NCBI RefSeq assembly: GCF_001652725.1
Contig: NZ_LWHJ01000028.1
Coordinates: 186,001-250,000, forward strand
Direction of reading: 5' to 3'
Length of the DNA: 64,000 bases
Source: Pedobacter psychrophilus
Lineage (GTDB): Bacteria; Bacteroidota; Bacteroidia; Sphingobacteriales; Sphingobacteriaceae
Positions 1 to 64,000 of the stretch are shown here, piece by piece (within the stretch, counting starts at the first letter, position 1; every line of letters begins with the position of its first letter). The notes below the pieces were generated by a model. That model did not search any database. It was given only the letters and a program-made list of their open reading frames with translations, and was not told where the DNA came from. Both the position numbers and the translations under genes were made by a program.

Positions 1-1
1 A

Positions 2-763
2 GTTCATTTTATGGCCGAAACGGCAAAGATTTTATCTCCAAATAAAAAGGTTTTATTGCCCGATGCTAAAGCAGGATGTTCTTTGTCTGATAGTTGTCCT
101 CCTCACCTATTTAAAAAGTTTAAAGAAAAATATCCAGATCACTTAGTAATCACTTATGTAAATTGTACTGCAGAACTTAAAGCGTTAAGCGATATTGTTT
201 GTACTTCTAGCAATGCAGTTCAGATTGTAAATAGTTTGCCTAAAGACCAAAAGATAATTTTTGGACCAGATAAAAATTTAGGTGCCTATGTGATTAAAAA
301 GACTGGGCGTGATATGGTTTTATGGAATGGAGCCTGCATGGTACATGAGATTTTTGCCCGTGAAAAAATTACCAAATTAAAAGAGCGTCATCCAGATGCT
401 AAATTTATTGCGCATCCAGAATGCGAAGAGTTAGTTTTAGAAATGGCAGATTATGTGGGCTCTACTACAGGTTTGTTAAATTACACTGTTAATAATCCTG
501 CAACACAATTTATTGTAGCTACCGAATCTGGAATTATCCATCAAATGGAAAAATCTAGTCCAGATAAAAGTTTTATACCAGCACCGCCAAATAATGCTTG
601 TGCTTGTAATGATTGCCCACACATGAAACGTAATACGTTGGAAAAGCTATATTTATGTTTAAAAAATGAGTTACCAGAAATTGATGTTCCACGTGAAATA
701 ATTGAAAGAGCAAGAAAACCAATAGAAAGAATGTTGCAGATTTCTGCAGAGTTAGGTTTGTAA
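2..763 (+). CDS. nadA: Quinolinate synthase NadA (5'-truncated by window edge)
   Basis: NadA condenses iminoaspartate with dihydroxyacetone phosphate to quinolinate, the second step of de novo NAD synthesis, in the cytoplasm and with a 4Fe-4S cluster. The reading frame is open from base 2 and upstream of the first ATG (base 11) it reads V-H-F, so the gene starts outside the window; about 254 of the usual 310-330 residues are present. The three regions holding the cluster cysteines are visible: AGCSLSDSC near the start, NGACMVHE in the middle and [11 protein letters not shown] near the end. Other family signatures are PDKNLGAY and HPECEELV. The next gene starts 3 bases after the stop but is functionally unrelated, so they may simply be co-transcribed. 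The identification is secure. Confidence 0.95.
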
Positions 764-766
764 AAA

Positions 767-2335
767 ATGAAAAACAAAATAATCCATCTTTTACTTGTTA
801 CAAGTTTAATATTATCCTGCAAATCCCAACAAAAATTCAATACAAAAATAACATCAAAACATGCTCCTCAAGAATTAAAGAAAGATTTAGAAATAGTTCA
901 AAACTCTTTAGAAGATAATCATCCTGGTGTTTACTGGTATATCAATAAAAAAGAATTAGATTTTAAATTTGATAGTTTAAAAAGCACTTTAAAAGATTAT
1001 TTAACTCCTTTACAATTTTACAGAGAATTAGCTCCTGTAGTTGCTGCAGTAAAATGTGGACATACAAGAATTGTATATCCCGGAATTTCGCTTAACAAAT
1101 TTCAAAAAGATAGTATCAAAAAGGCGGGATCAAAGCCATTATCTCAATTATATTATTTTGTTGATAGCAATAGAATATTTGTAGAATCTGTAAATAAGAT
1201 AGAATTAAAAATTCTGCTTAAGGGCGCTGAAATCATTGCTATTGATAGTAATCCAGCATCAGAAATCATAAAAAAAGCACAAAGCTTATATTCTTCAGAT
1301 GGTTATAATAAAACTTTTTACAATCGGGTTTTAGATAAATCATTTGATGCTTATTATTATTTAAGCTATGGAAAAAGTGATTCTTCAAAACTTACCCTAA
1401 AAAGAGGAGATAGCACCTATTATTATGTTTTAAAAACCATTAAACCAGCTAAAGAAGATAAAAAGCTATTGACACCACAAGAAATTGGAAAGAAAAAGAT
1501 TGATGATAAACAAGCTCAAAAATTAAAAAGAGCAAACCGTTATAAAGGGATTGATGATTTTGGAATGCCACTACTAGATTTAAAATATGATTCAGTTTTA
1601 AATAGTACAGCTATCATGACCGTTAAAAGCTTTTCATTTGATAATTCTAATTTTAAGAAGTTTTTTAGAGAGAGTTTTAATGAATTAAAAGATAATGATA
1701 CACAGCACCTCATTTTAGATATAAGAAATAATGGAGGTGGAAATTTAATGGCTTGTAATAGGTTATTCAGGTATTTATATGATCAACCCCATAAATTTAA
1801 CGGTAGAGCTTATATGAATAACTCCTATTTTCAATCTATAAAATATGAAGATAAAAAAACTGCTTTTAAAGTTGCTAAAATAATTACACTACCAATTAGC
1901 TTAATAACCGGCATATTTTTAAACCATAAAGATAGTATAGGGAAATATGGTTTTTTACCTACAACAGCTTTAAAAAAACCACTAGAGAATGTATTCAAAA
2001 AAGATTTAATTGTATTGATAAATGGTTATTCATTTTCAGCCACTTCTTTGCTTTCTGCAAACCTACAATCAGTGAATAGAGGAACTTTTGTAGGTGAAGA
2101 ATCTGGCGGTGGCTATAATCAGTGTACTGCTGGAAGTATTCCTTTTTTAAATCTTCCAAATACAGGATTAAAATTACGTTTACCGTTAAAAGTGATACAG
2201 ATTACCGACAAAAGAAATCTTTATGGAAGAGGGGTTTTTCCTAAATATGAAGTAAAGGAAAATTTTGATGATGTATTAGCTAAGAGAGATGTGATAATGG
2301 AGAAAGGAAAAGAGTTGATTATATATAATAGATAA
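767..2335 (+). CDS. S41 family peptidase, lipoprotein
   Basis: The 522-residue protein begins with a lipoprotein signal ending in LILSC (Cys18), so it is expected to be anchored in the envelope. The C-terminal half carries the S41 (C-terminal processing/tricorn-like) fold: LDIRNNGGGN is the substrate-strand motif, INGYSFSATSLL holds the likely nucleophile Ser, and VGEESGGGYN follows where classical CtpA enzymes have the catalytic Lys. This therefore looks like the retinol-binding-protein-like S41 branch common in Bacteroidota and not a PDZ-containing Ctp; I see no PDZ domain. The substrate is unknown. The gene lies 3 bases downstream of nadA and is followed by about 190 bases without a clear terminator. 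Confidence 0.8.
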   Translation: MKNKIIHLLLVTSLILSCKSQQKFNTKITSKHAPQELKKDLEIVQNSLEDNHPGVYWYINKKELDFKFDSLKSTLKDYLTPLQFYRELAPVVAAVKCGHTRIVYPGISLNKFQKDSIKKAGSKPLSQLYYFVDSNRIFVESVNKIELKILLKGAEIIAIDSNPASEIIKKAQSLYSSDGYNKTFYNRVLDKSFDAYYYLSYGKSDSSKLTLKRGDSTYYYVLKTIKPAKEDKKLLTPQEIGKKKIDDKQAQKLKRANRYKGIDDFGMPLLDLKYDSVLNSTAIMTVKSFSFDNSNFKKFFRESFNELKDNDTQHLILDIRNNGGGNLMACNRLFRYLYDQPHKFNGRAYMNNSYFQSIKYEDKKTAFKVAKIITLPISLITGIFLNHKDSIGKYGFLPTTALKKPLENVFKKDLIVLINGYSFSATSLLSANLQSVNRGTFVGEESGGGYNQCTAGSIPFLNLPNTGLKLRLPLKVIQITDKRNLYGRGVFPKYEVKENFDDVLAKRDVIMEKGKELIIYNR

Positions 2336-2526
2336 ATTTTTTTTTCAATGCCCTGAATAGAAAAACTTTTTGCTTCAAAATTTCGTAAAAATTAATAACG
2401 AAAAACAATTGTCATAATCACAAAATAATCAATTAGCTTATAAGGATAAAATATTTACTTACAAAAGCCACCCTGAAACCTATATCATATAAATATTATT
2501 GCGCAATAACTGTAATTATTTTACTT

Positions 2527-5415
2527 GTGGGTTTATGTGCTAAAACTTCTTCAGCTCAAAATTTCTCAATAACCAAACTTAAACTTTTTTCTCAGCGTGA
2601 AAATATTACGGTAAAAGGAATTACTAAAGATTCTAATGGGTTTATATGGTATTTATCAAATGGAATTATATACCGGTTTGATGGATATAAATCGTTAAAT
2701 GTATCTAAATCTTTAGAACTCAATAATCAGATTTTTAAAGATATTCCCCTTTGTATTACAATTGGTTCTGATGATAAGTTATGGATAGGTGGTGTTTCTA
2801 GCATTGCTTATTTAGACCTTAAAACTTGGAAACTAAATACCTTACCAGAAAATTTATTACCAAAGTCTACTATAAAGGATGTAATATCAATTACAGAATT
2901 AAAACCCGGAAAAGTATTTATTTCATTACTAAGCGGACACATTTTAATATGGAACAAGGGAAAAATTATACTAATTAACGATTTTCACAATAAAGCGCTC
3001 AATTCACAAAACGCTTTAATATCCGCAAAACCTCAATTATGGAATAACAAAGTTTGGTTTGGAAATTCTATTGGTGAATTGTTAAGTATCGACATAAATG
3101 ATTTTAAAACAAAAAGGTATAATAGTTTAAGTATTAAAGGCTCCATCAGATTTATAACAAGTAAAAAAGATGGTTTATTATTAGATGTATTTGAAAAAGG
3201 CATGTTTAATTTTGATGGTATTAAAGCAGAAAAAATAAACAACTCAGGAGCTAAAAATATATCAACCGGAGAAGGACATTCACTATTTGATGGACCATTT
3301 TTTAACGCTTATACCAGAAGGGGCGAAATCTCTATTTTAGATAAAAACAATTTAAATATCATCAACCATTTTAAATTTTCAGCTGAAAATATATTGGATA
3401 TTTTCGATGTATATATCGAAAAAAAGGATATTTACTTAGCGACATCAAACGGGGTTTTTGTAGTTTATCAGAACGAATCTGGAATTTCATCTCTCATTCC
3501 ACGAAACAAAAATTTTAATAAGAGCACTAGAGGTATTTATAAATTTAAAGAAGGAAGTATTTTTTACAGTTCATATGGCGGAGCAGGTTATATTGATAAA
3601 AAAGGTAAAACAGATTTTTTAGACACTTTACACAGCGTTCACACGGTTTATCCCATAAATGATAATGAATTATTAATTGGTACAGAAGGAGGTTTTTTAA
3701 AAATTTACGATAGAAAAAATCACACATTAAAGCAGTTCGAGTTTAATTTACCACAAGAACAGATATACATTTCTAATCTAAGTTTAACCAACTATGTATT
3801 AAGTATTTCGGAGGATGAAACTAATTATTTAATTGGCACAATGAACGGCTTGTGGTCGGTTAATAAAAAAACTTTTAAACTAAAACCGTTTGCCGAAACA
3901 AGCAATTTACAGGTCAGAAATATTAGTATACTAGGCAATAAAATCCTCTTAAGCACTCATCTAGGTTTAATGATATACAAGGATAAAAAGCTTCAAAAAA
4001 TTTATCCTAAAAACAGAACGACAGGAGTTTATAAACAGATCATTAAAAAAGATAGTATTTGGCTGGCTACTGATGGCCAAGGTTTGGTTGCGATTGATTG
4101 GAATGGAAAAATTTTAAAGTCTTATACTAAATCTAATGGTTTAAGTGATGATTTGGTTTACAGTTTAGAGATTGCAGGTAAAGTAAAAATAGCGGGAACA
4201 AGCAACGGACTTAATTTAATTGAAGGAAATTCAATTAAAAAACTGGATGAAAAAGACGGTCTAACCCAAAATGAATTTAATTATGGAGCTTCATTCTATG
4301 ATAAAGAAACTAACCAGGCATATTTTGGAGGTTTAAATGGATATACCGTTTTAAACATGAATAAAGATTGGTTTAAAACAACTAAATTATCAAAAAGTAT
4401 CATATCTGAATTAAGTTTTGTTGATGAGAAGGATGATAAAATCATTTTCGACTACACTTATCCTTACAAAAAAACTAAAGAGCCAATAATTCTAAAACCT
4501 AATCAAAACTTTATCAATATTGGAATAGGTTTTCCAGAAAACTTTAGAAACTCAGAGCAATTTGTATATAAACTTAACAACGAGACGTGGCAATCCCTAT
4601 CAATTGGTCAGCCGGTTTCTCTAGCCGGACTTAAACATGGAGATTATCAAATGTTAGTAAAAGCTGGTGCGGAAGATCAATTAGAGGCAATGCAAAGAAT
4701 AGATATTCAAAAACTTCCTTATTATTATGAAACATGGTGGTTTAAAGTATTTCTGCTGATTATCGGTTGTTCAATAGCCTACTGGTTTTACCTCAATAAA
4801 ATTAATAAGATTAAAAAAGAGCAAATCTTAAGAAGTAATATATCATCAGATTTGCATGATGAAGTTGGAGGGTTATTAACCACTATTTCTATGCAGGCCG
4901 AACTAATTGAAGACAGCGATGAAGTTGCAAAATACGCAAAGAAAATTAGTAGAAATAGTAAAGAAGCAGTACAAGCCATGCGAGATATTGTATGGTCAAT
5001 AGATGCCCGTAACGATAATTGGAAAAGCTTATTAGCAAAAATTAAACATTACGGTAACGAATTGTTTGAAACATCTTCTTCTCGGTTTGAAATTGTAACA
5101 GAGGGAGAAAAACCTAAAAAGATTTCTCAGAAAAAAAGACAAGCTATTTATTTAATTATTAAAGAAACACTAAACAATAGCCGTAAACATGCTCAAGCTT
5201 CTCATGTTTTATTGCACATCAAGTTTTTTCAAAATCAGATAGAAATAGAAATTAAAGACAATGGAAAAGGAATTACTAGTGTAAATGAAAACACAGGACA
5301 AGGGTTAAGAAATATTAAAAACAGGGCATTAGCCATTAAAAGTGAAATTAAAATCGATTCTAATCTTAACGGAACAGCGGTTTTATTAATTTTAAAAAAG
5401 AGAAATACTATTTAG
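2527..5415 (+). CDS. Y_Y_Y/propeller sensor histidine kinase (HisKA_3)
   Basis: This is a large sensor kinase. Residues about 20-650 are a periplasmic two-component propeller with repeated LW.G/IWLAT-type blades (for example DSIWLATDGQG). A Y_Y_Y domain lies at about 660-720, one membrane helix at about 740-757, then a HisKA_3 domain with DLHDEVGG (phospho-His) and a HATPase with TLNNSRKHA (N box) and DNGKGI (G box). Start: the only canonical start codon is GTG at 2527, but the frame is open from 2437 and encodes a convincing signal peptide upstream (a Lys/Tyr-rich segment, then ITVIILLVGL, then SAQ). The true start is probably a non-ATG codon such as CTG at 2473, or the ATG has been lost. 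A NarL-type regulator follows 20 bases later and is the probable partner. Confidence 0.85.
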   Translation: MGLCAKTSSAQNFSITKLKLFSQRENITVKGITKDSNGFIWYLSNGIIYRFDGYKSLNVSKSLELNNQIFKDIPLCITIGSDDKLWIGGVSSIAYLDLKTWKLNTLPENLLPKSTIKDVISITELKPGKVFISLLSGHILIWNKGKIILINDFHNKALNSQNALISAKPQLWNNKVWFGNSIGELLSIDINDFKTKRYNSLSIKGSIRFITSKKDGLLLDVFEKGMFNFDGIKAEKINNSGAKNISTGEGHSLFDGPFFNAYTRRGEISILDKNNLNIINHFKFSAENILDIFDVYIEKKDIYLATSNGVFVVYQNESGISSLIPRNKNFNKSTRGIYKFKEGSIFYSSYGGAGYIDKKGKTDFLDTLHSVHTVYPINDNELLIGTEGGFLKIYDRKNHTLKQFEFNLPQEQIYISNLSLTNYVLSISEDETNYLIGTMNGLWSVNKKTFKLKPFAETSNLQVRNISILGNKILLSTHLGLMIYKDKKLQKIYPKNRTTGVYKQIIKKDSIWLATDGQGLVAIDWNGKILKSYTKSNGLSDDLVYSLEIAGKVKIAGTSNGLNLIEGNSIKKLDEKDGLTQNEFNYGASFYDKETNQAYFGGLNGYTVLNMNKDWFKTTKLSKSIISELSFVDEKDDKIIFDYTYPYKKTKEPIILKPNQNFINIGIGFPENFRNSEQFVYKLNNETWQSLSIGQPVSLAGLKHGDYQMLVKAGAEDQLEAMQRIDIQKLPYYYETWWFKVFLLIIGCSIAYWFYLNKINKIKKEQILRSNISSDLHDEVGGLLTTISMQAELIEDSDEVAKYAKKISRNSKEAVQAMRDIVWSIDARNDNWKSLLAKIKHYGNELFETSSSRFEIVTEGEKPKKISQKKRQAIYLIIKETLNNSRKHAQASHVLLHIKFFQNQIEIEIKDNGKGITSVNENTGQGLRNIKNRALAIKSEIKIDSNLNGTAVLLILKKRNTI

Positions 5416-5435
5416 AAATATATTATTTACGAAAG

Positions 5436-6065
5436 ATGTTGAAACTGGCAATTGTAGAAGATACGGAAGATATAAGAGAAGCCTTAGAGAGTTATTTTTC
5501 TAAACAAAAAGAGATTCAATTATTAATTGCTTCACCAAATGCAGAAGAATTTCTATGTAATATTGCTGTTGGCACTATTGATATTTTATTGTGCGATATA
5601 GGCTTACCGGGAATATCTGGAGTAGAGTTGGTATGGCGGTTAAAACAAATACATCCTAAAATTCACATAGTGATGTTTACCGTTTTTGATGAAGAAGATT
5701 ACATTTTTCAATCTTTAAAAGCAGGGGCTTCAGGTTATTTACTAAAAAACACATCTTTAAAAGAAATTAAAGAAGGATTAATTGATGTTAATAATGGTGG
5801 GGCATCCATGAGCCCACAAATTGCTAAAAAGGTCATCAATTATTTTAATGAAAGAGGCGCTATAAAAAAGGATATTTCAAATATTTTTTCCGATAAAGAA
5901 CTGCTAATTATAAAACAAGCTCAAAAAGGGTATAACAATAGGCAAATAGCTGAAGAAATGTTTGTTTCCATAGATACCATAAAATATCACATCAAAAACA
6001 TATACCGCCAATTAGAAGTTAACAATAGACAAGAATTGAACAAATTTTATAGTCACTTAGGTTAA
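5436..6065 (+). CDS. NarL/LuxR-type response regulator
   Basis: This 209-residue DNA-binding response regulator has a receiver at 1-120 with phospho-acceptor Asp54 in LLCDIGLPG, the acidic pair ED at 9-10 and a Lys in LLKNTSLKE. A LuxR-type helix-turn-helix occupies about 148-205 (FSDKELLIIKQAQKGYNNRQ, then DTIKYHIKNIY). It lies 20 bases after the Y_Y_Y kinase, whose HisKA_3 class normally pairs with NarL regulators, so I infer a cognate system. The nearest downstream gene encodes a surface beta-helix protein preceded by a perfect 7-bp inverted repeat (6152-6169), a plausible target. Confidence 0.93.
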   Translation: MLKLAIVEDTEDIREALESYFSKQKEIQLLIASPNAEEFLCNIAVGTIDILLCDIGLPGISGVELVWRLKQIHPKIHIVMFTVFDEEDYIFQSLKAGASGYLLKNTSLKEIKEGLIDVNNGGASMSPQIAKKVINYFNERGAIKKDISNIFSDKELLIIKQAQKGYNNRQIAEEMFVSIDTIKYHIKNIYRQLEVNNRQELNKFYSHLG

Positions 6066-6151
6066 TCTTAGAAGTCTATAACAGCCATAAATCAAAATTC
6101 TCTAAACTTTTAAAGCACCTTTAAAGCTGTTTAAACGCGATTTTCTAAAAA

Positions 6152-6169
6152 ACTACCCGGGTGGGTAGT
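6152..6169. promoter_or_regulatory. Perfect inverted repeat ACTACCC-N4-GGGTAGT, possible operator
   Basis: A 7-bp perfect palindrome with a GGGT spacer, GC-rich in an AT-rich intergenic region. It lies 62 bases before the ATG of the beta-helix protein and 87 bases after the NarL-type regulator. There is no T-run on either side, which argues against a terminator. A dyad of 7-4-7 suits a dimeric NarL-type regulator. The assignment to the adjacent regulator is inferred from position only. Confidence 0.5.
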
Positions 6170-6230
6170 GGTATGGGAAATCTATTTGGTTTAGCTTTAC
6201 CTAGCAAAATGATTCCCAATCTATCGAAAT

Positions 6231-9200
6231 ATGAAAAAATTAATACTTTTATTTTTACTTGCACTAACAATTACCCACGTAAACGCAACAGTTTATTATG
6301 TAAAAACCACAGGTAGCGATGCCGCAAATGGCATCACCTGGGCAACCGCCTATAAAACTGTACAAAAAGCTTTGGAGGTTGCTATAACAAACGATGAGAT
6401 TTGGGTTGCATCTGGAAACTATGTCCCTACAAAAAATATTGCTGGCGCTACAGTAGCAAATGCTCGCGACAATACGTTCTACCTCACTAAAAACATAAAA
6501 TTATATGGAGGTTTTGCGGGTACAGAAAATAATATAAACCAAAGAATTAAAGATAAAAACATTACCATTCTTAATGGAGATTTTACTGCAAATGGTATTG
6601 ATAACGATAATGCCTATAATGTAATTTATATGGACGCTACCATTACGGGCAATCTTTCCAATAATTGTATTATAGATGGTTTTTCTATTATAAATGGTTT
6701 TCCATCAGGTAAGCCAACCACAGGCTTTAATCTTGAATCAGGCGGTGGAGCCATCTATCTAAAAATAAACGAAGCGATTTGTAGTGCAAAAATAGAAAAT
6801 TGTACTTTCAGAAATAACGTATTTAATAATAGAGGAGCAGCAATAGCTGCAAATACAACAACAGGTAGTAATAATTTGAGTTTAAATAGTTGTTTATTTC
6901 CTGAAAATCAAGATAACTCAATACTATTCAATTTTGATACTTACTCTACAGATCAAAGGGATTTTATATCATCGAATAGCACCATTAATGTAATAAACTG
7001 TTTATTTCAAAAAAACGCTAATCCTATAAATATATTTAACGCTGGCGCACAATATGGCCCATTAAACGTAACCTTCAATTTAACCAATACAACATTTAGA
7101 GGAAATACAATTGATGGTACAGGAGGACCAATCATTATTCAAGGTTTTGGTTCAACCGCCATAATAAACACGAATTTTACCAATTGTCTTTTTGATTCAA
7201 ATAGTTCTACAGATGGACCTGGAGTAGTGTTGTTTAACGCATCAGGAGGCGCCACTGTCAATTCTAAATTTATAAATAACACGTTTTATAAAAACAAGGG
7301 AGTAGCTGCGGCAGGAGTTATAAACAATAGAAATTTGGATAACAGCACAATGAGTACAGCGGTAAGTAATTCCATATTTTATCAAAATAATTTGGATAAC
7401 AATGGGGTATCAATGGGCAGTGAAATAAATGCAACAGAAGGTACAGCAACTATAGGAGTAAGTTACAGCATGACCCAGCAGAACAGTGCATTTTCTACAG
7501 GCACAGGCATTATTAATAATCAAAACCCAAAATTTGTAGATGCTGCAAATGGCGATTTCAGATTGCTTGTAGGTTCGCCAGCAATTAACTCTGGAACAGC
7601 TACCGGAGCACCAAGTACAGATATTACAGGCAAACCAAGACCACAGGGAAGCGGTATAGATATGGGTGCTTATGAAGGTGCGGTAACAAGATATTATGTG
7701 AAATCCACGGGCAGTGATGTTGCAATTGGCACTACTTGGGCAACCGCCTATAAAACAGTACAAAAAGCTTTAGATGTGGCAATAGCTAGTGATGAGATTT
7801 GGGTTGCATCTGGAACTTATGTGCCTACTAAAAATATAGCAGGTACTGCAGTAACCAATGCTGCGGATAATACTTTTTATATTACCAAAAATATAAAGCT
7901 TTACGGAGGTTTTGCAGGTACAGAAACTAATATAAGCCAAAGAATTGCGGGAAGCAACATCACTACGCTAAGCGGGGATATGAACGCTGACGATGACTAC
8001 AGTAACAATGCTTACCACGTGATGGTGATTAGTAGTACCACGAGCAACGGAGCTATACTCAATACTTGTGTGATAGACGGTTTAACTATTACCAAAGGCA
8101 ACGCTTTTGGTGGGGCACTATTTAATTTAGGCGGCGGTTTACTTGTCATAGCTGACGGAAACAACGAAACAAGTCCTCAAATTTCAAACTGTATATTTCA
8201 ATCAAATAGGGCGCAAATTGCAGGTGCCGTTGAAGTTAGAAATTATAGTTCCTTATGCAATTTGGCGTTTAATGCTTGTTCGTTTATAAATAACTCTTCA
8301 AATACTTCTGCAGGTGCAGTTGAGTTTTACTATAGTTCTGGAGCTACAGGAAGTCAAGTTATTAATGAATGTTTATTTAAATCTAACAGTTGCCTCACCT
8401 TTGGAGGAGCCATTAGACTGGAATGTTATAGTACGAGCAATAAATCATTAACAATCACAAATTCAATCTTTGATAAAAATACTTCTACAAACGGTTTTGG
8501 CGGAGCGCTGTCAATAGAAAATTATCAAGCGTCATTAGATTTGAAACTCAAAAACTGTACTTTAAATGAAAATTCTTGCAATGCTTTTGGAGGCGCAATA
8601 TATCTTGATAATAGAGAAGACATCATGACGAGCGCAAAAGGTACATTTAATTCGTCTATAGTAAACTGTATTTTCTGGGGAAGTAAACAACGAGGAAATA
8701 CAGATGAAACAGGATCTGATATAGATAATGGTTCTCGTGTTGATCCTAGTGCAAATCTTTCCGTTACCTATTCCATCACCCAACAAAACAGTACTTACGC
8801 TACAGGTACGGGAATCATCAATAACCAAGACCCAAAATTTGTAAATGCAGCTAATGGCGATTTGAGATTGCTTTCTGGTTCTCCTGCAATTGATGCTGGA
8901 ACAGCTACCGGAGCACCAAGTACAGATATAAATGGCATAAGTCGACCACAAGGTAGTGGAATAGATATGGGCGCTTATGAGGGAATTACTACCCTGCCAG
9001 TAAAACTAATCAGCTTAGAAGCAGCCATCAAAAACCAAAACCAAGTCAGTTTAAATTGGCAAACTGCTTCAGAAACCAAGAACGATTATTTCACCATTTC
9101 TAAAAGCGAGGATGGTAAAACATTTCAGCAATTGAATACCGTAAAATCTAAAGGAGATAATGGAGCAAATTATGAAACCATAGATTTCAATCCTTTTTTA

Positions 9201-9533
9201 GGAACTAATTATTATAAACTAAGCCAAACAGATTTGGACGGTAAGACCGAAGAATTGGGGATTAGAACAGTTAAAATAGCCAACTTAAAAGAAGAGCTAT
9301 TATCCGTGTATCCAAACCCTGTTAAAGATGGAATAATCAATATCAAAAACTCAAACCTGAAGGGGTTTCAAAATCTGAGCATTTATGATTTATCTGGAAG
9401 GAAAGTCATCAGCGAGAAACTAAACTTTAATGGTGAAACAGTTACCTATCGAATAAACGAGAAACTGGCCAATGGAACTTATTTACTGCAAATCGGCGAA
9501 AGCCAAAAAACGGTGAAGATTATTATTGAATAA
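6231..9533 (+). CDS. Tandemly duplicated beta-helix surface protein with T9SS sorting tail
   Basis: A 1100-residue secreted protein: signal peptide at 1-19 (LLFLLALTITHVNA), two right-handed beta-helix units (about 20-483 and 485-918), a linker domain at about 920-1020 (LPVKLISLEA and NQVSLNWQTASETKND, typical before sorting tails), and a C-terminal type A T9SS sorting domain starting VYPNPVKDG and ending in KTVKIIIE. Each unit opens with YYVK.TGSD and WATAYKTVQKAL and closes with GSGIDMGAYEG, the choice-of-anchor Q pattern. It is probably exported by the type IX machinery and attached to the cell surface. Ligand or substrate is unknown; beta-helices of this kind include polysaccharide lyases and adhesins, but I see no catalytic signature. 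It lies just downstream of a kinase/regulator pair that may control it. Confidence 0.85.
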   Translation: MKKLILLFLLALTITHVNATVYYVKTTGSDAANGITWATAYKTVQKALEVAITNDEIWVASGNYVPTKNIAGATVANARDNTFYLTKNIKLYGGFAGTENNINQRIKDKNITILNGDFTANGIDNDNAYNVIYMDATITGNLSNNCIIDGFSIINGFPSGKPTTGFNLESGGGAIYLKINEAICSAKIENCTFRNNVFNNRGAAIAANTTTGSNNLSLNSCLFPENQDNSILFNFDTYSTDQRDFISSNSTINVINCLFQKNANPINIFNAGAQYGPLNVTFNLTNTTFRGNTIDGTGGPIIIQGFGSTAIINTNFTNCLFDSNSSTDGPGVVLFNASGGATVNSKFINNTFYKNKGVAAAGVINNRNLDNSTMSTAVSNSIFYQNNLDNNGVSMGSEINATEGTATIGVSYSMTQQNSAFSTGTGIINNQNPKFVDAANGDFRLLVGSPAINSGTATGAPSTDITGKPRPQGSGIDMGAYEGAVTRYYVKSTGSDVAIGTTWATAYKTVQKALDVAIASDEIWVASGTYVPTKNIAGTAVTNAADNTFYITKNIKLYGGFAGTETNISQRIAGSNITTLSGDMNADDDYSNNAYHVMVISSTTSNGAILNTCVIDGLTITKGNAFGGALFNLGGGLLVIADGNNETSPQISNCIFQSNRAQIAGAVEVRNYSSLCNLAFNACSFINNSSNTSAGAVEFYYSSGATGSQVINECLFKSNSCLTFGGAIRLECYSTSNKSLTITNSIFDKNTSTNGFGGALSIENYQASLDLKLKNCTLNENSCNAFGGAIYLDNREDIMTSAKGTFNSSIVNCIFWGSKQRGNTDETGSDIDNGSRVDPSANLSVTYSITQQNSTYATGTGIINNQDPKFVNAANGDLRLLSGSPAIDAGTATGAPSTDINGISRPQGSGIDMGAYEGITTLPVKLISLEAAIKNQNQVSLNWQTASETKNDYFTISKSEDGKTFQQLNTVKSKGDNGANYETIDFNPFLGTNYYKLSQTDLDGKTEELGIRTVKIANLKEELLSVYPNPVKDGIINIKNSNLKGFQNLSIYDLSGRKVISEKLNFNGETVTYRINEKLANGTYLLQIGESQKTVKIIIE
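6288..8985 (+). repeat. Intragenic tandem duplication of a ~1.3-1.4 kb beta-helix unit
   Basis: Copy 1 covers about 6288-7680 and copy 2 about 7684-8985. The edges are nearly identical at DNA and protein level (both contain the WATAYKTVQKAL and GTGIINNQ blocks), while the middles have diverged strongly. This points to an old duplication with the ends kept similar by selection or gene conversion. Confidence 0.8.
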
Positions 9534-9551
9534 TAAAAAAAGAAATAAATG

Positions 9552-9590
9552 AGCCTTATATTTTAATCGGATATAAGGCTTTTTATTTAT
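9552..9590 (+). terminator. Rho-independent terminator after beta-helix gene
   Basis: A 10-bp stem AGCCTTATAT/ATATAAGGCT with a 9-base loop is followed by TTTTATTTAT, 19 bases after the stop codon. Confidence 0.8.
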
Positions 9591-9642
9591 ATTCCATTTC
9601 GCAAATAAATCATTAATTAGAGCACTATAAAACAAGTTATTT

Positions 9643-10134
9643 ATGGATATTAATTTCAAACTCATTACAGATGTATTAAGCCCGGTATCTATAGTGGTAT
9701 CGCTGTTATACTTGGCCCAACAAGTTAGATTTGGAGCTAATGGTGTAAAAACCGGTATGCAAGATTCTAGTTACAATAACTTGATGCAATGGAATTATAG
9801 GATTTTGGCGGGGTCTGATTTATCCTGGATATTTCAATCTGGTTGTAAAGAAATTGATTCTTTAGACGAGAAGGAAAAAGCAAAATACATACATATCATG
9901 TTTAGTTTTTTTAAACTGTTTGAAAACATGTACTTACATTATTGCGATCATTCGATAAAAAAACATGTTTGGGAAGATAACAACAAAATTTTGGAAAGTT
10001 TTATTAATACACCGGGAGCAAAGCAATATTTTGAAGTTAGAAAAAGCTTTTTTAATGCAAAGTTTATCAAATATGTAGAAGGCATACAAAATTCGAATAC
10101 TTTGGTAGGGATAGATTTAATAGAAAAAAAATAA
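9643..10134 (+). CDS. Hypothetical protein with N-terminal membrane helix
   Basis: This 163-residue protein starts with a short polar stretch, then one hydrophobic helix (PVSIVVSLLYLAQQV) and a mainly helical, charged remainder with aromatic-rich segments (FSFFKLFENMYLHY). The pattern of one helix followed by a Gln-rich ...LAQQVR... segment resembles a widespread uncharacterised family of small membrane proteins whose N-terminus reads VVSLVYLA.QIR. I do not know a function. It stands alone between a terminator and a convergent gene; no operon partner is evident. Confidence 0.6.
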   Translation: MDINFKLITDVLSPVSIVVSLLYLAQQVRFGANGVKTGMQDSSYNNLMQWNYRILAGSDLSWIFQSGCKEIDSLDEKEKAKYIHIMFSFFKLFENMYLHYCDHSIKKHVWEDNNKILESFINTPGAKQYFEVRKSFFNAKFIKYVEGIQNSNTLVGIDLIEKK

Positions 10135-10214
10135 ATGATAGAGAGTCTTTAGAATTGTTATAAACGAATCAATTTTAATGATATGTTTATAATATACCGA
10201 ATCTTAAAATCTTT

Positions 10215-10616
10215 CTACCTATTGATTAACTCAACATTTCTAAATCTCAATGCACTCCAATCATCATCAACAGAAACCATTCTTACGGAATCTAACCCTG
10301 CAGCTCTTATTTTTTCAAAGCCAGTATCACGGTTAAAATCACACTGATATTTCTTAGAAGTTTTTTTGGGATAGCAAATCCAAAATATGGAATCGTTATT
10401 TAACAAAGGATTTAGCTTAATAAAACTTTCATCCAATTCTGATTGATTTTTTGCAAAGCAAAGTATAAAATCAATAGGTTTTAGACTATTTGTATTTCTC
10501 AAAACCGCAGTTATATTTTCCATTTCTAAAAGCTCAGAATCAAAGGAAGAAGGAGCATTTAAAATCAGTATTTCAGATGAATTTTTATAATTCAATTTTT
10601 TAAAAAGAGATGTCAT
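10215..10616 (-). CDS. DUF3052-like small protein
   Basis: A 133-residue cytoplasmic protein. It has a Rossmann-like opening (SSEILILNAP), a central IDFILCFAKNQSEL strand, IFWICYPKKTSK, and a closing VDDDWSALRFR. This order of motifs (lead strand, ...W..YPKK.S..., ...VD..WS.LRF) is what I recognise for the DUF3052 family, which has no established function. It follows the DUF4349 lipoprotein gene on the same strand with 5 bases between them, so the two are probably co-transcribed. Confidence 0.55.
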   Translation of the reverse strand: MTSLFKKLNYKNSSEILILNAPSSFDSELLEMENITAVLRNTNSLKPIDFILCFAKNQSELDESFIKLNPLLNNDSIFWICYPKKTSKKYQCDFNRDTGFEKIRAAGLDSVRMVSVDDDWSALRFRNVELINR

Positions 10617-10621
10617 AAAAA

Positions 10622-11473
10622 TTATTTTTTGTTTATAAATCTGTATCTTTTAAATAAATATACACCAATAACAATTAAAATAAGGAAAGGCCAAACGCTA
10701 ATAAGCAACAATAAAAAGCCAACTACAGCTTCCCAACCATTTGCAACCGATTTTTTAAAACGCTCCAAAAAGCTATCTTCTCCATTAGGTTTATAAACAT
10801 ATTCTTTTTCTTGAAATAAATTTACAGATAACGAGCTAAAAGAAACTTGGTCTTTTAAATATTTAAGTCGCCCTTGTGCGCTTTCAATTTCTTCTTGAAT
10901 TACCCTTATTTTCTCTTCAATTTCTAAAATATCTTTTATGGTAGAGGCTTTTGACAATAAAGCTTTATAACGGATTAAATAAGCTTGCTTACTTTCTAAA
11001 CGAGAGGTTAAATCAACAAATTCTTCAGTTACATCTCTGGCCTGGATATTTTTGTTTAGTACCTCATCATTTCCTTTTTCAATAGCAGAAATTAATTTCT
11101 CAAAGTTTACAGAAGGGATTCTTATTTTAAGATCATAACTAGCTTGGTTATTATCATTTTGTAGGTTTTCCGTTTCATAATATGCATTCATGGTTTTTAA
11201 AACCGCATCAATATTCTTTTTGCTTTCGCCGATGTTTTTAGATTTGATGGATAAGCTGCCGTCTTTAATGATTTTTTTATTTTTTGTTTCTACTTGATTT
11301 ACTTTTATTGGAGGAGAATTATCTTCTTTGTCTTTCGAATTAAATTCATCAGAAGATTGAGGTTTGGCATCCATTACAACCTCTGCAAGAGGCTCCATAG
11401 AAGTGTCTTTCGATGATTTATTACAAGATAAAACGGACAAAGAAAGCAGCAATAGAAAGGACAAATTTTTCAT
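10622..11473 (-). CDS. DUF4349 domain lipoprotein
   Basis: This 283-residue envelope protein has a lipoprotein signal ending LSVLSC (Cys17), a DUF4349 region from about residue 65 (KIIKDGSLSIKSKN), a long coiled coil at about 150-215 (SRLESKQAYLIRYKALL, then IEEKIRVIQEEIESAQGRL), and a C-terminal membrane helix at about 250-275 (VGFLLLLISVWPFLILI) ending in basic residues. The domain order matches DUF4349 proteins in many bacteria; the role is not established. The combination of an N-terminal lipid anchor and a C-terminal membrane helix would tether both ends. Confidence 0.8.
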   Translation of the reverse strand: MKNLSFLLLLSLSVLSCNKSSKDTSMEPLAEVVMDAKPQSSDEFNSKDKEDNSPPIKVNQVETKNKKIIKDGSLSIKSKNIGESKKNIDAVLKTMNAYYETENLQNDNNQASYDLKIRIPSVNFEKLISAIEKGNDEVLNKNIQARDVTEEFVDLTSRLESKQAYLIRYKALLSKASTIKDILEIEEKIRVIQEEIESAQGRLKYLKDQVSFSSLSVNLFQEKEYVYKPNGEDSFLERFKKSVANGWEAVVGFLLLLISVWPFLILIVIGVYLFKRYRFINKK

Positions 11474-11603
11474 GACATTAAATCTATTTAGGTAGAGAAC
11501 TATAAAAAAACAATTTTCGTTATTGGTATAAAGTAATGCTCTCTAAATCATATAATTAAGAGCAGCAAAAAAAGCATAACTTATTTTACATTAATCAACA
11601 ATA

Positions 11604-12368
11604 ATGAAAAAGGTAACCTTCGCATTTTCTATAATAGCTATTGCGCTATTTGGCTGTTTAAGTTTTACAAAAGATAAAGAGGAAAAAACCACTTCAAATA
11701 AAGATGAAGGCGGTTTTGCAGTTGTAGAACTTTATACGTCTGAAGGATGTTCAAGCTGTCCGTCTGCTGATAAATTATTGGGGCAGATTAAGGAAAATTA
11801 TAAGGATAAAAAAGTTTACGTTTTGGCTTACCATGTTGATTATTGGAATAGATTAGGTTGGAAAGACATGTTTAGCGACCATCGTTTTTCTGAAAGGCAA
11901 TCAGCATATGCCAATAATTTTAAGAATAGTTCAGTTTACACGCCACAAGCAATTGTGAACGGAAAAGACCAAATGGTAGGTTCTGCTGCCGGAGAATTAA
12001 ATGGGTCAATTAAAAAATATTTAGGAAAATCAGAAAGTTTAGAATTATCAGGATCCGTAAAATCAAGTTCTGATAAACTAGTTGAATTGAATTATATTAT
12101 TGATGCTAAAGCAAAAAACAAGGATTTGGTTGTTAATCTGGTTCAAAAAAGTGTTTCTACTCATGTTAAATCCGGAGAGAACGGAGGAAGAACTTTGGCA
12201 CATGTAAATGTAGTGAGGTATTATATGGTTGTTAATATAAATGATGTTAACCAAAATGTTAAGATTGATTTACCAAACGGAATGAAAAAGCAAGATTTTG
12301 ACGTCATATCGTTTGTTCAAGAAAAAAATAAAGGAGCTATTTTAGGAGTTAATGAGGTTGAATTGTAA
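11604..12368 (+). CDS. DUF1223 family thioredoxin-fold secreted protein
   Basis: This 254-residue protein has an N-terminal hydrophobic segment with FGCLSF at about 13-18, which could be a lipobox-like site or a simple signal. The DUF1223 core starts VVELYTSEGCSSCPSADKLL, with a CSSC pair at the thioredoxin-like active-site position, followed by LAYHVDYWNRLGWKD and TPQAIVNGKDQMVG, all typical of the family. A redox role in the periplasm is likely from the fold but unproven. It is divergent from the DUF4349 operon, sharing a 130-bp upstream region. Confidence 0.85.
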   Translation: MKKVTFAFSIIAIALFGCLSFTKDKEEKTTSNKDEGGFAVVELYTSEGCSSCPSADKLLGQIKENYKDKKVYVLAYHVDYWNRLGWKDMFSDHRFSERQSAYANNFKNSSVYTPQAIVNGKDQMVGSAAGELNGSIKKYLGKSESLELSGSVKSSSDKLVELNYIIDAKAKNKDLVVNLVQKSVSTHVKSGENGGRTLAHVNVVRYYMVVNINDVNQNVKIDLPNGMKKQDFDVISFVQEKNKGAILGVNEVEL

Positions 12369-12375
12369 AAAATTT

Positions 12376-12605
12376 AACCACAGAGAGCGCAAAGCGGAAT
12401 AGATAACTTTTATGTGTGATTTTTCCTATCGTCGAAATGACGAGTTTTTTTTGCGTTAGGGATTGAAACGGCATCCTTTTTTTGCCTCTAGCCATTAAGC
12501 AAATAGCAAAAAAAGATATAGTGAAAAGCCCGCCCGAACGCCCTCATAAATATAAGTTAACAAAAAACTTATTGGATGAGATGTCTCATTCTTCGACATG
12601 ACGGA
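12376..12605. repeat. Intergenic mosaic of dispersed repeats (includes element A, 12453-12543)
   Basis: The 321-bp gap between the DUF1223 gene and DUF3127 has no gene. It holds a CCACAGAGAGCGCAAAG motif (12376-), short GTCGAAATGACG and TTCGACATGACGG pieces, and a 91-bp element with GCGTTAGGGATTGAAACGG at the left and GATATAGTG...GAACGCCC at the right. The last is shared with elements B, C and D elsewhere in the window. Confidence 0.6.
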
Positions 12606-12622
12606 AAAAGCTTAAAGCATAA

Positions 12623-12659
12623 AAAAAGCGGTCAACGTGGGATGTTGAAGCCGCTTTTT
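12623..12659 (-). terminator. Terminator of DUF3127 gene
   Basis: Stem AAAAAGCGG/CCGCTTTTT with an inner TCAAC/GTTGA pair. On the minus strand it is followed by a T-rich tail, 31 bases downstream of the DUF3127 stop. It could work in both directions. Confidence 0.75.
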
Positions 12660-12689
12660 ATCGCATTGTAATTAGAAAATAGGCTAATT

Positions 12690-13064
12690 TTAGAATGGAA
12701 GATCGTCATCTTCTCCTGCTGTAGCACTGATATCTACAGGGCTGGCAATTGCAGGGCTTGATGGAGCTGAACCGGCAGATGTTGCGCCAAGTACATTCAC
12801 TTTCCATAATTGTAAGGTGTTGAAATATTGTTTCTCGCCTTGTTTGTTTGTCCATTCTCTTCCTTTTAAATTGAAGAAAACTTCCACATCGTCACCAACT
12901 TTAACACCATCCATTAAAGCAGTACGATCTTGAATTGCCTCAAACTTCACAAACTCTGGGTATTGTGGGTTTTCCGCAAATTCTATTACTAACTCTCTTT
13001 TTCTGAACGCTTCTGTAACGTTAATTACGTCAGATATATAATGAGCTTTTCCTTTAATTTCCAT
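12690..13064 (-). CDS. DUF3127 protein with SSB-like acidic tail
   Basis: A 124-residue protein. Residues 1-90 match the DUF3127 family of Bacteroidota (EIKGKAHYISD, then FRKRELVIEF, GREWTNKQGEKQYFNTLQLW), predicted by pattern to be a small beta-barrel/OB-like domain. A flexible Ala/Ser/Pro linker (about 93-115) leads to the C-terminal DDDLPF. That tail is nearly identical to the SSB C-terminal tip that recruits DNA-repair and replication proteins, so I infer a nucleic-acid binding or SSB-like role. It is not a canonical SSB by its core sequence. It is divergent from an RNA methyltransferase gene. Confidence 0.8.
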   Translation of the reverse strand: MEIKGKAHYISDVINVTEAFRKRELVIEFAENPQYPEFVKFEAIQDRTALMDGVKVGDDVEVFFNLKGREWTNKQGEKQYFNTLQLWKVNVLGATSAGSAPSSPAIASPVDISATAGEDDDLPF

Positions 13065-13126
13065 AATAAAATCGTTTGAATCTGTTCCAAAAGTCTAAAA
13101 ATTATTTGAGTAAATTGCGCACCTAT

Positions 13127-14305
13127 ATGGATCAAGTTTTCAACACTGCCGCAAAGGTGATCATCACCTGTAATAAAAGACTGTCAATTTACCTGGAGCA
13201 AGAGGTAATTGCTTTAGGCTTTACGCCGATTAGGGTTTTCCCAACCGGAGTAGAGTTAAACGTAAGTTTAAACGATTGTATCAGGCTGAACCTCAACCTA
13301 AGATGTGCCAGCCAAGTATTATATAAACTGCATGATTTTACTGCAGAAAACCACGATGAATTACATGAAAAACTGAGCAAATTAGAGTGGGAAAAATTGA
13401 TAGATTTTGGTGGATATTTTTCTGTGACTTCTAATGTGGATAACCCAACAATCACCACTCCTTTGTTTGCAAATTTGCGGGTAAAAGATGCAATTGTTGA
13501 TCGAATTAAACAAATTCATAAGATTCGCCCTGATTCTGGATCTGATTATTCTAAAGCAGTAATCCATTTGTATTGGAAAGAAAACGCAGCAGAAATTTTT
13601 ATTGATACTTCTGGCGAGACATTGGCAAAACATAGCTATCGTAAAATTCCGGGTAAGGCGCCAATGTTGGAAGCCTTGGCTTCAGGAACTATTTATGCGA
13701 CCGCTTGGGACAAGAAATCTAATTTTGTGAACCCAATGTGTGGCTCGGGAACTTTGGCAATTGAAGCGGCTATGATTGCGACGAACAGAGCGCCAGGATT
13801 ATTTAGGATGAACTACGGTTTCATGCATATTTTAGGTTATGATGAGGAAGTGTTTCTAACAGAGCGGCAGAAGATTAAAGATCAGGTCATCAAAAACATA
13901 GATTTTAAAATCATTGCTTCTGATATTTCTGAAAGTGCAATAGATATTTCTATCCGTAACGCACAAACGGCAGGAGTAGACACTTTGATTGATTTTAGGG
14001 TTTGTGATTTTGCAGAAACGCCAATTCCAGAAGGTAAAGGTGTTGTAATGTTTAATCCAGAATACGGAGAACGTTTGGGCCAATTTACAGAACTGGAAAT
14101 TACTTATAAGCGAATTGGCGATTTTATGAAGCAAGAATGTAAAGGATATAAAGGCTATATTTTTACAGGAAACCCAGAGTTGGCTAAGAAGATAGGTTTA
14201 AAAGCCGCCAAGAGAATTGAGTTTTACAGCGCAAAATTAGATTGCCGGTTATTGGAATATGAACTCTACGATGGAACAAGAAGAGTTGTTTCTACTGAAG
14301 AATAA
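13127..14305 (+). CDS. THUMP-domain class I SAM-dependent RNA methyltransferase (RlmL/YpsC-like)
   Basis: About 392 residues from ATG 13127. A THUMP domain (about 40-150) is followed by a Rossmann methyltransferase with NPMCGSGTLAIEAAMIA (SAM motif I) and MFNPEYGERLG, the family's NPPYG-type catalytic motif with Glu at the second Pro. This is the RlmL-N-terminal/YpsC group that makes N2-methylguanosine in 23S rRNA; the exact target is inferred. A TTG at 13076 would add 17 residues, but it falls in the divergent promoter region and lacks homology-like character, so ATG 13127 is preferred. Confidence 0.85.
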   Translation: MDQVFNTAAKVIITCNKRLSIYLEQEVIALGFTPIRVFPTGVELNVSLNDCIRLNLNLRCASQVLYKLHDFTAENHDELHEKLSKLEWEKLIDFGGYFSVTSNVDNPTITTPLFANLRVKDAIVDRIKQIHKIRPDSGSDYSKAVIHLYWKENAAEIFIDTSGETLAKHSYRKIPGKAPMLEALASGTIYATAWDKKSNFVNPMCGSGTLAIEAAMIATNRAPGLFRMNYGFMHILGYDEEVFLTERQKIKDQVIKNIDFKIIASDISESAIDISIRNAQTAGVDTLIDFRVCDFAETPIPEGKGVVMFNPEYGERLGQFTELEITYKRIGDFMKQECKGYKGYIFTGNPELAKKIGLKAAKRIEFYSAKLDCRLLEYELYDGTRRVVSTEE

Positions 14306-14315
14306 TTGAAATTTA

Positions 14316-14356
14316 GAAAAAGGGCTTGCAAGTGTTGTACTTACAAGCCCTTTTTT
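14316..14356. terminator. Bidirectional terminator between convergent genes
   Basis: A strong hairpin AAAAAGGGCTTG/CAAGCCCTTTTTT, with a further partial match next to the loop, lies 10 bases after the methyltransferase stop and 24 bases before the SRPBCC gene end. It is A-rich on one side and T-rich on the other. Confidence 0.85.
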
Positions 14357-14379
14357 ATGAAAAAAAAGAGGATTTTTTC

Positions 14380-14808
14380 TTATTCACCTTTTGATTCAAT
14401 AATGGATTTTAGATTTTTTAATATTGGGTTTTCTTCTCCTTGTTCCTCTTCTTGTTTCGATCCAGAACGATTGTCTTCTTGTGTTATTATTAATTCTGTA
14501 ATGTCCCCTTTTGGAATAATTTCATATTCCATCACAAAATAATTTTCCGGTTTGTCTTCTAGGCCTGGTCTTGGAGCAAATAAGCTATACTTTAGTTTTT
14601 CATTTGGTTCAAATTCCAACACGGTTCCCCATTGTTCAAAAACCTGTCCTTCCCATTCAGATTTAAAACGGATTTTTTGACCAACTTTCCAATCAGTTTC
14701 AAGTTCGCTACCATATTGCCAAAGTTTAATAATTTTTGGATTTGTTAGCGCTTCCCATACTTTATCTTTGGAGGCACTAATTGTTAATCTTGAGATATTT
14801 GTTGCCAT
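14380..14808 (-). CDS. SRPBCC/AHSA1-like domain protein
   Basis: A 142-residue cytoplasmic protein. ISRLTISASKDKVWEALTNP at the start, then WQYGSELETDWKVGQKIRF and LEFEPNEKLKYSL, are the usual signatures of the activator-of-Hsp90-ATPase-like START/SRPBCC superfamily, which forms a ligand-binding cavity. The physiological ligand cannot be told. The C-terminus carries a Glu/Gln-rich segment (QEEEQGEEN). The gene follows the DPP IV-like peptidase by 30 bases on the same strand. Confidence 0.8.
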   Translation of the reverse strand: MATNISRLTISASKDKVWEALTNPKIIKLWQYGSELETDWKVGQKIRFKSEWEGQVFEQWGTVLEFEPNEKLKYSLFAPRPGLEDKPENYFVMEYEIIPKGDITELIITQEDNRSGSKQEEEQGEENPILKNLKSIIESKGE

Positions 14809-14837
14809 AATTTATCAAATTCATGCCTTTCTGATAG

Positions 14838-17003
14838 CTATTTCCCTCCCGGAGGGCAATTCTCTTTCAAAAATTTGGTATAAGTAGAAGCTAAATGTTT
14901 GCTGGTACCTACACCTTCAGAAATTGAATGTGTTCTATTTGGATAACTCATCAACTGAAAAGTTTTATTGTATTTTATCAATTGATTGATCATTTGCTCG
15001 GCATTGTTGTAATGCACATTATCATCACCAGTACCGTGTACCAACAATAAATTTCCTTGCAAATATTTTGCATGTGCTAAAGGCGAATTGTCTACAAAAT
15101 AATGCTTGTCTTCTGGCAATAATCCCATATAGCGTTCCTGATAAATGTTATCGTAATTCAACTGATTATCCACTGCGGCAACAGAAATCCCGGTTTTATA
15201 AATATCAGGATATTGCATCATTAAATTTAAAGTTGAAGAACCTCCACCGCTCCAGCCCCAAACGGCCACTCGGTCTTTATCGATATAATCCCATTTCAAA
15301 ATCTCTTTTGCGGCCATAGCCTGATCTTTAATATTGATATCGCCAATGCGATGATAAATAGATTTCCGCCATTCCCTACCTTTTGGTGCTGGTGCGCCAC
15401 GACCTTCTACCGACATGTATATGTAGCCGTCATTAGCCATATTGCCATTATACAATCTGTTTGAGCCAGTACCAAAACGATCAACTACAGTTTGTGATGC
15501 GGGTTCTCCATAAACATAAAACACAACAGGATATTTTTTAGAGGGATCAAAATTTGTTGGCTTTATCATCCATCCATCCATTTCTATTCCTTCAGAAGTT
15601 TTTACTTTAAAAAATTCTACTTTCGGTATTGGATAACCTTTGGCTCTAGGATTTTCTTCTCCGCCGCTCAAAACTTTATGGTTTGGCAAAGCAACAACAT
15701 CGCTTTTTGGAAATGTGGTTGCGCTAGAATAATTATGGAACGCTAATTTTCCATTCGGAGAAATGTCATAACTGTGAGTTCCACTTTCGTTAACAGGCGT
15801 TAAACGGATTGCTTTTCCTCCTTTAATCGGCGCCCAGTATAAATATTTTTGTGTCGCATTTTCTGGCGAAGCCATAAAATAAACGTTTCCAGATTTTTCA
15901 TCCACACTACTCAATTCAATAGCATCATAATCACCTGGGGTAATTAAAGTTTCTTTACCGTCCAAGCCAATTGCGTAAATATGTTTCCAACCGTCTTTTT
16001 GACTCAGCCAAATAAATTTCTTTCCACCATCAATCCACGTCCAACCGGTTGATTCTGCTTTTGCATCAATCCATGCCTTATCCGTTTCGCTATAAATTGT
16101 TTTAGCAGAATTAGGAACCACGTTTACCAACATGATTTTGCTTTCGTTTTGTCTTCTATTCAATTGTTGTAAAATCAATTGAGAAGAATTGTTTGCCCAT
16201 TCCATTCTTGGGATATAATGTTGAATTGGATCGCCTGGAACATTCATCCATTTGGTTTGTGCAGTTGTAACATCCACAACACCAATTTTACAAGAACTAG
16301 GGTCTTCGCCAACCACGGGATATTCTACAGGAACGGTAAAAGGATACAGAGAATCTGTAGTGTTCAACATTAAATAATTTTTGATTTTGCGAGCATCAAT
16401 TTGCCAATATGCAATGGATTTACTATCTGGTGACCATCTGAAACCATCCCTACAATCAAATTCTTCCTCATAAACCCAATCAAAAGTTCCGTTAATCAAT
16501 CGCAAAGTTCCGTCGTTTGTTAAAGCTTTAGTTTCTCCAGTTGCTAAATCTTCCACATAAATATTATGTCCGCTTACATAAGCCACTTTTTTGGCATCAG
16601 GAGAAAATTTGGCAAACATTAAAGACGATTCTGGCTTGTCCTTCCCAATTTGTTTTAAGGTTTTGGTTTGGATATCGTAAACCCAAGAATCTCCTCGGGT
16701 ATCATAACGCCAAACTTTTTTGGTATTTGTGCCAATTAACACCTTTTGGTTATCGTTAGAAAAAGCAAAACGCACAACATTTAATGCTGATTGCCCTTTA
16801 GGCGTCAGCATTGATTTGGTAATTATTGTAGTAGATTTAGATTCGTCCATGGCATTTTTAGAGACGATTTCGCCATTTTCTACTTCCATAATATTATTGC
16901 CATCTAAAGACCAATAGGTTCCCTCTCCATATTGTGCAAAAGCCGAAGAGCTTAAGCAGATGAACAATAAAACGAGTAATTTTTGTTTGAATTTGTTTTT
17001 CAT
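14838..17003 (-). CDS. S9 family dipeptidyl peptidase IV-like
   Basis: This 721-residue secreted serine peptidase has a signal peptide at 1-23 (LLVLLFICLSSSAFA). A DPP IV N-terminal beta-propeller covers about 80-430, with the Glu pair that binds the substrate N-terminus in FDWVYEEEFDCRDGFRWSP. The alpha/beta-hydrolase domain is at about 470-715. The catalytic triad is visible: Ser in GWSGGGSS, Asp in HGTGDDNVHY and His in NRTHSISEG. It should remove N-terminal X-Pro dipeptides in the periplasm. The length is normal for Bacteroidota DPP IV. The GxxExxY gene ends 8 bases upstream, on the same strand. Confidence 0.92.
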   Translation of the reverse strand: MKNKFKQKLLVLLFICLSSSAFAQYGEGTYWSLDGNNIMEVENGEIVSKNAMDESKSTTIITKSMLTPKGQSALNVVRFAFSNDNQKVLIGTNTKKVWRYDTRGDSWVYDIQTKTLKQIGKDKPESSLMFAKFSPDAKKVAYVSGHNIYVEDLATGETKALTNDGTLRLINGTFDWVYEEEFDCRDGFRWSPDSKSIAYWQIDARKIKNYLMLNTTDSLYPFTVPVEYPVVGEDPSSCKIGVVDVTTAQTKWMNVPGDPIQHYIPRMEWANNSSQLILQQLNRRQNESKIMLVNVVPNSAKTIYSETDKAWIDAKAESTGWTWIDGGKKFIWLSQKDGWKHIYAIGLDGKETLITPGDYDAIELSSVDEKSGNVYFMASPENATQKYLYWAPIKGGKAIRLTPVNESGTHSYDISPNGKLAFHNYSSATTFPKSDVVALPNHKVLSGGEENPRAKGYPIPKVEFFKVKTSEGIEMDGWMIKPTNFDPSKKYPVVFYVYGEPASQTVVDRFGTGSNRLYNGNMANDGYIYMSVEGRGAPAPKGREWRKSIYHRIGDINIKDQAMAAKEILKWDYIDKDRVAVWGWSGGGSSTLNLMMQYPDIYKTGISVAAVDNQLNYDNIYQERYMGLLPEDKHYFVDNSPLAHAKYLQGNLLLVHGTGDDNVHYNNAEQMINQLIKYNKTFQLMSYPNRTHSISEGVGTSKHLASTYTKFLKENCPPGGK

Positions 17004-17011
17004 GTTGTTTG

Positions 17012-17389
17012 TTATAGTCCGTTTACTTTTCTAAATATTCCTTCAGTTATTTGATCAACATTAAAGTTAACCAAAATTCCTAGTTTCATTTCTGTGAGCT
17101 TGAGATAGGTGAGAATTTGTTTATGATGCACTTTTGATAGTGTTTCTACTGATTTTACCTCGATGATTACTTTATTTTCTACTAAAATATCAAGACGATA
17201 ACCAGCGTCAAGTATTTCATCTTCATAATATATTGGAAATTCAACTTCAGTTTTAACTAAAAGATTTTCTCTTAACAATTCATAGCGAAGAGCCAAAACA
17301 TAAACAGATTCTAAGAGCCCAGGACCTAGATTATTATAGACTTTAAAAATGGCTCCTCTTATCTTGTAGGATATTTCGTCTTCTGTCAT
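17012..17389 (-). CDS. GxxExxY family protein (PD-(D/E)XK-like)
   Basis: A 125-residue protein with the diagnostic GPGLLESVY motif near residue 23. The later LDILVENKVIIEVKSVETL resembles a PD-(D/E)XK nuclease core (Asp, then Glu-x-Lys), so a nuclease-like fold is inferred. The biological role of the family is not known to me. Upstream on its strand lies a 109-bp inverted-repeat region with CCCGCAGATTT ends (17412-17520). The gene sits tightly between two unrelated peptidase genes, consistent with insertion as a mobile unit. Confidence 0.85.
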   Translation of the reverse strand: MTEDEISYKIRGAIFKVYNNLGPGLLESVYVLALRYELLRENLLVKTEVEFPIYYEDEILDAGYRLDILVENKVIIEVKSVETLSKVHHKQILTYLKLTEMKLGILVNFNVDQITEGIFRKVNGL

Positions 17390-17411
17390 AATTATTGTTT
17401 TAAATATCTTG

Positions 17412-17520
17412 CCCGCAGATTTAAAGAGATTTACGCAAATTTTTAGAGGTATACCAAAAAGAAAAAATATTACTACCTATTATCCATTTCGTTTCTGCGC
17501 TAATCAGCGAAATCTGCGGG
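17412..17520. repeat. 109-bp palindromic-ended element, CCCGCAGATTT terminal inverted repeats
   Basis: Perfect 11-bp inverted repeats at 17412-17422 and 17510-17520. The right arm, read in reverse complement (CTCCCGCAGATTTCGCTGAT), recurs with one mismatch over those 20 bases at about 44591 in this window. It lies immediately upstream of the GxxExxY gene. Confidence 0.7.
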
Positions 17521-17602
17521 AGACTTTTATCGTACAGATTTTTTAATTAAATTAGTCTTGTCGTAATGTAAGCGCAAAGCCTCAAAATCCGCGAGAAATA
17601 AA

Positions 17603-18904
17603 CTATTTAACCCCACTCACCCTACTTGGCGTGTCTTTTCCTTCCACAATAGAAGTAGAGCTAATTGCAATTGCTTTTATAATTTCTGTAATATTTTCAA
17701 TGTTCATGCTTTCAAATTCATCATCTACAGAATGATATAACTTATCTGTATCAATTTGATCAGAAGAAATGGTATGTGCAGGAACTCCTAATCTCGCTAA
17801 TGTTGCGTTATCAGATCTGTAAAAAAGATTTTGAGCAGGGTAAGGGTCTGGGTAAAATTTAAAGTCAGTTCCATCCAAATTTTTCTGTAAGATTTTACCA
17901 AAATCAGAGCGTTCATATCCCGTGATAAAAGCGTTATTTTTCCCAAATTTAGATTCCTTCCCAATCATTTCAATATTAAACATGGCAACTACTTCATCAG
18001 GATTTAATTGCTTGGAAAAATATTGTGAGCCAAAACCTCCAATTTCTTCGGCAGTAAAAGCCACAAAAATGATGGTACGTTCATTGTCTTTTTCCTTAGA
18101 GAAATATTTAGCCAATTCAATTACCGCAGTTGTTCCGCTGGCATCATCATCAGCTCCGTTTGCAATAGAATCTTGGTTAACCGTTTTTATAACCCCTAAG
18201 TGATCATAATGGGCGCTAAAAACTACATATTCGTTTGGTTTAGATTTTCCAGGTAAAACGCCAACAACGTTAAACATGGGCGTTTGGGAAACTTCGTTTT
18301 TAAAGGTTAAATCAACGCTTGTAATCTCATCACCAAAAACAACAAAAATAATATTCGGAGATTTTTCAGTCTTAACTGACATATTTCCTCTTTCTAAAAA
18401 GCCTTTGTATCTGGCAAACATGGCTTTAAAACTAGGATCAATTTGGATTAAGGCATTTTCTTGACCTCCCATAACCTCTCTAAATTTATTTGCAAAATTA
18501 TCGCCAGCAGAAATTTTAATCACCTTTGGTAAAGAAGTAATATTTACGGTTTCTTCTGAAGAAGTAAGGGTAAAATCACCAGCATCAATATTTTGACCAT
18601 TAATTTTTAAAGTTCCGCCTATTGGTTTAATGTTTCCAACAGCAAAACTTTGACGGTAAGAATCGGCTTTGCCAAAAAACTTCAGTCCGGCTTTTTTAAA
18701 TTCAGAGGCAATAAAATCCGCAGACTTTCCTATTTCTTTTGGTTTCATAGCGCTTCTTCCCATCATTTCATCACCAGAAAGCGTTTTAATAATTCTGCTT
18801 ACTTCTCCTTGTGAAATTTCTGGAGCGTTGGTTTTATTTTGGGCAGCACATGATTGGATGATTAAACAGGCAGCTAAAATTCCTAATGATTTTATTTGAT
18901 TCAT
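17603..18904 (-). CDS. M28 family metallopeptidase, lipoprotein
   Basis: A 433-residue lipoprotein (lipobox CLIIQSC, Cys18). The M28 di-zinc core is present: SAHYDHLG (His and, later, bridging Asp in NGADDDASGT), catalytic and ligand Glu in FTAEEIGG, NIEMIGK where Asp or Glu serves as ligand, and His in DKLYHSVDDE. An insert at about 100-210 probably corresponds to a PA-like domain. It likely acts as an aminopeptidase at the cell envelope. It stands alone on the minus strand. Confidence 0.88.
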   Translation of the reverse strand: MNQIKSLGILAACLIIQSCAAQNKTNAPEISQGEVSRIIKTLSGDEMMGRSAMKPKEIGKSADFIASEFKKAGLKFFGKADSYRQSFAVGNIKPIGGTLKINGQNIDAGDFTLTSSEETVNITSLPKVIKISAGDNFANKFREVMGGQENALIQIDPSFKAMFARYKGFLERGNMSVKTEKSPNIIFVVFGDEITSVDLTFKNEVSQTPMFNVVGVLPGKSKPNEYVVFSAHYDHLGVIKTVNQDSIANGADDDASGTTAVIELAKYFSKEKDNERTIIFVAFTAEEIGGFGSQYFSKQLNPDEVVAMFNIEMIGKESKFGKNNAFITGYERSDFGKILQKNLDGTDFKFYPDPYPAQNLFYRSDNATLARLGVPAHTISSDQIDTDKLYHSVDDEFESMNIENITEIIKAIAISSTSIVEGKDTPSRVSGVK

Positions 18905-19169
18905 GTTTTTGATTTACAATTATTTGATCCTATTATTTTTTCGCATTTAGCAGATTGTAATTATAAAGTTGTTCCCAACTTTTAATCCTGATAAATAACC
19001 GATATGTTTTAAAGAGTTGAATTTAGGACAAAATGGCAAAAAAAAAGAATCTAATCTATTTTAAATATTTTTAGATATAGAAAGCGGAAAGCTTTTTAGG
19101 AAGGAAATGTTGACAAAAAAAAGAGCCTGTTACCAAGCCAGGAATAATGAAAAGCAATTAAATATCAAA

Positions 19170-19194
19170 AGCAAGGATATAAATTATCCTTGCT
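19170..19194 (-). terminator. Terminator of bestrophin/Usp operon
   Basis: Stem AGCAAGGATA/TATCCTTGCT, with a 5-base loop, read on the minus strand and followed by TTTGATATTT. It lies 13 bases after the bestrophin stop. The rest of the 303-bp gap 18905-19207 shows no gene or other clear feature. Confidence 0.7.
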
Positions 19195-19207
19195 AAAGAA
19201 ACAACAA

Positions 19208-20143
19208 TTAAAGAATATAAAAGGCCAGACTTTTATTGGATATCGGCAGATTACTGTTTTGAATTTCGCTGTTCTCCATACACTCCTTAAGAAGTTCTTT
19301 CAAGTTTTTTTCGATGGTTTTACTTATTGCGGTAGTAGGGGTATCACTTGGTTTATTCTCAAACGGATCTTGAAGATGGATAGCCATTTTTTCTATCAAA
19401 AAGAAAGAGGAAGAAATAGCCACTACCAGAGGAATCTGGAAAACTCCAAAAAATTCAATTAATCCAAAAGGCAATATCAACACAAAAAGAATAACTAAAA
19501 AATGAATGTACACACTATATGTCATTGGGAAAACAGTGTTCTTAATTCTTTCACAGCCACCCATAGAATCAGAAAATTTAGATAATGTCTCGTCCATTTT
19601 AACTTGTTGATATTCATTAATCCATCCCAATCGCAAAAGTAAACGCAAATCATTTGCATGTTGATCCATTAAATTTAGTGGTACGTGGTCTACATTATTT
19701 AAACCATTTGCCTCTTCTATACTTACATAATCTTTATAAGCCTTATGTGCGTTAAGCCCCCTTAAGTGCTGACTTAAACTGTGGCACCAAGCAATCTGCC
19801 TATTAATCATTCTCTTTTTCATGTCACTCTTATCGCTTTCATCATAAGAATTATCTATAAAAGAGATTACCTGTCTGGCAAACGAGCGGGAATCATTAAC
19901 TATCCTGCCCCATAATATCCTTGCTTCCCACCAACGATCATAAGCCTGGTTAGATCTAAAAGCGAGCAATAAAGAAATGATGGTACCTAAAATACTTGGT
20001 ATTGCTATTGGAATGGACACGTCTTCAAAATTTAAAAAAGTGTGCATAAGATAAACAGAAGTTGAGTAGATGGTTAACCAAAAAATCTGGGTTTTTATCT
20101 GTCCAAACAGATAGCTTATGGGTATATTTTCTTTTAATAACAT
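19208..20143 (-). CDS. Bestrophin family ion channel
   Basis: A 311-residue membrane protein of the bacterial bestrophin (UPF0187) family. Hydrophobic helices lie at about 20-40, 42-62, 210-230 and 235-255, with the family signature FRSNQAYDRWWEARILWGRI and then NDSRSFARQV. Bacterial homologues form pentameric channels in the inner membrane, cation-selective in the studied KpBest case; the selectivity here is not readable. It follows the Usp-like gene after 9 bases, so the two form an operon ending in the hairpin at 19170-19194. Confidence 0.9.
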   Translation of the reverse strand: MLLKENIPISYLFGQIKTQIFWLTIYSTSVYLMHTFLNFEDVSIPIAIPSILGTIISLLLAFRSNQAYDRWWEARILWGRIVNDSRSFARQVISFIDNSYDESDKSDMKKRMINRQIAWCHSLSQHLRGLNAHKAYKDYVSIEEANGLNNVDHVPLNLMDQHANDLRLLLRLGWINEYQQVKMDETLSKFSDSMGGCERIKNTVFPMTYSVYIHFLVILFVLILPFGLIEFFGVFQIPLVVAISSSFFLIEKMAIHLQDPFENKPSDTPTTAISKTIEKNLKELLKECMENSEIQNSNLPISNKSLAFYIL

Positions 20144-20152
20144 AATTACGAT

Positions 20153-20656
20153 TTAAATAAAAGTTTGTTCTAAAGCCATGTTGTTTTCAGAAAAAGCATC
20201 GGCAGGCTCTACTTCTTTTTTTAATAATTCTTCTTTAGAGATGCCGATCAATTTCCTGCCACATTTTTTTAATAGTTGCGAAGGCTGATAAGAGTTTTTA
20301 TCCTTTAATTCGTAGCAATAGTCTTCTAAATGAACTATTTCATCTACATTATGATGATCTAAAAAGTTTTCAAAAACAGCAACGGTTGTCCCATAAAAAA
20401 ATTCAATTTTAATACTGTTGATCTGATTAGCATATGTTTGTTGTATTTCTTTATAGTGATTGATGAATTCTTTAGAGATTCTCTCATGTCCTACCGCTCT
20501 TCTGGATAATATTAATAAATCAGCAAAAGAATCTGATATTTTTGAAGCATGCGTTAGTAATATGTTTAATTTCTCTGGTGCATTTTTTTTAACCAATGTT
20601 GGTATACACGCTAATGATTTTATTTCAAAATCAGTTGGGATTAATATCGTTTTCAT
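20153..20656 (-). CDS. Universal stress protein-like (UspA fold)
   Basis: The protein starts MKTILIPTDFEIKSLA, the typical Usp first strand with Asp. I prefer ATG 20656 because this opening is the conserved start; an in-frame ATG at 20680 adds only 8 residues. At about 167 residues it is a single domain, but the G-x2-G-x9-G ATP-binding motif of classical Usp proteins is not visible, so nucleotide binding is doubtful. Partner of the bestrophin gene, 9 bases away. An inverted repeat TATCAAA-N8-TTTGATA (20656-20677) overlaps the start region and could be a regulatory site. Confidence 0.65.
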   Translation of the reverse strand: MKTILIPTDFEIKSLACIPTLVKKNAPEKLNILLTHASKISDSFADLLILSRRAVGHERISKEFINHYKEIQQTYANQINSIKIEFFYGTTVAVFENFLDHHNVDEIVHLEDYCYELKDKNSYQPSQLLKKCGRKLIGISKEELLKKEVEPADAFSENNMALEQTFI

Positions 20657-20735
20657 ATCAAATAATATTGTTTGATACAAATAAAGGCAACAGGTATTAA
20701 GAAGAAATAAGAGAGTTATTAGAATTTGATTAGAA

Positions 20736-22094
20736 TTAATTTAGTTGTTGGATAGGCAGCATTACATTTATCTGAGTTCCTTCATTTTCTTGGGATAGGA
20801 TTCCGATAGAGCCTCTATGTAATCGAATAATATTTAGAGTTAAAGGCAATCCAACGCCATGGCCGCTAAAATCTTCTGTATTAGACGCTCTGTAAAAAGG
20901 CTCAAAAATTCTTTGAACCTCATTGTTTGGTATTCCTATTCCTTTATCAATTACAGAAATAGTAATATTTTGATCTGTAAAACCTAGTTTCACTACAACC
21001 AATTTATTTTGGGAATATTTACAGGCATTACTAATAATATTACTTATTGCCAAACGAAGAAGATTATGATTTCCCAAAACGATTAGTCGTTTTTCATCCT
21101 CTGGGAGCATTAAAAAATCTATATTGATATTTGCTTTATCGTTTACTTTTTTTACAGATTCTATCGCAACTAAAATAAGTTCGTCTATTCTAATCTCTAA
21201 CCAATTTTGCTTTTTACCATTAAAACCAGATTGGGCCAGCAAGAGTAAACTATTAATAATTTGAATAAGCTTTTCCGTTTCCGAATGGATCAGGTTTAAC
21301 GATTTAAGGTTGGTTTCATTTACATCGCTCTTTAAAAGCACATGTTCAATTTCGCTATTGATAATTGTTAGTGGAGTTCTTAACTCATGAGAGGCATTAC
21401 TAACAAAATTATTTTGCGTCTCAAATGCCGCTTCTAATCTGTTTAGCATATTATTAAAAGTAAGGCTAAGCTCGGCAATCTCATCTTTGCCTTCAGGTTC
21501 TTCTAAACGCAGATGTAAATTGTTTGATGTAATTGAGTTTACTTTTTGAGTGATATCCCTGAAGGGGGCAAATGTGTATTGAGAAAACTTTTTACCGACA
21601 AAAAAACTTATTAAAATTGAACCAATAAATCCAAACAACAGAATTTTCTGAAGCTCATCGATTTCTTTTAATCCATATGGGTTTAAAGCAGAATATGCAA
21701 TTAAAAACCTCTTGCCTTTTTCAGTAAAAATTTTGCCATAAAAAAACTCATTATCTTTTCTAAACCGGCTGTAGCCAATGCTCTCTATCTCTTCAATAAA
21801 TTTTGGGCGCAGGTTAGGATTTATAAATTTACCCGCAGCATTTTCAGCAACGATAAACTCCCGCTCTTCTTCCAGCTTTTCAAGGTATTCTTTCCTTATT
21901 TCTGCATAAACCGTGTTTTTTGGATCATCATTCAATTTAATTTGAGCAGAAAGGTTTACCCGGGTTTCTAACCTATCATAAAAATCTCTAAAGTTAAATT
22001 GATACTCAAAGTATAAAATAAATATATTGAACAAGATTAAAATCCCAGCAGAAAGGCAAATAAAAAGTAAAGATATTTTTGTTTGTATTTTCAT
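20736..22094 (-). CDS. Sensor histidine kinase (HAMP/HisKA type)
   Basis: A 452-residue inner-membrane kinase with two membrane helices (about 8-28 and 150-168) flanking a periplasmic sensor of about 120 residues, a HAMP domain (about 170-222), HisKA with phospho-His236 in SNASHELRTP, and HATPase boxes ISNACKYSQ (N), DKGIGIP (G1) and GHGVGLPLTL (G2). Its start codon directly follows the stop of the OmpR-type regulator upstream, so they are an operon and a cognate pair. The resemblance to CusS/ArlS-like kinases suggests sensing of an envelope or metal signal, but this is not determined. Confidence 0.9.
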   Translation of the reverse strand: MKIQTKISLLFICLSAGILILFNIFILYFEYQFNFRDFYDRLETRVNLSAQIKLNDDPKNTVYAEIRKEYLEKLEEEREFIVAENAAGKFINPNLRPKFIEEIESIGYSRFRKDNEFFYGKIFTEKGKRFLIAYSALNPYGLKEIDELQKILLFGFIGSILISFFVGKKFSQYTFAPFRDITQKVNSITSNNLHLRLEEPEGKDEIAELSLTFNNMLNRLEAAFETQNNFVSNASHELRTPLTIINSEIEHVLLKSDVNETNLKSLNLIHSETEKLIQIINSLLLLAQSGFNGKKQNWLEIRIDELILVAIESVKKVNDKANINIDFLMLPEDEKRLIVLGNHNLLRLAISNIISNACKYSQNKLVVVKLGFTDQNITISVIDKGIGIPNNEVQRIFEPFYRASNTEDFSGHGVGLPLTLNIIRLHRGSIGILSQENEGTQINVMLPIQQLN

Positions 22095-22778
22095 CTATTC
22101 TTCCTTCATCATATATCCCATCCCAAATACGGTATGAATCACTTTTTTGCCGCTACTTTTCTCTATCTTTTTTCTAAGATAATTAACGTAAACATCTACA
22201 ACATTAGTCCCCAGGTTAAAATCTATGTCCCAAACCTGGTCTAAAATTTGAATTCGAGAAAGTACTTTTCTTTTATTCTTAACAAAATATTCCATCAATC
22301 TATATTCTGTTGGGGTTAAATTTATAGCGATGCCTTCACAGCTTACAACCTTTGCTTCCAGGTCTATTGATATATTTTCGATGGTGTAAATATTTTGATT
22401 CAATTCTGGTTTTATAAGCCCAGATCGTCTTATTAAAGTTCTTAATCTTGCTGCAAGTTCTGGCATTTTAAAAGGCTTTACTAAATAATCGTCTGCTCCG
22501 TTATCTAAAGCATTAACTATATTTTCAGTAGAATCTAAAGCCGTTAGCATTAATATCGGCGTAAGTTTATTAGCTTCTCTAATTTGTTTGCAAATTTGAA
22601 TACCATCCAAACCCGGAAGCATAACGTCTAATATAATGAGTTCAAAAACCTGATTTAGGGCCATTTGAAGACCTGTTTGCCCGTTGGTTGCTGCGGTTAC
22701 TTCATAGCCATATTCTGTAAGCCCTCTTTTAAGAGCGTTAACCAAACTAATTTCATCTTCAACAATTAAAATGGACAT
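22095..22778 (-). CDS. OmpR-family response regulator
   Basis: This 227-residue regulator has a receiver at 1-118 with phospho-acceptor Asp51 in LIILDVMLPGLDG and Lys in DYLVKPFKMPEL, and a winged helix at about 130-225 (LTPTEYRLMEYFV, then NVVDVYVNYLRKKI). It is the first gene of the operon; the kinase follows with no gap. It closely matches the CusR/CopR-like group. Transcription is leftward, divergent from thiE. Confidence 0.93.
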   Translation of the reverse strand: MSILIVEDEISLVNALKRGLTEYGYEVTAATNGQTGLQMALNQVFELIILDVMLPGLDGIQICKQIREANKLTPILMLTALDSTENIVNALDNGADDYLVKPFKMPELAARLRTLIRRSGLIKPELNQNIYTIENISIDLEAKVVSCEGIAINLTPTEYRLMEYFVKNKRKVLSRIQILDQVWDIDFNLGTNVVDVYVNYLRKKIEKSSGKKVIHTVFGMGYMMKEE

Positions 22779-22877
22779 TTCAACAATTTTTCTTTATTGA
22801 ACAAAGATGTAAATAAATGGTTCTGTAAAAGAGCAACTTATTAGCTTATCGCTGTTTTTTATTTAAATCGTATTAAG

Positions 22878-22906
22878 TTTGTACAAAACAGATTTTAATA
22901 TTTTTG
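22878..22906 (+). promoter_or_regulatory. Promoter of thiE operon (TTTG-N17-TATTTTTG)
   Basis: A -33 TTTG (22878-22881) and an exact TAnnTTTG -7 element (TATTTTTG, 22899-22906) with 17 bases between them match the Bacteroidota housekeeping promoter. The -7 element ends only 10 bases before the thiE ATG, so the leader is very short. Confidence 0.65.
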
Positions 22907-22916
22907 TATTATTTAA

Positions 22917-23549
22917 ATGAAAAAATATATTTCAAAGCTTCATTTTTTAACCCAGGATTTACCCAATAGAACCCATTTAGAACAAGCGCAATTAGCTTGT
23001 GAAGCTGGGGCAAACTGGATTCAATATAGGTGTATGTCTAAATCTGATGAAGAAATGTTAGCAGAATTACACCCTATCGCAAGTGTTTGTGATGATTGGG
23101 GAGCAACCTTAATCATTACAAATCACGTTCACTTAGTTGCGCTAGCAGATATTCAAGGCGTCCATATTGAAGGTATGGATGAGGACTTGACTTTAATCCG
23201 AAATCAAATAGGTGAAGACAAAACCCTTGGGGCGTCTGCTAACGATTTTAACCAAATTAAAAGGCATATCGATAATGGTGCGGATTATGTAGGCTGCGGT
23301 CCATTTGGACATACTGATACCAAACCAAATGATTACGCACATTTAGGCCTTTCTGGATATGAAAAAATTGTTGGCGAGTTGGTAAAAAGCGGTTTAAACA
23401 TTCCACTTATTGCGGTTGGAGGAATTGAATCAAAAAATGTTACTTCTTTGTTAGCAACAGGAATTTATGGGATAGCGGTTTCTGGAGCAATTAATAATAG
23501 CGAAGACCCAAAACAAATGTATAAGCAATTTCATCAGCTCATTTTCTAA
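22917..23549 (+). CDS. thiE: Thiamine phosphate synthase ThiE
   Basis: This 210-residue TIM-barrel enzyme joins hydroxymethylpyrimidine diphosphate and thiazole phosphate to thiamine monophosphate. Family motifs: ANWIQYRCMSKSDEEM (usually QLR.K), THVHL-like TNHVHLVALAD with the phosphate-binding region, VHIEGMD, GASAND and VGCGPFGHTDTK, then IPLIAVGGIESKNV. The Arg of the QLRxK motif is kept (QYRCMSK) while its neighbours differ, as in the Bacteroidota form. First gene of a probable three-gene operon (thiE, TPK-like, GNAT). No TPP riboswitch is visible in the very short leader. Confidence 0.9.
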   Translation: MKKYISKLHFLTQDLPNRTHLEQAQLACEAGANWIQYRCMSKSDEEMLAELHPIASVCDDWGATLIITNHVHLVALADIQGVHIEGMDEDLTLIRNQIGEDKTLGASANDFNQIKRHIDNGADYVGCGPFGHTDTKPNDYAHLGLSGYEKIVGELVKSGLNIPLIAVGGIESKNVTSLLATGIYGIAVSGAINNSEDPKQMYKQFHQLIF

Positions 23550-23558
23550 ACTGATAAA

Positions 23559-24137
23559 ATGTCAAGCCATCATATTGTAAGAGAAAAACAAGAACCAGCC
23601 TTACTCATCATTAATTTAGGCGAGTTTGAGGAAGAACATTTGGGACAATTATTAGAATGGTCGCCTATGATTTTTGTAGTAGATGAAATGACGGAAAAAG
23701 TAGCTTCTTTAGGTATTAAAATAGATATTGTTTTATCGGCGAAAGCCAAAAATGATTTTACTTTTCAGGAACATATTAAAGTTTTAAATGTAGAAAAAAA
23801 TACTTTGAAAACAGGAATGGATTATTTGATTTCAGAAGGATTTCCATCTGTAAATATCATCACCAACAAATTTATACCAGATCATTATTTAACTTTTATT
23901 AGCGATATTGATTTAGTTGTTTTTGAAAACGACAAAAAAATATATCCTGTAAAATCTGGCTTTAATAAATGGAAAGCAGCCGGAGAAAAAGTCACGATTT
24001 TAAAGGACAACAATATTGAGAATTTAGAAACATTTGGATTAGATAGAATAGAAAAAGATTGTTATAAAACCATAAACGATGGGTTTTTTGGTTTAAAATT
24101 TGAAGGCTTAAACCTTTTTATTACAGAAGAAATATAA
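23559..24137 (+). CDS. Uncharacterised protein, possibly thiamine pyrophosphokinase-related
   Basis: A 192-residue protein 9 bases after thiE and overlapping the next gene by one base. Its strand pattern (PALLIINLGEF, MIFVVDEMTEKVASLGIKID, then VLSA) recalls the N-terminal half of thiamine diphosphokinase, where D...L...G..PD...GDFDS is expected. The C-terminal GLKFEGLNLFITEE recalls the end of that family. The GDxDS catalytic motif is not present, so activity is doubtful. The position after thiE supports a link to thiamine diphosphate formation, but this is inference; it might be a divergent or inactive TPK. Confidence 0.45.
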   Translation: MSSHHIVREKQEPALLIINLGEFEEEHLGQLLEWSPMIFVVDEMTEKVASLGIKIDIVLSAKAKNDFTFQEHIKVLNVEKNTLKTGMDYLISEGFPSVNIITNKFIPDHYLTFISDIDLVVFENDKKIYPVKSGFNKWKAAGEKVTILKDNNIENLETFGLDRIEKDCYKTINDGFFGLKFEGLNLFITEEI

Positions 24138-24622
24138 TGGAAATCATCGAAGCTAATTTATCCCATACAAAAATCATCAGTGATTTGGCTAATGAAATTT
24201 GGTGGCCAACCTATCAATCGGTTATTTCAGATCAACAAATTGAGTTTATGCTGAAGCAAATGTACAGTGAGAATGCTTTAGAAGATCAAATGAAAGAAGG
24301 TTGTAAATTTTTGTTGTTAAGATTTGAAGATGCGTATCAGGGTTTTGCAGCCTACGCTAAACAAGAAAACGGAAAGGATTATAAATTGGAAAAGCTATAC
24401 CTAAAACCAACACTACAAGGCAAGGGTTTGGGAAAAATTTTTATAACCGAAGTTGAGAAGAGGGCTAAAATTTTAGGTGCGGATTATCTGTTTTTAAATG
24501 TAAACAGGGGGAACAAAGCACAGCAATTTTATAATAAAATGGGATATACAATCTTTGAAGAAATTGATATACCGTATTATGATTTTGTTTTAAACGATTA
24601 TATTATGCGAAAAGAGCTTTAA
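24137..24622 (+). CDS. GNAT family N-acetyltransferase
   Basis: This 161-residue acetyltransferase contains the acetyl-CoA motif LYLKPTLQGKGLGKIFI (Q/RxxGxG/A as QGKGLG), then LFLNVNRGNKAQQFYNKMGY and FEEIDIPYYDFVLNDY, the usual C-terminal signature of the RimI/YjcF-type subgroup. The acceptor substrate is unknown. Its ATG overlaps the upstream stop (TAATGG), pointing to translational coupling; it ends in a strong terminator. Confidence 0.88.
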   Translation: MEIIEANLSHTKIISDLANEIWWPTYQSVISDQQIEFMLKQMYSENALEDQMKEGCKFLLLRFEDAYQGFAAYAKQENGKDYKLEKLYLKPTLQGKGLGKIFITEVEKRAKILGADYLFLNVNRGNKAQQFYNKMGYTIFEEIDIPYYDFVLNDYIMRKEL

Positions 24623-24648
24623 ACCAATAGTTTAAAGCTCTTTTTTTC
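24611..24648 (+). terminator. Terminator of thiE operon
   Basis: A 14-bp perfect stem AAAGAGCTTTAAAC/GTTTAAAGCTCTTT with a 5-base loop is followed by a T-run. The left arm overlaps the last codons and stop of the acetyltransferase gene. Confidence 0.92.
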
Positions 24649-24665
24649 TTCAAAAGAATCTATAA

Positions 24666-25517
24666 TTAAATCCCTGAAAAAGTATCTCCCTGGCTTAAAT
24701 CGCCGGTTTCATAACCTTTCATAAACCATTTCATTCTTTGTGCTGATGTACCGTGGGTAAAAGCATCTGGAACAATTTTTCCTTGTGTTTTTTGTTGAAT
24801 AGCATCGTCGCCAACGGCATTAGCGGCGCTCATTGCTTCCTCAATATCACCAGCTTCTAAATATTGTTTGTTATAATGTGCAAAAACACCAGCGTAAAAA
24901 TCGGCTTGTAACTCTAAAGCAACAGATAACTTATTAGCTTCTGCCTCACTTCTGCCTTGTTGTTCGCTTTGCATTTGTTCTGATGTTCCCATTAAATTCT
25001 GAATATGATGTCCAACTTCATGAGCTAAAACATAAACAGTAGCAAAGTCGCCACCTTTAGCACCGAAACGAGTTTTCAGTTCTTTCATAAAATTTAGGTC
25101 GATGTAAACATTTTCGTCTGCCGGGCAGTAGAAAGGGCCAACTGCAGATGAAGCACCACCACATTCGGTTTGTACACCATCGTAAAATAATACTAATGTT
25201 GGTTTTTTATAGGTTTCTCCTTGCTTATTAAAAATATCACTCCAAACATCTTCCGTATCTGCAAAAGCAGTTTCTATAAAAGCCCCTTCTTGTTTTTCCT
25301 CTTCAGTAAGTTCTCTTTCTGGGCCGCTTGATTGGGTTTGCCCTTGAATTTGATTTTGTAATTGACTTAAAATCTGTCCGCTATCGCCGCCAACAAACAT
25401 TTGAATAATTACAAAGATTACCCCGATAATTCCACCACCGGTTACAACTTTTCCGCCTGTAGACATTCCTCTACGGTCATCAACATTATCACTTTGGCGT
25501 CTGCCCATCCATTTCAT
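24666..25517 (-). CDS. Neutral zinc metallopeptidase (YpfJ family)
   Basis: A 283-residue protein with a Gly-rich N-terminal segment (TGGKVVTGGGIIGVIFVIIQMFVGG, residues about 20-44) containing one membrane helix, a Gln-rich linker and the zinc-binding HEVGHH motif near residue 165, with LQADFYAGVFA downstream holding the third ligand Asp or Glu. The motif string WSDIF, YCPADENVYID, then HEVGHHIQNL is typical of the YpfJ/KPN_02809 family. Physiological substrates are unknown. It probably faces the periplasm from its single helix. Confidence 0.9.
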   Translation of the reverse strand: MKWMGRRQSDNVDDRRGMSTGGKVVTGGGIIGVIFVIIQMFVGGDSGQILSQLQNQIQGQTQSSGPERELTEEEKQEGAFIETAFADTEDVWSDIFNKQGETYKKPTLVLFYDGVQTECGGASSAVGPFYCPADENVYIDLNFMKELKTRFGAKGGDFATVYVLAHEVGHHIQNLMGTSEQMQSEQQGRSEAEANKLSVALELQADFYAGVFAHYNKQYLEAGDIEEAMSAANAVGDDAIQQKTQGKIVPDAFTHGTSAQRMKWFMKGYETGDLSQGDTFSGI

Positions 25518-25616
25518 AAGCTTTTGTTTTTTATCGATCGTAACAAAATATATACCATCAATATTTATAAAATATTTTAATGGATGATTAAGGTTAAAAG
25601 GAGGTTTAAACGGGAT

Positions 25617-26189
25617 TTAAAAAGTATAAGTTTTTTGTGGTGTTAAGCAATGCGTTAGTTTAACATCAAAAGGATTAATGTCTGAAATGCTTTCTAATGC
25701 AGGGAAAAGGGAAAGGCCAATTTTAATAACATCTGGTTTACACCGAGCTAAAAACAGATCATAAAACCCAGCCCCGTAGCCAACTCTGTTTCCGTTTATA
25801 TCAAAAGAAAGTAAAGGACAAAAAACAGCATCAATTTCTTGTAGATCACATTCTTTGCCATAAAGAGGCTCAGGAATTTGATGTTTATTTTTCACCAAAA
25901 CAGTGTTTTCATAATCAAAGAAAATAGGCGTTAAGGCTTTGCTTTTTAAATCAGAACGATTGACGGTTATTTTTAAATGTGGTTGTTCTTCTTTAAAGTA
26001 AGACAGAATTTGATAGGTATCAACCTCTTTTTTTTCTGTAATGGGTAAAAAAATATTGATACAACTGAAAGATTTCCAATTAAACATTTTAAGCTCCGCA
26101 AGTAAATCATCGTTTAATTCCCAATACGCTGCTCTATTTAAGGCGGCTCTTTGTTCAGTTGCTAAGCGTCTAATCTCTTTTTTCTTCAA
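25617..26189 (-). CDS. 5-formyltetrahydrofolate cyclo-ligase
   Basis: A 190-residue cytoplasmic enzyme converting 5-formyl-THF to 5,10-methenyl-THF with ATP. The start KKKEIRRLATEQRAAL provides the family's N-terminal basic region, FLPITEKKEVDTYQIL the substrate region, and GNRVGYGAGFYDLFLARC the ATP/folate signature (usually R.GYGGGYYDR; here GAGFYD). The length is standard. On the same strand as the downstream zinc peptidase with a 99-base gap. Confidence 0.9.
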   Translation of the reverse strand: MKKKEIRRLATEQRAALNRAAYWELNDDLLAELKMFNWKSFSCINIFLPITEKKEVDTYQILSYFKEEQPHLKITVNRSDLKSKALTPIFFDYENTVLVKNKHQIPEPLYGKECDLQEIDAVFCPLLSFDINGNRVGYGAGFYDLFLARCKPDVIKIGLSLFPALESISDINPFDVKLTHCLTPQKTYTF

Positions 26190-26237
26190 AACGAAAATTT
26201 AATAGCAGATATTTATTGCAAAGATAAAAATCTTGTA

Positions 26238-26357
26238 AAAAACAAACGGCCTTAATTTCGATTAAGAAATTAAGACCGTTCTATCAACCTAAACCTAAAC
26301 TTATGAAAAAACTTATTTACCTTAAAAAATAAACAACAAAAAAGGTGTTTGTTAAGG
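26238..26357 (-). ncRNA. Candidate small RNA with own promoter and terminator
   Basis: Read on the minus strand: a promoter TTTG-N19-CATCTTTG (26363-26393), a leader of about 75 bases without an ATG-started ORF, and a hairpin GAAATTAAG/CTTAATTTC-type stem of 15 bp with one mismatch (26245-26280) ending in a TTTGTTTTTT tail. The terminator lies 56 bases before the cyclo-ligase start, so the transcript would not normally enter that gene. The plus strand also encodes MKKLIYLKK (26303-26332), which I think is incidental. Confidence 0.45.
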
Positions 26358-26362
26358 GGCTG

Positions 26363-26393
26363 CAAAGATGTGATTATTTTTCAATAAAACAAA
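26363..26393 (-). promoter_or_regulatory. Promoter of candidate small RNA
   Basis: On the minus strand TTTG, 19 bases, CATCTTTG. This matches the TTTG/TAnnTTTG Bacteroidota consensus with one mismatch and ideal spacing. No annotated gene starts downstream before a terminator. Confidence 0.55.
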
Positions 26394-26595
26394 TAGCAAA
26401 CCGAATTATTTTTTTGTTAAAATTAAAGATAGCGATTAAATGTTTTAAACCCTCTTGATTACCTATATTAAACGATTTGTAACCAAATTGTTATGCTTGT
26501 GCTGTTTAAAATAATAATGTTAAAATAGTTTATAATAACATGCTGGAATTAAATTCTGCTTAAAAAGATTTATTTATAAATAAAAAAAGAGAATT

Positions 26596-26874
26596 TTATT
26601 TCTCTTTTACTTCTTCATAATCTACAAAATCTCCGGCATTATCCAATTTCGGTTTCTTTTTTGGAGGTGGCGGCACAAAATCCACAGAAATTGTTCCTTC
26701 TGGTCTGCCAGATTGTTGGTTTGTGTTTTGACCATAATTATTCTGCTGGTCGTTCATTTTTTGGTTCATATTATTGACCACTTTTTTAAATAAGAACGGC
26801 AAGAATATTCGGGCTAAAGCCCTCACTAAATAAAGAACACAGATTGCTATAATTAAAAAACGTAATAATCCCAT
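26596..26874 (-). CDS. DUF4834 family small membrane protein
   Basis: A 92-residue protein: one N-terminal membrane helix (about 3-30, LLRFLIIAICVLYLVRALARIFLPF, broken by arginines), a polar Asn/Gln-rich stretch (about 38-58) and a C-terminus with FVPPPPKKK and GDFVDYEEV. This layout (helix, low-complexity linker, short FVDYEE-type motif) is the DUF4834 pattern of Bacteroidota. The function is unknown. It is upstream of the candidate small RNA and downstream of uvrB on the same strand. Confidence 0.75.
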   Translation of the reverse strand: MGLLRFLIIAICVLYLVRALARIFLPFLFKKVVNNMNQKMNDQQNNYGQNTNQQSGRPEGTISVDFVPPPPKKKPKLDNAGDFVDYEEVKEK

Positions 26875-26964
26875 TTAAATACAAATATAAACTTTAACGT
26901 TATTAGATGCTAATTCTTGTTTAATGTTACTATTTAGGCTTTTAAATCCTAAAAGTTTTTTATT

Positions 26965-27042
26965 GCGTTAACGATAGAAGTGGATACCGGCTTTGTGGCT
27001 AATGCCTTGTGCAGTATGAGTGGATAGCGTGTTTAAACGCCC
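26965..27042. repeat. Dispersed intergenic element C
   Basis: A 78-bp element with GCGTTAACGATAGAAGTGG on the left and GAGTGGATAGCGTGTTTAAACGCCC-type right end (GCGTT and AACGC form terminal inverted repeats). It is shared with elements A (12453), B (42777) and D (55776). Confidence 0.65.
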
Positions 27043-27082
27043 AAATCTAATCCTTTCTAAAAATTATTATCATTAAAAAACG

Positions 27083-29119
27083 CTACCCAAACTTCTCCAA
27101 CATCATTTTCTCCAACGCAAACATTTCATCACGAAGCTTAGCTGCCAATAAGAAATTCATATCCTTTGCTGCCGCTAACATCTCTTTTTTAGAGTTTTCT
27201 AATGATTTTTGAAGTTGAGGTTTGCTCATATACTGAACAATTGGATCAGCGGCCAAAGTTGCTTCTGCGGTATCGTCTTGATAAATTTGTTGCACCCCAC
27301 CTTTAAAATCCATTACAGAAGTTTGCTCAATAATTTCATCCCTGGTTTTGCCAACTGTTCGGGGAGTGATTCCGTGTTCCTCATTATATTTCATTTGCTT
27401 TTCCCTCCTTCTATCGGTTTCTTCCATCGTAACCCGCATAGATTCAGTGATTTTATCCGCATACATAATTACCCTGCCCCTATCATTTCTGGCCGCCCTG
27501 CCAATAGTTTGTATCAACGATCTTTCGGAACGTAAAAAGCCTTCTTTATCGGCATCTAAAATAGCCACTAAAGAAACCTCAGGCAAATCCAACCCTTCCC
27601 TCAATAAGTTAATTCCAATTAAAACATCAAAAACACCCAAACGCAAATCCCGTAAAATTTCCACACGCTCTAAGGTTTTCACTTCCGAGTGAATGTAGCG
27701 GGCTTTAATATTTAGACGATCCATGTATTTTGCCAATTCTTCTGCCATTCTTTTGGTTAGGGTAGTCACCAAAATACGGTCGCCCATTTTTATGGTTTTA
27801 TCAATTTCGTCCAACAAATCATCCACTTGGTTTCCCACAGGGCGAATATCGATTACCGGATCTAACAAACCGGTTGGACGAATGACTTGCTCCACAAAAA
27901 TCCCCTCGGTTTTTTCCATCTCATAGTCACCAGGAGTAGCGCTTACATAAATCGTTTGGGGAGCCAAACTTTCAAACTCGTTAAAATTTAACGGACGGTT
28001 ATCTAAAGCGGCCGGCAAACGGAAACCATATTCTACCAAAGAAAGTTTTCTTGATCTATCGCCGCCATACATTGCCCTAATTTGTGGCACAGTTACATGA
28101 CTTTCGTCGATAACCATTAAATAATCATCAGGGAAATAATCCAATAAACAGAAAGGTCTTGCGCCAGGTTTTCTGCCATCAAAATAACGGGAATAATTTT
28201 CTATACCAGAGCAATAGCCCAGTTCCCGCATCATTTCCATATCGAAATTGGTGCGCTCTTCTAATCTTTTTGCCTCTAAAAAACGACCTTCAGTTTCAAA
28301 TTGCCCTTTTCTATCCACCATATCTTCGCCAATTTGGTGCATCACACTCGTAAAACGATCACGAGGAGTCACGAATAAATTTGCAGGGAACACAGCCACC
28401 TGATCCATTTTTTCGATGGTTTTTCCTGTGCCGGGATCAATAACTGACATTTCTTCAATATCATCTCCAAAGAAAGAAATGCGATAAGCCAGATCTAAGT
28501 AAGCCGGATAAATATCCACCGTATCGCCTTTAACCCTAAAAGTTCCACGTTTAAAATCGGCGGTTGTTCTTGAATATAAAATTTCTACCAAACGGTGTAA
28601 AAAAGCATTTCTGCTGATTCTGGTACCCACGCCAAAACGAAAGACCGAGTTAGAAAAATCCTCGGGATTACCCATACCATAAATACAGGAAATGGACGAA
28701 ACCACAATTACATCCCGCCTTCCAGACATCAAATTAGAAGTTGTTCTTAACCTTAATTTTTCAATCTCTTCATTAATTTGAAGATCTTTTTCTATATAAG
28801 TATTGGTGGTTGGCAAAAAAGCCTCGGGTTGGTAATAATCGTAATAAGAAACAAAATAATTGACTGCATTTTCTGGGAAAAACTGTTTGAATTCGCCATA
28901 AAGTTGAGCAGCCAAAGTTTTATTATGACTTAAAATTAAAGTCGGTTTTTGGGTTTGTTCAATTACGTTTGCAATGGTATAAGTTTTACCAGAGCCAGTA
29001 ACGCCCAATAAAGTTTGATAATTTTCTCCCGATTGTACGCCTTCCACCAATTGTTTAATGGCGGTTGGCTGATCGCCAGCAGGTTGATAATCGGAAGAGA
29101 TTTTGAAATCCATAGTCAA
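27083..29119 (-). CDS. uvrB: Excinuclease ABC subunit B
   Basis: UvrB is the damage-verifying helicase-like subunit of nucleotide excision repair. All parts are present in 678 residues: Walker A LLGVTGSGKTYT, the beta-hairpin YYDYYQPEAFLPTTNTYIEKD-region, DESHVTVPQIRAMYGGD, the helicase motif LLREGLDLPEVSLVAILDADKEGF-region, QTIGRAARN, and a C-terminal UVR domain (SLENSKKEMLAAAKDMNFLL) that binds UvrC. The start ATG (third residue also Met) agrees with the usual length. It is a single gene; no SOS-like box is recognisable. Confidence 0.97.
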   Translation of the reverse strand: MTMDFKISSDYQPAGDQPTAIKQLVEGVQSGENYQTLLGVTGSGKTYTIANVIEQTQKPTLILSHNKTLAAQLYGEFKQFFPENAVNYFVSYYDYYQPEAFLPTTNTYIEKDLQINEEIEKLRLRTTSNLMSGRRDVIVVSSISCIYGMGNPEDFSNSVFRFGVGTRISRNAFLHRLVEILYSRTTADFKRGTFRVKGDTVDIYPAYLDLAYRISFFGDDIEEMSVIDPGTGKTIEKMDQVAVFPANLFVTPRDRFTSVMHQIGEDMVDRKGQFETEGRFLEAKRLEERTNFDMEMMRELGYCSGIENYSRYFDGRKPGARPFCLLDYFPDDYLMVIDESHVTVPQIRAMYGGDRSRKLSLVEYGFRLPAALDNRPLNFNEFESLAPQTIYVSATPGDYEMEKTEGIFVEQVIRPTGLLDPVIDIRPVGNQVDDLLDEIDKTIKMGDRILVTTLTKRMAEELAKYMDRLNIKARYIHSEVKTLERVEILRDLRLGVFDVLIGINLLREGLDLPEVSLVAILDADKEGFLRSERSLIQTIGRAARNDRGRVIMYADKITESMRVTMEETDRRREKQMKYNEEHGITPRTVGKTRDEIIEQTSVMDFKGGVQQIYQDDTAEATLAADPIVQYMSKPQLQKSLENSKKEMLAAAKDMNFLLAAKLRDEMFALEKMMLEKFG

Positions 29120-29194
29120 ATATAATAAAGATTTAAAAGGCGGGTTTGTTTGTTTTTATTTCGTCACCAAAGCACTAATTTTTTGCCAATTTAT

Positions 29195-29389
29195 CTGAAT
29201 CTTGATTTCTCGATTTCAGGATAAAAAGGATTTTGATTAACAAATTTTTAAAGCATCAAGGATTAAGACAAATTTATTGCCACTAATACACTAATTAATC
29301 TGAATCTTGATTTTCTGGATTTCAGGATAAAAAAGATTTAAATAGGCTTAATCGAGAAAATCCTCAAATCTTGAAAATCGAGATTCAGA
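29195..29389. repeat. CTGAATCTTGATT repeat cluster (two direct, one inverted copy)
   Basis: In the 438-bp gap upstream of uvrB two direct copies begin CTGAATCTTGATTT at 29195 and 29300, and an inverted copy ends AATCGAGATTCAG at 29389, so that 29300-29389 is palindromic. Related copies lie at about 44471 and 44671-44690. No ORF is encoded. Confidence 0.65.
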
Positions 29390-29419
29390 CAATTTTCCAC
29401 AATAACAAAAACAAAAACA

Positions 29420-29453
29420 AAAAAAGGGAATCTGTCTCTTCAGACAAATTCCC
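29420..29453 (-). terminator. Orphan terminator upstream of uvrB
   Basis: Hairpin GGGAAT.TGTCT/AGACA.ATTCCC, read on the minus strand, with tail TTTTTTTGTTTTTG. No gene precedes it on that strand; an 11-codon ORF (29479-29514, minus, beginning M-A-N-L-L) lies just upstream. It may end a very short transcript or insulate uvrB from the divergent gene. Confidence 0.55.
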
Positions 29454-29557
29454 CTCGTCAAACCTTATACATGAACATTTAATGCTCGAATATATAAACT
29501 AATAAATTTGCCATTTGGTTTACTACTTTCGGTTTATAATTGCATTTTTACTTTCGC

Positions 29558-30811
29558 ATGGCTTTGTTAATTTATATATCGAGTTTAAATAACCGCATTG
29601 AATATGTTTTCCAACACATATTTGAGAATATTTTAGGAATTAGTATTGCCTTTACTAAAAACGAAACGCATTTTAATCAATTTACAGGGCCTAAAATTTC
29701 TTACACCTCACATGAAATTGGTGGTTTTTTAAAGTTTAAACAGCATCCTTTTATCTTAGAGCAAAACATAAAAAAACAAAATTTGGCTTTCGCCGAGGAT
29801 AAATCGCTTAAAATACCTTTCAAGATTGATGGCTCTGTTTTTCCTTTTGATGTTTTTGCAGCCTCTTTTTACTTGTTAAGCAGGTACGAAGAATATACGA
29901 TTGAGGAGCGAGATGAACACGGACGATTTGAAGGGAAATCTTCTTTAGCGTATCAAAACGGCTTTTTAAAACAGCCAATAATTGATGAGTGGGCTTACGC
30001 AATTGTAGAAAAGATAAAAAAGTATTACCCAGATTTTAGGGCTACAGAAAGGGATTTTCTTTTACAACCCACTTTAGATATTGACCGTCCGTATTATTAT
30101 TTAACCGATTCTTTCTTTAAACAGAAACTCAAAAAGATAAAGGATAACCTTAAAACAGACCCTTTTGATATTTACGATCAGGTTGCAAATTGGGACCAAA
30201 AATATGGACTGAAAACCATTTACTTTTTTTTGATGGGCAACCAGCATGAAAATGATATTGCACCGCCCTTGGATAATCAGCTTTTTAAAGATTTAATAAA
30301 AGACATTGCCGAAAAACATTTAGTGGGCGTTCACCCCTCTTATTATTCGCATTTAAAAGCGGAAGAAGTGAAACGAGAGAGGAATTCACTAATCAAAATA
30401 TCTCAAAGAAAAATAACCATTAGCAGGCAGCATTATTTATTATTGAGCTTGCCTAAAACTTATAGGGATTTAATTGCTGCTGGTATTAAAGAAGATTATA
30501 CCATGGCTTTCGCCGATGTTGCCGGTTTTAGAGCAAGCACTTGTACCCCGTTTTTTTGGTACGATTTAGAAAAAGAGGAGGCTTTTGATTTACTGTTGCA
30601 CCCAACTTGTGTAATGGACCAAACTTTGAGAAAATATATGAATCTTTCTCCTTCAGAAGCCTTAGCAGAAATTACGGAGCTTGTGGAAAATGTGAAAAAT
30701 GTTGACGGAACATTTATCAGTTTATGGCATAATGAATCTATTGGAGATTTTGGGGTTTGGAAAGGCTGGAAAGAGGTTTATGAGGAAATGTTGGGGATGG
30801 GGCAGAATTAA
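29558..30811 (+). CDS. Polysaccharide deacetylase-like (DUF7033-type) protein
   Basis: About 417 residues from ATG 29558 (MALLIYISSLNNRIEYVF); an upstream TTG at 29540 would add 6 residues and is less likely. The opening and FPFDVFAASFYLLSRYEEY are typical of Bacteroidota proteins with an N-terminal DUF7033-like domain, followed by a deacetylase-like half (LQPTLDIDRPYYY, then GVHPSYYSH with the His and LLHPTCVMDQT). LDID and HPSY match positions of the NodB-fold metal triad, so a deacetylase of cell-surface polysaccharide is possible but not proven. It stands alone after a repeat cluster. Confidence 0.65.
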   Translation: MALLIYISSLNNRIEYVFQHIFENILGISIAFTKNETHFNQFTGPKISYTSHEIGGFLKFKQHPFILEQNIKKQNLAFAEDKSLKIPFKIDGSVFPFDVFAASFYLLSRYEEYTIEERDEHGRFEGKSSLAYQNGFLKQPIIDEWAYAIVEKIKKYYPDFRATERDFLLQPTLDIDRPYYYLTDSFFKQKLKKIKDNLKTDPFDIYDQVANWDQKYGLKTIYFFLMGNQHENDIAPPLDNQLFKDLIKDIAEKHLVGVHPSYYSHLKAEEVKRERNSLIKISQRKITISRQHYLLLSLPKTYRDLIAAGIKEDYTMAFADVAGFRASTCTPFFWYDLEKEEAFDLLLHPTCVMDQTLRKYMNLSPSEALAEITELVENVKNVDGTFISLWHNESIGDFGVWKGWKEVYEEMLGMGQN

Positions 30812-30982
30812 AGCAATTAAAACCACATTAATATATAAGTTAGGGGAAAGTTTAACAAAACCGAATTAGCAAGAAAATAAAGTATATAAGTATCCGTGAT
30901 TCAAATTTAGTAAAGCATTACTAATACTTTTTTGAACTATTAATATTTGCAATTATAAAACAATTTCCAAAACCATAAAAGT

Positions 30983-31579
30983 ATGAAAAGTATTCTTTTA
31001 ATAATAGCTTGTGTATTGACCTCATGCAATTTACGCGAAGAAAAATCAAATAATTTAAAAGAATCTGTTAATGAAAAAGTTCATGATTTTAAATTAGATA
31101 GCGATGCAACCAAGACATATATACTTCCTGATGGAAATAGAACGATCGAGATAAAAAGTCCTGAGAGATATTATAGATTTTTGCCTGAAAGTCAGATTGA
31201 AGTTACAATTGAAAAGACATATTTAAATTCATACGTTACTAAAGAAAATCCTTCGGGAGCATTTTCAGAATATTTAGATACGCAGTTTAGAGTATTTATT
31301 AAGCAGGAATCACAAACGGTTTTAGACACTATTTTAGTTAAACAAGACTTCTCTAAATATATTGACAAGGATAAGATTAATAATTTAGTTTTAAACGAAT
31401 ATTCTTATTCCTATGGGGAATTTCCTGATAAAATAGAATTTCAATTATCATTTGAACCAGATGATGGCCCATCTCAAAATAGATTTATACATGTATTTGA
31501 TTTAAAAGATAGAACTATGAAATTGTATATGAAAAACGGTAGCATATTAGTTAATATTCCTGAAAACAGAATGAAATAA
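30983..31579 (+). CDS. Hypothetical lipoprotein, paralog of the next gene
   Basis: A 198-residue lipoprotein with signal ending CVLTSC (Cys15). The mature part has no domain I recognise. Segments YLNSYV, VFIKQESQTVLDTILVKQDF and HVFDLKDRTMKLYM align in order with YLDNYL, LIIKQNSKVILDTTFRREQF and HFFDLKNRKLSFSL of the following protein, so the two are paralogs from a local duplication. Its stop is followed one base later by the next start. Very low GC content. Confidence 0.6.
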   Translation: MKSILLIIACVLTSCNLREEKSNNLKESVNEKVHDFKLDSDATKTYILPDGNRTIEIKSPERYYRFLPESQIEVTIEKTYLNSYVTKENPSGAFSEYLDTQFRVFIKQESQTVLDTILVKQDFSKYIDKDKINNLVLNEYSYSYGEFPDKIEFQLSFEPDDGPSQNRFIHVFDLKDRTMKLYMKNGSILVNIPENRMK

Positions 31580-31580
31580 A

Positions 31581-32207
31581 ATGGCACATAATTCAATCCG
31601 TAAATATATAAATACCATATTGGTTTCATTATCAATATTTTATTCTTGTAGTAATACTAGAGATAATAACGCTAAAGCTATTGAGTTTATTAACAGCCTT
31701 AAAAATAAAATAGAATTGGATAAAATAACTAGTCCGACATGTATAGAAGAGAACAAAAATTCCATAATTCTTTCTACAAAAACAAATGGTCCTGAAAAAT
31801 GTATTACTGAGTTACTTGATAAAAATATTGAGATTATAATTCTCAAATCCTATTTAGATAATTATCTTGAGAATATGGACAATTTATCAAGAAATTTTAG
31901 ATATAAAGACGTACAGATTAATTTAATAATAAAGCAAAATTCCAAAGTAATTTTAGATACTACATTCAGAAGAGAACAATTTGTTAAACAGATTTTAAAA
32001 CAAAGAGATGGAAATTTTATTAGTAAATCTTTTTTGCAGGTTTACAGATTTTCTGAATATCATAATGACAGCAATACAATTATATTTTACGGAGATATTG
32101 GTTATGATGAATACATGTATAGTGAATCAAGTTTTCAATTTAAACACTTTTTTGATTTAAAAAACAGGAAATTAAGCTTTTCATTATACCAAAGCGAAGA
32201 AGATTAA
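31581..32207 (+). CDS. Hypothetical lipoprotein, possibly cut short by in-frame stop
   Basis: A 208-residue probable lipoprotein (signal up to SIFYSC, Cys23), paralogous to the preceding one. After the TAA at 32205-32207 the same frame continues open for 27 codons to a second TAA at 32289-32291, with an acidic then Ser/Lys-rich composition (WEEDEDSSSKVDSI). The present C-terminus is QSEED, which would join smoothly to it. This looks like a premature stop near the end of a once longer protein, although the shorter form may be functional since it covers the region shared with its paralog. Confidence 0.55.
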   Translation: MAHNSIRKYINTILVSLSIFYSCSNTRDNNAKAIEFINSLKNKIELDKITSPTCIEENKNSIILSTKTNGPEKCITELLDKNIEIIILKSYLDNYLENMDNLSRNFRYKDVQINLIIKQNSKVILDTTFRREQFVKQILKQRDGNFISKSFLQVYRFSEYHNDSNTIIFYGDIGYDEYMYSESSFQFKHFFDLKNRKLSFSLYQSEED

Positions 32208-32352
32208 GGTTGGGAAGAAGACGAAGATTCAAGTAGTAAAGTGGACTCAATAAGTAGAACAAATTCTTTAAATAAGAAAGACAGTATTTAATTCTATAAT
32301 GCTTTTAATATTTATAGCTTAATTTTTGAATTATTTTTGAACTTCCCAGTTC

Positions 32353-32554
32353 GTTTAAGTGTTCCAACAGGATCACTTAAATGTTTTTTGAAAACCTAGG
32401 ACTCTGTCCGGGATTATTTAAATGATATTTAAATTTGTATCATATAGCTGGAGAATGAGATTTAAAAACCGTCGATATATTTATTAATTATTCCGGACAC
32501 AGTCCTGAAACCCAAGAAGATTTAAGTGACCGCTGAAAGAGCGAACACTTAAAC
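32353..32554. repeat. 202-bp nested inverted-repeat element
   Basis: Three matched pairs nest around the same centre: GTTTAAGTGTTC (32353-32364) with GAACACTTAAAC (32543-32554); TCACTTAAAT (32373-32382) with ATTTAAGTGA (32520-32529); AGGACTCTGTCCGG (32398-32411) with CCGGACACAGTCCT (32493-32506, one mismatch). Each end also forms its own hairpin, TTTAAGTG/CACTTAAA. No ORF is encoded. This resembles a non-autonomous mobile element; I see no target-site duplication. The rest of the gap 32208-32597 has only the 27-codon extension noted for the preceding gene. Confidence 0.7.
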
Positions 32555-32597
32555 CATAATTTTAAATTTTACCCGACCAAACAGATAGAAACAATTT

Positions 32598-33029
32598 ATG
32601 AAAATTAAAAAACTATTACTATTTACATTAACAGTACTGACACTTTCCAACTGTAAAAAGAATTCTGATAATTCATTAGAAACTTTGACCACAAAAACTT
32701 GGAAAAGAGCTTTGAATGACAAAAACCCGTTAACTAATCCTCCAGGAGCAAACCAAAATTCTTATGGTGCTATCCAAGACTGTGACTTGGATGATACATT
32801 CAAGTTCCAATCAAATGGAAATTTAATCATAAATAGAGGGTCTAATAAATGTAGTCAGAGCGAAATTTATTCGGAAAATCAAACATATACAATCGACAGA
32901 ACGAAAAAAGAAATTTATATTAATGGAGAAAAATATTTCTTAGCTGAAGAATCAAAAGTGCAAATAAAATATTATAGAGCAATACCAGCAACTACAGGAT
33001 TTAATTATATAATTTTACTATTGCAGTGA
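32598..33029 (+). CDS. Small hypothetical lipoprotein (lipocalin-like?)
   Basis: A 143-residue lipoprotein with signal ending LTLSNC (Cys19). The mature part contains TWKRALNDKNP near the start and CDLDDTFKFQSNGNLIINRG in the middle, then TYTIDRTKKEIYINGEK. This layout (an early W-K, then DD.F.F...G......., then a strand-rich end) is what small lipocalin-like/DUF5004-type Bacteroidota lipoproteins look like; the assignment is tentative. It starts 44 bases after the nested repeat element. Confidence 0.5.
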   Translation: MKIKKLLLFTLTVLTLSNCKKNSDNSLETLTTKTWKRALNDKNPLTNPPGANQNSYGAIQDCDLDDTFKFQSNGNLIINRGSNKCSQSEIYSENQTYTIDRTKKEIYINGEKYFLAEESKVQIKYYRAIPATTGFNYIILLLQ

Positions 33030-33061
33030 AAAACGTTACCCACCTAAACGAAACAATCCTT

Positions 33062-34852
33062 TTAACCAACCACCGGCAGCCCCATTTTATCTAATTTCCT
33101 TTCCAACAAACTCAACTCTTCTAAAAACTCACTTTTTAAAGTAGCAGCTTTCTCAAAAACCATATCAGCTATGGTTTTATAATATTGAATTCCATTGTTT
33201 AATTGCTGATGAAAATTTTTGATTGACTTTTCTTTTTTAGCGGTTAATTCTAAAATATTGGAGTTGATGTCGTTTTTTAAATAATCGATATAAAGCTTCA
33301 ATTCATTGATGAAAATATGAGGGCGTTCAGTTTTTATTAGATCTAATTTCCCATAAATATGTCCAACCATTTGTTCAAGAGTATAAATACCATTAAAAAA
33401 AGCCAGGTTAGGTCCTGGGCAAATGGCCACAGCTTTGCTCTCTTTTGATTTAAAAATATCGTATTTCAAATAGGCAGAACTTACCAAGCCTTCGCAAAGG
33501 CAAATTTTAGAAGTAACTTCATCATATTTCTGTTGATACAAGTTTTCTTCCAATTGTTGGTTTTGCAAATCCTTAATTTTTAAACCTTGATATTTTTTAG
33601 AAGCTGTACAAATAGGTTGTGCAGTAAACTCAGTGTTTGATACCAAATATTTTTTAGTACAAGGACTGCCGGGTTTGCCATCGGCAATTCTTTGTAAACG
33701 TTGCTTTTCTGAACCGCTTTTTCTAAAATTATTAAATGGTATGCCTAATGGCGATGAAGCGCTTACATAAAAATCTTTGGCGGTAGCAGTAGACAAATCT
33801 TTTAAAGTTTCTTCGTCAACGGCCGTAACTTCGGGAACCAACAAAAATGGACTTCCCCAACCCGTTGCGTCTAAATGATAAAAGGATCGTAAGAAATTAT
33901 CTTCCTCAAAAGTTCCAATTCCTCCCTGTAAAGTTATTTTTTGCTTCGGCGCAAGCCTAATGAATATGTTTTTTTCTGACAAAGCTTTTTTATACATCGC
34001 AAAAAGCTCGATAATCATTTCTTGTCTCTTTTGCTTAAACTCTTCTAAAATTGGCCCTAATAAATATCCTTCTGTTGCAAAAGCATGTCCGCCGCAATTT
34101 AAACCAGACTCTATCCTAAACTCTGAAACCCAAATTCCTTTTTTCGCCAAAAATTTAGCCTGTATCAACGCGGATCTATAATCGCTAACTTTTAAAATCA
34201 GTTTTTTCTTAAAAACAAGGTTTTCATCAGGAAGGAAATCTTTAAATCTTTCTAAATAACTGTATAATCGAGGATTCATTCCGGCAGATAAAATCAAAGA
34301 AGAGGTTAAATTACTGTTCGCAAAACCACGTAGTGCCGCCAATGCATCGCTAAAAATTTCTTCTTTTAAATCGCCATTGGCATCCACATTCATCTTATCC
34401 ACTTTAGACATGATGTTTACATCAATGTTTCCCTTAACCATTTGCTTTTTAAGCTCATCAATAAAAATAGATTTGATAGCTATATTTTTTTCGGCAAGCA
34501 TCAACAAATATTTGCGTTTTAAAGGGCTGGTTTTGGGCAATAAATCAAAATACCTAGTGAGTTCGATTCCGTTTTCAAAAGATTGTTTTTTGAAAGACTC
34601 AAATTTTTCATCTACTAAATCTTTCAATAAATTTAGATAAGCCGTTATTCTTTTAGCCCTATAATCATCTTCTTTATTAGAAATTTCTTCATAAAAACGG
34701 TTGTTTTTCTCGCTATGATGCTTTCTAACTCGTTCTATAGCAATATCATCTACAACAGAAATTACAGAAGAAATGCCGTAGGGCGCAACATTTAAAGGGG
34801 TGTCTATAGAATATCCTAATCCTAAAACAGGAATGTGAAATGTGTGACTCAT
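33062..34852 (-). CDS. Cys-rich protein of unknown function, possibly FMN/Fe-S barrel
   Basis: A 596-residue cytoplasmic protein without a signal or membrane helix. Residues about 215-370 have the feel of a flavin TIM barrel: ESGLNCGGHAFATEG (Cys253), LQGGIGTFEEDNFL, then DATGWGSPFLLVPEVTAVD and VSASSPLGIPF. Cys398, 415, 451, 453 and 478 lie in the next 80 residues (GSPCTKK, QPICTAS, KICLCEGLV, AICPGPNL) and could hold a Fe-S cluster. The C-terminal 100 residues are coiled-coil-like. I do not recognise a named family. It is divergent from a FixL-like kinase, with an FNR-type palindrome between, suggesting it is induced at low oxygen. Confidence 0.6.
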   Translation of the reverse strand: MSHTFHIPVLGLGYSIDTPLNVAPYGISSVISVVDDIAIERVRKHHSEKNNRFYEEISNKEDDYRAKRITAYLNLLKDLVDEKFESFKKQSFENGIELTRYFDLLPKTSPLKRKYLLMLAEKNIAIKSIFIDELKKQMVKGNIDVNIMSKVDKMNVDANGDLKEEIFSDALAALRGFANSNLTSSLILSAGMNPRLYSYLERFKDFLPDENLVFKKKLILKVSDYRSALIQAKFLAKKGIWVSEFRIESGLNCGGHAFATEGYLLGPILEEFKQKRQEMIIELFAMYKKALSEKNIFIRLAPKQKITLQGGIGTFEEDNFLRSFYHLDATGWGSPFLLVPEVTAVDEETLKDLSTATAKDFYVSASSPLGIPFNNFRKSGSEKQRLQRIADGKPGSPCTKKYLVSNTEFTAQPICTASKKYQGLKIKDLQNQQLEENLYQQKYDEVTSKICLCEGLVSSAYLKYDIFKSKESKAVAICPGPNLAFFNGIYTLEQMVGHIYGKLDLIKTERPHIFINELKLYIDYLKNDINSNILELTAKKEKSIKNFHQQLNNGIQYYKTIADMVFEKAATLKSEFLEELSLLERKLDKMGLPVVG

Positions 34853-34921
34853 CTTTTAATATATAATTACAAAAATCGGAGAATTACTATTTAAAAAACA
34901 TGATCAATATCAGTTTAGAAA

Positions 34922-34935
34922 TTGGTTTACATCAA
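34922..34935. promoter_or_regulatory. FNR/CRP-type site TTGGTTTACATCAA in divergent promoter
   Basis: It matches TTGAT-N4-ATCAA at all but one position. The centre is about 76 bases upstream of the Cys-rich gene start and about 65 before a weak minus-strand -7 element (GATTTTTG), a distance usual for class I activation; it is 36 bases before the FixL-like kinase ATG. Confidence 0.5.
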
Positions 34936-34964
34936 ATCAGTTATATTTTCATAGTTTTATAGAA

Positions 34965-36155
34965 ATGGAAAGACACGCCTTGTTAAAAGCAATTGTAGAT
35001 AATGCCATAGACGGAATTATTACCATAGACGATAAGGGAATAATAGAATCTATAAACCCATCCGCATGTAAGCTATTTGGCTATCAACTGGAAGAAGTGA
35101 TCGGAAAAAACATTTCCTCTTTGATGCCCGAAGATTATAAATCTCAACATGACGGATACTTGCATCGTTATAAAAAAACAAAAAAGGCACATATTATTGG
35201 GATAGGAAGGGAAGTAACGGGACAAAAAAAAGGAGGTGATGTTTTTCCTTTTAGATTAGCCGTAAGTGAGGTGCAATATGAAGGAAGATTAATATATGCC
35301 GGTTTTATCCATGATCTTACGCAGCAAAAAACAGCAGAAGAACAATTGGTGGTTTATACCAATAAACTTGAGGTTTTAGTTGAGGACCGTACTTTAGAGT
35401 TGCAATCTTTAATAAAGCAGATGCAACAAGCAAAGGAAGAGGTTAGCCAATCTTTAGAGAAAGAAAGAGAGCTTAATCAATTAAAAAGCAGATTTGTTTC
35501 TATGGCTTCGCATGAATTTAGAACGCCATTGAGTTCTATACAGCTTTCGGCATCTTTAATTGATAAGTATTCTCAGGATTATAACAATCCAAATATTAAC
35601 AAACATGTAAATAGAATAAAAACAGGAATTGGTAATTTAACAACCATTTTAAATGATTTCTTATCTTTAGAAAGGCTAGAGACCGGGGTTGTTGCGGCTA
35701 ATTTTGAAGAGATAGATTTGGTTAAATTTGCTGAGGAAATTGCCGAAGAAATGCAATTGGTAGCCAAGCAAAACCAAAACATTATTTATCAGCATACAGG
35801 GACAAAAAGTTTGGTTTATGCCGATGCTAATTTGTTAAAAAACTGCATTATCAATTTGATTGCAAATGCTATAAAATACTCTGGAGAGGATACTTTTATT
35901 GAATTTAATACAGAAATTACAGAAGATAAATTTGAGTTAATTGTAAAAGATAACGGGATAGGCATTCCATTAACGGAGCAAAAACATTTATTTGAGGCAT
36001 TTTTTAGAGCGCATAATACAGGAAGCATACCTGGTACCGGCTTAGGGTTAAATATTGTTGATAGATATATAAAACTGATGAAAGGAAGTATCGCTTTTAA
36101 GAGTCAAGAAAATAAAGGAACTACTTTTACACTAATATTTGATAAACAGTCATGA
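34965..36155 (+). CDS. FixL-like heme-PAS oxygen sensor histidine kinase
   Basis: This 396-residue soluble kinase has no membrane helix. A PAS domain occupies 8-125. SQHDGYLHRY carries His62 at the position of the heme-ligating His of rhizobial FixL (family pattern HDGYLQRY), and HIIGIGREVTG carries Arg82 at the position of the oxygen-signalling Arg (IIGIDRVVSG). A coiled coil follows (about 130-172), then HisKA with phospho-His183 in MASHEFRTP, and HATPase boxes NLIANAIKYS, DNGIGIP and GTGLGLN. I infer that heme-bound O2 switches kinase activity. The downstream regulator overlaps by ATGA (4 bases), so the two are coupled. Confidence 0.85.
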   Translation: MERHALLKAIVDNAIDGIITIDDKGIIESINPSACKLFGYQLEEVIGKNISSLMPEDYKSQHDGYLHRYKKTKKAHIIGIGREVTGQKKGGDVFPFRLAVSEVQYEGRLIYAGFIHDLTQQKTAEEQLVVYTNKLEVLVEDRTLELQSLIKQMQQAKEEVSQSLEKERELNQLKSRFVSMASHEFRTPLSSIQLSASLIDKYSQDYNNPNINKHVNRIKTGIGNLTTILNDFLSLERLETGVVAANFEEIDLVKFAEEIAEEMQLVAKQNQNIIYQHTGTKSLVYADANLLKNCIINLIANAIKYSGEDTFIEFNTEITEDKFELIVKDNGIGIPLTEQKHLFEAFFRAHNTGSIPGTGLGLNIVDRYIKLMKGSIAFKSQENKGTTFTLIFDKQS

Positions 36156-37198
36156 AACAAACCATCTTAATTATTGAAGATAATAAAGATATTAGAGAAA
36201 GCACATCTGAAATTCTTGAACTTGCAAATTACCAAACATTTGTTGCAGAAAACGGCAAAATAGGCGTAGAATTAGCCCAAAAACACCTTCCAGATTTAAT
36301 TGTTTGTGATATAATGATGCCCGAATTGGATGGTTATGGGGTTTTATATCTACTAAGCAAGAATACTGAAACCGCTATTATCCCTTTTATTTTTTTAACT
36401 GCTAAAACAGAAAGATTAGATATAAGAAAAGGAATGGAAATGGGTGCTGATGATTATCTGACGAAACCTTTTGATGATATTGAATTATTAAACGCCATTG
36501 AGAGCAGGTTAAAAAAACAAAATAAACAACAAACATTTTATGGAAAAGGCATAAAAGCGATTGAAAAACTAAATGAAAGCGTTAATGATTTTGAGAGTTT
36601 AAATAAGCTGTTATTGCATAAAAAAGTCAGGCATTTAAAAAAGGGACAACTTTTATATTATGATGGAGACGCGTCACAAGGGTTATATCTAGTAATTACT
36701 GGTAAAATTAAAATCAGTAAAATGACTGAGGATGGGCGTGAGTTTGTTACCGCAATTAAACATACAGACGATTATTTTGGAATTTTTGACGCCTTAGTCA
36801 ATAAAATACACACAGAAAATGCAGAGGCTTTAGAAGACGCTGATGTTTGCCTTTTACATAAAGATCAATTAGATCTATTACTAATGGAAAGCTCCATTTT
36901 GGCCATGAAATTTATTCACCTGCTTTCTACTAATCTGTATCAGAAGGAAGAACAATTGGTGCAAATGGCGTATTTTTCAGTCCGTAAAAGATTAGCAGAA
37001 ACGTTAATTAGGGTTGGAGAAATACATAACTCCAATTGCTTTAAAATATCTCGGAATGATTTGGCCGCAATGGCGGGCATGGCAACAGAAACAGTTAGCC
37101 GTACATTAAGTGATTTTAAAGATGAAAAGCTTTTAGAGAAAAAGGGTAGCGAAATCCAAATTCTTGCCATAGAAAAGCTACATAATATGAAAAACTGA
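36152..37198 (+). CDS. Response regulator fused to CRP/FNR effector
   Basis: A 348-residue protein: a receiver at 1-120 (Asp53 in LIVCDIMMPELDG, Lys in DYLTKPFDD), a cyclic-nucleotide-binding-like barrel at about 160-265 (KGQLLYYDGDASQGLYLVIT), then a Crp-type helix-turn-helix at about 300-340 (ISRNDLAAMAGMATETVSRT). The Cys residues needed for an FNR 4Fe-4S cluster are not at the N-terminus, so oxygen would be sensed by the kinase and not here. This merges the rhizobial FixJ and FixK roles in one polypeptide. Start ATG overlaps the stop of the kinase gene. A likely target is the box at 37217-37230. Confidence 0.9.
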   Translation: MKQTILIIEDNKDIRESTSEILELANYQTFVAENGKIGVELAQKHLPDLIVCDIMMPELDGYGVLYLLSKNTETAIIPFIFLTAKTERLDIRKGMEMGADDYLTKPFDDIELLNAIESRLKKQNKQQTFYGKGIKAIEKLNESVNDFESLNKLLLHKKVRHLKKGQLLYYDGDASQGLYLVITGKIKISKMTEDGREFVTAIKHTDDYFGIFDALVNKIHTENAEALEDADVCLLHKDQLDLLLMESSILAMKFIHLLSTNLYQKEEQLVQMAYFSVRKRLAETLIRVGEIHNSNCFKISRNDLAAMAGMATETVSRTLSDFKDEKLLEKKGSEIQILAIEKLHNMKN

Positions 37199-37216
37199 TT
37201 TCTATCATTTTTAATA

Positions 37217-37260
37217 TTGATCCCTCTCAATAGCCTTAAAGGCTTTTTGCTTTAGTTTTG
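37217..37260 (+). promoter_or_regulatory. FNR-type box TTGATCCCTCTCAA plus TAGTTTTG promoter
   Basis: The box (37217-37230) has perfect TTGA-N6-TCAA dyad symmetry and matches TTGAT-N4-ATCAA with one mismatch. Its centre lies about 33 bases before an exact TAnnTTTG -7 element (TAGTTTTG, 37253-37260), i.e. near -41 from the expected start, the class II activator position. It precedes the LDH-domain/hemN operon. A weak AGCC/GGCT hairpin lies between the two. Confidence 0.6.
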
Positions 37261-37310
37261 TTAGCTATAACGGAATGGCATTTCCCCTCCGCTAAAACAA
37301 CAAGATTAAT

Positions 37311-37784
37311 ATGAAGGCAGTTGTTTACAGCACTCAACCTTTTGAAAAAGAATTTTTAGCAAAAGCTAATCAAAAAATGCATGAAATTACGCTTATATCC
37401 AACGCTTTAGGCATGGATACCGTAAATTTTGCAGAAGGAAAAGACGCTGTGATCGTATTTACTAAAGATGATTTATCTGCCCCGGTTATTCAAAAGCTAA
37501 AAGAGTTTGGTATAAAATATATTACTACCAGATCTGCCGACACCACTAATATCGATAAAAAAGCCGCCTCTGCCGCTGGAATGAAAGTGGCCAATGTGCC
37601 GGAAGATTTCTCTAATTTAACCAAAGCAGGAGCCTACCAAAAAATAGCAGAACAAAGCATTAAAAATCTTAATAATTGGCAAGCTAATAAATGCGTTGGT
37701 AAAGCTTGCGCTTGTGGTATTTCCTGTCAGAAAGATTTTAATTCTAGTAAGGATTCCTTATCCGATGACACCCAAATACTTTAA
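37311..37784 (+). CDS. Stand-alone D-lactate dehydrogenase N-terminal domain with Cys tail
   Basis: A 157-residue protein. Residues 1-115 match the N-terminal part of D-2-hydroxyacid dehydrogenases (KAVVYSTQPFEKEF, then DAVIVFTKDDLSA and IKYITTRSADTTNIDKKAA), but the NAD-binding Rossmann domain (GxGxxG) and catalytic Arg/Glu/His are missing; a full enzyme has about 330 residues. Instead the C-terminus has Cys128, 133, 135 and 139 in the pattern CX4CXCX3C, apt for metal or Fe-S binding. It is not a broken gene: downstream DNA is hemN after 8 bases, and the Cys tail looks purposeful. A regulatory or redox role in low oxygen is inferred. Confidence 0.65.
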   Translation: MKAVVYSTQPFEKEFLAKANQKMHEITLISNALGMDTVNFAEGKDAVIVFTKDDLSAPVIQKLKEFGIKYITTRSADTTNIDKKAASAAGMKVANVPEDFSNLTKAGAYQKIAEQSIKNLNNWQANKCVGKACACGISCQKDFNSSKDSLSDDTQIL

Positions 37785-37792
37785 CAAGAGTT

Positions 37793-39157
37793 ATGGAAAA
37801 TCCCGATTTAATTCAAAAATATGCCATAGCTACCCCAAGATATACCAGCTATCCAACCGTTCCTTACTGGGATCAAGAAACTTTTTCTAAAGATAAATGG
37901 ATTAAATCAGTTAAGAACGCATTTAATGAAAGCAATTGGAGAAGTGGAATCAGTTTGTATATTCATTTACCTTATTGCGAAAGTTTGTGTACTTATTGTG
38001 GTTGTAATACACGCATTACCATAAATCACGAAGTAGAAGTGCCATATATAAAAGCCGTTGCCAAAGAGTGGCGATTGTATAAAAACTTTTTGGTAGATAA
38101 GCCCATTATCAAAGAACTCCATCTCGGTGGCGGCACACCAACTTTTTTTAGTCCTCAACATTTAAAAAATTTAATAAATGATATTTTAACAGATTGTTTA
38201 ATACATCCTAATGCCGAGTTTTCATTTGAGGCACATCCAGCAAATACAACACCTGAGCATTTAAAAGTTTTATATGATTTGGGTTTTAAGCGTTTAAGTT
38301 TAGGCATACAAGATTTTGATGAAAAAGTTCAACAGGTTATAAACAGGCACCAAACAGTAGAACAAGTAAAAGAGATAACAGATTTAGCCAGGAAAATTGG
38401 CTATAAATCCATCAATTATGATTTAATTTATGGGCTTCCGCTACAATCCGAAATCGGCTTAAAATCTACAATTATGCAAGTCATCGGCTTAAAGCCGGAT
38501 AGAATTGCTTATTATGGTTACGCACATGTGCCTTGGGTTAAGCCCGGACAAAGAATGTTTACGGAGAAAGATTTGCCAAACACTCAAGAAAGGCAAGTTT
38601 TATATGAATTGGGAAGACAGATGTTAATTGCTGCAGGTTATATTGAAATTGGAATGGATCATTTTTCCTTAAATAGCGATAGTCTTTTTACAGCACAACT
38701 TACCGGCAATTTGCACCGTAATTTTATGGGTTATACACATCAATATACTCAATTGATGATAGGTTTAGGCGTTTCGTCTATTAGCGACACCTGGAACGGT
38801 TTTGCACAAAACGTTAAGAAGGTAGAGGATTATTTAAAATTAGTTAACACTTATGAAATTCCTGTTTTTAAAGGCCATATTTTAAACGAAGAAGACTTAT
38901 TAATGCGCAAACACATTTTAAATTTAATGTGTAAAAATGAAACCAATTGGGATGAAACCGATTTATTAAATCAGAATTTTAAACTTAGTTTATCTTTTTT
39001 AAAAGATTTTGAAAATGAGGGCCTGATTGAAAAAACAGCGAATAGCATAAAAGTCACAAAATTGGGAGAGCGTTTTTTAAGGAATATTTGTGCAGTATTT
39101 GACCTCAAATTACAAAAAAAGCAAGCTGAGAAAAATGTTTTCAGCACTGCTGATTAA
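37793..39157 (+). CDS. hemN: Oxygen-independent coproporphyrinogen III oxidase HemN
   Basis: This 454-residue radical SAM enzyme oxidises coproporphyrinogen III to protoporphyrinogen IX without O2. The family-specific cluster motif YCESLCTYCGCNT (CX3CX2CXC) and GGGTPTFFSPQHL are present, as are EAHPANTT and LSLGIQDFDEKVQ. The C-terminus has the HemN winged region (YIEIGMDHFSL and FMGYTHQYT). It is 8 bases downstream of the LDH-domain gene and shares its FNR-type promoter, consistent with induction at low oxygen by the upstream FixL-like system. Confidence 0.95.
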   Translation: MENPDLIQKYAIATPRYTSYPTVPYWDQETFSKDKWIKSVKNAFNESNWRSGISLYIHLPYCESLCTYCGCNTRITINHEVEVPYIKAVAKEWRLYKNFLVDKPIIKELHLGGGTPTFFSPQHLKNLINDILTDCLIHPNAEFSFEAHPANTTPEHLKVLYDLGFKRLSLGIQDFDEKVQQVINRHQTVEQVKEITDLARKIGYKSINYDLIYGLPLQSEIGLKSTIMQVIGLKPDRIAYYGYAHVPWVKPGQRMFTEKDLPNTQERQVLYELGRQMLIAAGYIEIGMDHFSLNSDSLFTAQLTGNLHRNFMGYTHQYTQLMIGLGVSSISDTWNGFAQNVKKVEDYLKLVNTYEIPVFKGHILNEEDLLMRKHILNLMCKNETNWDETDLLNQNFKLSLSFLKDFENEGLIEKTANSIKVTKLGERFLRNICAVFDLKLQKKQAEKNVFSTAD

Positions 39158-39285
39158 CACCAATTATTCAAAATCTTAAACAACCTAATTATCAAAACTT
39201 TAAACTTTCATTTTATTTGGATAAATAATTGCAGAAACAATATAGCTGTAAAAAGGCTTGTTTAATTATATATCAAATAAAAATC

Positions 39286-39993
39286 ATGCAAAATTTAAAA
39301 GATAAAGTCGCTTTAATTACAGGCGCAAGTAAAGGAATTGGATATGGGATTGCCGAGGCATTATTAAAATTGGGAGTCAAAGTTGCCATTACCAGTCGTT
39401 CACAAGAAAGCGCAGATGAAGCAGCGAAAAAATTAGGAAGTGATGTTTTGGCCTTAGCCTCTGATGTTAAAAGCGCTAAATCTCAGCAAGAAGCTGTTGA
39501 TAAAACCATAGAAAAATTTGGCTCATTAGATTTTTTGATTGCAAATGCAGGCGTTGGTCATTTTGCACCAATTGATGAAATGGAAGGAGAAGATTGGCAT
39601 AATGTGATAGATACTAATTTAACGGGCGTTTTCTTAAGTGTTAAATCGGCTTTGCCAGCTTTAAAAAAATCTAAGGGATACATCATTACTATTTCTAGTT
39701 TGGCCGGAACCAATTTTTTTGCCGGCGGAAGCGCATATAATGCGAGCAAGTTTGGCTTAACTGGTTTTTCACAATCAATCATGTTAGATTTAAGAGAACA
39801 TGGCATTAAAGTAACTACCATTATGCCGGGTTCTGTTGCCACTCATTTTAATGATCATGAACCGGATAAAAATAAAGATGCCTGGAAAATACAACCTGAG
39901 GATATTGGGCAAATGGTTTGTGATTTATTAAACATGAATCCACGGACTTTGCCAAGTAAAATTGAGGTTAGGCCAACTAAAACTTCTAATTAA
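39286..39993 (+). CDS. Short-chain dehydrogenase/reductase
   Basis: About 235 residues from ATG 39286 (MQNLKDKVALITGASKGIG). An upstream in-frame TTG (39229) would add residues without SDR character, so it is rejected. Signatures: TGASKGIG for NAD(P), NAG in ANAGVG, active-site Ser in TISSLAG and YNASK (Tyr-x3-Lys). Likely NADP-dependent from the Arg/Ser after the second strand (TSRSQES). Substrate unknown; closest in pattern to 3-oxoacyl-ACP reductase-like SDRs. It ends before a bidirectional hairpin. Confidence 0.9.
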   Translation: MQNLKDKVALITGASKGIGYGIAEALLKLGVKVAITSRSQESADEAAKKLGSDVLALASDVKSAKSQQEAVDKTIEKFGSLDFLIANAGVGHFAPIDEMEGEDWHNVIDTNLTGVFLSVKSALPALKKSKGYIITISSLAGTNFFAGGSAYNASKFGLTGFSQSIMLDLREHGIKVTTIMPGSVATHFNDHEPDKNKDAWKIQPEDIGQMVCDLLNMNPRTLPSKIEVRPTKTSN

Positions 39994-40008
39994 GATTATT
40001 TTACTTCC

Positions 40009-40046
40009 CGTCATGTTAATCCGCTAACTAGCGGATCAGCATGACG
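40009..40046. terminator. Bidirectional hairpin between convergent genes
   Basis: CGTCATG..ATCCGCT/AGCGGAT..CATGACG, two stacked 7-bp stems with a 4-base loop, sits between the SDR stop and the SGNH gene end. There is only a short T-run, so it may be a dispersed palindrome of the GTCATG type that serves as a terminator. Confidence 0.6.
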
Positions 40047-40065
40047 ATTTTGGTAGCTGGTTTAT

Positions 40066-41016
40066 TCAACGATCTTTTAAAACCTCATCAGCAACCAAAT
40101 TAGAAAACATCCTTGCTCCTTCTACATTTAAATGTGGATTATCGTGATACAAATTGGGATTGATCAGCGGGATATAATTGGAATAATCTAAAAAAGAAAT
40201 GTTCTCTTTTTTTGCTATTTGCTTGCCAATCTCTATGGAAGAATCCTTAAATCGATTTTTACTTAAATAAGGAGAGCAAACAATTAGTAATTTGATTTTC
40301 TGTTTCTTACAGGCATTAATAAATGTTTTGTATGCATTTATTTTTTTGCTGTCAAGTGCATAATTTTGTGGAAAGCTGTAATTTTTTATAGGGAATTTCC
40401 AGTTATCGCGTAAAGCAATAAATCCTTTAACATCATCATGTCGCCTTTTATTAATTTCTGTATTTCCTATGGCGATAGTGAGCAACTCAGAGTTAAAAGG
40501 GTAAATATTTGACAGCAATTTTAATCTTTCATACTTTCCTCTCATTAAAATGATGGAACGCATTTCTGGATGGGTTTTATAATAAGGAAGTAGCGACGAA
40601 AGCACATCGTAACTATCATCTATTTTTTCAAATTCTTGTAAGTTTAAATCCAAGATGATAATTTTTGGGGTGTATCGTTTTAAAACCCCTTTTAAAACAG
40701 CTAAATGATATAAAACTGGACTTCCATATCGCCCAACATTATAAGATGATAATCCTAATTTCTCTTCAAAAATAGTCGGCATATAATGATTACAAGCTCT
40801 TGAAGAACCAAAAATCAATAAATCTTCCTTCGTTTTTTCTATAGCGTAAGTCGCTTGATATTGCAGACCACTTTCTTGCTTAAAATAAAAATAGCGAAGG
40901 GTGTTACCAATTGAAAAATCCAATATAAAAACCAGAAGAAAAAACAAGCAGAGTTTGGTTATAAAAAACCAAAAATTACTTTTCCGAAGTGTAAAAATCA
41001 GTTTATCTAAAATCAT
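40066..41016 (-). CDS. SGNH-like envelope protein paired with MBOAT
   Basis: A 316-residue protein with one N-terminal membrane helix (about 17-37, FFITKLCLFFLLVFILDFSI) and a periplasmic SGNH/GDSL-like domain: FGSSRACNHY is the block I Ser and YHDNPHLNVEGARMF holds the Asp-x2-His of block V. In alginate and other O-acetylation systems an MBOAT moves acetyl groups across the membrane and an SGNH-like partner transfers them to polysaccharide. The preceding MBOAT gene (3-base gap) supports that role; the acceptor polymer is unknown. Confidence 0.75.
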   Translation of the reverse strand: MILDKLIFTLRKSNFWFFITKLCLFFLLVFILDFSIGNTLRYFYFKQESGLQYQATYAIEKTKEDLLIFGSSRACNHYMPTIFEEKLGLSSYNVGRYGSPVLYHLAVLKGVLKRYTPKIIILDLNLQEFEKIDDSYDVLSSLLPYYKTHPEMRSIILMRGKYERLKLLSNIYPFNSELLTIAIGNTEINKRRHDDVKGFIALRDNWKFPIKNYSFPQNYALDSKKINAYKTFINACKKQKIKLLIVCSPYLSKNRFKDSSIEIGKQIAKKENISFLDYSNYIPLINPNLYHDNPHLNVEGARMFSNLVADEVLKDR

Positions 41017-41019
41017 GTT

Positions 41020-42450
41020 TTAAAATTGAAAATAGATAAATTGCCCACCATCAAAAACTCCGAAAAGTAAAATAATAATTACCAAAGAAGCGTAGGAAAT
41101 GTTTCTAATTATCCAATTTTTGCTATTAAAAAATGAAACGTTTCCTTTATAATATTCTCTTTTATATTCAATAATAAACAATAGCCCAATACTCACTAAA
41201 CAATAAATCATTTTAGAAGGGTTTTCAATAAATAGAGGTCCATTTAATGTTGATATTTTTTTGATAATGATAAAAGCATCATCAACATTATTTGCTCTAA
41301 AAAATATCCAGGCAAAGCAAATCAACATAAATGTGACGATGATTTGTACGCATCGTGATAAAACAGGAATATTGTTTAATCCAATAAAAGCATTAAACTT
41401 CTCTCTCGCCGGGGATGAAATATTGGCAAAAATGAGATAAAAACCATTTAATGCACCCCAAATAATATAAGTCCAATTTGCACCATGCCACAAGCCGCTA
41501 ATAAAAAAAACAAGAAACAAATTAAAATACCATTTTGGGATAGAAACTTTATTTCCGCCTAAAGAAATATACAAGTAATCCTTAAACCAAGTTGATAAAG
41601 AAATATGCCAGCGTTTCCAAAATTCGGCAACGTTTCTGGCAAAATAAGGGCGATTAAAATTGGTCATTAAATGAAAGCCCATCACTTTTGCTACGCCAAT
41701 TGCTATATCAGAATAGGCAGAAAAATCACAATAGATTTGAAAAGCAAAGAAAACAGTAGCGACAAAAAAGCTAAAACCAGAATGATGCTCGGCATTGTTA
41801 TAAACAGCATTTACGTACAAAGCCAATCTATCGGCAACCACCAATTTTTTAAAAAACCCCCACAGAATTAATTTTAACCCTTCAACAATTCTAAAATATT
41901 CAAAGTTGTGTTTTTCTCTAAATTGATGTAATAAATTTTGCGGCCTTTCTATTGGGCCCGCCACTAATTGTGGGTAAAACATTACGTATAAAGAATAAAC
42001 CCCGAAGTGTTTTTCTGCTTTTTGGTTTCCTCTATATACTTCAATTGTATAACTCATGGCTTGGAAAGTATGAAAGGAAAGCCCAATTGGAAGTAAGATA
42101 CTTAAGTATGGAATAGGATTACTTAACCCGAAACCATGCATCAAAAAAGAAAAATTATCGTTTAAAAAATTGAAGTATTTGAAAATACAAAGGACAGAAA
42201 TATTAGCAATTAAGCTAACGATCAAAAACACTTTTCTTTGTTTGCCTTTCGCATTTTCGATACATATCCCAGCGAAATAATCTATCACAATGGTAATTCC
42301 CAGTATCAAAATATAGATGGGAACAAAAGCCATATAGAAATAGCAACTGCTTGCTAAAAGCAAAATCCAACGCCATTTATGCGAAATAGTAAAATATAGA
42401 GAGGTAACTATTAAGAAAAAAAATAAAAAATGGAAGGAGTTGAAGAGCAT
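41020..42450 (-). CDS. MBOAT family O-acyltransferase (AlgI-like)
   Basis: A 476-residue membrane protein with about ten helices. AlgI signatures: FFPQLVAGPIERPQ-type YPQLVAGPIERPQNLL, NFNRPYFARNVAEFWKRWHISLSTW, and SGLWHGANWTYIIWG with the invariant catalytic His. It likely takes acetyl from the cytoplasm for O-acetylation of a periplasmic glycan. Operon with the SGNH-like gene. Confidence 0.92.
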   Translation of the reverse strand: MLFNSFHFLFFFLIVTSLYFTISHKWRWILLLASSCYFYMAFVPIYILILGITIVIDYFAGICIENAKGKQRKVFLIVSLIANISVLCIFKYFNFLNDNFSFLMHGFGLSNPIPYLSILLPIGLSFHTFQAMSYTIEVYRGNQKAEKHFGVYSLYVMFYPQLVAGPIERPQNLLHQFREKHNFEYFRIVEGLKLILWGFFKKLVVADRLALYVNAVYNNAEHHSGFSFFVATVFFAFQIYCDFSAYSDIAIGVAKVMGFHLMTNFNRPYFARNVAEFWKRWHISLSTWFKDYLYISLGGNKVSIPKWYFNLFLVFFISGLWHGANWTYIIWGALNGFYLIFANISSPAREKFNAFIGLNNIPVLSRCVQIIVTFMLICFAWIFFRANNVDDAFIIIKKISTLNGPLFIENPSKMIYCLVSIGLLFIIEYKREYYKGNVSFFNSKNWIIRNISYASLVIIILLFGVFDGGQFIYFQF

Positions 42451-42504
42451 TTGCCATTAATATTTTTTAAATATATGAATTTGACAAAGATGCAGAAGAG
42501 ATAA

Positions 42505-42617
42505 AATAAAAAACGCTCCACGTTCCGGAGCGTTTATCTACATTAACACATTAATTTAACTAAATCTCAATTGTAGACTATTGAAAAGTACTTTAATATT
42601 TTTTAAATAAATATATA
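42505..42617 (-). ncRNA. Candidate ECF-sigma-driven small RNA
   Basis: On the minus strand, an ECF-like promoter (42624-42651) is followed about 80-85 bases later by a 9-bp hairpin AAACGCTCC/GGAGCGTTT (42511-42535) and TTTTTTATTTTAT. The region between has only ATG-stop combinations, no real ORF. The terminator precedes the MBOAT gene by 60 bases, so the transcript is a short RNA or an attenuated leader of that gene. Confidence 0.4.
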
Positions 42618-42623
42618 TCCTAA

Positions 42624-42651
42624 TAGACGCCTTATCTTATAAAACGTTACA
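42624..42651 (-). promoter_or_regulatory. ECF sigma-type promoter TGTAAC-N16-CGTCTA
   Basis: Read on the minus strand, TGTAAC is separated by 16 bases from CGTCTA, the AAC/CGTC pattern of extracytoplasmic-function sigma promoters. There is no ECF gene in the window. Confidence 0.5.
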
Positions 42652-42720
42652 TAAAAAGAAATTTTTTTTTTTGCTTATGCCGATTTAAACTTTAAACGCT
42701 AATCTTTTCTTTCAAAATGA

Positions 42721-42728
42721 TAACTTTG
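42721..42728 (+). promoter_or_regulatory. ffh -7 element TAACTTTG
   Basis: An exact TAnnTTTG sequence. No good TTTG lies at the ideal distance upstream. It would give a leader of about 195 bases that includes repeat element B. Confidence 0.5.
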
Positions 42729-42776
42729 CAATCCATTAAATAGTAAAATGGAGGGTTTGTGTTTTAAGGCAGTAGA

Positions 42777-42853
42777 GCGTTAACGATTGAAGCGGCATCC
42801 TTTTTTTCTTTTTTAAGAAAAAAAGATATAGCGGAAAGCGTGTTAAAACGCCC
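42777..42853. repeat. Dispersed intergenic element B
   Basis: A 77-bp copy: GCGTTAACGATTGAAGCGGC at the left, an inner TTTTTTTCTT/AAGAAAAAAA hairpin, and GATATAGCGGAAAGCG...AAAACGCCC at the right. It belongs to the same family as A, C and D. It lies between the ffh -7 element and the ATG. The rest of the 481-bp gap holds the candidate RNA and promoters. Confidence 0.7.
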
Positions 42854-42931
42854 AAAACATTTCTTAAAATAAAAGACACCTCCATATTTAGGGGTAAACC
42901 AAAATGATTTATCTAGAAAAGAAATAATAGC

Positions 42932-44278
42932 ATGTTTGATAATTTGCAGGAAAAGCTCGAGGGAGCATTTAAGGTTTTAAAAGGACAAGGAAGTATATCG
43001 GAAATTAACGTGGCAGAAACCATGAAAGAGATTAGAAAAGCTCTTTTAGATGCCGATGTTAATTATAAAACCGCAAAGAGTTTTACAGAAGATGTAAAGC
43101 AGAAAGCTTTGGGAGAAAACGTTTTAACGGCCATTTCTCCAGGGCAATTGCTTACTAAAATAATGAACGATGAGCTGACCAAATTAATGGGCGGCAGTGT
43201 TGAAGAGTTAAATATCAAACAAAATCCTACCGTGATTTTAATTGCGGGTTTAAATGGAGCGGGTAAAACTACTTTTACCGGTAAATTAGCTTTATACCTA
43301 AAATCTCAAAAAGGAAAAAAACCTTTATTGGTTGCCGGTGACGTTTATCGCCCTGCGGCAATTGACCAATTAGAAGTTTTAGCCGGACAAGTTGGTGCAG
43401 AAGTTTATACCAATCGTGAATCTACCGATCCAGTTGCTATTGCTTTAGAGGGAATCGCTCATGGTAAAAAGAACAGAAATAACGTAATCATCATAGACAC
43501 AGCAGGTCGTTTAACGTTAGATGATGCCTTGATGGATGAGATTGCCGAAGTTAAAAGAGCAACCCAACCTCAGGAGATTTTATTTGTGGTAGATTCCATG
43601 ACGGGTCAGGATGCCGTAAATACCGCAAAAGTATTTAACGACCGTTTAGATTTTACAGGCGTTGTTTTAACAAAATTGGATGGTGATACACGTGGTGGAG
43701 CAGCTTTATCGATAAAATCGGTTGTAAATAAACCGATTAAATTTATTGGTACCGGAGAAAAAATGGACGCCCTGGATGTTTTCTATCCAGATAGAATGGC
43801 ATCCAGGATTTTGGGAATGGGTGATGTGATTTCCTTAGTAGAAAGGGCACAACAGCAATTTGACGAGAAAGAAGCGGCCGCTTTACAAAAGAAGATACGT
43901 AAGAATAAATTTGATTTCAATGATTTCTTGAGCCAGATACAGCAGATCAAAAAAATGGGTAACATTAAGGATTTGATGGGAATGATTCCTGGTGTGGGCA
44001 AAATGATGAAAAATGTAGATATTGATGATAATGCTTTCAAAGGAATAGAATCAATTATTAAATCTATGACTCCGCATGAACGTGAAAACCCCGACAGCAT
44101 TAACCAAAGTAGAAGAACCCGAATTGCAAAAGGTAGCGGTAACGAAATGGCTGAAGTAAACAAATTGATCAAACAATTTGAAGATATGCGAAAAATGATG
44201 AAGCAGTTCTCAGATCCATCTGCAATGGCAAAAATGCAAAAGATGATGAAGGGAATGCCAAACGGGGGAATGAAATAG
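42932..44278 (+). CDS. ffh: Signal recognition particle protein Ffh (SRP54)
   Basis: This 448-residue GTPase binds 4.5S RNA and signal sequences and docks with FtsY. N domain at 1-85; G domain with GLNGAGKTTFTGKLA (P loop), DTAGRL, TKLDGDTRGGA and GTGEK; Met-rich M domain at about 300-448 ending KMQKMMKGMPNG. The length is normal. It is preceded by a 481-bp region with repeat element B and followed by a terminator. Confidence 0.97.
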   Translation: MFDNLQEKLEGAFKVLKGQGSISEINVAETMKEIRKALLDADVNYKTAKSFTEDVKQKALGENVLTAISPGQLLTKIMNDELTKLMGGSVEELNIKQNPTVILIAGLNGAGKTTFTGKLALYLKSQKGKKPLLVAGDVYRPAAIDQLEVLAGQVGAEVYTNRESTDPVAIALEGIAHGKKNRNNVIIIDTAGRLTLDDALMDEIAEVKRATQPQEILFVVDSMTGQDAVNTAKVFNDRLDFTGVVLTKLDGDTRGGAALSIKSVVNKPIKFIGTGEKMDALDVFYPDRMASRILGMGDVISLVERAQQQFDEKEAAALQKKIRKNKFDFNDFLSQIQQIKKMGNIKDLMGMIPGVGKMMKNVDIDDNAFKGIESIIKSMTPHERENPDSINQSRRTRIAKGSGNEMAEVNKLIKQFEDMRKMMKQFSDPSAMAKMQKMMKGMPNGGMK

Positions 44279-44297
44279 TTTTTCCCTTAAATAATTT

Positions 44298-44331
44298 AAA
44301 CCTCCGCTTTGATAAAAGAGGAGGTTTTTTG
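44298..44331 (+). terminator. ffh terminator
   Basis: Stem AAACCTCC/GGAGGTTT with a 14-base loop and a following T6-G-T4 tail. Confidence 0.8.
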
Positions 44332-44379
44332 TTTTAAAGATTTATTGTTTGAATTTTGATTTACATGATTAGAGGATTT

Positions 44380-44705
44380 TCTCGATTAAATAAATCAAAA
44401 TCAGATTAGTGAAATAATTTATTTAATGAATTTAAATTGGTGAAAATCCGTGTATTTGTGGCAAAATTATCTGAATCTCGATTTTAGGATTTTAGGATTT
44501 TCTTGATTAAACCATCAAATCCATATTATCGAAATCATTTGTTGTATACATTCTGATTAGTGAAAATTAGTGTATTAGTGGCAAAAAAATCTCCCGCAGA
44601 CTTCGCTGATTTTCGCAGAGCGATGTGCAAATTAAATCACGCAAATAATTCTTTTTGTCCTTAAATCCTGTAATCAAGATTCAGACAAAAGATTTAGACA
44701 AATTT
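44380..44705. repeat. Repeat-rich intergenic region (CTGAATCTCGATT and CTCCCGCAGA types)
   Basis: The 475-bp gap before the exonuclease gene has no ORF. It contains CTGAATCTCGATTTTAGGA (44471), repeated TTAGTGAAAAT/TTAGTG phrases, CTCCCGCAGACTTCGCTGAT (44591-), and ATCAAGATTCAGA (44673-). These match the repeats at 29195-29389 and 17412-17520. Confidence 0.6.
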
Positions 44706-44753
44706 TGGTTTGATATTTGAAAACATAATTCCACATCAAATGTCTATAAGTCA

Positions 44754-45779
44754 ATGTCCAAAAAACCCCTTTTAGAGTTTAACCAAAATGGAATTTACTG
44801 TGCTGCGGGAGATTTTTATATAGATCCTTGGCGACCTGTAAACGATGCGGTTATTTCTCATGGACATAGCGATCATGCAAAATGGGGACATAAAAAATAT
44901 TTAGCACACACACTTTCTCGTGAGATTCTTTACTACCGTTTAGGGGAAATCAATTTAGAAACGATGGACTACGGCGAGAGTAGGGTTAAAAATGGTGTGA
45001 AAATCACTTTTTATCCAGCGGGTCACATTCCTGGTTCAGCCCAAATTAGAGTTGAATATAAAGGAGAAATTTGGGTTTTTTCTGGTGATTACAAAACTGA
45101 AGACGATGGACTTTGTGCGCCTTTTGAGCCAGTAAAATGCCATTCTTTTATTTCTGAATGTACTTTTGGAATGCCTGTTTATAAATGGGCACCACAAAAA
45201 GAAATTTTTGATGGCATAAATAGTTGGTGGAGCCAAAACCAAGAAGAAGGAAAAACTTCTGTTTTAGCCGGTTATTCTTTAGGAAAAGCGCAACGTATTC
45301 TGCAAAATTTAGACATGAATTTAGGTAAAGTTTATACACATGGCGTAATCCAAAACTCTAATGAAGCATTGATTAGAAATGGGATTAATTTGTATGAAAC
45401 CACCAGAATCACTCCCGAAACCACAAAAGAAGAGTTAAAAGGGAATATGGTCATTTGCCCACCTTCTGCGGTTGGCACACCGTGGATGCGTAAAATGTTG
45501 CCTTATTCTTTTGGATATTGCTCGGGTTGGATGGCTATTCGTGGAGCAAAAAAACGTAGAGCCGCAGACCGAGGTTTTGTGCTATCAGATCATGCCGATT
45601 GGGATGGATTAATTTCTTCCATAAAAGCTACCGAATGTGATACCGTTTATTTAACCCATGGCTCAACAGCAAGTTTTAGCAGGTATTTACAAGGAATTGG
45701 TTATGATGCAAGGGAATCAAAAACCCTTTATGGTAATGAGGAAGAAGCGGATTTAGAAAAAGAAGGTTCTAATTTATGA
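44754..45779 (+). CDS. Ligase-associated DNA exonuclease (metallo-beta-lactamase fold)
   Basis: A 341-residue MBL/beta-CASP-like nuclease. Zn ligands appear in ISHGHSDHAKWG (HxHxDH), AGHIPGSAQ and SGDYKTEDD; FVLSDHADWDGL near the end gives the last His. This is the exonuclease of the ligase-associated DNA damage response set found in many bacteria with an ATP-dependent ligase and Lhr-type helicase. The ligase gene follows 70 bases later on the same strand, which supports the assignment. Confidence 0.9.
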   Translation: MSKKPLLEFNQNGIYCAAGDFYIDPWRPVNDAVISHGHSDHAKWGHKKYLAHTLSREILYYRLGEINLETMDYGESRVKNGVKITFYPAGHIPGSAQIRVEYKGEIWVFSGDYKTEDDGLCAPFEPVKCHSFISECTFGMPVYKWAPQKEIFDGINSWWSQNQEEGKTSVLAGYSLGKAQRILQNLDMNLGKVYTHGVIQNSNEALIRNGINLYETTRITPETTKEELKGNMVICPPSAVGTPWMRKMLPYSFGYCSGWMAIRGAKKRRAADRGFVLSDHADWDGLISSIKATECDTVYLTHGSTASFSRYLQGIGYDARESKTLYGNEEEADLEKEGSNL

Positions 45780-45815
45780 GACAATTATTAATCATAAAAT
45801 CATTAGAAAGGGAAG

Positions 45816-45834
45816 TCCTCTCTCTTAGAGAGGA
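45816..45834. repeat. Palindrome TCCTCTC-N5-GAGAGGA inside ligase operon
   Basis: A 7-bp stem followed by TTTAGGTGAGG, between exonuclease and ligase genes, 16 bases before the ligase ATG. It resembles short dispersed hairpins seen in Bacteroidota intergenic regions; it has no T-run. It may affect ligase translation. Confidence 0.5.
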
Positions 45835-45849
45835 TTTAGGTGAGGCATC

Positions 45850-47466
45850 ATGAAAAAATTTGCTCAACTCTTCCTTTCATTAGATGAAACAAACAAAACC
45901 AACGAAAAAATAAAGGTTATCAAAGAATATCTTTTATCAGTTTCTGATGCTGATAAAATAAACATGTTGGCGCTTTTTACAGGCAGAAAACCAAAACGCC
46001 CAATTAATGCTACGCAATTAAAACAATGGGCTTTAGAACTGAGCGAAATACCCGAATGGTTATTTAAAGAAAGTTATGATGTAGTGGGCGATTTGGCAGA
46101 AACACTTTCGCTTTTATTGCCTGAACCGCAACATCAACAAGATAGGAGTTTAAGTTCTTGGGTAGAGGAAATTAAATCTTTGAGAAAACTTTCTGATGAA
46201 GGGAAAAAAGAATGGCTTTTAGATTCTTTGGATCAAATGGAACGTCAGGAAAAATTCGTTTTCCTGAAATTATTGACCAGCAGTTTTAGGGTTGGGGTTT
46301 CTCAAAGTTTAGTGGTAAAAGCCATCTCTCAAATTTCTGGATTGGAAACACCCACTTTAACCCATCGTATTATGGGAAACTGGGAGCCAGAAACTTTTTC
46401 TTATCAGGATTTAACAGCAGAAGAAGATGGAACTACAGATATTTCTCGTCCTTATCCTTTCTTTTTAGCCTATCCAATTCAAGAAACTTCTGAGATCAAA
46501 AAATCTGCAGAAGAATTACAAATAGCCTTAGGCAACGCAACCGAATGGCAGGCAGAATTTAAATGGGATGGCATTAGAGCGCAATTGATTAAAAGAGCAG
46601 ATGAAATTTTTATTTGGAGTAGAGGAGAAGAATTGGCAACAGATAAATTCCCAGAACTACATCCTTTTATGCTCAATTTACCAAACGGAACGGTTTTAGA
46701 CGGCGAGATTTTAGCCTTTAAAGAAAACCAGCCTTTGCCTTTCAATATTTTGCAAACAAGAATTGGCCGTAAAACCATATCCAAAAAAATGTTGGTGGAT
46801 AATCCTGTTGCTTTTATTGCTTACGATGTGATGGAATTTGAGAATTTAGATTTAAGAAGCAAGAGTCAAGAAGATAGGCGCAAAGTTTTAGAACAAATTC
46901 AATCATCATCAACACACCAAGAAATTTTTAGAATTTCAGAAATTATTACTGCAAACGATTGGGAAAAATTGGCAATCGCTAGAGAGCAGGCGAGAGAAAT
47001 GATGGCGGAAGGATTGATGCTGAAAAGAAAAACGGCTACTTATCAAGTTGGGCGTAAACGAGGCGATTGGTGGAAATGGAAAATTGATCCACTTTCTGTG
47101 GATGCAGTAATGATTTATGCTCAAAAAGGACACGGACGTAGAGCGGATTTATATACAGATTATACTTTTGCCGTTTGGGATGGCGATAAATTAGTTCCGT
47201 TTGCAAAAGCTTATTCTGGTTTAACCGATAAAGAAATTGCAAAAGTGGATAATTTTATAAAACGGAATACATTAGAGCGTTTTGGGCCAGTTAGAACAGT
47301 AAAACCAGAATTGGTTTTTGAGATTGGTTTTGAAGGGATTAATCGTTCTTCTCGTCATAAATCTGGTATTGCATTACGGTTCCCTCGTATTTTACGCTGG
47401 CGTATTGATAAGAAAAAAGAAGAAGCCGATACTTTAGAAAGTTTAATCCTCTTACTTCAAGAATAA
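45850..47466 (+). CDS. ATP-dependent DNA ligase (ligase-associated DNA repair type)
   Basis: This 538-residue ligase joins DNA nicks via an AMP-enzyme. The N-terminal DNA-binding domain spans about 1-200, then the nucleotidyltransferase core with catalytic Lys238 in AEFKWDGIRAQ, motif III-like DGEILAF and motif V LMLKRKTATYQVGRKRGDWWKWK; an OB domain covers about 420-538 (FEIGFEGINRSSRHKSGIALRFP). It partners with the upstream exonuclease; the Lhr-like helicase and metallophosphoesterase that complete such sets are not adjacent (gltX follows). Confidence 0.93.
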   Translation: MKKFAQLFLSLDETNKTNEKIKVIKEYLLSVSDADKINMLALFTGRKPKRPINATQLKQWALELSEIPEWLFKESYDVVGDLAETLSLLLPEPQHQQDRSLSSWVEEIKSLRKLSDEGKKEWLLDSLDQMERQEKFVFLKLLTSSFRVGVSQSLVVKAISQISGLETPTLTHRIMGNWEPETFSYQDLTAEEDGTTDISRPYPFFLAYPIQETSEIKKSAEELQIALGNATEWQAEFKWDGIRAQLIKRADEIFIWSRGEELATDKFPELHPFMLNLPNGTVLDGEILAFKENQPLPFNILQTRIGRKTISKKMLVDNPVAFIAYDVMEFENLDLRSKSQEDRRKVLEQIQSSSTHQEIFRISEIITANDWEKLAIAREQAREMMAEGLMLKRKTATYQVGRKRGDWWKWKIDPLSVDAVMIYAQKGHGRRADLYTDYTFAVWDGDKLVPFAKAYSGLTDKEIAKVDNFIKRNTLERFGPVRTVKPELVFEIGFEGINRSSRHKSGIALRFPRILRWRIDKKKEEADTLESLILLLQE

Positions 47467-47583
47467 CATTTATTCGCCACAATCAAAAAGCATTATTGTG
47501 AAACTTTTAATTATTAATAAAATAACGGTTAAATTTTTAGCATAAATTTAACTGAAAGCGCACATTTTGATAAGTCTAATTTT

Positions 47584-47650
47584 TAACTTTGTTTAATAAA
47601 TTAATTGCATGGTTTTTGTGATAAATGCTTTTTACATTCTGTTTAAATGA
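47584..47650 (+). promoter_or_regulatory. gltX leader: TAACTTTG -7 element and short upstream ORF
   Basis: An exact TAnnTTTG element (47584-47591) precedes a 13-codon ORF (ATG 47609, MVFVINAFYILFK) whose TGA overlaps the gltX ATG (ATGA at 47647-47650). Overlap may couple translation. The -33 TTTG is only 14 bases upstream, so the promoter is not ideal. Confidence 0.4.
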
Positions 47651-49179
47651 AAGATCAAGTAAGAGTACGTTTTGCCCCTAGCCCAACCGGCGGTTTACAC
47701 ATTGGTGGTGTAAGAACTATATTATTCAATTACCTTTTTGCGAAGCAAAATAACGGGAAATTTATTTTAAGGATTGAAGATACCGACCAAAGCCGTTTTG
47801 TAGAAGGAGCAGAAGATTATATTTTTTCTTGTTTGGAATGGTGTGGAATAAAAGCAGATGAAAGTCCAAGAGATGGAGGTGAATACGGACCTTATCGCCA
47901 AAGTGAAAGAAAATCTATCTATCGTGAATATGCAGAAAAACTGGTGGAAGCTGGTTATGCTTATTATGCTTTTGATACTTCAGAAGATTTAGAGAGTAAA
48001 AGACAGGTAACAGAAAATTTTAGGTACGATTATAACTCACGCCAAACGTTAAGAAATTCTTTAACCATTCCTCATGAGGCGGCAGAAAGTTTGGTTAAAG
48101 GCGGCGCACCACATGTTATCCGTATTAAAATGCCAAAAGACGAAAACATTTCTTTTACAGATATGATTCGTGGTGATATTACTTTTCATAGTAGTGAAGT
48201 GGATGATAAAGTGTTGCTTAAAGCGGATGGAATGCCAACTTATCATTTAGCGGTTGTAGTGGATGATTATTTGATGAAAATAACTCATGCATTTAGAGGC
48301 GAAGAATGGCTTCCATCTGCACCTGTACATTTATTACTTTGGAAATATTTTGGTTGGGAAAAAGAAATGCCACAGTGGGCTCACATGCCCTTAATTTTAA
48401 GGCCTGATGGTCATGGCAAATTGAGCAAAAGAGATGGCGAAAAATTTGGTTTCCCGGTTTATCCAATAAATTGGTACGATAAAAACAGCAATTTTAAGTC
48501 TGATGGATTTAAAGAAACAGGTTTCATCCCAGAAGGGTTTATAAATATGTTAGCCATGCTTGGCTGGAATGATGGGACCGATCAAGAGCTTTTTAGCATG
48601 GAGCAGTTAATTGAGCATTTCTCTTTAGACCGAATACACAAAGGCGGTGCTAAGTTTGATTATGAGAAAGCAAAATGGTATAACGGAGAATGGATTAAAC
48701 AGTTAGACTTATCCGCACTTTTGCAGCCAGTTAAGGCGATAATGAATTACCACGGCATTCATAATTTTGAAGATGAATATTTAGCCAAGGTTATTGACAT
48801 GGTTAAAGAACGCTGCCAGTTATTAAGCGAATTTCACCATCAAGGGGCTTTCTTTTTTAACGCACCAGAAAAATACGACACCAATTCTGTTGTACCGAAA
48901 TGGTCAGAAGAAAAAAAAGCGTTTTTTATGGCTTTCGCCGATAAATTACAAAGCGCAAATCTTACAGAAAGTGCTGCTATTGAGGCTAAATTTAAAGAGC
49001 TTGTAACAGAACATAAACTAAAGATTGGCGATGTGATGTTGCCTTTTAGGATTATGCTGGTTGGCGATAAATTTGGTCCAGCTGTATTTGATATTGCAGC
49101 AACAATTGGCACAGAAGAAACAAAAAACAGAATTTATAAAGCATTAGAGGTTTTTCACCTCCATCATACAAATAGCTAG
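47647..49179 (+). CDS. gltX: Glutamyl-tRNA synthetase
   Basis: This 510-residue class I synthetase charges tRNA-Glu. HIGH motif variant HIGG in PSPTGGLHIGGVRT, IEDTDQSR, DGMPTYHLAVVVDD and the KMSKS equivalent GKLSKRDGEKFG are all present. The C-terminal anticodon-binding domain runs from about 330. The length fits the bacterial type with a 30-residue insert (NWYDKNSNFKSDGFKETG), which I also associate with Bacteroidota. Possibly regulated through the short leader ORF. Confidence 0.97.
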   Translation: MKDQVRVRFAPSPTGGLHIGGVRTILFNYLFAKQNNGKFILRIEDTDQSRFVEGAEDYIFSCLEWCGIKADESPRDGGEYGPYRQSERKSIYREYAEKLVEAGYAYYAFDTSEDLESKRQVTENFRYDYNSRQTLRNSLTIPHEAAESLVKGGAPHVIRIKMPKDENISFTDMIRGDITFHSSEVDDKVLLKADGMPTYHLAVVVDDYLMKITHAFRGEEWLPSAPVHLLLWKYFGWEKEMPQWAHMPLILRPDGHGKLSKRDGEKFGFPVYPINWYDKNSNFKSDGFKETGFIPEGFINMLAMLGWNDGTDQELFSMEQLIEHFSLDRIHKGGAKFDYEKAKWYNGEWIKQLDLSALLQPVKAIMNYHGIHNFEDEYLAKVIDMVKERCQLLSEFHHQGAFFFNAPEKYDTNSVVPKWSEEKKAFFMAFADKLQSANLTESAAIEAKFKELVTEHKLKIGDVMLPFRIMLVGDKFGPAVFDIAATIGTEETKNRIYKALEVFHLHHTNS

Positions 49180-49191
49180 AAATTATTTTAC

Positions 49192-49222
49192 AAGCCTCAA
49201 ATTTAAATTTGGGGCTTTCTTT
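49192..49222. terminator. Convergent terminator of gltX and ccoS
   Basis: Stem AAGCCTCAAATTT/AAATTTGGGGCTT (one T-G wobble) directly followed by TCTTTTTTC on the plus strand. The right arm lies in the ccoS coding end, so the hairpin is shared by the two convergent genes. Confidence 0.75.
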
Positions 49223-49382
49223 TTTCTTCTTCCTCTCCTAATAATTCATCATCAAATAAAATCCTTACAGATGGGGTGTATAAATCTTTGTTTTGCCCTG
49301 TATTATGCGCCCAAAAGAAAGCGCCTAAAAAAATTAAAGCTAATATTACGCTACAAGCTATTAAAAAGAAGATAATGGTCAT
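49203..49382 (-). CDS. ccoS: cbb3-type cytochrome oxidase assembly protein CcoS
   Basis: A 59-residue protein read by hand on the minus strand. It starts MTIIFFLIACSVILALIF, one membrane helix, then FFWAHNTGQNKDLYTPS and an acidic C-terminus (DDELLGEEEEK). FFWA......D...P..RIL is the CcoS pattern. Its ATG overlaps the TGA of ccoI (ATGA), as is usual for ccoI-ccoS. It helps insert heme b and copper into cbb3 oxidase in the inner membrane. Small proteins of this size are easily missed. Confidence 0.85.
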   Translation of the reverse strand: MTIIFFLIACSVILALIFLGAFFWAHNTGQNKDLYTPSVRILFDDELLGEEEEKRKPQI

Positions 49383-51769
49383 AATTTCAATTTGTGTTTT
49401 TTAGCGCTAAAATGCGTGGCAAAACTGGTAAAAGCAATGATAGTTACGGTGCTTACAGGCATTAATATTGCAGCAATTAAAGGAGATAATTTTCCTTGTA
49501 ATGCAAAGCTAATTCCTACTATATTATAACAAACGGCAATGCAAAAAGATAAGTGAATAATCTTAACGGTTGATTTTGCAAAGCTTAAAAAATTAGGTAA
49601 TAGCGTTAAAGATTGTCCATCTAAAATGGCATCACTGCCAGGGGTAAAATTATTGATATTATCTGTTACGGCAATGCCAACATTACTTTTCTTTAAAGCC
49701 CCGGCATCATTTAAACCATCTCCTAACATTAATACTTTTTTATCCTGTTGTTGTTGATAATCAATAAAATCAAGTTTATTTTGAGGACTTTGGTTAAAAT
49801 ATAAATCACTGTTATTTTTAAAACAATTATTTAAATCAGTAGAGTTTTGGGGTTTATCTCCCGATATTAAAAAGGTACGGTAGGTATTATTTAATTGGTT
49901 TAATGTGTTTTTCAAACCAGGTCTTAACTGTTGCCTTATTTCAAAATATCCTATATAATTATCATCAATAGAAACATGAACTTGCGGAGCATTTGTAATT
50001 AATAAACCACCATCCATAACCAGATTAGCATTACCAATTAAAATCTTTTTATCATCGCAAAAAGCACTTATACCAGTTCCTAAATGCTCTTGATAACCTT
50101 GAACTTTTAGTGTTTTTATAGGACTCAAAAAATCACAAATTTTACGACTTAACGGGTGAATAGAATTTTTGCAGACGCTATAAATAATTTCTTTTTCTTT
50201 TAGATTTAATAGGCCTTTAAATGCGATATTATTACCTTCAGAATGAGTTACCGTCCCGGTTTTATCAAAAACTATGGTATCAACGGCTGCCATTTCTTCT
50301 ACAACATCTGTGTTTTTGAGGTAAAATTTATTTTTATCGAAAATGCTTAAAGCGGCACCCATGGTAAAAGGCGTACTTAATGCTAAAGCACATGGGCAAG
50401 CGATGATCAATATCGCCGTAAAGGCATTTAAACCTGTTTGCCAATTTTGCGGTAGCCAAAATAACAAGGTTGAAGTAGCTAATACCAATAATACTAAGCT
50501 GAAATAGTGACTCACCTGAGTTACAAAAGTTTTAGTTTTATTGGTATTTATTTTTTGGAAGGCTTCATTATTCCATAATCCCGTAAGATAACTTTGTGAA
50601 ACGAGCCTAACCACTTCTAATTCTAAAGAGCCTGCGGTTTGTCTGCCTCCTGCATAAATAATTTCTCCTAAAACTTTTTCAATTGCCTGTGATTCTCCAG
50701 TTACAAAACTAAAATCTATTAAAGCATCTCCCTTTAACAGGATCGCATCAGCAGGGATAATTTCCAGGCTTTTCACCAAAATTCTATCTCCTTCTTTTAG
50801 TTTTTCTAAAGCAACAGGTTTTGTGCTTCCATCTTCCTCAAAAACATCTACCGCTACAGGAAAAAAAGAACGGTAATCCCTTTCAAAAGATAAATGATGA
50901 TAAGTTTTTTGTTGTACAAATTTTCCTATCAAAAGAAAAAACACCAATCCTGTTAAGCTATCTGCAAAGCCATCGCCGGTATTAAAAGTAAAATCTGATA
51001 GGGTTCTAATTAATAAAACGGCAATTCCTAGGGCTAATGGAAAATCAATATTCAGATTTTTTTGCTTAAGGGATTGATAAGCTCTTTTGAAATAATCCCA
51101 ACCAGAATAAAAAACAGAGGGCAAACAAAAAAGCAGACTTAATAAGCTAAAAACTTTCCCAAATTGCGCATCTGATGCAGAAAGCCCGAAATAAGCCGGA
51201 AAACTTAACAGCATGGCATTGCCGAAACAAAAGCCAGCAACGGCAATTTTTGGTATCAGGTTATCTTTTTTAGCAACATCTTTATTTACAACATCTTGTA
51301 AGCTAATTAATGGTTCGTAACCAATATTAGTTAATAATTCGGCAATGTTTTTAAGCGAGGTTTGTTGTGGATTAAACTGAATGTAGACTTGTTTTTTAAG
51401 AAAATCAACACGATTTTCTTGAATTGCAGAATCTATGGTATTTAAATGTTCTAACAACCAAATACAAGAACTGCAATGTATGGATGGAATATAAAAAGTA
51501 ACGGTTATTTTTTGGGCATCGGCGTAATGAATTAGCTTAGCCGCAATTTCTTGATTATCTAAATATCCAAATTTGCCAATCACTTTGTCTTGACTATCGC
51601 CCGGATGCAGGTTTAGTTTGTAATAATTGTTTAAACCTCCATTAGATAAAATACTATAAACATTAAGACAGCCGCTACAACAAAAATTTTTTTCATCTTG
51701 TTTAAGATTTTCTGTTAAGCATAAATCGCCGCAATGGTAGCACAGCGTTTGGGTTTGGATATCCATCAA
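49379..51769 (-). CDS. ccoI: Copper-translocating P-type ATPase CcoI/FixI
   Basis: This 796-residue ATPase supplies copper for cbb3-type oxidase assembly. The N-terminus has a Cys-rich zinc-like segment (CYHCGDLCL, then FCCSGCLNVY) and an HMA domain with IHCSSCIWLLEHL. The transport helix has IACPCALALSTPF (CPC), the phosphorylation site is DKTGTVTHSEGN, and the hinge MLGDGLNDAGAL. About eight membrane helices. The N-terminal Cys segment is typical of CcoI/FixI rather than generic CopA. No ccoNOP genes are adjacent. An FNR-type core lies upstream (51825-51836). Confidence 0.93.
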   Translation of the reverse strand: MMDIQTQTLCYHCGDLCLTENLKQDEKNFCCSGCLNVYSILSNGGLNNYYKLNLHPGDSQDKVIGKFGYLDNQEIAAKLIHYADAQKITVTFYIPSIHCSSCIWLLEHLNTIDSAIQENRVDFLKKQVYIQFNPQQTSLKNIAELLTNIGYEPLISLQDVVNKDVAKKDNLIPKIAVAGFCFGNAMLLSFPAYFGLSASDAQFGKVFSLLSLLFCLPSVFYSGWDYFKRAYQSLKQKNLNIDFPLALGIAVLLIRTLSDFTFNTGDGFADSLTGLVFFLLIGKFVQQKTYHHLSFERDYRSFFPVAVDVFEEDGSTKPVALEKLKEGDRILVKSLEIIPADAILLKGDALIDFSFVTGESQAIEKVLGEIIYAGGRQTAGSLELEVVRLVSQSYLTGLWNNEAFQKINTNKTKTFVTQVSHYFSLVLLVLATSTLLFWLPQNWQTGLNAFTAILIIACPCALALSTPFTMGAALSIFDKNKFYLKNTDVVEEMAAVDTIVFDKTGTVTHSEGNNIAFKGLLNLKEKEIIYSVCKNSIHPLSRKICDFLSPIKTLKVQGYQEHLGTGISAFCDDKKILIGNANLVMDGGLLITNAPQVHVSIDDNYIGYFEIRQQLRPGLKNTLNQLNNTYRTFLISGDKPQNSTDLNNCFKNNSDLYFNQSPQNKLDFIDYQQQQDKKVLMLGDGLNDAGALKKSNVGIAVTDNINNFTPGSDAILDGQSLTLLPNFLSFAKSTVKIIHLSFCIAVCYNIVGISFALQGKLSPLIAAILMPVSTVTIIAFTSFATHFSAKKHKLKL

Positions 51770-51824
51770 AACAAATATCCTTTAATAGGGCGCTATTTTG
51801 AATGATGTTGGGAGAGTGAAAAGG

Positions 51825-51836
51825 TGATAGTAATCA
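51825..51836. promoter_or_regulatory. FNR-type core TGAT-AGTA-ATCA upstream of ccoI
   Basis: Perfect dyad TGAT-N4-ATCA; the outermost T and A of TTGAT-N4-ATCAA differ. Its centre is 61 bases before the ccoI ATG and about 52 before a GATATTTG -7-like element, consistent with class I activation. Confidence 0.5.
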
Positions 51837-51883
51837 TGTTTTGGTTTTTAAGATTACGTAGATTAAAAGGATTTTTATAGCGA

Positions 51884-52579
51884 TTAATTCACTAATAATT
51901 TATAGCCTCTTCCATGTACATTTATGATTTCTACTTTTGGGTCTTCCTTTAGATATTTCCTTAGTTTGCTTAAAAAAACATCCATGCTGCGTCCGTTAAA
52001 GTAATTATCATCATGCCAAATTTGGATTAATGCTTCTTCTCTTGTTAAAACATCGTTCATTTTTAAGCAAAGCAATCTTAACAATTCAGCTTCTTTAGTG
52101 CTTACTTTTTGAGTTTGCTCATTTAGCGAAATAATTTGAGTTTGGTAATTAAAATGATAGTTTCCAATTTCAAATTTTGTTGGTTTCGTCTCTGATGTTT
52201 GATCCTGATTTGAAACTCTTTTTAATAAAGCGTTTATTCTTAAAAGCAATTCTTCAATACGAAAAGGTTTGGTAATATAATCGTCTCCGCCTAAATTATA
52301 GGCCTCTGCTTTATCCTCCATCATTCCTTTTGCGGTAGCAAAGATAATCGGCGTATTTTGGTTTAATTTTCTGATATCTTTTGCTAAAGTAAATCCGTCT
52401 TTTTTAGGCATCATCACATCTAAAATGCAAATATCATATTCGTTTGCAGTAAAAGCTTTTAAACCTTCGTCACCATCCACACAAAGCGTTACCTCAAACT
52501 TTCCTTTTAAACTCAAATAATCTTCTAAAAGCATACCCAAATTTGGGTCATCTTCTACTAACAATATTTTTTTATTCAT
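51884..52579 (-). CDS. OmpR-family response regulator
   Basis: This 231-residue regulator has a receiver at 1-120 with Asp54 in ICILDVMMPKKDG and Lys in DYITKPFRIEEL, and a winged helix at about 135-230 (VSTKEAELLRLLCL, then RSMDVFLSKLRKYL and VHGRGYKLLVN). In related genomes such regulators directly follow the kinase type found at 53818-55686; here a frameshifted peptidase gene lies between them. Likely still the cognate partner of that kinase. Confidence 0.93.
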   Translation of the reverse strand: MNKKILLVEDDPNLGMLLEDYLSLKGKFEVTLCVDGDEGLKAFTANEYDICILDVMMPKKDGFTLAKDIRKLNQNTPIIFATAKGMMEDKAEAYNLGGDDYITKPFRIEELLLRINALLKRVSNQDQTSETKPTKFEIGNYHFNYQTQIISLNEQTQKVSTKEAELLRLLCLKMNDVLTREEALIQIWHDDNYFNGRSMDVFLSKLRKYLKEDPKVEIINVHGRGYKLLVN

Positions 52580-52644
52580 TGCTTTTAGTGTTTATGTGAT
52601 TTTCTTTAACGGGTAATAAAAATTAAATCTTTTATATAAAAAAT

Positions 52645-53791
52645 TTATTGACTTATAATATGCGCTATTACTTTTTGGTGAATTTCTTCTATAGGCGTAT
52701 TAAAAGTATCAACTAACATTTTGTCTAATGTTTTATCTGTTGAATAATAAATTTCTAATATTCCTTTTTTTCCTTTTAATTTAAAAATCATTTCACACAA
52801 AACAGCACCCGTAACATAAAATATATTACTGTCAAATTTATTTCTGATTTTAAAACTTGTAATATCTTCAAAAGTAACATTTGGATATGTTTTTAAAGTT
52901 TTTGAAACCTGAAGTAGAGCGTCGTTATATGTTATACCTCTTGTAGGTCCACCTAGCCAAGTTGCTAACCCTTCGCTAATTATTTGGTGTCTTTTCTGCT
53001 GATTTTCTAAGAGGAAACATCATGTGTACTAATTCATGCGGAAAATTTTCATTTCCATAAGAGGTAAAAATTTCTCTTAGCGGTAAATTAGTTTGTGCAC
53101 CAAAATAATAAGTCCAGTAATCAAAGTTTAATAATTTCCCAAACTCATCTGTATTTGGAAGAATATAATATTTGAAAGGCAATATTTTTAAATCAAATTT
53201 TCTTGATAAATCATTACAAAAATCAACAGCTTTTTGCGCTTCAATTTTATCAAATTTACATTGAGGATTTACTATATAAGTAATGAAATTTTCTTGATAA
53301 GTTTTCCAATCTTTAGTTCTTTCTGTAATTGTATTTTCTAATTTAAAAACGCCATCCTTATTTTTACGGGCATATAAATTTGTGATATATGCCACATCTT
53401 CTTCTACACTATCTTTGATGTTTGCATTAGATTTAAACAAAGTTTTTATTTGATATAAATTATTATCAATACTATCAATTTGTAAAATAGTTGGCTTATA
53501 ATATTTGATAAACCGCTTAAAATTTTGATTAAAAATTGCATTTGCAGATCGGTCAATCGGAAGAAAATTCTGTTTCAAATAATATGGATACTCAGCCTCA
53601 TTCCAATAAGGATTGGAATAACAACTATCTGGTTTAGAATTAAGATAATTAACGTACAAATGGTAAAGTTTATTCACAGCATTGTTTGTAGTATCAACCC
53701 TTGCAGAAATATTTGGCTTAATTGTTTGAGCTTTGATATAGAAACTTAAGAATGAAATGATGATGATAAGAAACGTAAGCTTTTGTTTCAT
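52645..53791 (-). pseudogene. Secreted HEXXH metallopeptidase with frameshift
   Basis: The first frame (from ATG 53791) has a signal peptide (FLIIIISFLSFYIKA) and runs 271 residues to a TAG at 52976, shortly after the zinc motif NFPHELVHMM. A second frame, shifted by one base, continues from about 52986 to TAA at 52645-52647 with ISEGLATWLGGPTRG, where Glu would be the third zinc ligand, and ends AHIISQ. Joined, the two halves give about 385 residues of a normal-looking gluzincin-type peptidase, so one inserted base (or a sequencing error) breaks it near 52976-52986. It sits between a kinase and regulator that belong together. Confidence 0.75.
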
Positions 53792-53817
53792 ATTTAGCTC
53801 CTTTTGTTTTAATGATT

Positions 53818-55686
53818 TTAAGCCAATGTAAATTTAATCTCAAACTCAGAGCCTTTATCTTTTTCGCTTTTTACACTGATAGAACCATTCATCCTTTTTA
53901 CCATATTGCTTACATAGCTAAGGCCTAAACCAAAACCTTTTACATCGTGTAAATTGCCGGTAGGGATTCTATAAAACTGTTCAAAAATTTTCTTTTGCTG
54001 GTCTCGGGTCATACCTATGCCTTTATCTGCAATTCTTATTATAATCTTATCACCAATATTTTCTGTAGAAAGGTTTATTTCTGGTTCATTTAAGCTGTAT
54101 TTATTGGCATTATCTATTAAATTAAATATCACGTTAGAAAGATGCAGTTCATCTGCAATAACGGTCGAATTTGATGCATTTAGTTCTAAAGAAACTCTTG
54201 CGTTTTTCTTTTCTAATTGTAAACTCATGCTATCTACTACGTTTGCAATAATATCGTTTACATCTTGTTGTTGTTGTTCTAGTTTTAAATCGTCTTTTTC
54301 TATTTTGGCGATGTTTAAAACGCGTTCTATATGGTTTCCCAAGCGGATGTTTTCATCATAAATAATACTAGCCAATTTGTTTACCCTCGCCTTATTATCA
54401 TTTATTTCTGGATCTTTAAGGGCTTCACTTGCAATCATGATGGTTGCAACAGGAGTTTTAAACTCGTGGGTCATGTTATTGATGAAATCAGTTTTCATCT
54501 CCGATACTTTTTTCTGACGCAGGATAGAGCTAATTGTATAAATAAAGCTTGCTGCTAAAATCAATAATAAACCACCTGATGAAAGCAATACAGTACCCAT
54601 ATTATTTAAAATCAGGGTGTTTTTTTTAGGAAAAGTAACGGATAAATAACCCGCATCCCTTACTAAATCTTTAGAAAATAAAAGTGTTTTATAAGTATTT
54701 ACAGGGATAAAGTTTACCTGTTTAACAGAAGCTTTAGTAAAAATCACAGAATCGTCTTGTACTGAGCTTATTTTATAACTATAATTTAAATTTATGCCAT
54801 TATTTGCAAGTTCTAAAGCCAATAAAGAATCTATTGTTTGCGGCTGAATCCGTTTTTCTAACGGAACATTTACTTGTTGCATTTCCGAAGCAATATCTTC
54901 AAAAACAGCACTTTTATTTCCGTTTAGCTCTACAGAATCTAAATAATTATTTACTCTTTTTGCCTGGTTTTTTTCATGATTTTGTGATGCTAAACGAAGC
55001 TCTCTTTCAGAAATGCCAGTTAAGAAATTTGGTTTAGGAATAGTTTTTAAAACGGTACCCAAAACAGGGTCCTGCACCATATATTTTCTAACTGAATCTA
55101 CAACGGCAACACCTCTTTTCACTATTCTTTTTCCATTTAAAACGGGAGGAGTTTCTAAAATCGATTGCCTTTGAATGGTATGTACAAAGCCATAATCATC
55201 AACAATTTGGTCAACATCAACTTTTAGGTTTACACTAAACGGAACATTATCTGCTATTACAGGCCCGTTATAAACCATTTTATAAGGATATTTTGTTCTT
55301 ACTAAACTATCCCTCATTCTAAAAATACTGTCAGATTTTGCCTGATTTGCTTTCATCCTTTTAACAAAAGCAATGGTTTGATTTTCGTGTTTTAACCTAT
55401 TATCTTTAGAGTAATCGGGATTTTGATTTTTTTCAGATTTACGTTTAAAGGAGGGCTTTTTTTCATTATTCTTAAGTTCACGGTCAACTTTTTGAGCTAA
55501 AAAAACCATGGCTTCTTTCTTTTCTAGCTTTGTTGATACATTTTTAAGCGCATCATTTACTGCCTGATCAAACAATTGTGATTTTAAACTATAAGATTCT
55601 TTTATAAAATAATATTGCATTGCCATAACGCCTATTAAAGCGAAGCTCATTAAAGCCATAATTAGAACAATACTTTTCTTTTTCAT
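53818..55686 (-). CDS. Sensor histidine kinase, two membrane helices
   Basis: A 622-residue kinase: helix at about 6-26, a large periplasmic sensor (27-360) rich in Lys/Asn with no named domain, a second helix at about 365-385, then HisKA with phospho-His407 in NNMTHEFKTP, and HATPase boxes NLIDNANKYS, DKGIGM and GFGLGLSYV. The sensor begins with MQYYFIKESY and the architecture matches a kinase class that works with OmpR regulators in Sphingobacteria; the likely partner is at 51884-52579. Confidence 0.9.
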   Translation of the reverse strand: MKKKSIVLIMALMSFALIGVMAMQYYFIKESYSLKSQLFDQAVNDALKNVSTKLEKKEAMVFLAQKVDRELKNNEKKPSFKRKSEKNQNPDYSKDNRLKHENQTIAFVKRMKANQAKSDSIFRMRDSLVRTKYPYKMVYNGPVIADNVPFSVNLKVDVDQIVDDYGFVHTIQRQSILETPPVLNGKRIVKRGVAVVDSVRKYMVQDPVLGTVLKTIPKPNFLTGISERELRLASQNHEKNQAKRVNNYLDSVELNGNKSAVFEDIASEMQQVNVPLEKRIQPQTIDSLLALELANNGINLNYSYKISSVQDDSVIFTKASVKQVNFIPVNTYKTLLFSKDLVRDAGYLSVTFPKKNTLILNNMGTVLLSSGGLLLILAASFIYTISSILRQKKVSEMKTDFINNMTHEFKTPVATIMIASEALKDPEINDNKARVNKLASIIYDENIRLGNHIERVLNIAKIEKDDLKLEQQQQDVNDIIANVVDSMSLQLEKKNARVSLELNASNSTVIADELHLSNVIFNLIDNANKYSLNEPEINLSTENIGDKIIIRIADKGIGMTRDQQKKIFEQFYRIPTGNLHDVKGFGLGLSYVSNMVKRMNGSISVKSEKDKGSEFEIKFTLA

Positions 55687-55775
55687 CTACGAATATCAAA
55701 TATAACGGGTATAAATGCCCAAACTGTTTGTTTAACAATTTTTAACATTACAATTTTACGTTAAAATAGATTTTT

Positions 55776-55851
55776 GAGTTAGGGATAGGAAATATTTTGA
55801 GAAAGCAAAAGCCCGCAGGGCCGTAGCGATAGTCGAGTATTGGATAGCCCG
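55776..55851. repeat. Dispersed intergenic element D (partial)
   Basis: GAGTTAGGGATAGG at the left and GTAGCGATAGTCGAG...GGATAGCCCG at the right resemble element A/C ends; the middle is different. It is in the 231-bp gap between the kinase and bglX. Confidence 0.45.
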
Positions 55852-55856
55852 TTTAT

Positions 55857-55888
55857 AAAAAAAGGGAAGTTATTAAACTTCCCTTTTT
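55857..55888 (-). terminator. Terminator of glucan utilisation operon
   Basis: Stem AAAAAGGGAAGTT/AACTTCCCTTTTT with a 4-base loop, 30 bases after the bglX stop; T-rich on the minus strand. Confidence 0.85.
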
Positions 55889-55917
55889 ATTAAAACCTTA
55901 TAATTGATTTTATTAAA

Positions 55918-58239
55918 TCAATTGGTAATTGTAAAAGGGCTTTGCAAATTTGCTATACTTACCTTAAAATCTCCAGACTCTACCACGGATTTATTGTCGG
56001 CATTTATAAAAGCAAAAGCTTTTTTATCTAATTTAAAGGTTACGGTTTTGCTTTCTCCTGGCTTTAAATCAATTTTTTGGAAACCCTTTAGTCTTTTTAC
56101 ATCAGGTGTTATGCTAGCCACTAAATCTGATAAATATAAATCGACCACTTCTTTTCCTTCTCTATTACCTGTATTTTTAACTTCAACAGATATGGTTAGC
56201 ATATCATTTGTGTTGATGTTTTTAGCGCTAAGTTTTAAATTACTGTATTCAAATTTGGTATAGCTTAATCCAAAACCAAATTCATATTGTGGGTTATAAT
56301 CAGCATCGTAATTATAAACGCCTTCTACTACACTTCTACTTTCTGATGGTTTATGGTTATAATTAACCAAAGAGTTTGGGAATTTTGGATAATTAAAAGG
56401 CAATTTTCCCGAAGGATTTTCATCACCAAACAAAATACTAGCTAAAGCATCTCCACCAAAATTTCCGGGTAAATAGGTCATAATAACACCTTGCATCAGA
56501 GGTTCAAATTTACTGATAATGCGAGGACGACCTTCATTCAAGACTAAAATAATGGGTTTGCCTGTTGCAGATAGTTTTTTAGCATATTCTGTTTGTAAAT
56601 CTGATAAATATAAATCGCTAAGGTTGCCAGGTGTTTCTGTATAAGTATTTTCTCCTAAGCAAAGGATAATTGCATCTACATTTTTGGCAGCTTCAATGGC
56701 TTCATCCATTTGATCAGCATATTCCTCAAAATATTTTCCGTCCATTTTGTAGCTCACACCGGGAATAAAACTCACATTTTTAGTTTCAATTTTATTTTGA
56801 ACAGCCTTAACCATGGTATTATATTTTGAAGCAAAATCTTCTACTTTTTCACCCTGCCACGAGTAAGTCCACCCACCGTTTAAAGTGCGCATAGAATTAG
56901 CATTTGGACCAGTAATTAATACTTTCGTGGTCTTTTTTAATGGTAAAATGTTATTGTTGTTTTTTAACAAAGTGATTGATTCTACTGCGGTCTGATAGGC
57001 AGCATCCTCAAATTCTTTGCTTCCAAATTTAGGGTAGTCTTTGTAGTTTGTAACCGGAGTTTCAAATAAACCTAATTGGAATTTTAAAGTTAAAATACGA
57101 GTAACCGCTTCGTTAATTCTACTGGTTTTTACTTTTCCTTCTTTTACTAAAGCTACTAAATCATTACAAAAAGGCTCATATTGGTAAGCAATCATAGACA
57201 TATCAATACCGGCATTAATAGCCATCATAACCGCTTCTTTATTTGATGCTGCAACATGATCACGGTTATTTAAGTTTTCTATATCGCCCCAATCGGTTAC
57301 AACCAAACCTTTAAAGCCCAATTCGTTACGTAATAATTGAGTAAGTATTTTAAAACTTGAGTGCACCGGAACGCCATTAATAAGACCAGAATTTATCATA
57401 ATGGTGTGTGCGCCAGCTTCTATAGCAGCTTTAAATGATGGAAGATGATATTCTCTTAATGCTTGATCTGAAATAAAAGCGGGTGTTCTATCTTTTCCAG
57501 AAGCGGCCACTTGGTAACCTAAAAAATGTTTTAAGCAAGAAGCAACATGAAAGGGAGAAGAAATATCATTGTTATCACCTTCGTATCCTTTAACCATTAC
57601 TTTTCCAATTTCAGAAGTTAAGTAAGGGTCTTCTCCATAAGTTTCCCAAATTCTAGGAAATCTTGGATCCGGACCTAAATCTAAAACAGGAGAAAAGTTC
57701 CAAGGAATTCCGCTTGCCCTGGTTTCGTAAGCTGTAATTTGGGCTCCCTTTTTAATTAACTCTAAATTTCTACTTGCAGCCTGACCAATTTGTTGGGGAA
57801 AAAATGTTGCACCAGCGGTGTAAGTTGTTCCGTGGATAGCATCAATCCCATAAATAACAGGAATATTTAATCGCCCTTTTCCAACTCTTTGTATTTCAGA
57901 AATGATTTTATACCATTGCTCGGTAGTTCTTGCCCTATTATTCGCTGTGTTTAATATAGATCCAATTTTGTATTTATTAAATACATCATCCATTATTTTT
58001 GGATCAAGTTCTACGGGTTCAAAACTGCTAAAACGGTCTTTACCTTTTGTAATTACGTCTACAGTTACTTGCGCCATTTGCCCAACTTTTTCTTCTAATG
58101 TCATTTTAGAAACAAGTTGCGCTACTTTCACATCAATTGGAGATTGAACGGGTTTTGTTTGCGCCCATCCATTAAAAGAGGTTATTGGCAATAAAAAAAG
58201 CAATATTTTGGAAACGCTTAAACTTAGATTTCTTTTCAT
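55918..58239 (-). CDS. bglX: GH3 beta-glucosidase BglX-like
   Basis: A 773-residue periplasmic glycosidase with signal peptide (LLFLLPITSFNGWA). The first GH3 domain has KHF in CLKHFLGY and the nucleophile Asp316 in GLVVTDWGDIENLN; the second domain begins about 400 (SITLLKNNNNILPLKK) and a fibronectin III-like domain ends the protein (NTGNREGKEVVDLYLSD). It should hydrolyse beta-glucosides released by the GH16 enzyme encoded upstream. Last gene of the susCD-containing operon. Confidence 0.92.
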   Translation of the reverse strand: MKRNLSLSVSKILLFLLPITSFNGWAQTKPVQSPIDVKVAQLVSKMTLEEKVGQMAQVTVDVITKGKDRFSSFEPVELDPKIMDDVFNKYKIGSILNTANNRARTTEQWYKIISEIQRVGKGRLNIPVIYGIDAIHGTTYTAGATFFPQQIGQAASRNLELIKKGAQITAYETRASGIPWNFSPVLDLGPDPRFPRIWETYGEDPYLTSEIGKVMVKGYEGDNNDISSPFHVASCLKHFLGYQVAASGKDRTPAFISDQALREYHLPSFKAAIEAGAHTIMINSGLINGVPVHSSFKILTQLLRNELGFKGLVVTDWGDIENLNNRDHVAASNKEAVMMAINAGIDMSMIAYQYEPFCNDLVALVKEGKVKTSRINEAVTRILTLKFQLGLFETPVTNYKDYPKFGSKEFEDAAYQTAVESITLLKNNNNILPLKKTTKVLITGPNANSMRTLNGGWTYSWQGEKVEDFASKYNTMVKAVQNKIETKNVSFIPGVSYKMDGKYFEEYADQMDEAIEAAKNVDAIILCLGENTYTETPGNLSDLYLSDLQTEYAKKLSATGKPIILVLNEGRPRIISKFEPLMQGVIMTYLPGNFGGDALASILFGDENPSGKLPFNYPKFPNSLVNYNHKPSESRSVVEGVYNYDADYNPQYEFGFGLSYTKFEYSNLKLSAKNINTNDMLTISVEVKNTGNREGKEVVDLYLSDLVASITPDVKRLKGFQKIDLKPGESKTVTFKLDKKAFAFINADNKSVVESGDFKVSIANLQSPFTITN

Positions 58240-58255
58240 GGGATAATTAAATTAT

Positions 58256-58310
58256 AAAGCTTCTTAATATTAGAATTGATTAATAAAATTCTAATTAATT
58301 AAGAAGCTTT
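58256..58310 (-). promoter_or_regulatory. Intercistronic hairpin between GH16 and GH3 genes
   Basis: AAAGCTTCTTAAT (58256-58268) pairs with ATTAAGAAGCTTT (58298-58310), with an inner TTAGAATT/AATTCTAA stem. No T-run follows on the minus strand. It may set the ratio of GH3 to upstream mRNA by processing or pausing. Confidence 0.55.
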
Positions 58311-58318
58311 GATGATGA

Positions 58319-59119
58319 TTATTTATAAACCCTGATGTAATCTACCTCAAAGGTTGCATTATTTACAGATGGATATACAGGGCCGCTGAAATTGCCGCCC
58401 ATTGCCAAATTAATGATGAAAAAGAAATCTTTATTGAACGGAAGATTACTTGAGTTAGACACCGTATGAACGATATCTCCATCAACAGATATTTTGACTA
58501 ATGAAGAGGTCCATTCTAAAGTGTAAGTATGAAAAGCAGTGGCAGCACTACTTATTCTTTTTGTACCGCCATCTGCAGATCCTCCAAACCGACCAGGATA
58601 ATGCAGAGTTCCGTAAATATTATTAAGGTCTCTACCAAGATGCTCCATGATATCAATTTCGCCACAAGCAGGCCAAGGATTAGTATCAATGTTACTTCCT
58701 AACATCCATAGAGCGGGCCAAGTGCCCACTCCAGTAGGAACTTTTGCTTTTATTTCTACTTTTCCAAAAGTAAAGGCAAATTTCCCTTTAGATAACAATC
58801 GAGTAGACGTAAATGCATTGCCCATGTAATTTTCTCTAAGCGCATTAATTTTTAATGTACCATCTTTTACAATTACATTCTCTGGTCGCTTGGTATAATA
58901 TTGAAGTTCCTGATTACCATAACCACCGCCGCCTATATCATATCCCCACTTGCTATCGTCAGGTGCGCCATCGGTATTAAACTCATCCGACCAAACTAAA
59001 GTGGTAAAATCCTCATCTAATGGCGCTGGTTTTATAGGAATAAAGGAGTCCTTTTTTTCTGTACAAGAAACAGAAAGGAGGCCCATTATAATAATTACTA
59101 GCTTTTTCATAGTTGTCAA
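58319..59119 (-). CDS. GH16 endo-beta-1,3-glucanase lipoprotein
   Basis: A 266-residue lipoprotein (lipobox LLSVSC, Cys19) with the GH16 jelly roll. The active site ACGEIDIMEHLG provides nucleophile Glu154, Asp156 and acid/base Glu159; the Met insertion (ExDxxE as EIDIME) is the laminarinase subgroup pattern. GTWPALWML and LQYYTKRPENV are also typical. It cuts beta-1,3- or mixed-linkage glucan, probably at the cell surface. The ATG at 59110 would give the better lipoprotein start; both are possible. Confidence 0.92.
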   Translation of the reverse strand: MTTMKKLVIIIMGLLSVSCTEKKDSFIPIKPAPLDEDFTTLVWSDEFNTDGAPDDSKWGYDIGGGGYGNQELQYYTKRPENVIVKDGTLKINALRENYMGNAFTSTRLLSKGKFAFTFGKVEIKAKVPTGVGTWPALWMLGSNIDTNPWPACGEIDIMEHLGRDLNNIYGTLHYPGRFGGSADGGTKRISSAATAFHTYTLEWTSSLVKISVDGDIVHTVSNSSNLPFNKDFFFIINLAMGGNFSGPVYPSVNNATFEVDYIRVYK

Positions 59120-59129
59120 TTTTTAAATT

Positions 59130-60401
59130 TTAATTAGCTTTTACAAAGTAAAGGTCAAAAACCACCCCACTAGTTCCGTTACCAGCTCTTAGAACCATTT
59201 TTGTATCACTGATCTCTAAAATTCTATAAACGTTTTCGCTTGGTCTATCCGTTACAGCGATAAAATATTGATTATTAATTGGAAGATTAATTTGTCCTAT
59301 ACCAGCGCCAGAAGGTACATTAGTAAAGGTGTAATTTGTAGTATAATTTCTTGGTGCGGAGCAGCCTACACCGCCAGCCACTAATGTTTCTGCACCAGCG
59401 TTATAAATTATGCTATTATCTTGTCCAAATGTATAAATATCATCTGCTTGGCATGCTGGGATGGTACCTCCAGGGAAATAGCTTGTTGGATCGCCATCAT
59501 TTGGGCCAACTGTAATAGGGCCGGGTACCTTACTTAAATCTAATTTCCAAGACCTTGTAGCACCACCTGTCAATAATAACTTTACATTGTCTAAATCTGA
59601 AGGGAGTTTAAATTTAAACTCTATCAAGCTACCATCACTTAAGGTCCCTCTTAAAGTCATGGTTTCATCAGTAATAGCCATTATTTGGTATTTATTACCT
59701 ACTACTACATCTGTAGTGCCAATAAATGGTTTTGCTGTTCCCGCTAAATTAGGAAGTATAATCGTGGGAATTTGACCTGTTTTTGCAAAAAGTTTAAAAG
59801 TTTTAGCGTTTGCTATAGCAGGTTGACATGAATATCCTGCCTGAACGCTAAATGTTTCGCCGTTTGCATCATAATTAAAAGTGCCATCAGCAGAAAAAAC
59901 AAACTTATCATCAACCTGGCATGCGGCAGCTGGTCCTGCAAAATACACTTGTGTAGCATCAGGAGAAAGAACTTTTATTGCATCACCAGCACTGCTCCAA
60001 GTCCATTTTTGAGTACCACAACTGGTTAGTTTACTAAAAGTTGTATTGTCACAAGAATTACTAACGGATATAGATTTACTGATTTGATTGCTTCCTGCAG
60101 AACCTACGGAAGTTAAATTAACAGAATAAGTTCCTCCTTTTGCATAAATGTGTACTGGATTTTTATCAGCAACCTGATCAGTTCCATCTCCAAAATTCCA
60201 TTTATAAATAAATGCATCTGCAGAGGAATTGGTAAATGTTACCTTTTGCAAAAAAGGTAAAGTATCTGGAATAGATGTAACAGCAGCTGTAAAACCAGCA
60301 GTTGAAGCAGACCCTGAAATTGCAGGATCTGTTTTTTTGCAACCAAACCATGCGGCTGTAAACAGCGACAAAGTGGTTAATATGATTATATTTCTTTTCA
60401 T
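59130..60401 (-). CDS. PKD-domain surface glycan-binding lipoprotein
   Basis: A 423-residue lipoprotein (signal ending AAWFGC, Cys21). A PKD domain at about 35-115 shows YKWNFGDGTD and GGTYSVNLTSVG. Two related segments follow with paired CQ/D patterns (ACQVDDKFVFSADGTFNYDA and ACQADDIYTFGQDNSIIYNA), i.e. an internal duplication. Position between susD and GH16 marks it as the surface glycan-binding protein (SusE/F-like) of the locus; the ligand is inferred to be beta-glucan. Confidence 0.8.
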   Translation of the reverse strand: MKRNIIILTTLSLFTAAWFGCKKTDPAISGSASTAGFTAAVTSIPDTLPFLQKVTFTNSSADAFIYKWNFGDGTDQVADKNPVHIYAKGGTYSVNLTSVGSAGSNQISKSISVSNSCDNTTFSKLTSCGTQKWTWSSAGDAIKVLSPDATQVYFAGPAAACQVDDKFVFSADGTFNYDANGETFSVQAGYSCQPAIANAKTFKLFAKTGQIPTIILPNLAGTAKPFIGTTDVVVGNKYQIMAITDETMTLRGTLSDGSLIEFKFKLPSDLDNVKLLLTGGATRSWKLDLSKVPGPITVGPNDGDPTSYFPGGTIPACQADDIYTFGQDNSIIYNAGAETLVAGGVGCSAPRNYTTNYTFTNVPSGAGIGQINLPINNQYFIAVTDRPSENVYRILEISDTKMVLRAGNGTSGVVFDLYFVKAN

Positions 60402-60419
60402 CTTATCTATATTTAATAG

Positions 60420-61946
60420 TTAATAACCTGGGTTTTGAGTCAAATTTGGATTTATATCTCTCTCTCCTTGTGGAATTGGCATATATCTATGTTTCTCTCC
60501 TACATTAGATTTCCCTGCCGCCTTCATAACGTTAATAAAATAATTAGGATCCGGATTTCTTAATAAATCAAACCAACGATGCATTTCAAAAGCGAATTCC
60601 AATCTTCTTTCTTTATAAATTGCAGTTAAATAATCTGCGGCGTTTAAACCAGAAGCTAATGCAGGTAATCCAGCTCTTGCTCTAACTCTATCGATATAGG
60701 GTTTTCCTAAAGAGGGACCGGCAGCTTCTGCATAAATTAATAGAATTTCACTATAACGCATTACTTGAATGTTAAGGGCAGATGTCCAACCTCCATTATC
60801 ACCAGTTATATTGGTTATAGGTACAAACCATTTTTTGGTATTAAAGCCATTTGGAGAACCAATTAATGAAGAAGCCTGTGTATAATTAAGAGGTAATGAA
60901 ATAAATTTATCTCCCGGAATCCACATACTTGGTCTTCTTCTTTTATCGATAATTGTACTGCTATCTGCAGGATTTGTGCGTTCATACTTATTAAACAAAT
61001 CTAATGTTGGAATGCTAAAGCCATATCCAGAAGATTGAACGACATTTTGAGCTCTTGGGCCCATGAAAGTGTTTAATACATTTCCTGCGCCGTAAAACGA
61101 AAACTGCGCACCTCCACTTCTATATTGAACTTCAAAAACAGATTCTTTACCGTTTTCGTTTTCCAGTTTAAAATTATCACCGTAGTTTGTCCATAAGTCG
61201 TAACCGTATTGTGTTGCGTTACTAATGACTTCTAAAGATTTTGATGCTGCATCAACTTTGTTTCCTAATGTTAAATAAACTCCCGCCAAAACACCTTTTG
61301 CTGCACCGGCAGTTGCTCTTCCCTTATCCGATCCTGTATAAGTGTTTGGTAGTAGAGTTTCTGCTTGTTTTAAATCTTTAATAACTTGTGCATAAACATC
61401 TGCCTTAGGGCTTCTAGCGATGGTTCTTGCATCATCTAGTGTAATAGAATTTGTATATAAAGGCACATCTCCAAATAATCTTACTAAACTGTAGTAATAA
61501 AAGCCTCTTAAAAAATAAGCTTCGCCTAAACTTCTATTTCTAACGGCATCGCTAATTGTTGGGATAGTTGGTATTTTTTCTATTGCGATATTGGCCCTTT
61601 GGATACCTTGGTAACATTGACCCCAATAGTTGCCTATATTTGCATTAAACGAATTAACTGTGAAATTATCCAGTTCTAGTTCTGAGGCTCCATCACCACC
61701 ACCACCACCACCTGTATCAGTGTCATCGCTCATGATATCTCCAACTTGCCACATATAGTTATACAATGACGTAAGTGGAGCATAAATTGCGTTTACCGCG
61801 GCAATAGCATCTGCCTCGGTTTGATAAAAATTATCAGTTGTAATTCTATCATTTGGTTGCTGAGTTAAGAAATCTTTTTTACAGCTGACCAGCGCAACAA
61901 CTGCGGCACCGATCACTATATATTTGTTAATATTTAAAATTTTCAT
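60420..61946 (-). CDS. susD: SusD/RagB family outer-membrane glycan-binding lipoprotein
   Basis: A 508-residue lipoprotein (VALVSC, Cys22) with the SusD fold: TDNFYQTEADAIAAVNAIY at the N-terminus, an early GEAYFLRGFYYYSLVRLFGDVP TPR-like helix, and RRLEFAFEMHRWFDLLR plus YMPIPQGERDINPNL at the C-terminus. It covers the SusC channel as a lid and captures oligosaccharides. A 19-base gap separates it from susC. Confidence 0.95.
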   Translation of the reverse strand: MKILNINKYIVIGAAVVALVSCKKDFLTQQPNDRITTDNFYQTEADAIAAVNAIYAPLTSLYNYMWQVGDIMSDDTDTGGGGGGDGASELELDNFTVNSFNANIGNYWGQCYQGIQRANIAIEKIPTIPTISDAVRNRSLGEAYFLRGFYYYSLVRLFGDVPLYTNSITLDDARTIARSPKADVYAQVIKDLKQAETLLPNTYTGSDKGRATAGAAKGVLAGVYLTLGNKVDAASKSLEVISNATQYGYDLWTNYGDNFKLENENGKESVFEVQYRSGGAQFSFYGAGNVLNTFMGPRAQNVVQSSGYGFSIPTLDLFNKYERTNPADSSTIIDKRRRPSMWIPGDKFISLPLNYTQASSLIGSPNGFNTKKWFVPITNITGDNGGWTSALNIQVMRYSEILLIYAEAAGPSLGKPYIDRVRARAGLPALASGLNAADYLTAIYKERRLEFAFEMHRWFDLLRNPDPNYFINVMKAAGKSNVGEKHRYMPIPQGERDINPNLTQNPGY

Positions 61947-61965
61947 CTTTTTATCTATTTAATGA

Positions 61966-64000
61966 TCAAAAGTTTGCATTAATACCAAGAGTGTACGTTC
62001 TCGCCTGAGGATAGTAGCCAATATCAACACCTCCTCCAACTTCAGGATCAAAGCCAGTATAATTAGTTATGGTAGCTAAGTTTTGTCCGCTTGCATAAAT
62101 TTGGATTTTCTGAATTTTAGCAGATTTCATCCATTTTGCCGGCAATGAATAAGATAACCTTACATTTTTTAATCGGATGTAAGAAGCATCTTCTACAAAC
62201 CTATCAGAAACTCGGTTATTTTGGTTTGGATCGTTTTGAATAGCCCTTGGGATAGAATTTGAAGTTCCTTCTCCTGTCCATCTTCCAATAAAATATTTAG
62301 AGTAATTTCCATTAGAAACCCCGCTTTCTGTATACCAACGATTAAAGTTTAAAACTTTATTACCTTCTGATCCTTGTAAGAAAACACTTAAATCAAAGTT
62401 TTTAAAAGTAAAATTATTGGTTAAGCCATAAGTAAATGTTGGTATAGAATTACCTAAATTGGTTCTATCTTCATCATTAATAATCCCATCTCCATTAATA
62501 TCAACAAATTTGATATCGCCGGGAGCTGTACTTGTTGCCGTATTGGTTCCTGCCGTTTGAACAGCATGAGCAGCAATTTCCGCTTGATTTTGGAATATAC
62601 CTTCGGTTTTAAAGCCATAGAAATAATTTACAGGATAGCCTTGTTCAATTCTTCTGGCTCCACCTGTAATTCTAGCAAAACCATTATTAATTGGAGAAGC
62701 TAGACCTAAGGATGTTAACTCATTTTTATAAGCCGAAAGAATTAGATTAGAATTCCATTTAAAGTTTGTTTTTTCAATATTAATGGTGTTTAAACTAAAA
62801 TCAATTCCTTTATTTACCATATCTCCAGTATTAAAAGGAATTGGTTCATAAGTTCCAGAAGTTGCAGGAACTGGTACTCTAAATAATAAATCAAGAGATT
62901 TTCTGGTATATAAATCTATTGCAGTAGTAATTCTGTTTTTTAGAAAACCTAAATCTAGACCAACATTGAGTTGCTGATTTTTTTCCCAACCTAAATTTGG
63001 ATTTGAAAGAGCAGTTGGAGCTGCACCAGTTACTAAACCACCATTCCCAGAATTGTCTCCAAATGCATATCCAATTCCGCTGTTAATTCCTGCTAAATAA
63101 GAAAATGCTGGAATATCTTGATTTCCTACAGAACCATAACTTAGTCTAAGTTTCAAATCACTTAACCAAGTATAAGATTTCATGAAATCTTCGTCAATTG
63201 CTCTCCAAGCAAATGAGAAGGCAGAAAAATCGGCGTATTTGTTTGAAGGTCCAAAGTTTGAAGATCCATCTCGTCTTACGCTAGCCTGAAATATATATTT
63301 GTTTTTATAATCATAACTTGCCCTGGCTACATAAGAAAGTAGTGTTGAGGTGCCATATCCATTAAAATTATAAGTTTCAGAGATGTTTTTAGCTGCATAA
63401 ATATTATCATTAAGTACAGGGAAACCTAAAACAGTATAACCGCTTCTTCCAGCGCCCAAAGTATTAAAATTGTTTTCTTGAGCAGTAAATCCCGCTAATA
63501 GGCTAAAGTTATGATCGTTTATTTTTTTACTGTAATTAGCAGTGAATTCTCCTAAATAATTAGGACTAAAATTAGTTTGATCTGTCACCCCAGTTCTGAT
63601 ATTAGGCCTTGCGCCAGAAGAAGGGATTGCAGGATTATATCCTCTTAAACTTTGGGTTATAAAATCTAAACCTAAATTGGCTTTAAGGTTTAATCCTGTA
63701 AACAATTCATATTCGCCAAAAACGGTACCTGTCAATCTGAATTTTGTATTCAAAAACTGAGGGACTTCAAGATTATAAACCGGATTTGGCTCGTCAAAGC
63801 CATCAACACTTCCGTTACCGCCGGCATAAGTGCCATCAGGATTTCTTGCCTGAACAGTTGGCGGAGCGGTTAGGGCAAGAATAATTACACTATTAAAAGG
63901 ATCATAAGTATTTTGAGGAACCTCTTTAGTACGAGACATTGTTAAACTGTTTCCTATTTTAAGTTTTTTGCTGGCTTGTAGGTCACCATTAAAACGAAGG
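61966..64000 (-). CDS. susC: SusC/RagA family TonB-dependent receptor (5' end outside window)
   Basis: The C-terminal ~678 residues of the beta-barrel importer; the frame is open past the ATG at 63939 to the window edge (FNGDLQASKKLKIGNSLTM), so that ATG is internal. Typical barrel strands and turns are FQASVRRDGSSNFG, RLSYGSVGNQ and GWEKNQQLNVGLDLGF, then DRFVEDASYIRLKNVRLSY near the end and a C-terminal Phe in TLGINANF. Works with SusD to import glucan oligosaccharides with TonB energy. Confidence 0.95.
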   Translation of the reverse strand, partial: LRFNGDLQASKKLKIGNSLTMSRTKEVPQNTYDPFNSVIILALTAPPTVQARNPDGTYAGGNGSVDGFDEPNPVYNLEVPQFLNTKFRLTGTVFGEYELFTGLNLKANLGLDFITQSLRGYNPAIPSSGARPNIRTGVTDQTNFSPNYLGEFTANYSKKINDHNFSLLAGFTAQENNFNTLGAGRSGYTVLGFPVLNDNIYAAKNISETYNFNGYGTSTLLSYVARASYDYKNKYIFQASVRRDGSSNFGPSNKYADFSAFSFAWRAIDEDFMKSYTWLSDLKLRLSYGSVGNQDIPAFSYLAGINSGIGYAFGDNSGNGGLVTGAAPTALSNPNLGWEKNQQLNVGLDLGFLKNRITTAIDLYTRKSLDLLFRVPVPATSGTYEPIPFNTGDMVNKGIDFSLNTINIEKTNFKWNSNLILSAYKNELTSLGLASPINNGFARITGGARRIEQGYPVNYFYGFKTEGIFQNQAEIAAHAVQTAGTNTATSTAPGDIKFVDINGDGIINDEDRTNLGNSIPTFTYGLTNNFTFKNFDLSVFLQGSEGNKVLNFNRWYTESGVSNGNYSKYFIGRWTGEGTSNSIPRAIQNDPNQNNRVSDRFVEDASYIRLKNVRLSYSLPAKWMKSAKIQKIQIYASGQNLATITNYTGFDPEVGGGVDIGYYPQARTYTLGINANF

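Follow-up and report, generated by a model that had tools for sequence, protein, structure and literature searches.

A REPIN-like element between two lipoprotein-like genes of Pedobacter psychrophilus shares its ends with a RAYT gene elsewhere in the genome

Introduction

Between two same-strand genes of Pedobacter psychrophilus (Bacteroidota; Sphingobacteriaceae) lies a stretch of about 200 bases that contains no long reading frame and folds back on itself at several levels. What kind of structure is it, and why does it stand there? An earlier note, made from the sequence alone, described a nested palindrome between small lipoprotein genes and offered two possibilities: a miniature mobile element, or a strong cruciform that takes part in recombination around the lipoproteins. 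Here, we address the question by examining the fold of the palindrome, its copies in this genome and in relatives, and the transposase gene that carries the same ends. The window refers to the whole 64,000-nucleotide stretch analysed (assembly GCF_001652725.1, contig NZ_LWHJ01000028.1, positions 186,001 to 250,000, forward strand). Positions are those of the window unless a locus (L) or contig (C) is named, and related genomes are numbered G.

Results

The nested palindrome at 32353-32554 is real, since its arms were recovered both by reading the sequence and with a repeat finder (Table 1). As single-stranded DNA, 32345-32565 folds at -35.1 kcal/mol, compared with -15.3 kcal/mol (sd 3.0) in 200 dinucleotide shuffles (z -6.6). 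The 12-nt outer arms by themselves are unremarkable, because the AT-rich window holds eight perfect 12-nt arm pairs at distances of 60-400 bp, at five separate places. It is the arms together with the end hairpins and the recurrence elsewhere that are beyond chance. At 44585-44817 the window also has perfect 15-nt inverted arms about 200 bp apart, pieced together from overlapping 12-mers.

The earlier note saw no ORF here, and none of at least 50 aa lies within the palindrome; a minus-strand ORF (32549-32722) reaches into the last bases of the palindrome only. ORFs 31581-32207 and 32598-33029 flank it, and their N-termini were judged lipobox-like by eye. The element reaches slightly past the ends first given for it, to about 32344-32564. 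These limits are supported by near-identical copies in two related genomes (G005 and G007), whose ends lie 8-10 nt outside the hairpin feet.

A profile model of the repeat unit, R1, resolves the element into two REP units. Each unit has a main hairpin (HP1) and a small second hairpin (HP2). In unit 1, HP1 has a lower stem of 10 bp, a T.T mismatch and an upper stem of T-A and CC/GG; in unit 2, the lower stem and T.T mismatch are followed by an upper stem of CGCT/AGCG. Two non-coding, inverted REP units with a short spacer are the arrangement of a REPIN.

Table 1. Features of the palindromic element in the window
Feature	Position	Strand	Details and basis
Outer arm pair	32353-32364/32543-32554		12 nt, 100%; repeat finder
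Middle arm pair	32373-32388/32514-32529		16 nt, 88%; repeat finder
Inner arm pair	32398-32418/32486-32506		21 nt, 86%; repeat finder
Left end hairpin	32354-32365/32370-32381		92%; repeat finder
Right end hairpin	32521-32534/32540-32553		86%; repeat finder
Whole REPIN-like element (two inverted REP units and spacer)	32344..32564	.	R1 model matches
REP unit 1, short-loop	32344..32415	+	R1 model 79.6 bits, E 3.8e-14
Main hairpin HP1 of unit 1	32352..32383	+	Repeat finder, fold, alignment, R1
Small hairpin HP2 of unit 1 (GGAC-TCT-GTCC)	32399..32409	+	Unit alignment, R1
Spacer	32416..32488	.	Between the two REP units
REP unit 2, long-loop	32489..32563	-	R1 model 56.7 bits, E 1.9e-9
Main hairpin HP1 of unit 2	32519..32555	-	Repeat finder, fold, alignment, R1
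Small hairpin HP2 of unit 2 (GGAC-TGT-GTCC)	32495..32505	-	Unit alignment, R1
Hairpin-foot tag of unit 1	32350..32353	+	TTCG, vs CTSG in most units
Hairpin-foot tag of unit 2	32554..32557	-	ATGG, vs CTSG in most units

A DNA search of the genome with the element gave 12 matches: the element itself, eight on C11:680641-681833, two on C27 and one on C30. The C30 match (84%, 41 bases) falls within an ORF that by eye resembles a sugar-nucleotide epimerase, and is probably due to chance. At E <= 0.01, R1 found eight units in this genome, two in the window, four at the C11 locus and two on C27. The C11 matches surround a 184-aa ORF (L009:9147-9701), which is flanked by the two ends of the window element in the same order and in inverted orientation.

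This ORF passes the NCBIfam model REP_Tyr_transpos NF047646 (91.1 bits, cut-off 80) and matches Pfam Y1_Tnp (27.8 bits, cut-off 23), but falls below the IS200 equivalog cut-off (25.9 vs 55 bits). Its fold from the single sequence was poor (pLDDT 45.7) and was hence rebuilt with an alignment of 38 proteins, its own and 37 of 80 relatives, which gave an AlphaFold model with pLDDT 93.3. The solved structure closest to the model is 4er8, a RAYT bound to a REP hairpin (Z 15.2, rmsd 2.9, 144 aligned residues, 17% identity); 4er8 was also ranked first by Foldseek, and the runner-up structure reached Z 11.1. A search of solved structures with the RAYT sequence found nothing at E 0.001. By its family profiles and the Y1 fold of its predicted structure, the 184-aa ORF is a RAYT (REP-associated tyrosine transposase) of the Y1 HUH type, and the window-type REP therefore flanks a RAYT gene on another contig of the same genome. 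The miniature mobile element of the earlier note is supported: similar ends recur in the genome and its relatives, so the palindrome is not single-copy, and a transposase gene with the same ends exists on C11.

Unit 1 matches the type at L009:9704-9775, downstream of the RAYT gene, and so corresponds to its 3' side; unit 2 matches the type at L009:9036-9111, upstream of the gene, and so corresponds to its 5' side. The window element is minus-oriented relative to the RAYT unit, with the long-loop unit at its right end on the plus strand. With the window element read on the minus strand, the two share one layout: a long-loop REP, the gene (absent in the window) and an inverted short-loop REP. 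In its sequence the window element thus resembles the host genome's RAYT unit with the gene taken out. Among the RAYT genes read that have one unit on each side, the upstream loop is often longer and the downstream loop shorter. This polarity is clear at L009, L021, L022, L023, L028 and L031; other loci, such as L025, L026 and L027, run against it, as their upstream loops are short too.

Further repeats were seen around these copies. A partial REP end that lacks the main hairpin (L009:9804-9844, minus strand) adjoins the RAYT unit, and extra upstream-type REPs stand in a row at this locus, as in a decaying cluster. On C27:39945-43876, two solo REP units with their tags inward, L010:4946-5017 (-) and 8807-8877 (+), bracket a Hachiman defence pair (HamA 5110-6063, HamB 6066-8735); the distances to the hairpins are roughly 100 and 80 nt. 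A second dispersed repeat family is represented in the window by a 30-base sequence (42777-42806), which has five exact copies in the genome and is followed by a T-run/A-run hairpin; one copy adjoins the RAYT cluster and one the left solo REP.

The neighbours of the other copies bear on two readings that tie the palindrome to its own site. The proposed cruciform role in recombination around the lipoproteins is not supported: the other copies whose neighbours were read adjoin other genes, namely at the RAYT locus, the Hachiman locus, an IS1182-like gene and the gapA region. A homologue of the downstream lipoprotein occurs in 5 of 18 genus genomes, P. psychrophilus included, and the other four have none on a unit-bearing contig. 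The strong fold and the position between two same-strand genes would suit a host regulatory structure, such as a terminator, an mRNA-stabilising hairpin or a structured RNA, and for REPs elsewhere, effects on mRNA stability and termination have been reported (PMC6006769). However, no terminator-like site was found in 32000-33100, an Rfam search of 31900-33100 gave nothing up to E 1, and the same units recur by the RAYT gene and other unrelated genes. We consider a host regulatory structure very unlikely; a secondary effect of the element on transcription is possible.

To describe the REP unit in general, a pattern search was used, which yielded 70 candidate units. Sixty were kept and 10 were dropped as chance or distant matches (one each at L011, L149, L151, L152 and L157, two at L010 near 11 kb, and three at L078). 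Alignment A1 holds 58 of the 60, one L088 unit and one L124 unit being left out. Because the pattern itself demanded arms resembling TTTAAG with at least 7 of 8 arm pairs, a mismatch that reads TT, and a stem further in, conservation at these positions cannot be taken as independent evidence. Such evidence does come from the -2/+2 pair, from the foot tag and from the mismatch on its 3' side.

The 60 units, drawn from this genome and its relatives, share one plan. A C-rich stretch is followed by a tag, mostly CT[G/C]G, and then by TTTAAGTG or a variant of it; next come the mismatch, CC..GG or CGCT..AGCG, and CACTTAAA. About 17-20 nt on, the small second hairpin begins, mostly GGAC..GTCC, AGAC..GTCT or GGTC..GACC. 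A perfect second-hairpin stem of at least 4 is present in 47 of the units, 35 of them being of these three main types. The foot tags are CTGG (33 units), CTCG (15), CTAG (5) and others (7), and the foot CT is kept in 55 of 60. The tag at the hairpin 5' foot is CTSG rather than the GT[AG]G of a canonical REP; the window copy has neither, and its ATGG is shared with one other unit. The first T of the mismatch opposes T or C and is thus unpaired in 57 of 60 units (hand count from an internal-loop table).

The stem pairing is kept by compensatory change. Watson-Crick pairing at -2/+2 holds in 51 of 60 units (G-C 32, C-G 17, A-T 2), compared with a shuffle mean of 27.5, and none of 20000 shuffles reached 51. 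In A1, 91.9% of cells pair, as against 82.3% when shuffled and 21.4-48.3% when slid, and two-sided changes occur in 73 cells vs 21.0 shuffled. Of the five whole-structure measures, two are weak, namely further pair types (20 vs 18.6; 121 of 500 shuffles) and the pairs changed on both sides (8 vs 6.0; 7 of 500 shuffles). In the small hairpin, 86.0% of A1 cells are paired, with two-sided changes at three of the four pairs. The stem variants GTG, GAG, GTC and GTT at RAYT loci still pair.

R1 units (E <= 0.01) were found in 15 of the 60 genomes searched, that of P. psychrophilus included, with the most, 25, in Pedobacter cryophilus (G008); R1 was built partly from units of these same genomes, which makes its counts there partly circular. 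Seven genomes carry a RAYT that shares 60% identity or more with the P. cryophilus protein, and each of the seven has units (5-25); of the remaining 53 genomes, eight do (1-18). The chance of seven out of seven is about 2e-5 (hypergeometric, by hand, kinship ignored). The pairing of units with this RAYT clade is not strict, since G007 (18 units) and G015 (14 units) have no RAYT above about 51% identity. Of 81 RAYT genes, own included, 73 were testable, and 23 of these have hairpins on both sides with a common 6-nt foot, compared with 2/70, 0/73, 0/67 and 0/67 when the same test was made at shifted positions. TTTAAG is present in the stem shown for 14 of these 23 genes.

Near-identical copies with different flanks were seen among the relatives. 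G007 has two copies 98.8% identical over 161 bp with different flanks, and a third that agrees at 99-100% over about 100 bp, up to the contig end. A G005 copy and a G007 copy are 94.1% identical over 202 bp. Among the G005 and G007 copies, identity ends at the element edges, 8-10 nt beyond the hairpins. A pair of G015 copies overshoots the element edge: its 97.1% identity extends over 238 bp and reaches about 75 nt past one hairpin. Judged from these alignments, the copies fit movement as a unit, and movement itself is what we infer from them.

No clean empty site was found for any copy searched (window region, G007:C73 and G005:C107); the search with the window region gave only short flank matches. 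The G007:C73 copy lies inside an IS1182-like gene (named by eye) that is missing about 1.15 kb, as judged against five places (G007:C21, G015:C74, G008:C1, G014 and G013). When 12 pairs were checked for frames running in and out, this copy alone had a long open frame at each side. In a region common to G005 and G007, running from a sensor kinase to gapA (both named by eye), near-identical REPINs occupy different places. This was considered as a clean empty site and rejected: other DNA differs there too, leaving a position difference only.

Two other arrangements were noted in G007. At the end of C73 (L131:5446-5524), a partial copy of an element end truncates a HigB-like toxin ORF (named by eye), of which the contig also carries an uninterrupted paralogue. 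On C59 (L194), a REPIN adjoins a DNA methyltransferase and a HaeIII-type endonuclease-like ORF (named by eye); in the G005 stretch read, the REPIN is present and the cassette is absent.

These pairs also bear on whether the window element is one element at all. Two independent solo REPs might face each other by chance, given that solo REPs occur in this genome (L010) and that the window spacer does not significantly resemble either of two other spacers (shuffle p 0.18 and 0.44 in local alignment). With a 231-base query, BLAST nonetheless carries a single 69% match through positions 12-219 in G005 and G007; despite this match, common ancestry of the window spacer and the G005/G007 spacers is unsupported by the shuffle-tested alignment. 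Against a chance encounter, pairs in F-then-R order, made of a long-loop and a short-loop unit, are found again in other genomes at similar size, and whole pairs have been duplicated as units. We therefore regard two unrelated solo REPs as a most improbable explanation.

A classical MITE, whose terminal inverted repeat is recognised as duplex by a DDE transposase, would account for the perfect 12-nt outer arms and for the size of related pairs, which are MITE-sized (135-192 bp from hairpin to hairpin in six others, 161-202 bp with tags). However, the gene found with these ends encodes a Y1 transposase, the main hairpin shows covariation that extends to a pair outside the arms by which units were found, and target-site duplication is absent at the four G005 and G007 copies read by eye. 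A classical MITE is extremely unlikely. Y1 HUH-type RAYTs are known to act on single-stranded DNA hairpins. As the transposase here is of this kind, the hairpins, rather than the ends of a classical TIR/DDE system, are by analogy the likely recognition sites.

The state of the transposase and of the foot tags was also compared. The second HUH residue is His in all 80 relatives and Asn in the RAYT of P. psychrophilus (HVN for HVH); the P. cryophilus protein (L022) keeps HVH. The first is His in 80 of 81 RAYTs (Arg in one relative), the catalytic tyrosine is present in 80 and uncovered in one, and seven relatives have stops within the aligned gene. The window copy is probably a relic, judging from its sequence, because the sole RAYT found with these ends in its genome has HVN and both foot tags have lost CT. 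With eight units, Asn in the cognate RAYT and CT lost at both feet, the REP family in this genome looks dying. The eight units here and up to 25 in G008 lie below the REP norm of more than 100 per genome (PMC2817692).

Other RAYT genes are present in this genome, where a family search gave nine matches, four above the cut-off. Both histidines are kept in the six distinct other genes that aligned (the best alignment of L019 was the L016 gene, and L020 gave none). Near the RAYTs of L012, L013, L014 and L018 are hairpins with different stems, for example GTTCGACATG with the same TT, CC..GG core, and an R1 search of the other RAYT loci found nothing above 21 bits. With differing stems and R1 scores this low at their loci, these RAYTs probably do not serve window-type REPs.

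Discussion

Our results suggest that the palindrome in the window is very probably a REPIN-like, non-autonomous derivative of a RAYT unit, mobilised in trans as folded single-stranded DNA. The evidence for this reading is its anatomy, the ends shared with a RAYT gene, recurrence, covariation of the stems, and near-identical copies in different immediate flanks; that this RAYT binds and cuts the ends, where it cuts, and that it moves the element are what we infer from it. When the strand becomes single-stranded, for example as lagging-strand template, each end would fold into a mismatched HP1 and a small HP2. RAYT supplied in trans would bind the hairpins, and its tyrosine would cut near the hairpin foot and join the ends. 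The unit could then be copied or moved to another single-stranded site, mostly intergenic. In E. coli REPs, the mismatch is reported to be required for cleavage, which occurs at a CT (PMC8266576). By analogy, the foot CT conserved in the units described here is a candidate cut site.

RAYT genes flanked by inverted REPs are established (PMC2817692), and the REPIN as described by Bertels and Rainey in 2011 (PMC3116915) resembles the window element in having a spacer between two inverted REPs, in its compensatory changes, in its extragenic position and in its link to a RAYT. In contrast to the REPINs described there, the elements here have no GTAG/GTGG-type tag, few copies and an extra small hairpin at each end. 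At 161-202 bp with tags, they are also longer than the REPIN spacings of 71 and 110 bp given in that paper.

The closest described group appears to be subclass 2.6 of TnpA-REP (Bertels group 5), which is mostly from Bacteroidetes and for which atypical flanking structures that lack GT[AG]G were reported (Quentin 2018, PMC6006769). Those structures were found by hand and have copies elsewhere in the genome, according to the same paper; both the absence of GT[AG]G and the genomic copies apply here. Our RAYT likewise is from Bacteroidota, has about 180 aa, carries WQ and YIHQNP motifs and has a long HuH-Y distance (residues 60/62 to Y145; median 82 in PMC6006769). Unlike the NH[LIV]H given for subclass 2.6, it reads NHVN. 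Assignment to the atypical REPs of subclass 2.6/group 5 is suggested by this motif comparison, as distinct from a tree with reference sequences. REPINs, REP-flanked RAYTs and atypical Bacteroidota REPs are known; the anatomy given here is not spelled out in the text of PMC6006769, and the sequence table of that paper may already list sequences related to these REPs.

Other systems share parts of this anatomy. The E. coli REP and its TnpA-REP (PMC8266576) are alike in the imperfect palindrome, conserved mismatch, tag at the 5' foot and HUH transposase fold (4er8), and differ from the units here in the tag (GTAG, not CTSG), in the stem, which here is TTTAAGTG, and in the second hairpin found here. 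The CGTC-tagged repeats, found also in Bacteroidetes (PMC3733652), are similarly short palindromes, often in inverted dimers; the units here have a CTSG tag and an associated RAYT, whereas the table of that paper gives no transposase association. IS200/IS605 ends are alike in having subterminal hairpins and recognition as single-stranded DNA by a Y1 transposase; unlike in those elements, the protein here passes the RAYT model and falls below the IS200 cut-off, and the two ends are inverted versions of one unit. Chryseobacterium RAYT is treated in PMC11194056, the available text of which does not cover the REPs. Among titles and abstract openings in the open-licence literature, we found no description of these repeats in Pedobacter or Sphingobacteriaceae, and our literature searches found no biochemistry for this RAYT group.

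A bolder reading, which we put forward only tentatively and consider rather doubtful, is that this RAYT branch recognises a bipartite end unlike that of characterised REPs, that pairs without a RAYT gene are mobile, and that solo copies may bracket passengers such as Hachiman. In that reading, the end would comprise a TTTAAG-footed hairpin, a fixed T.T/T.C mismatch, a CTSG tag and a second covarying hairpin about 17-20 nt on.

The REPs and RAYTs of Bacteroidota have been called atypical in print, with no detailed description in the text of PMC6006769. Two hairpins at each end, a CTSG tag, a fixed mismatch and a long/short polarity make a concrete, testable RAYT substrate. In P. psychrophilus, the ends are kept while the RAYT carries a substitution in its HUH motif, and this genome may offer a snapshot of how such families die.
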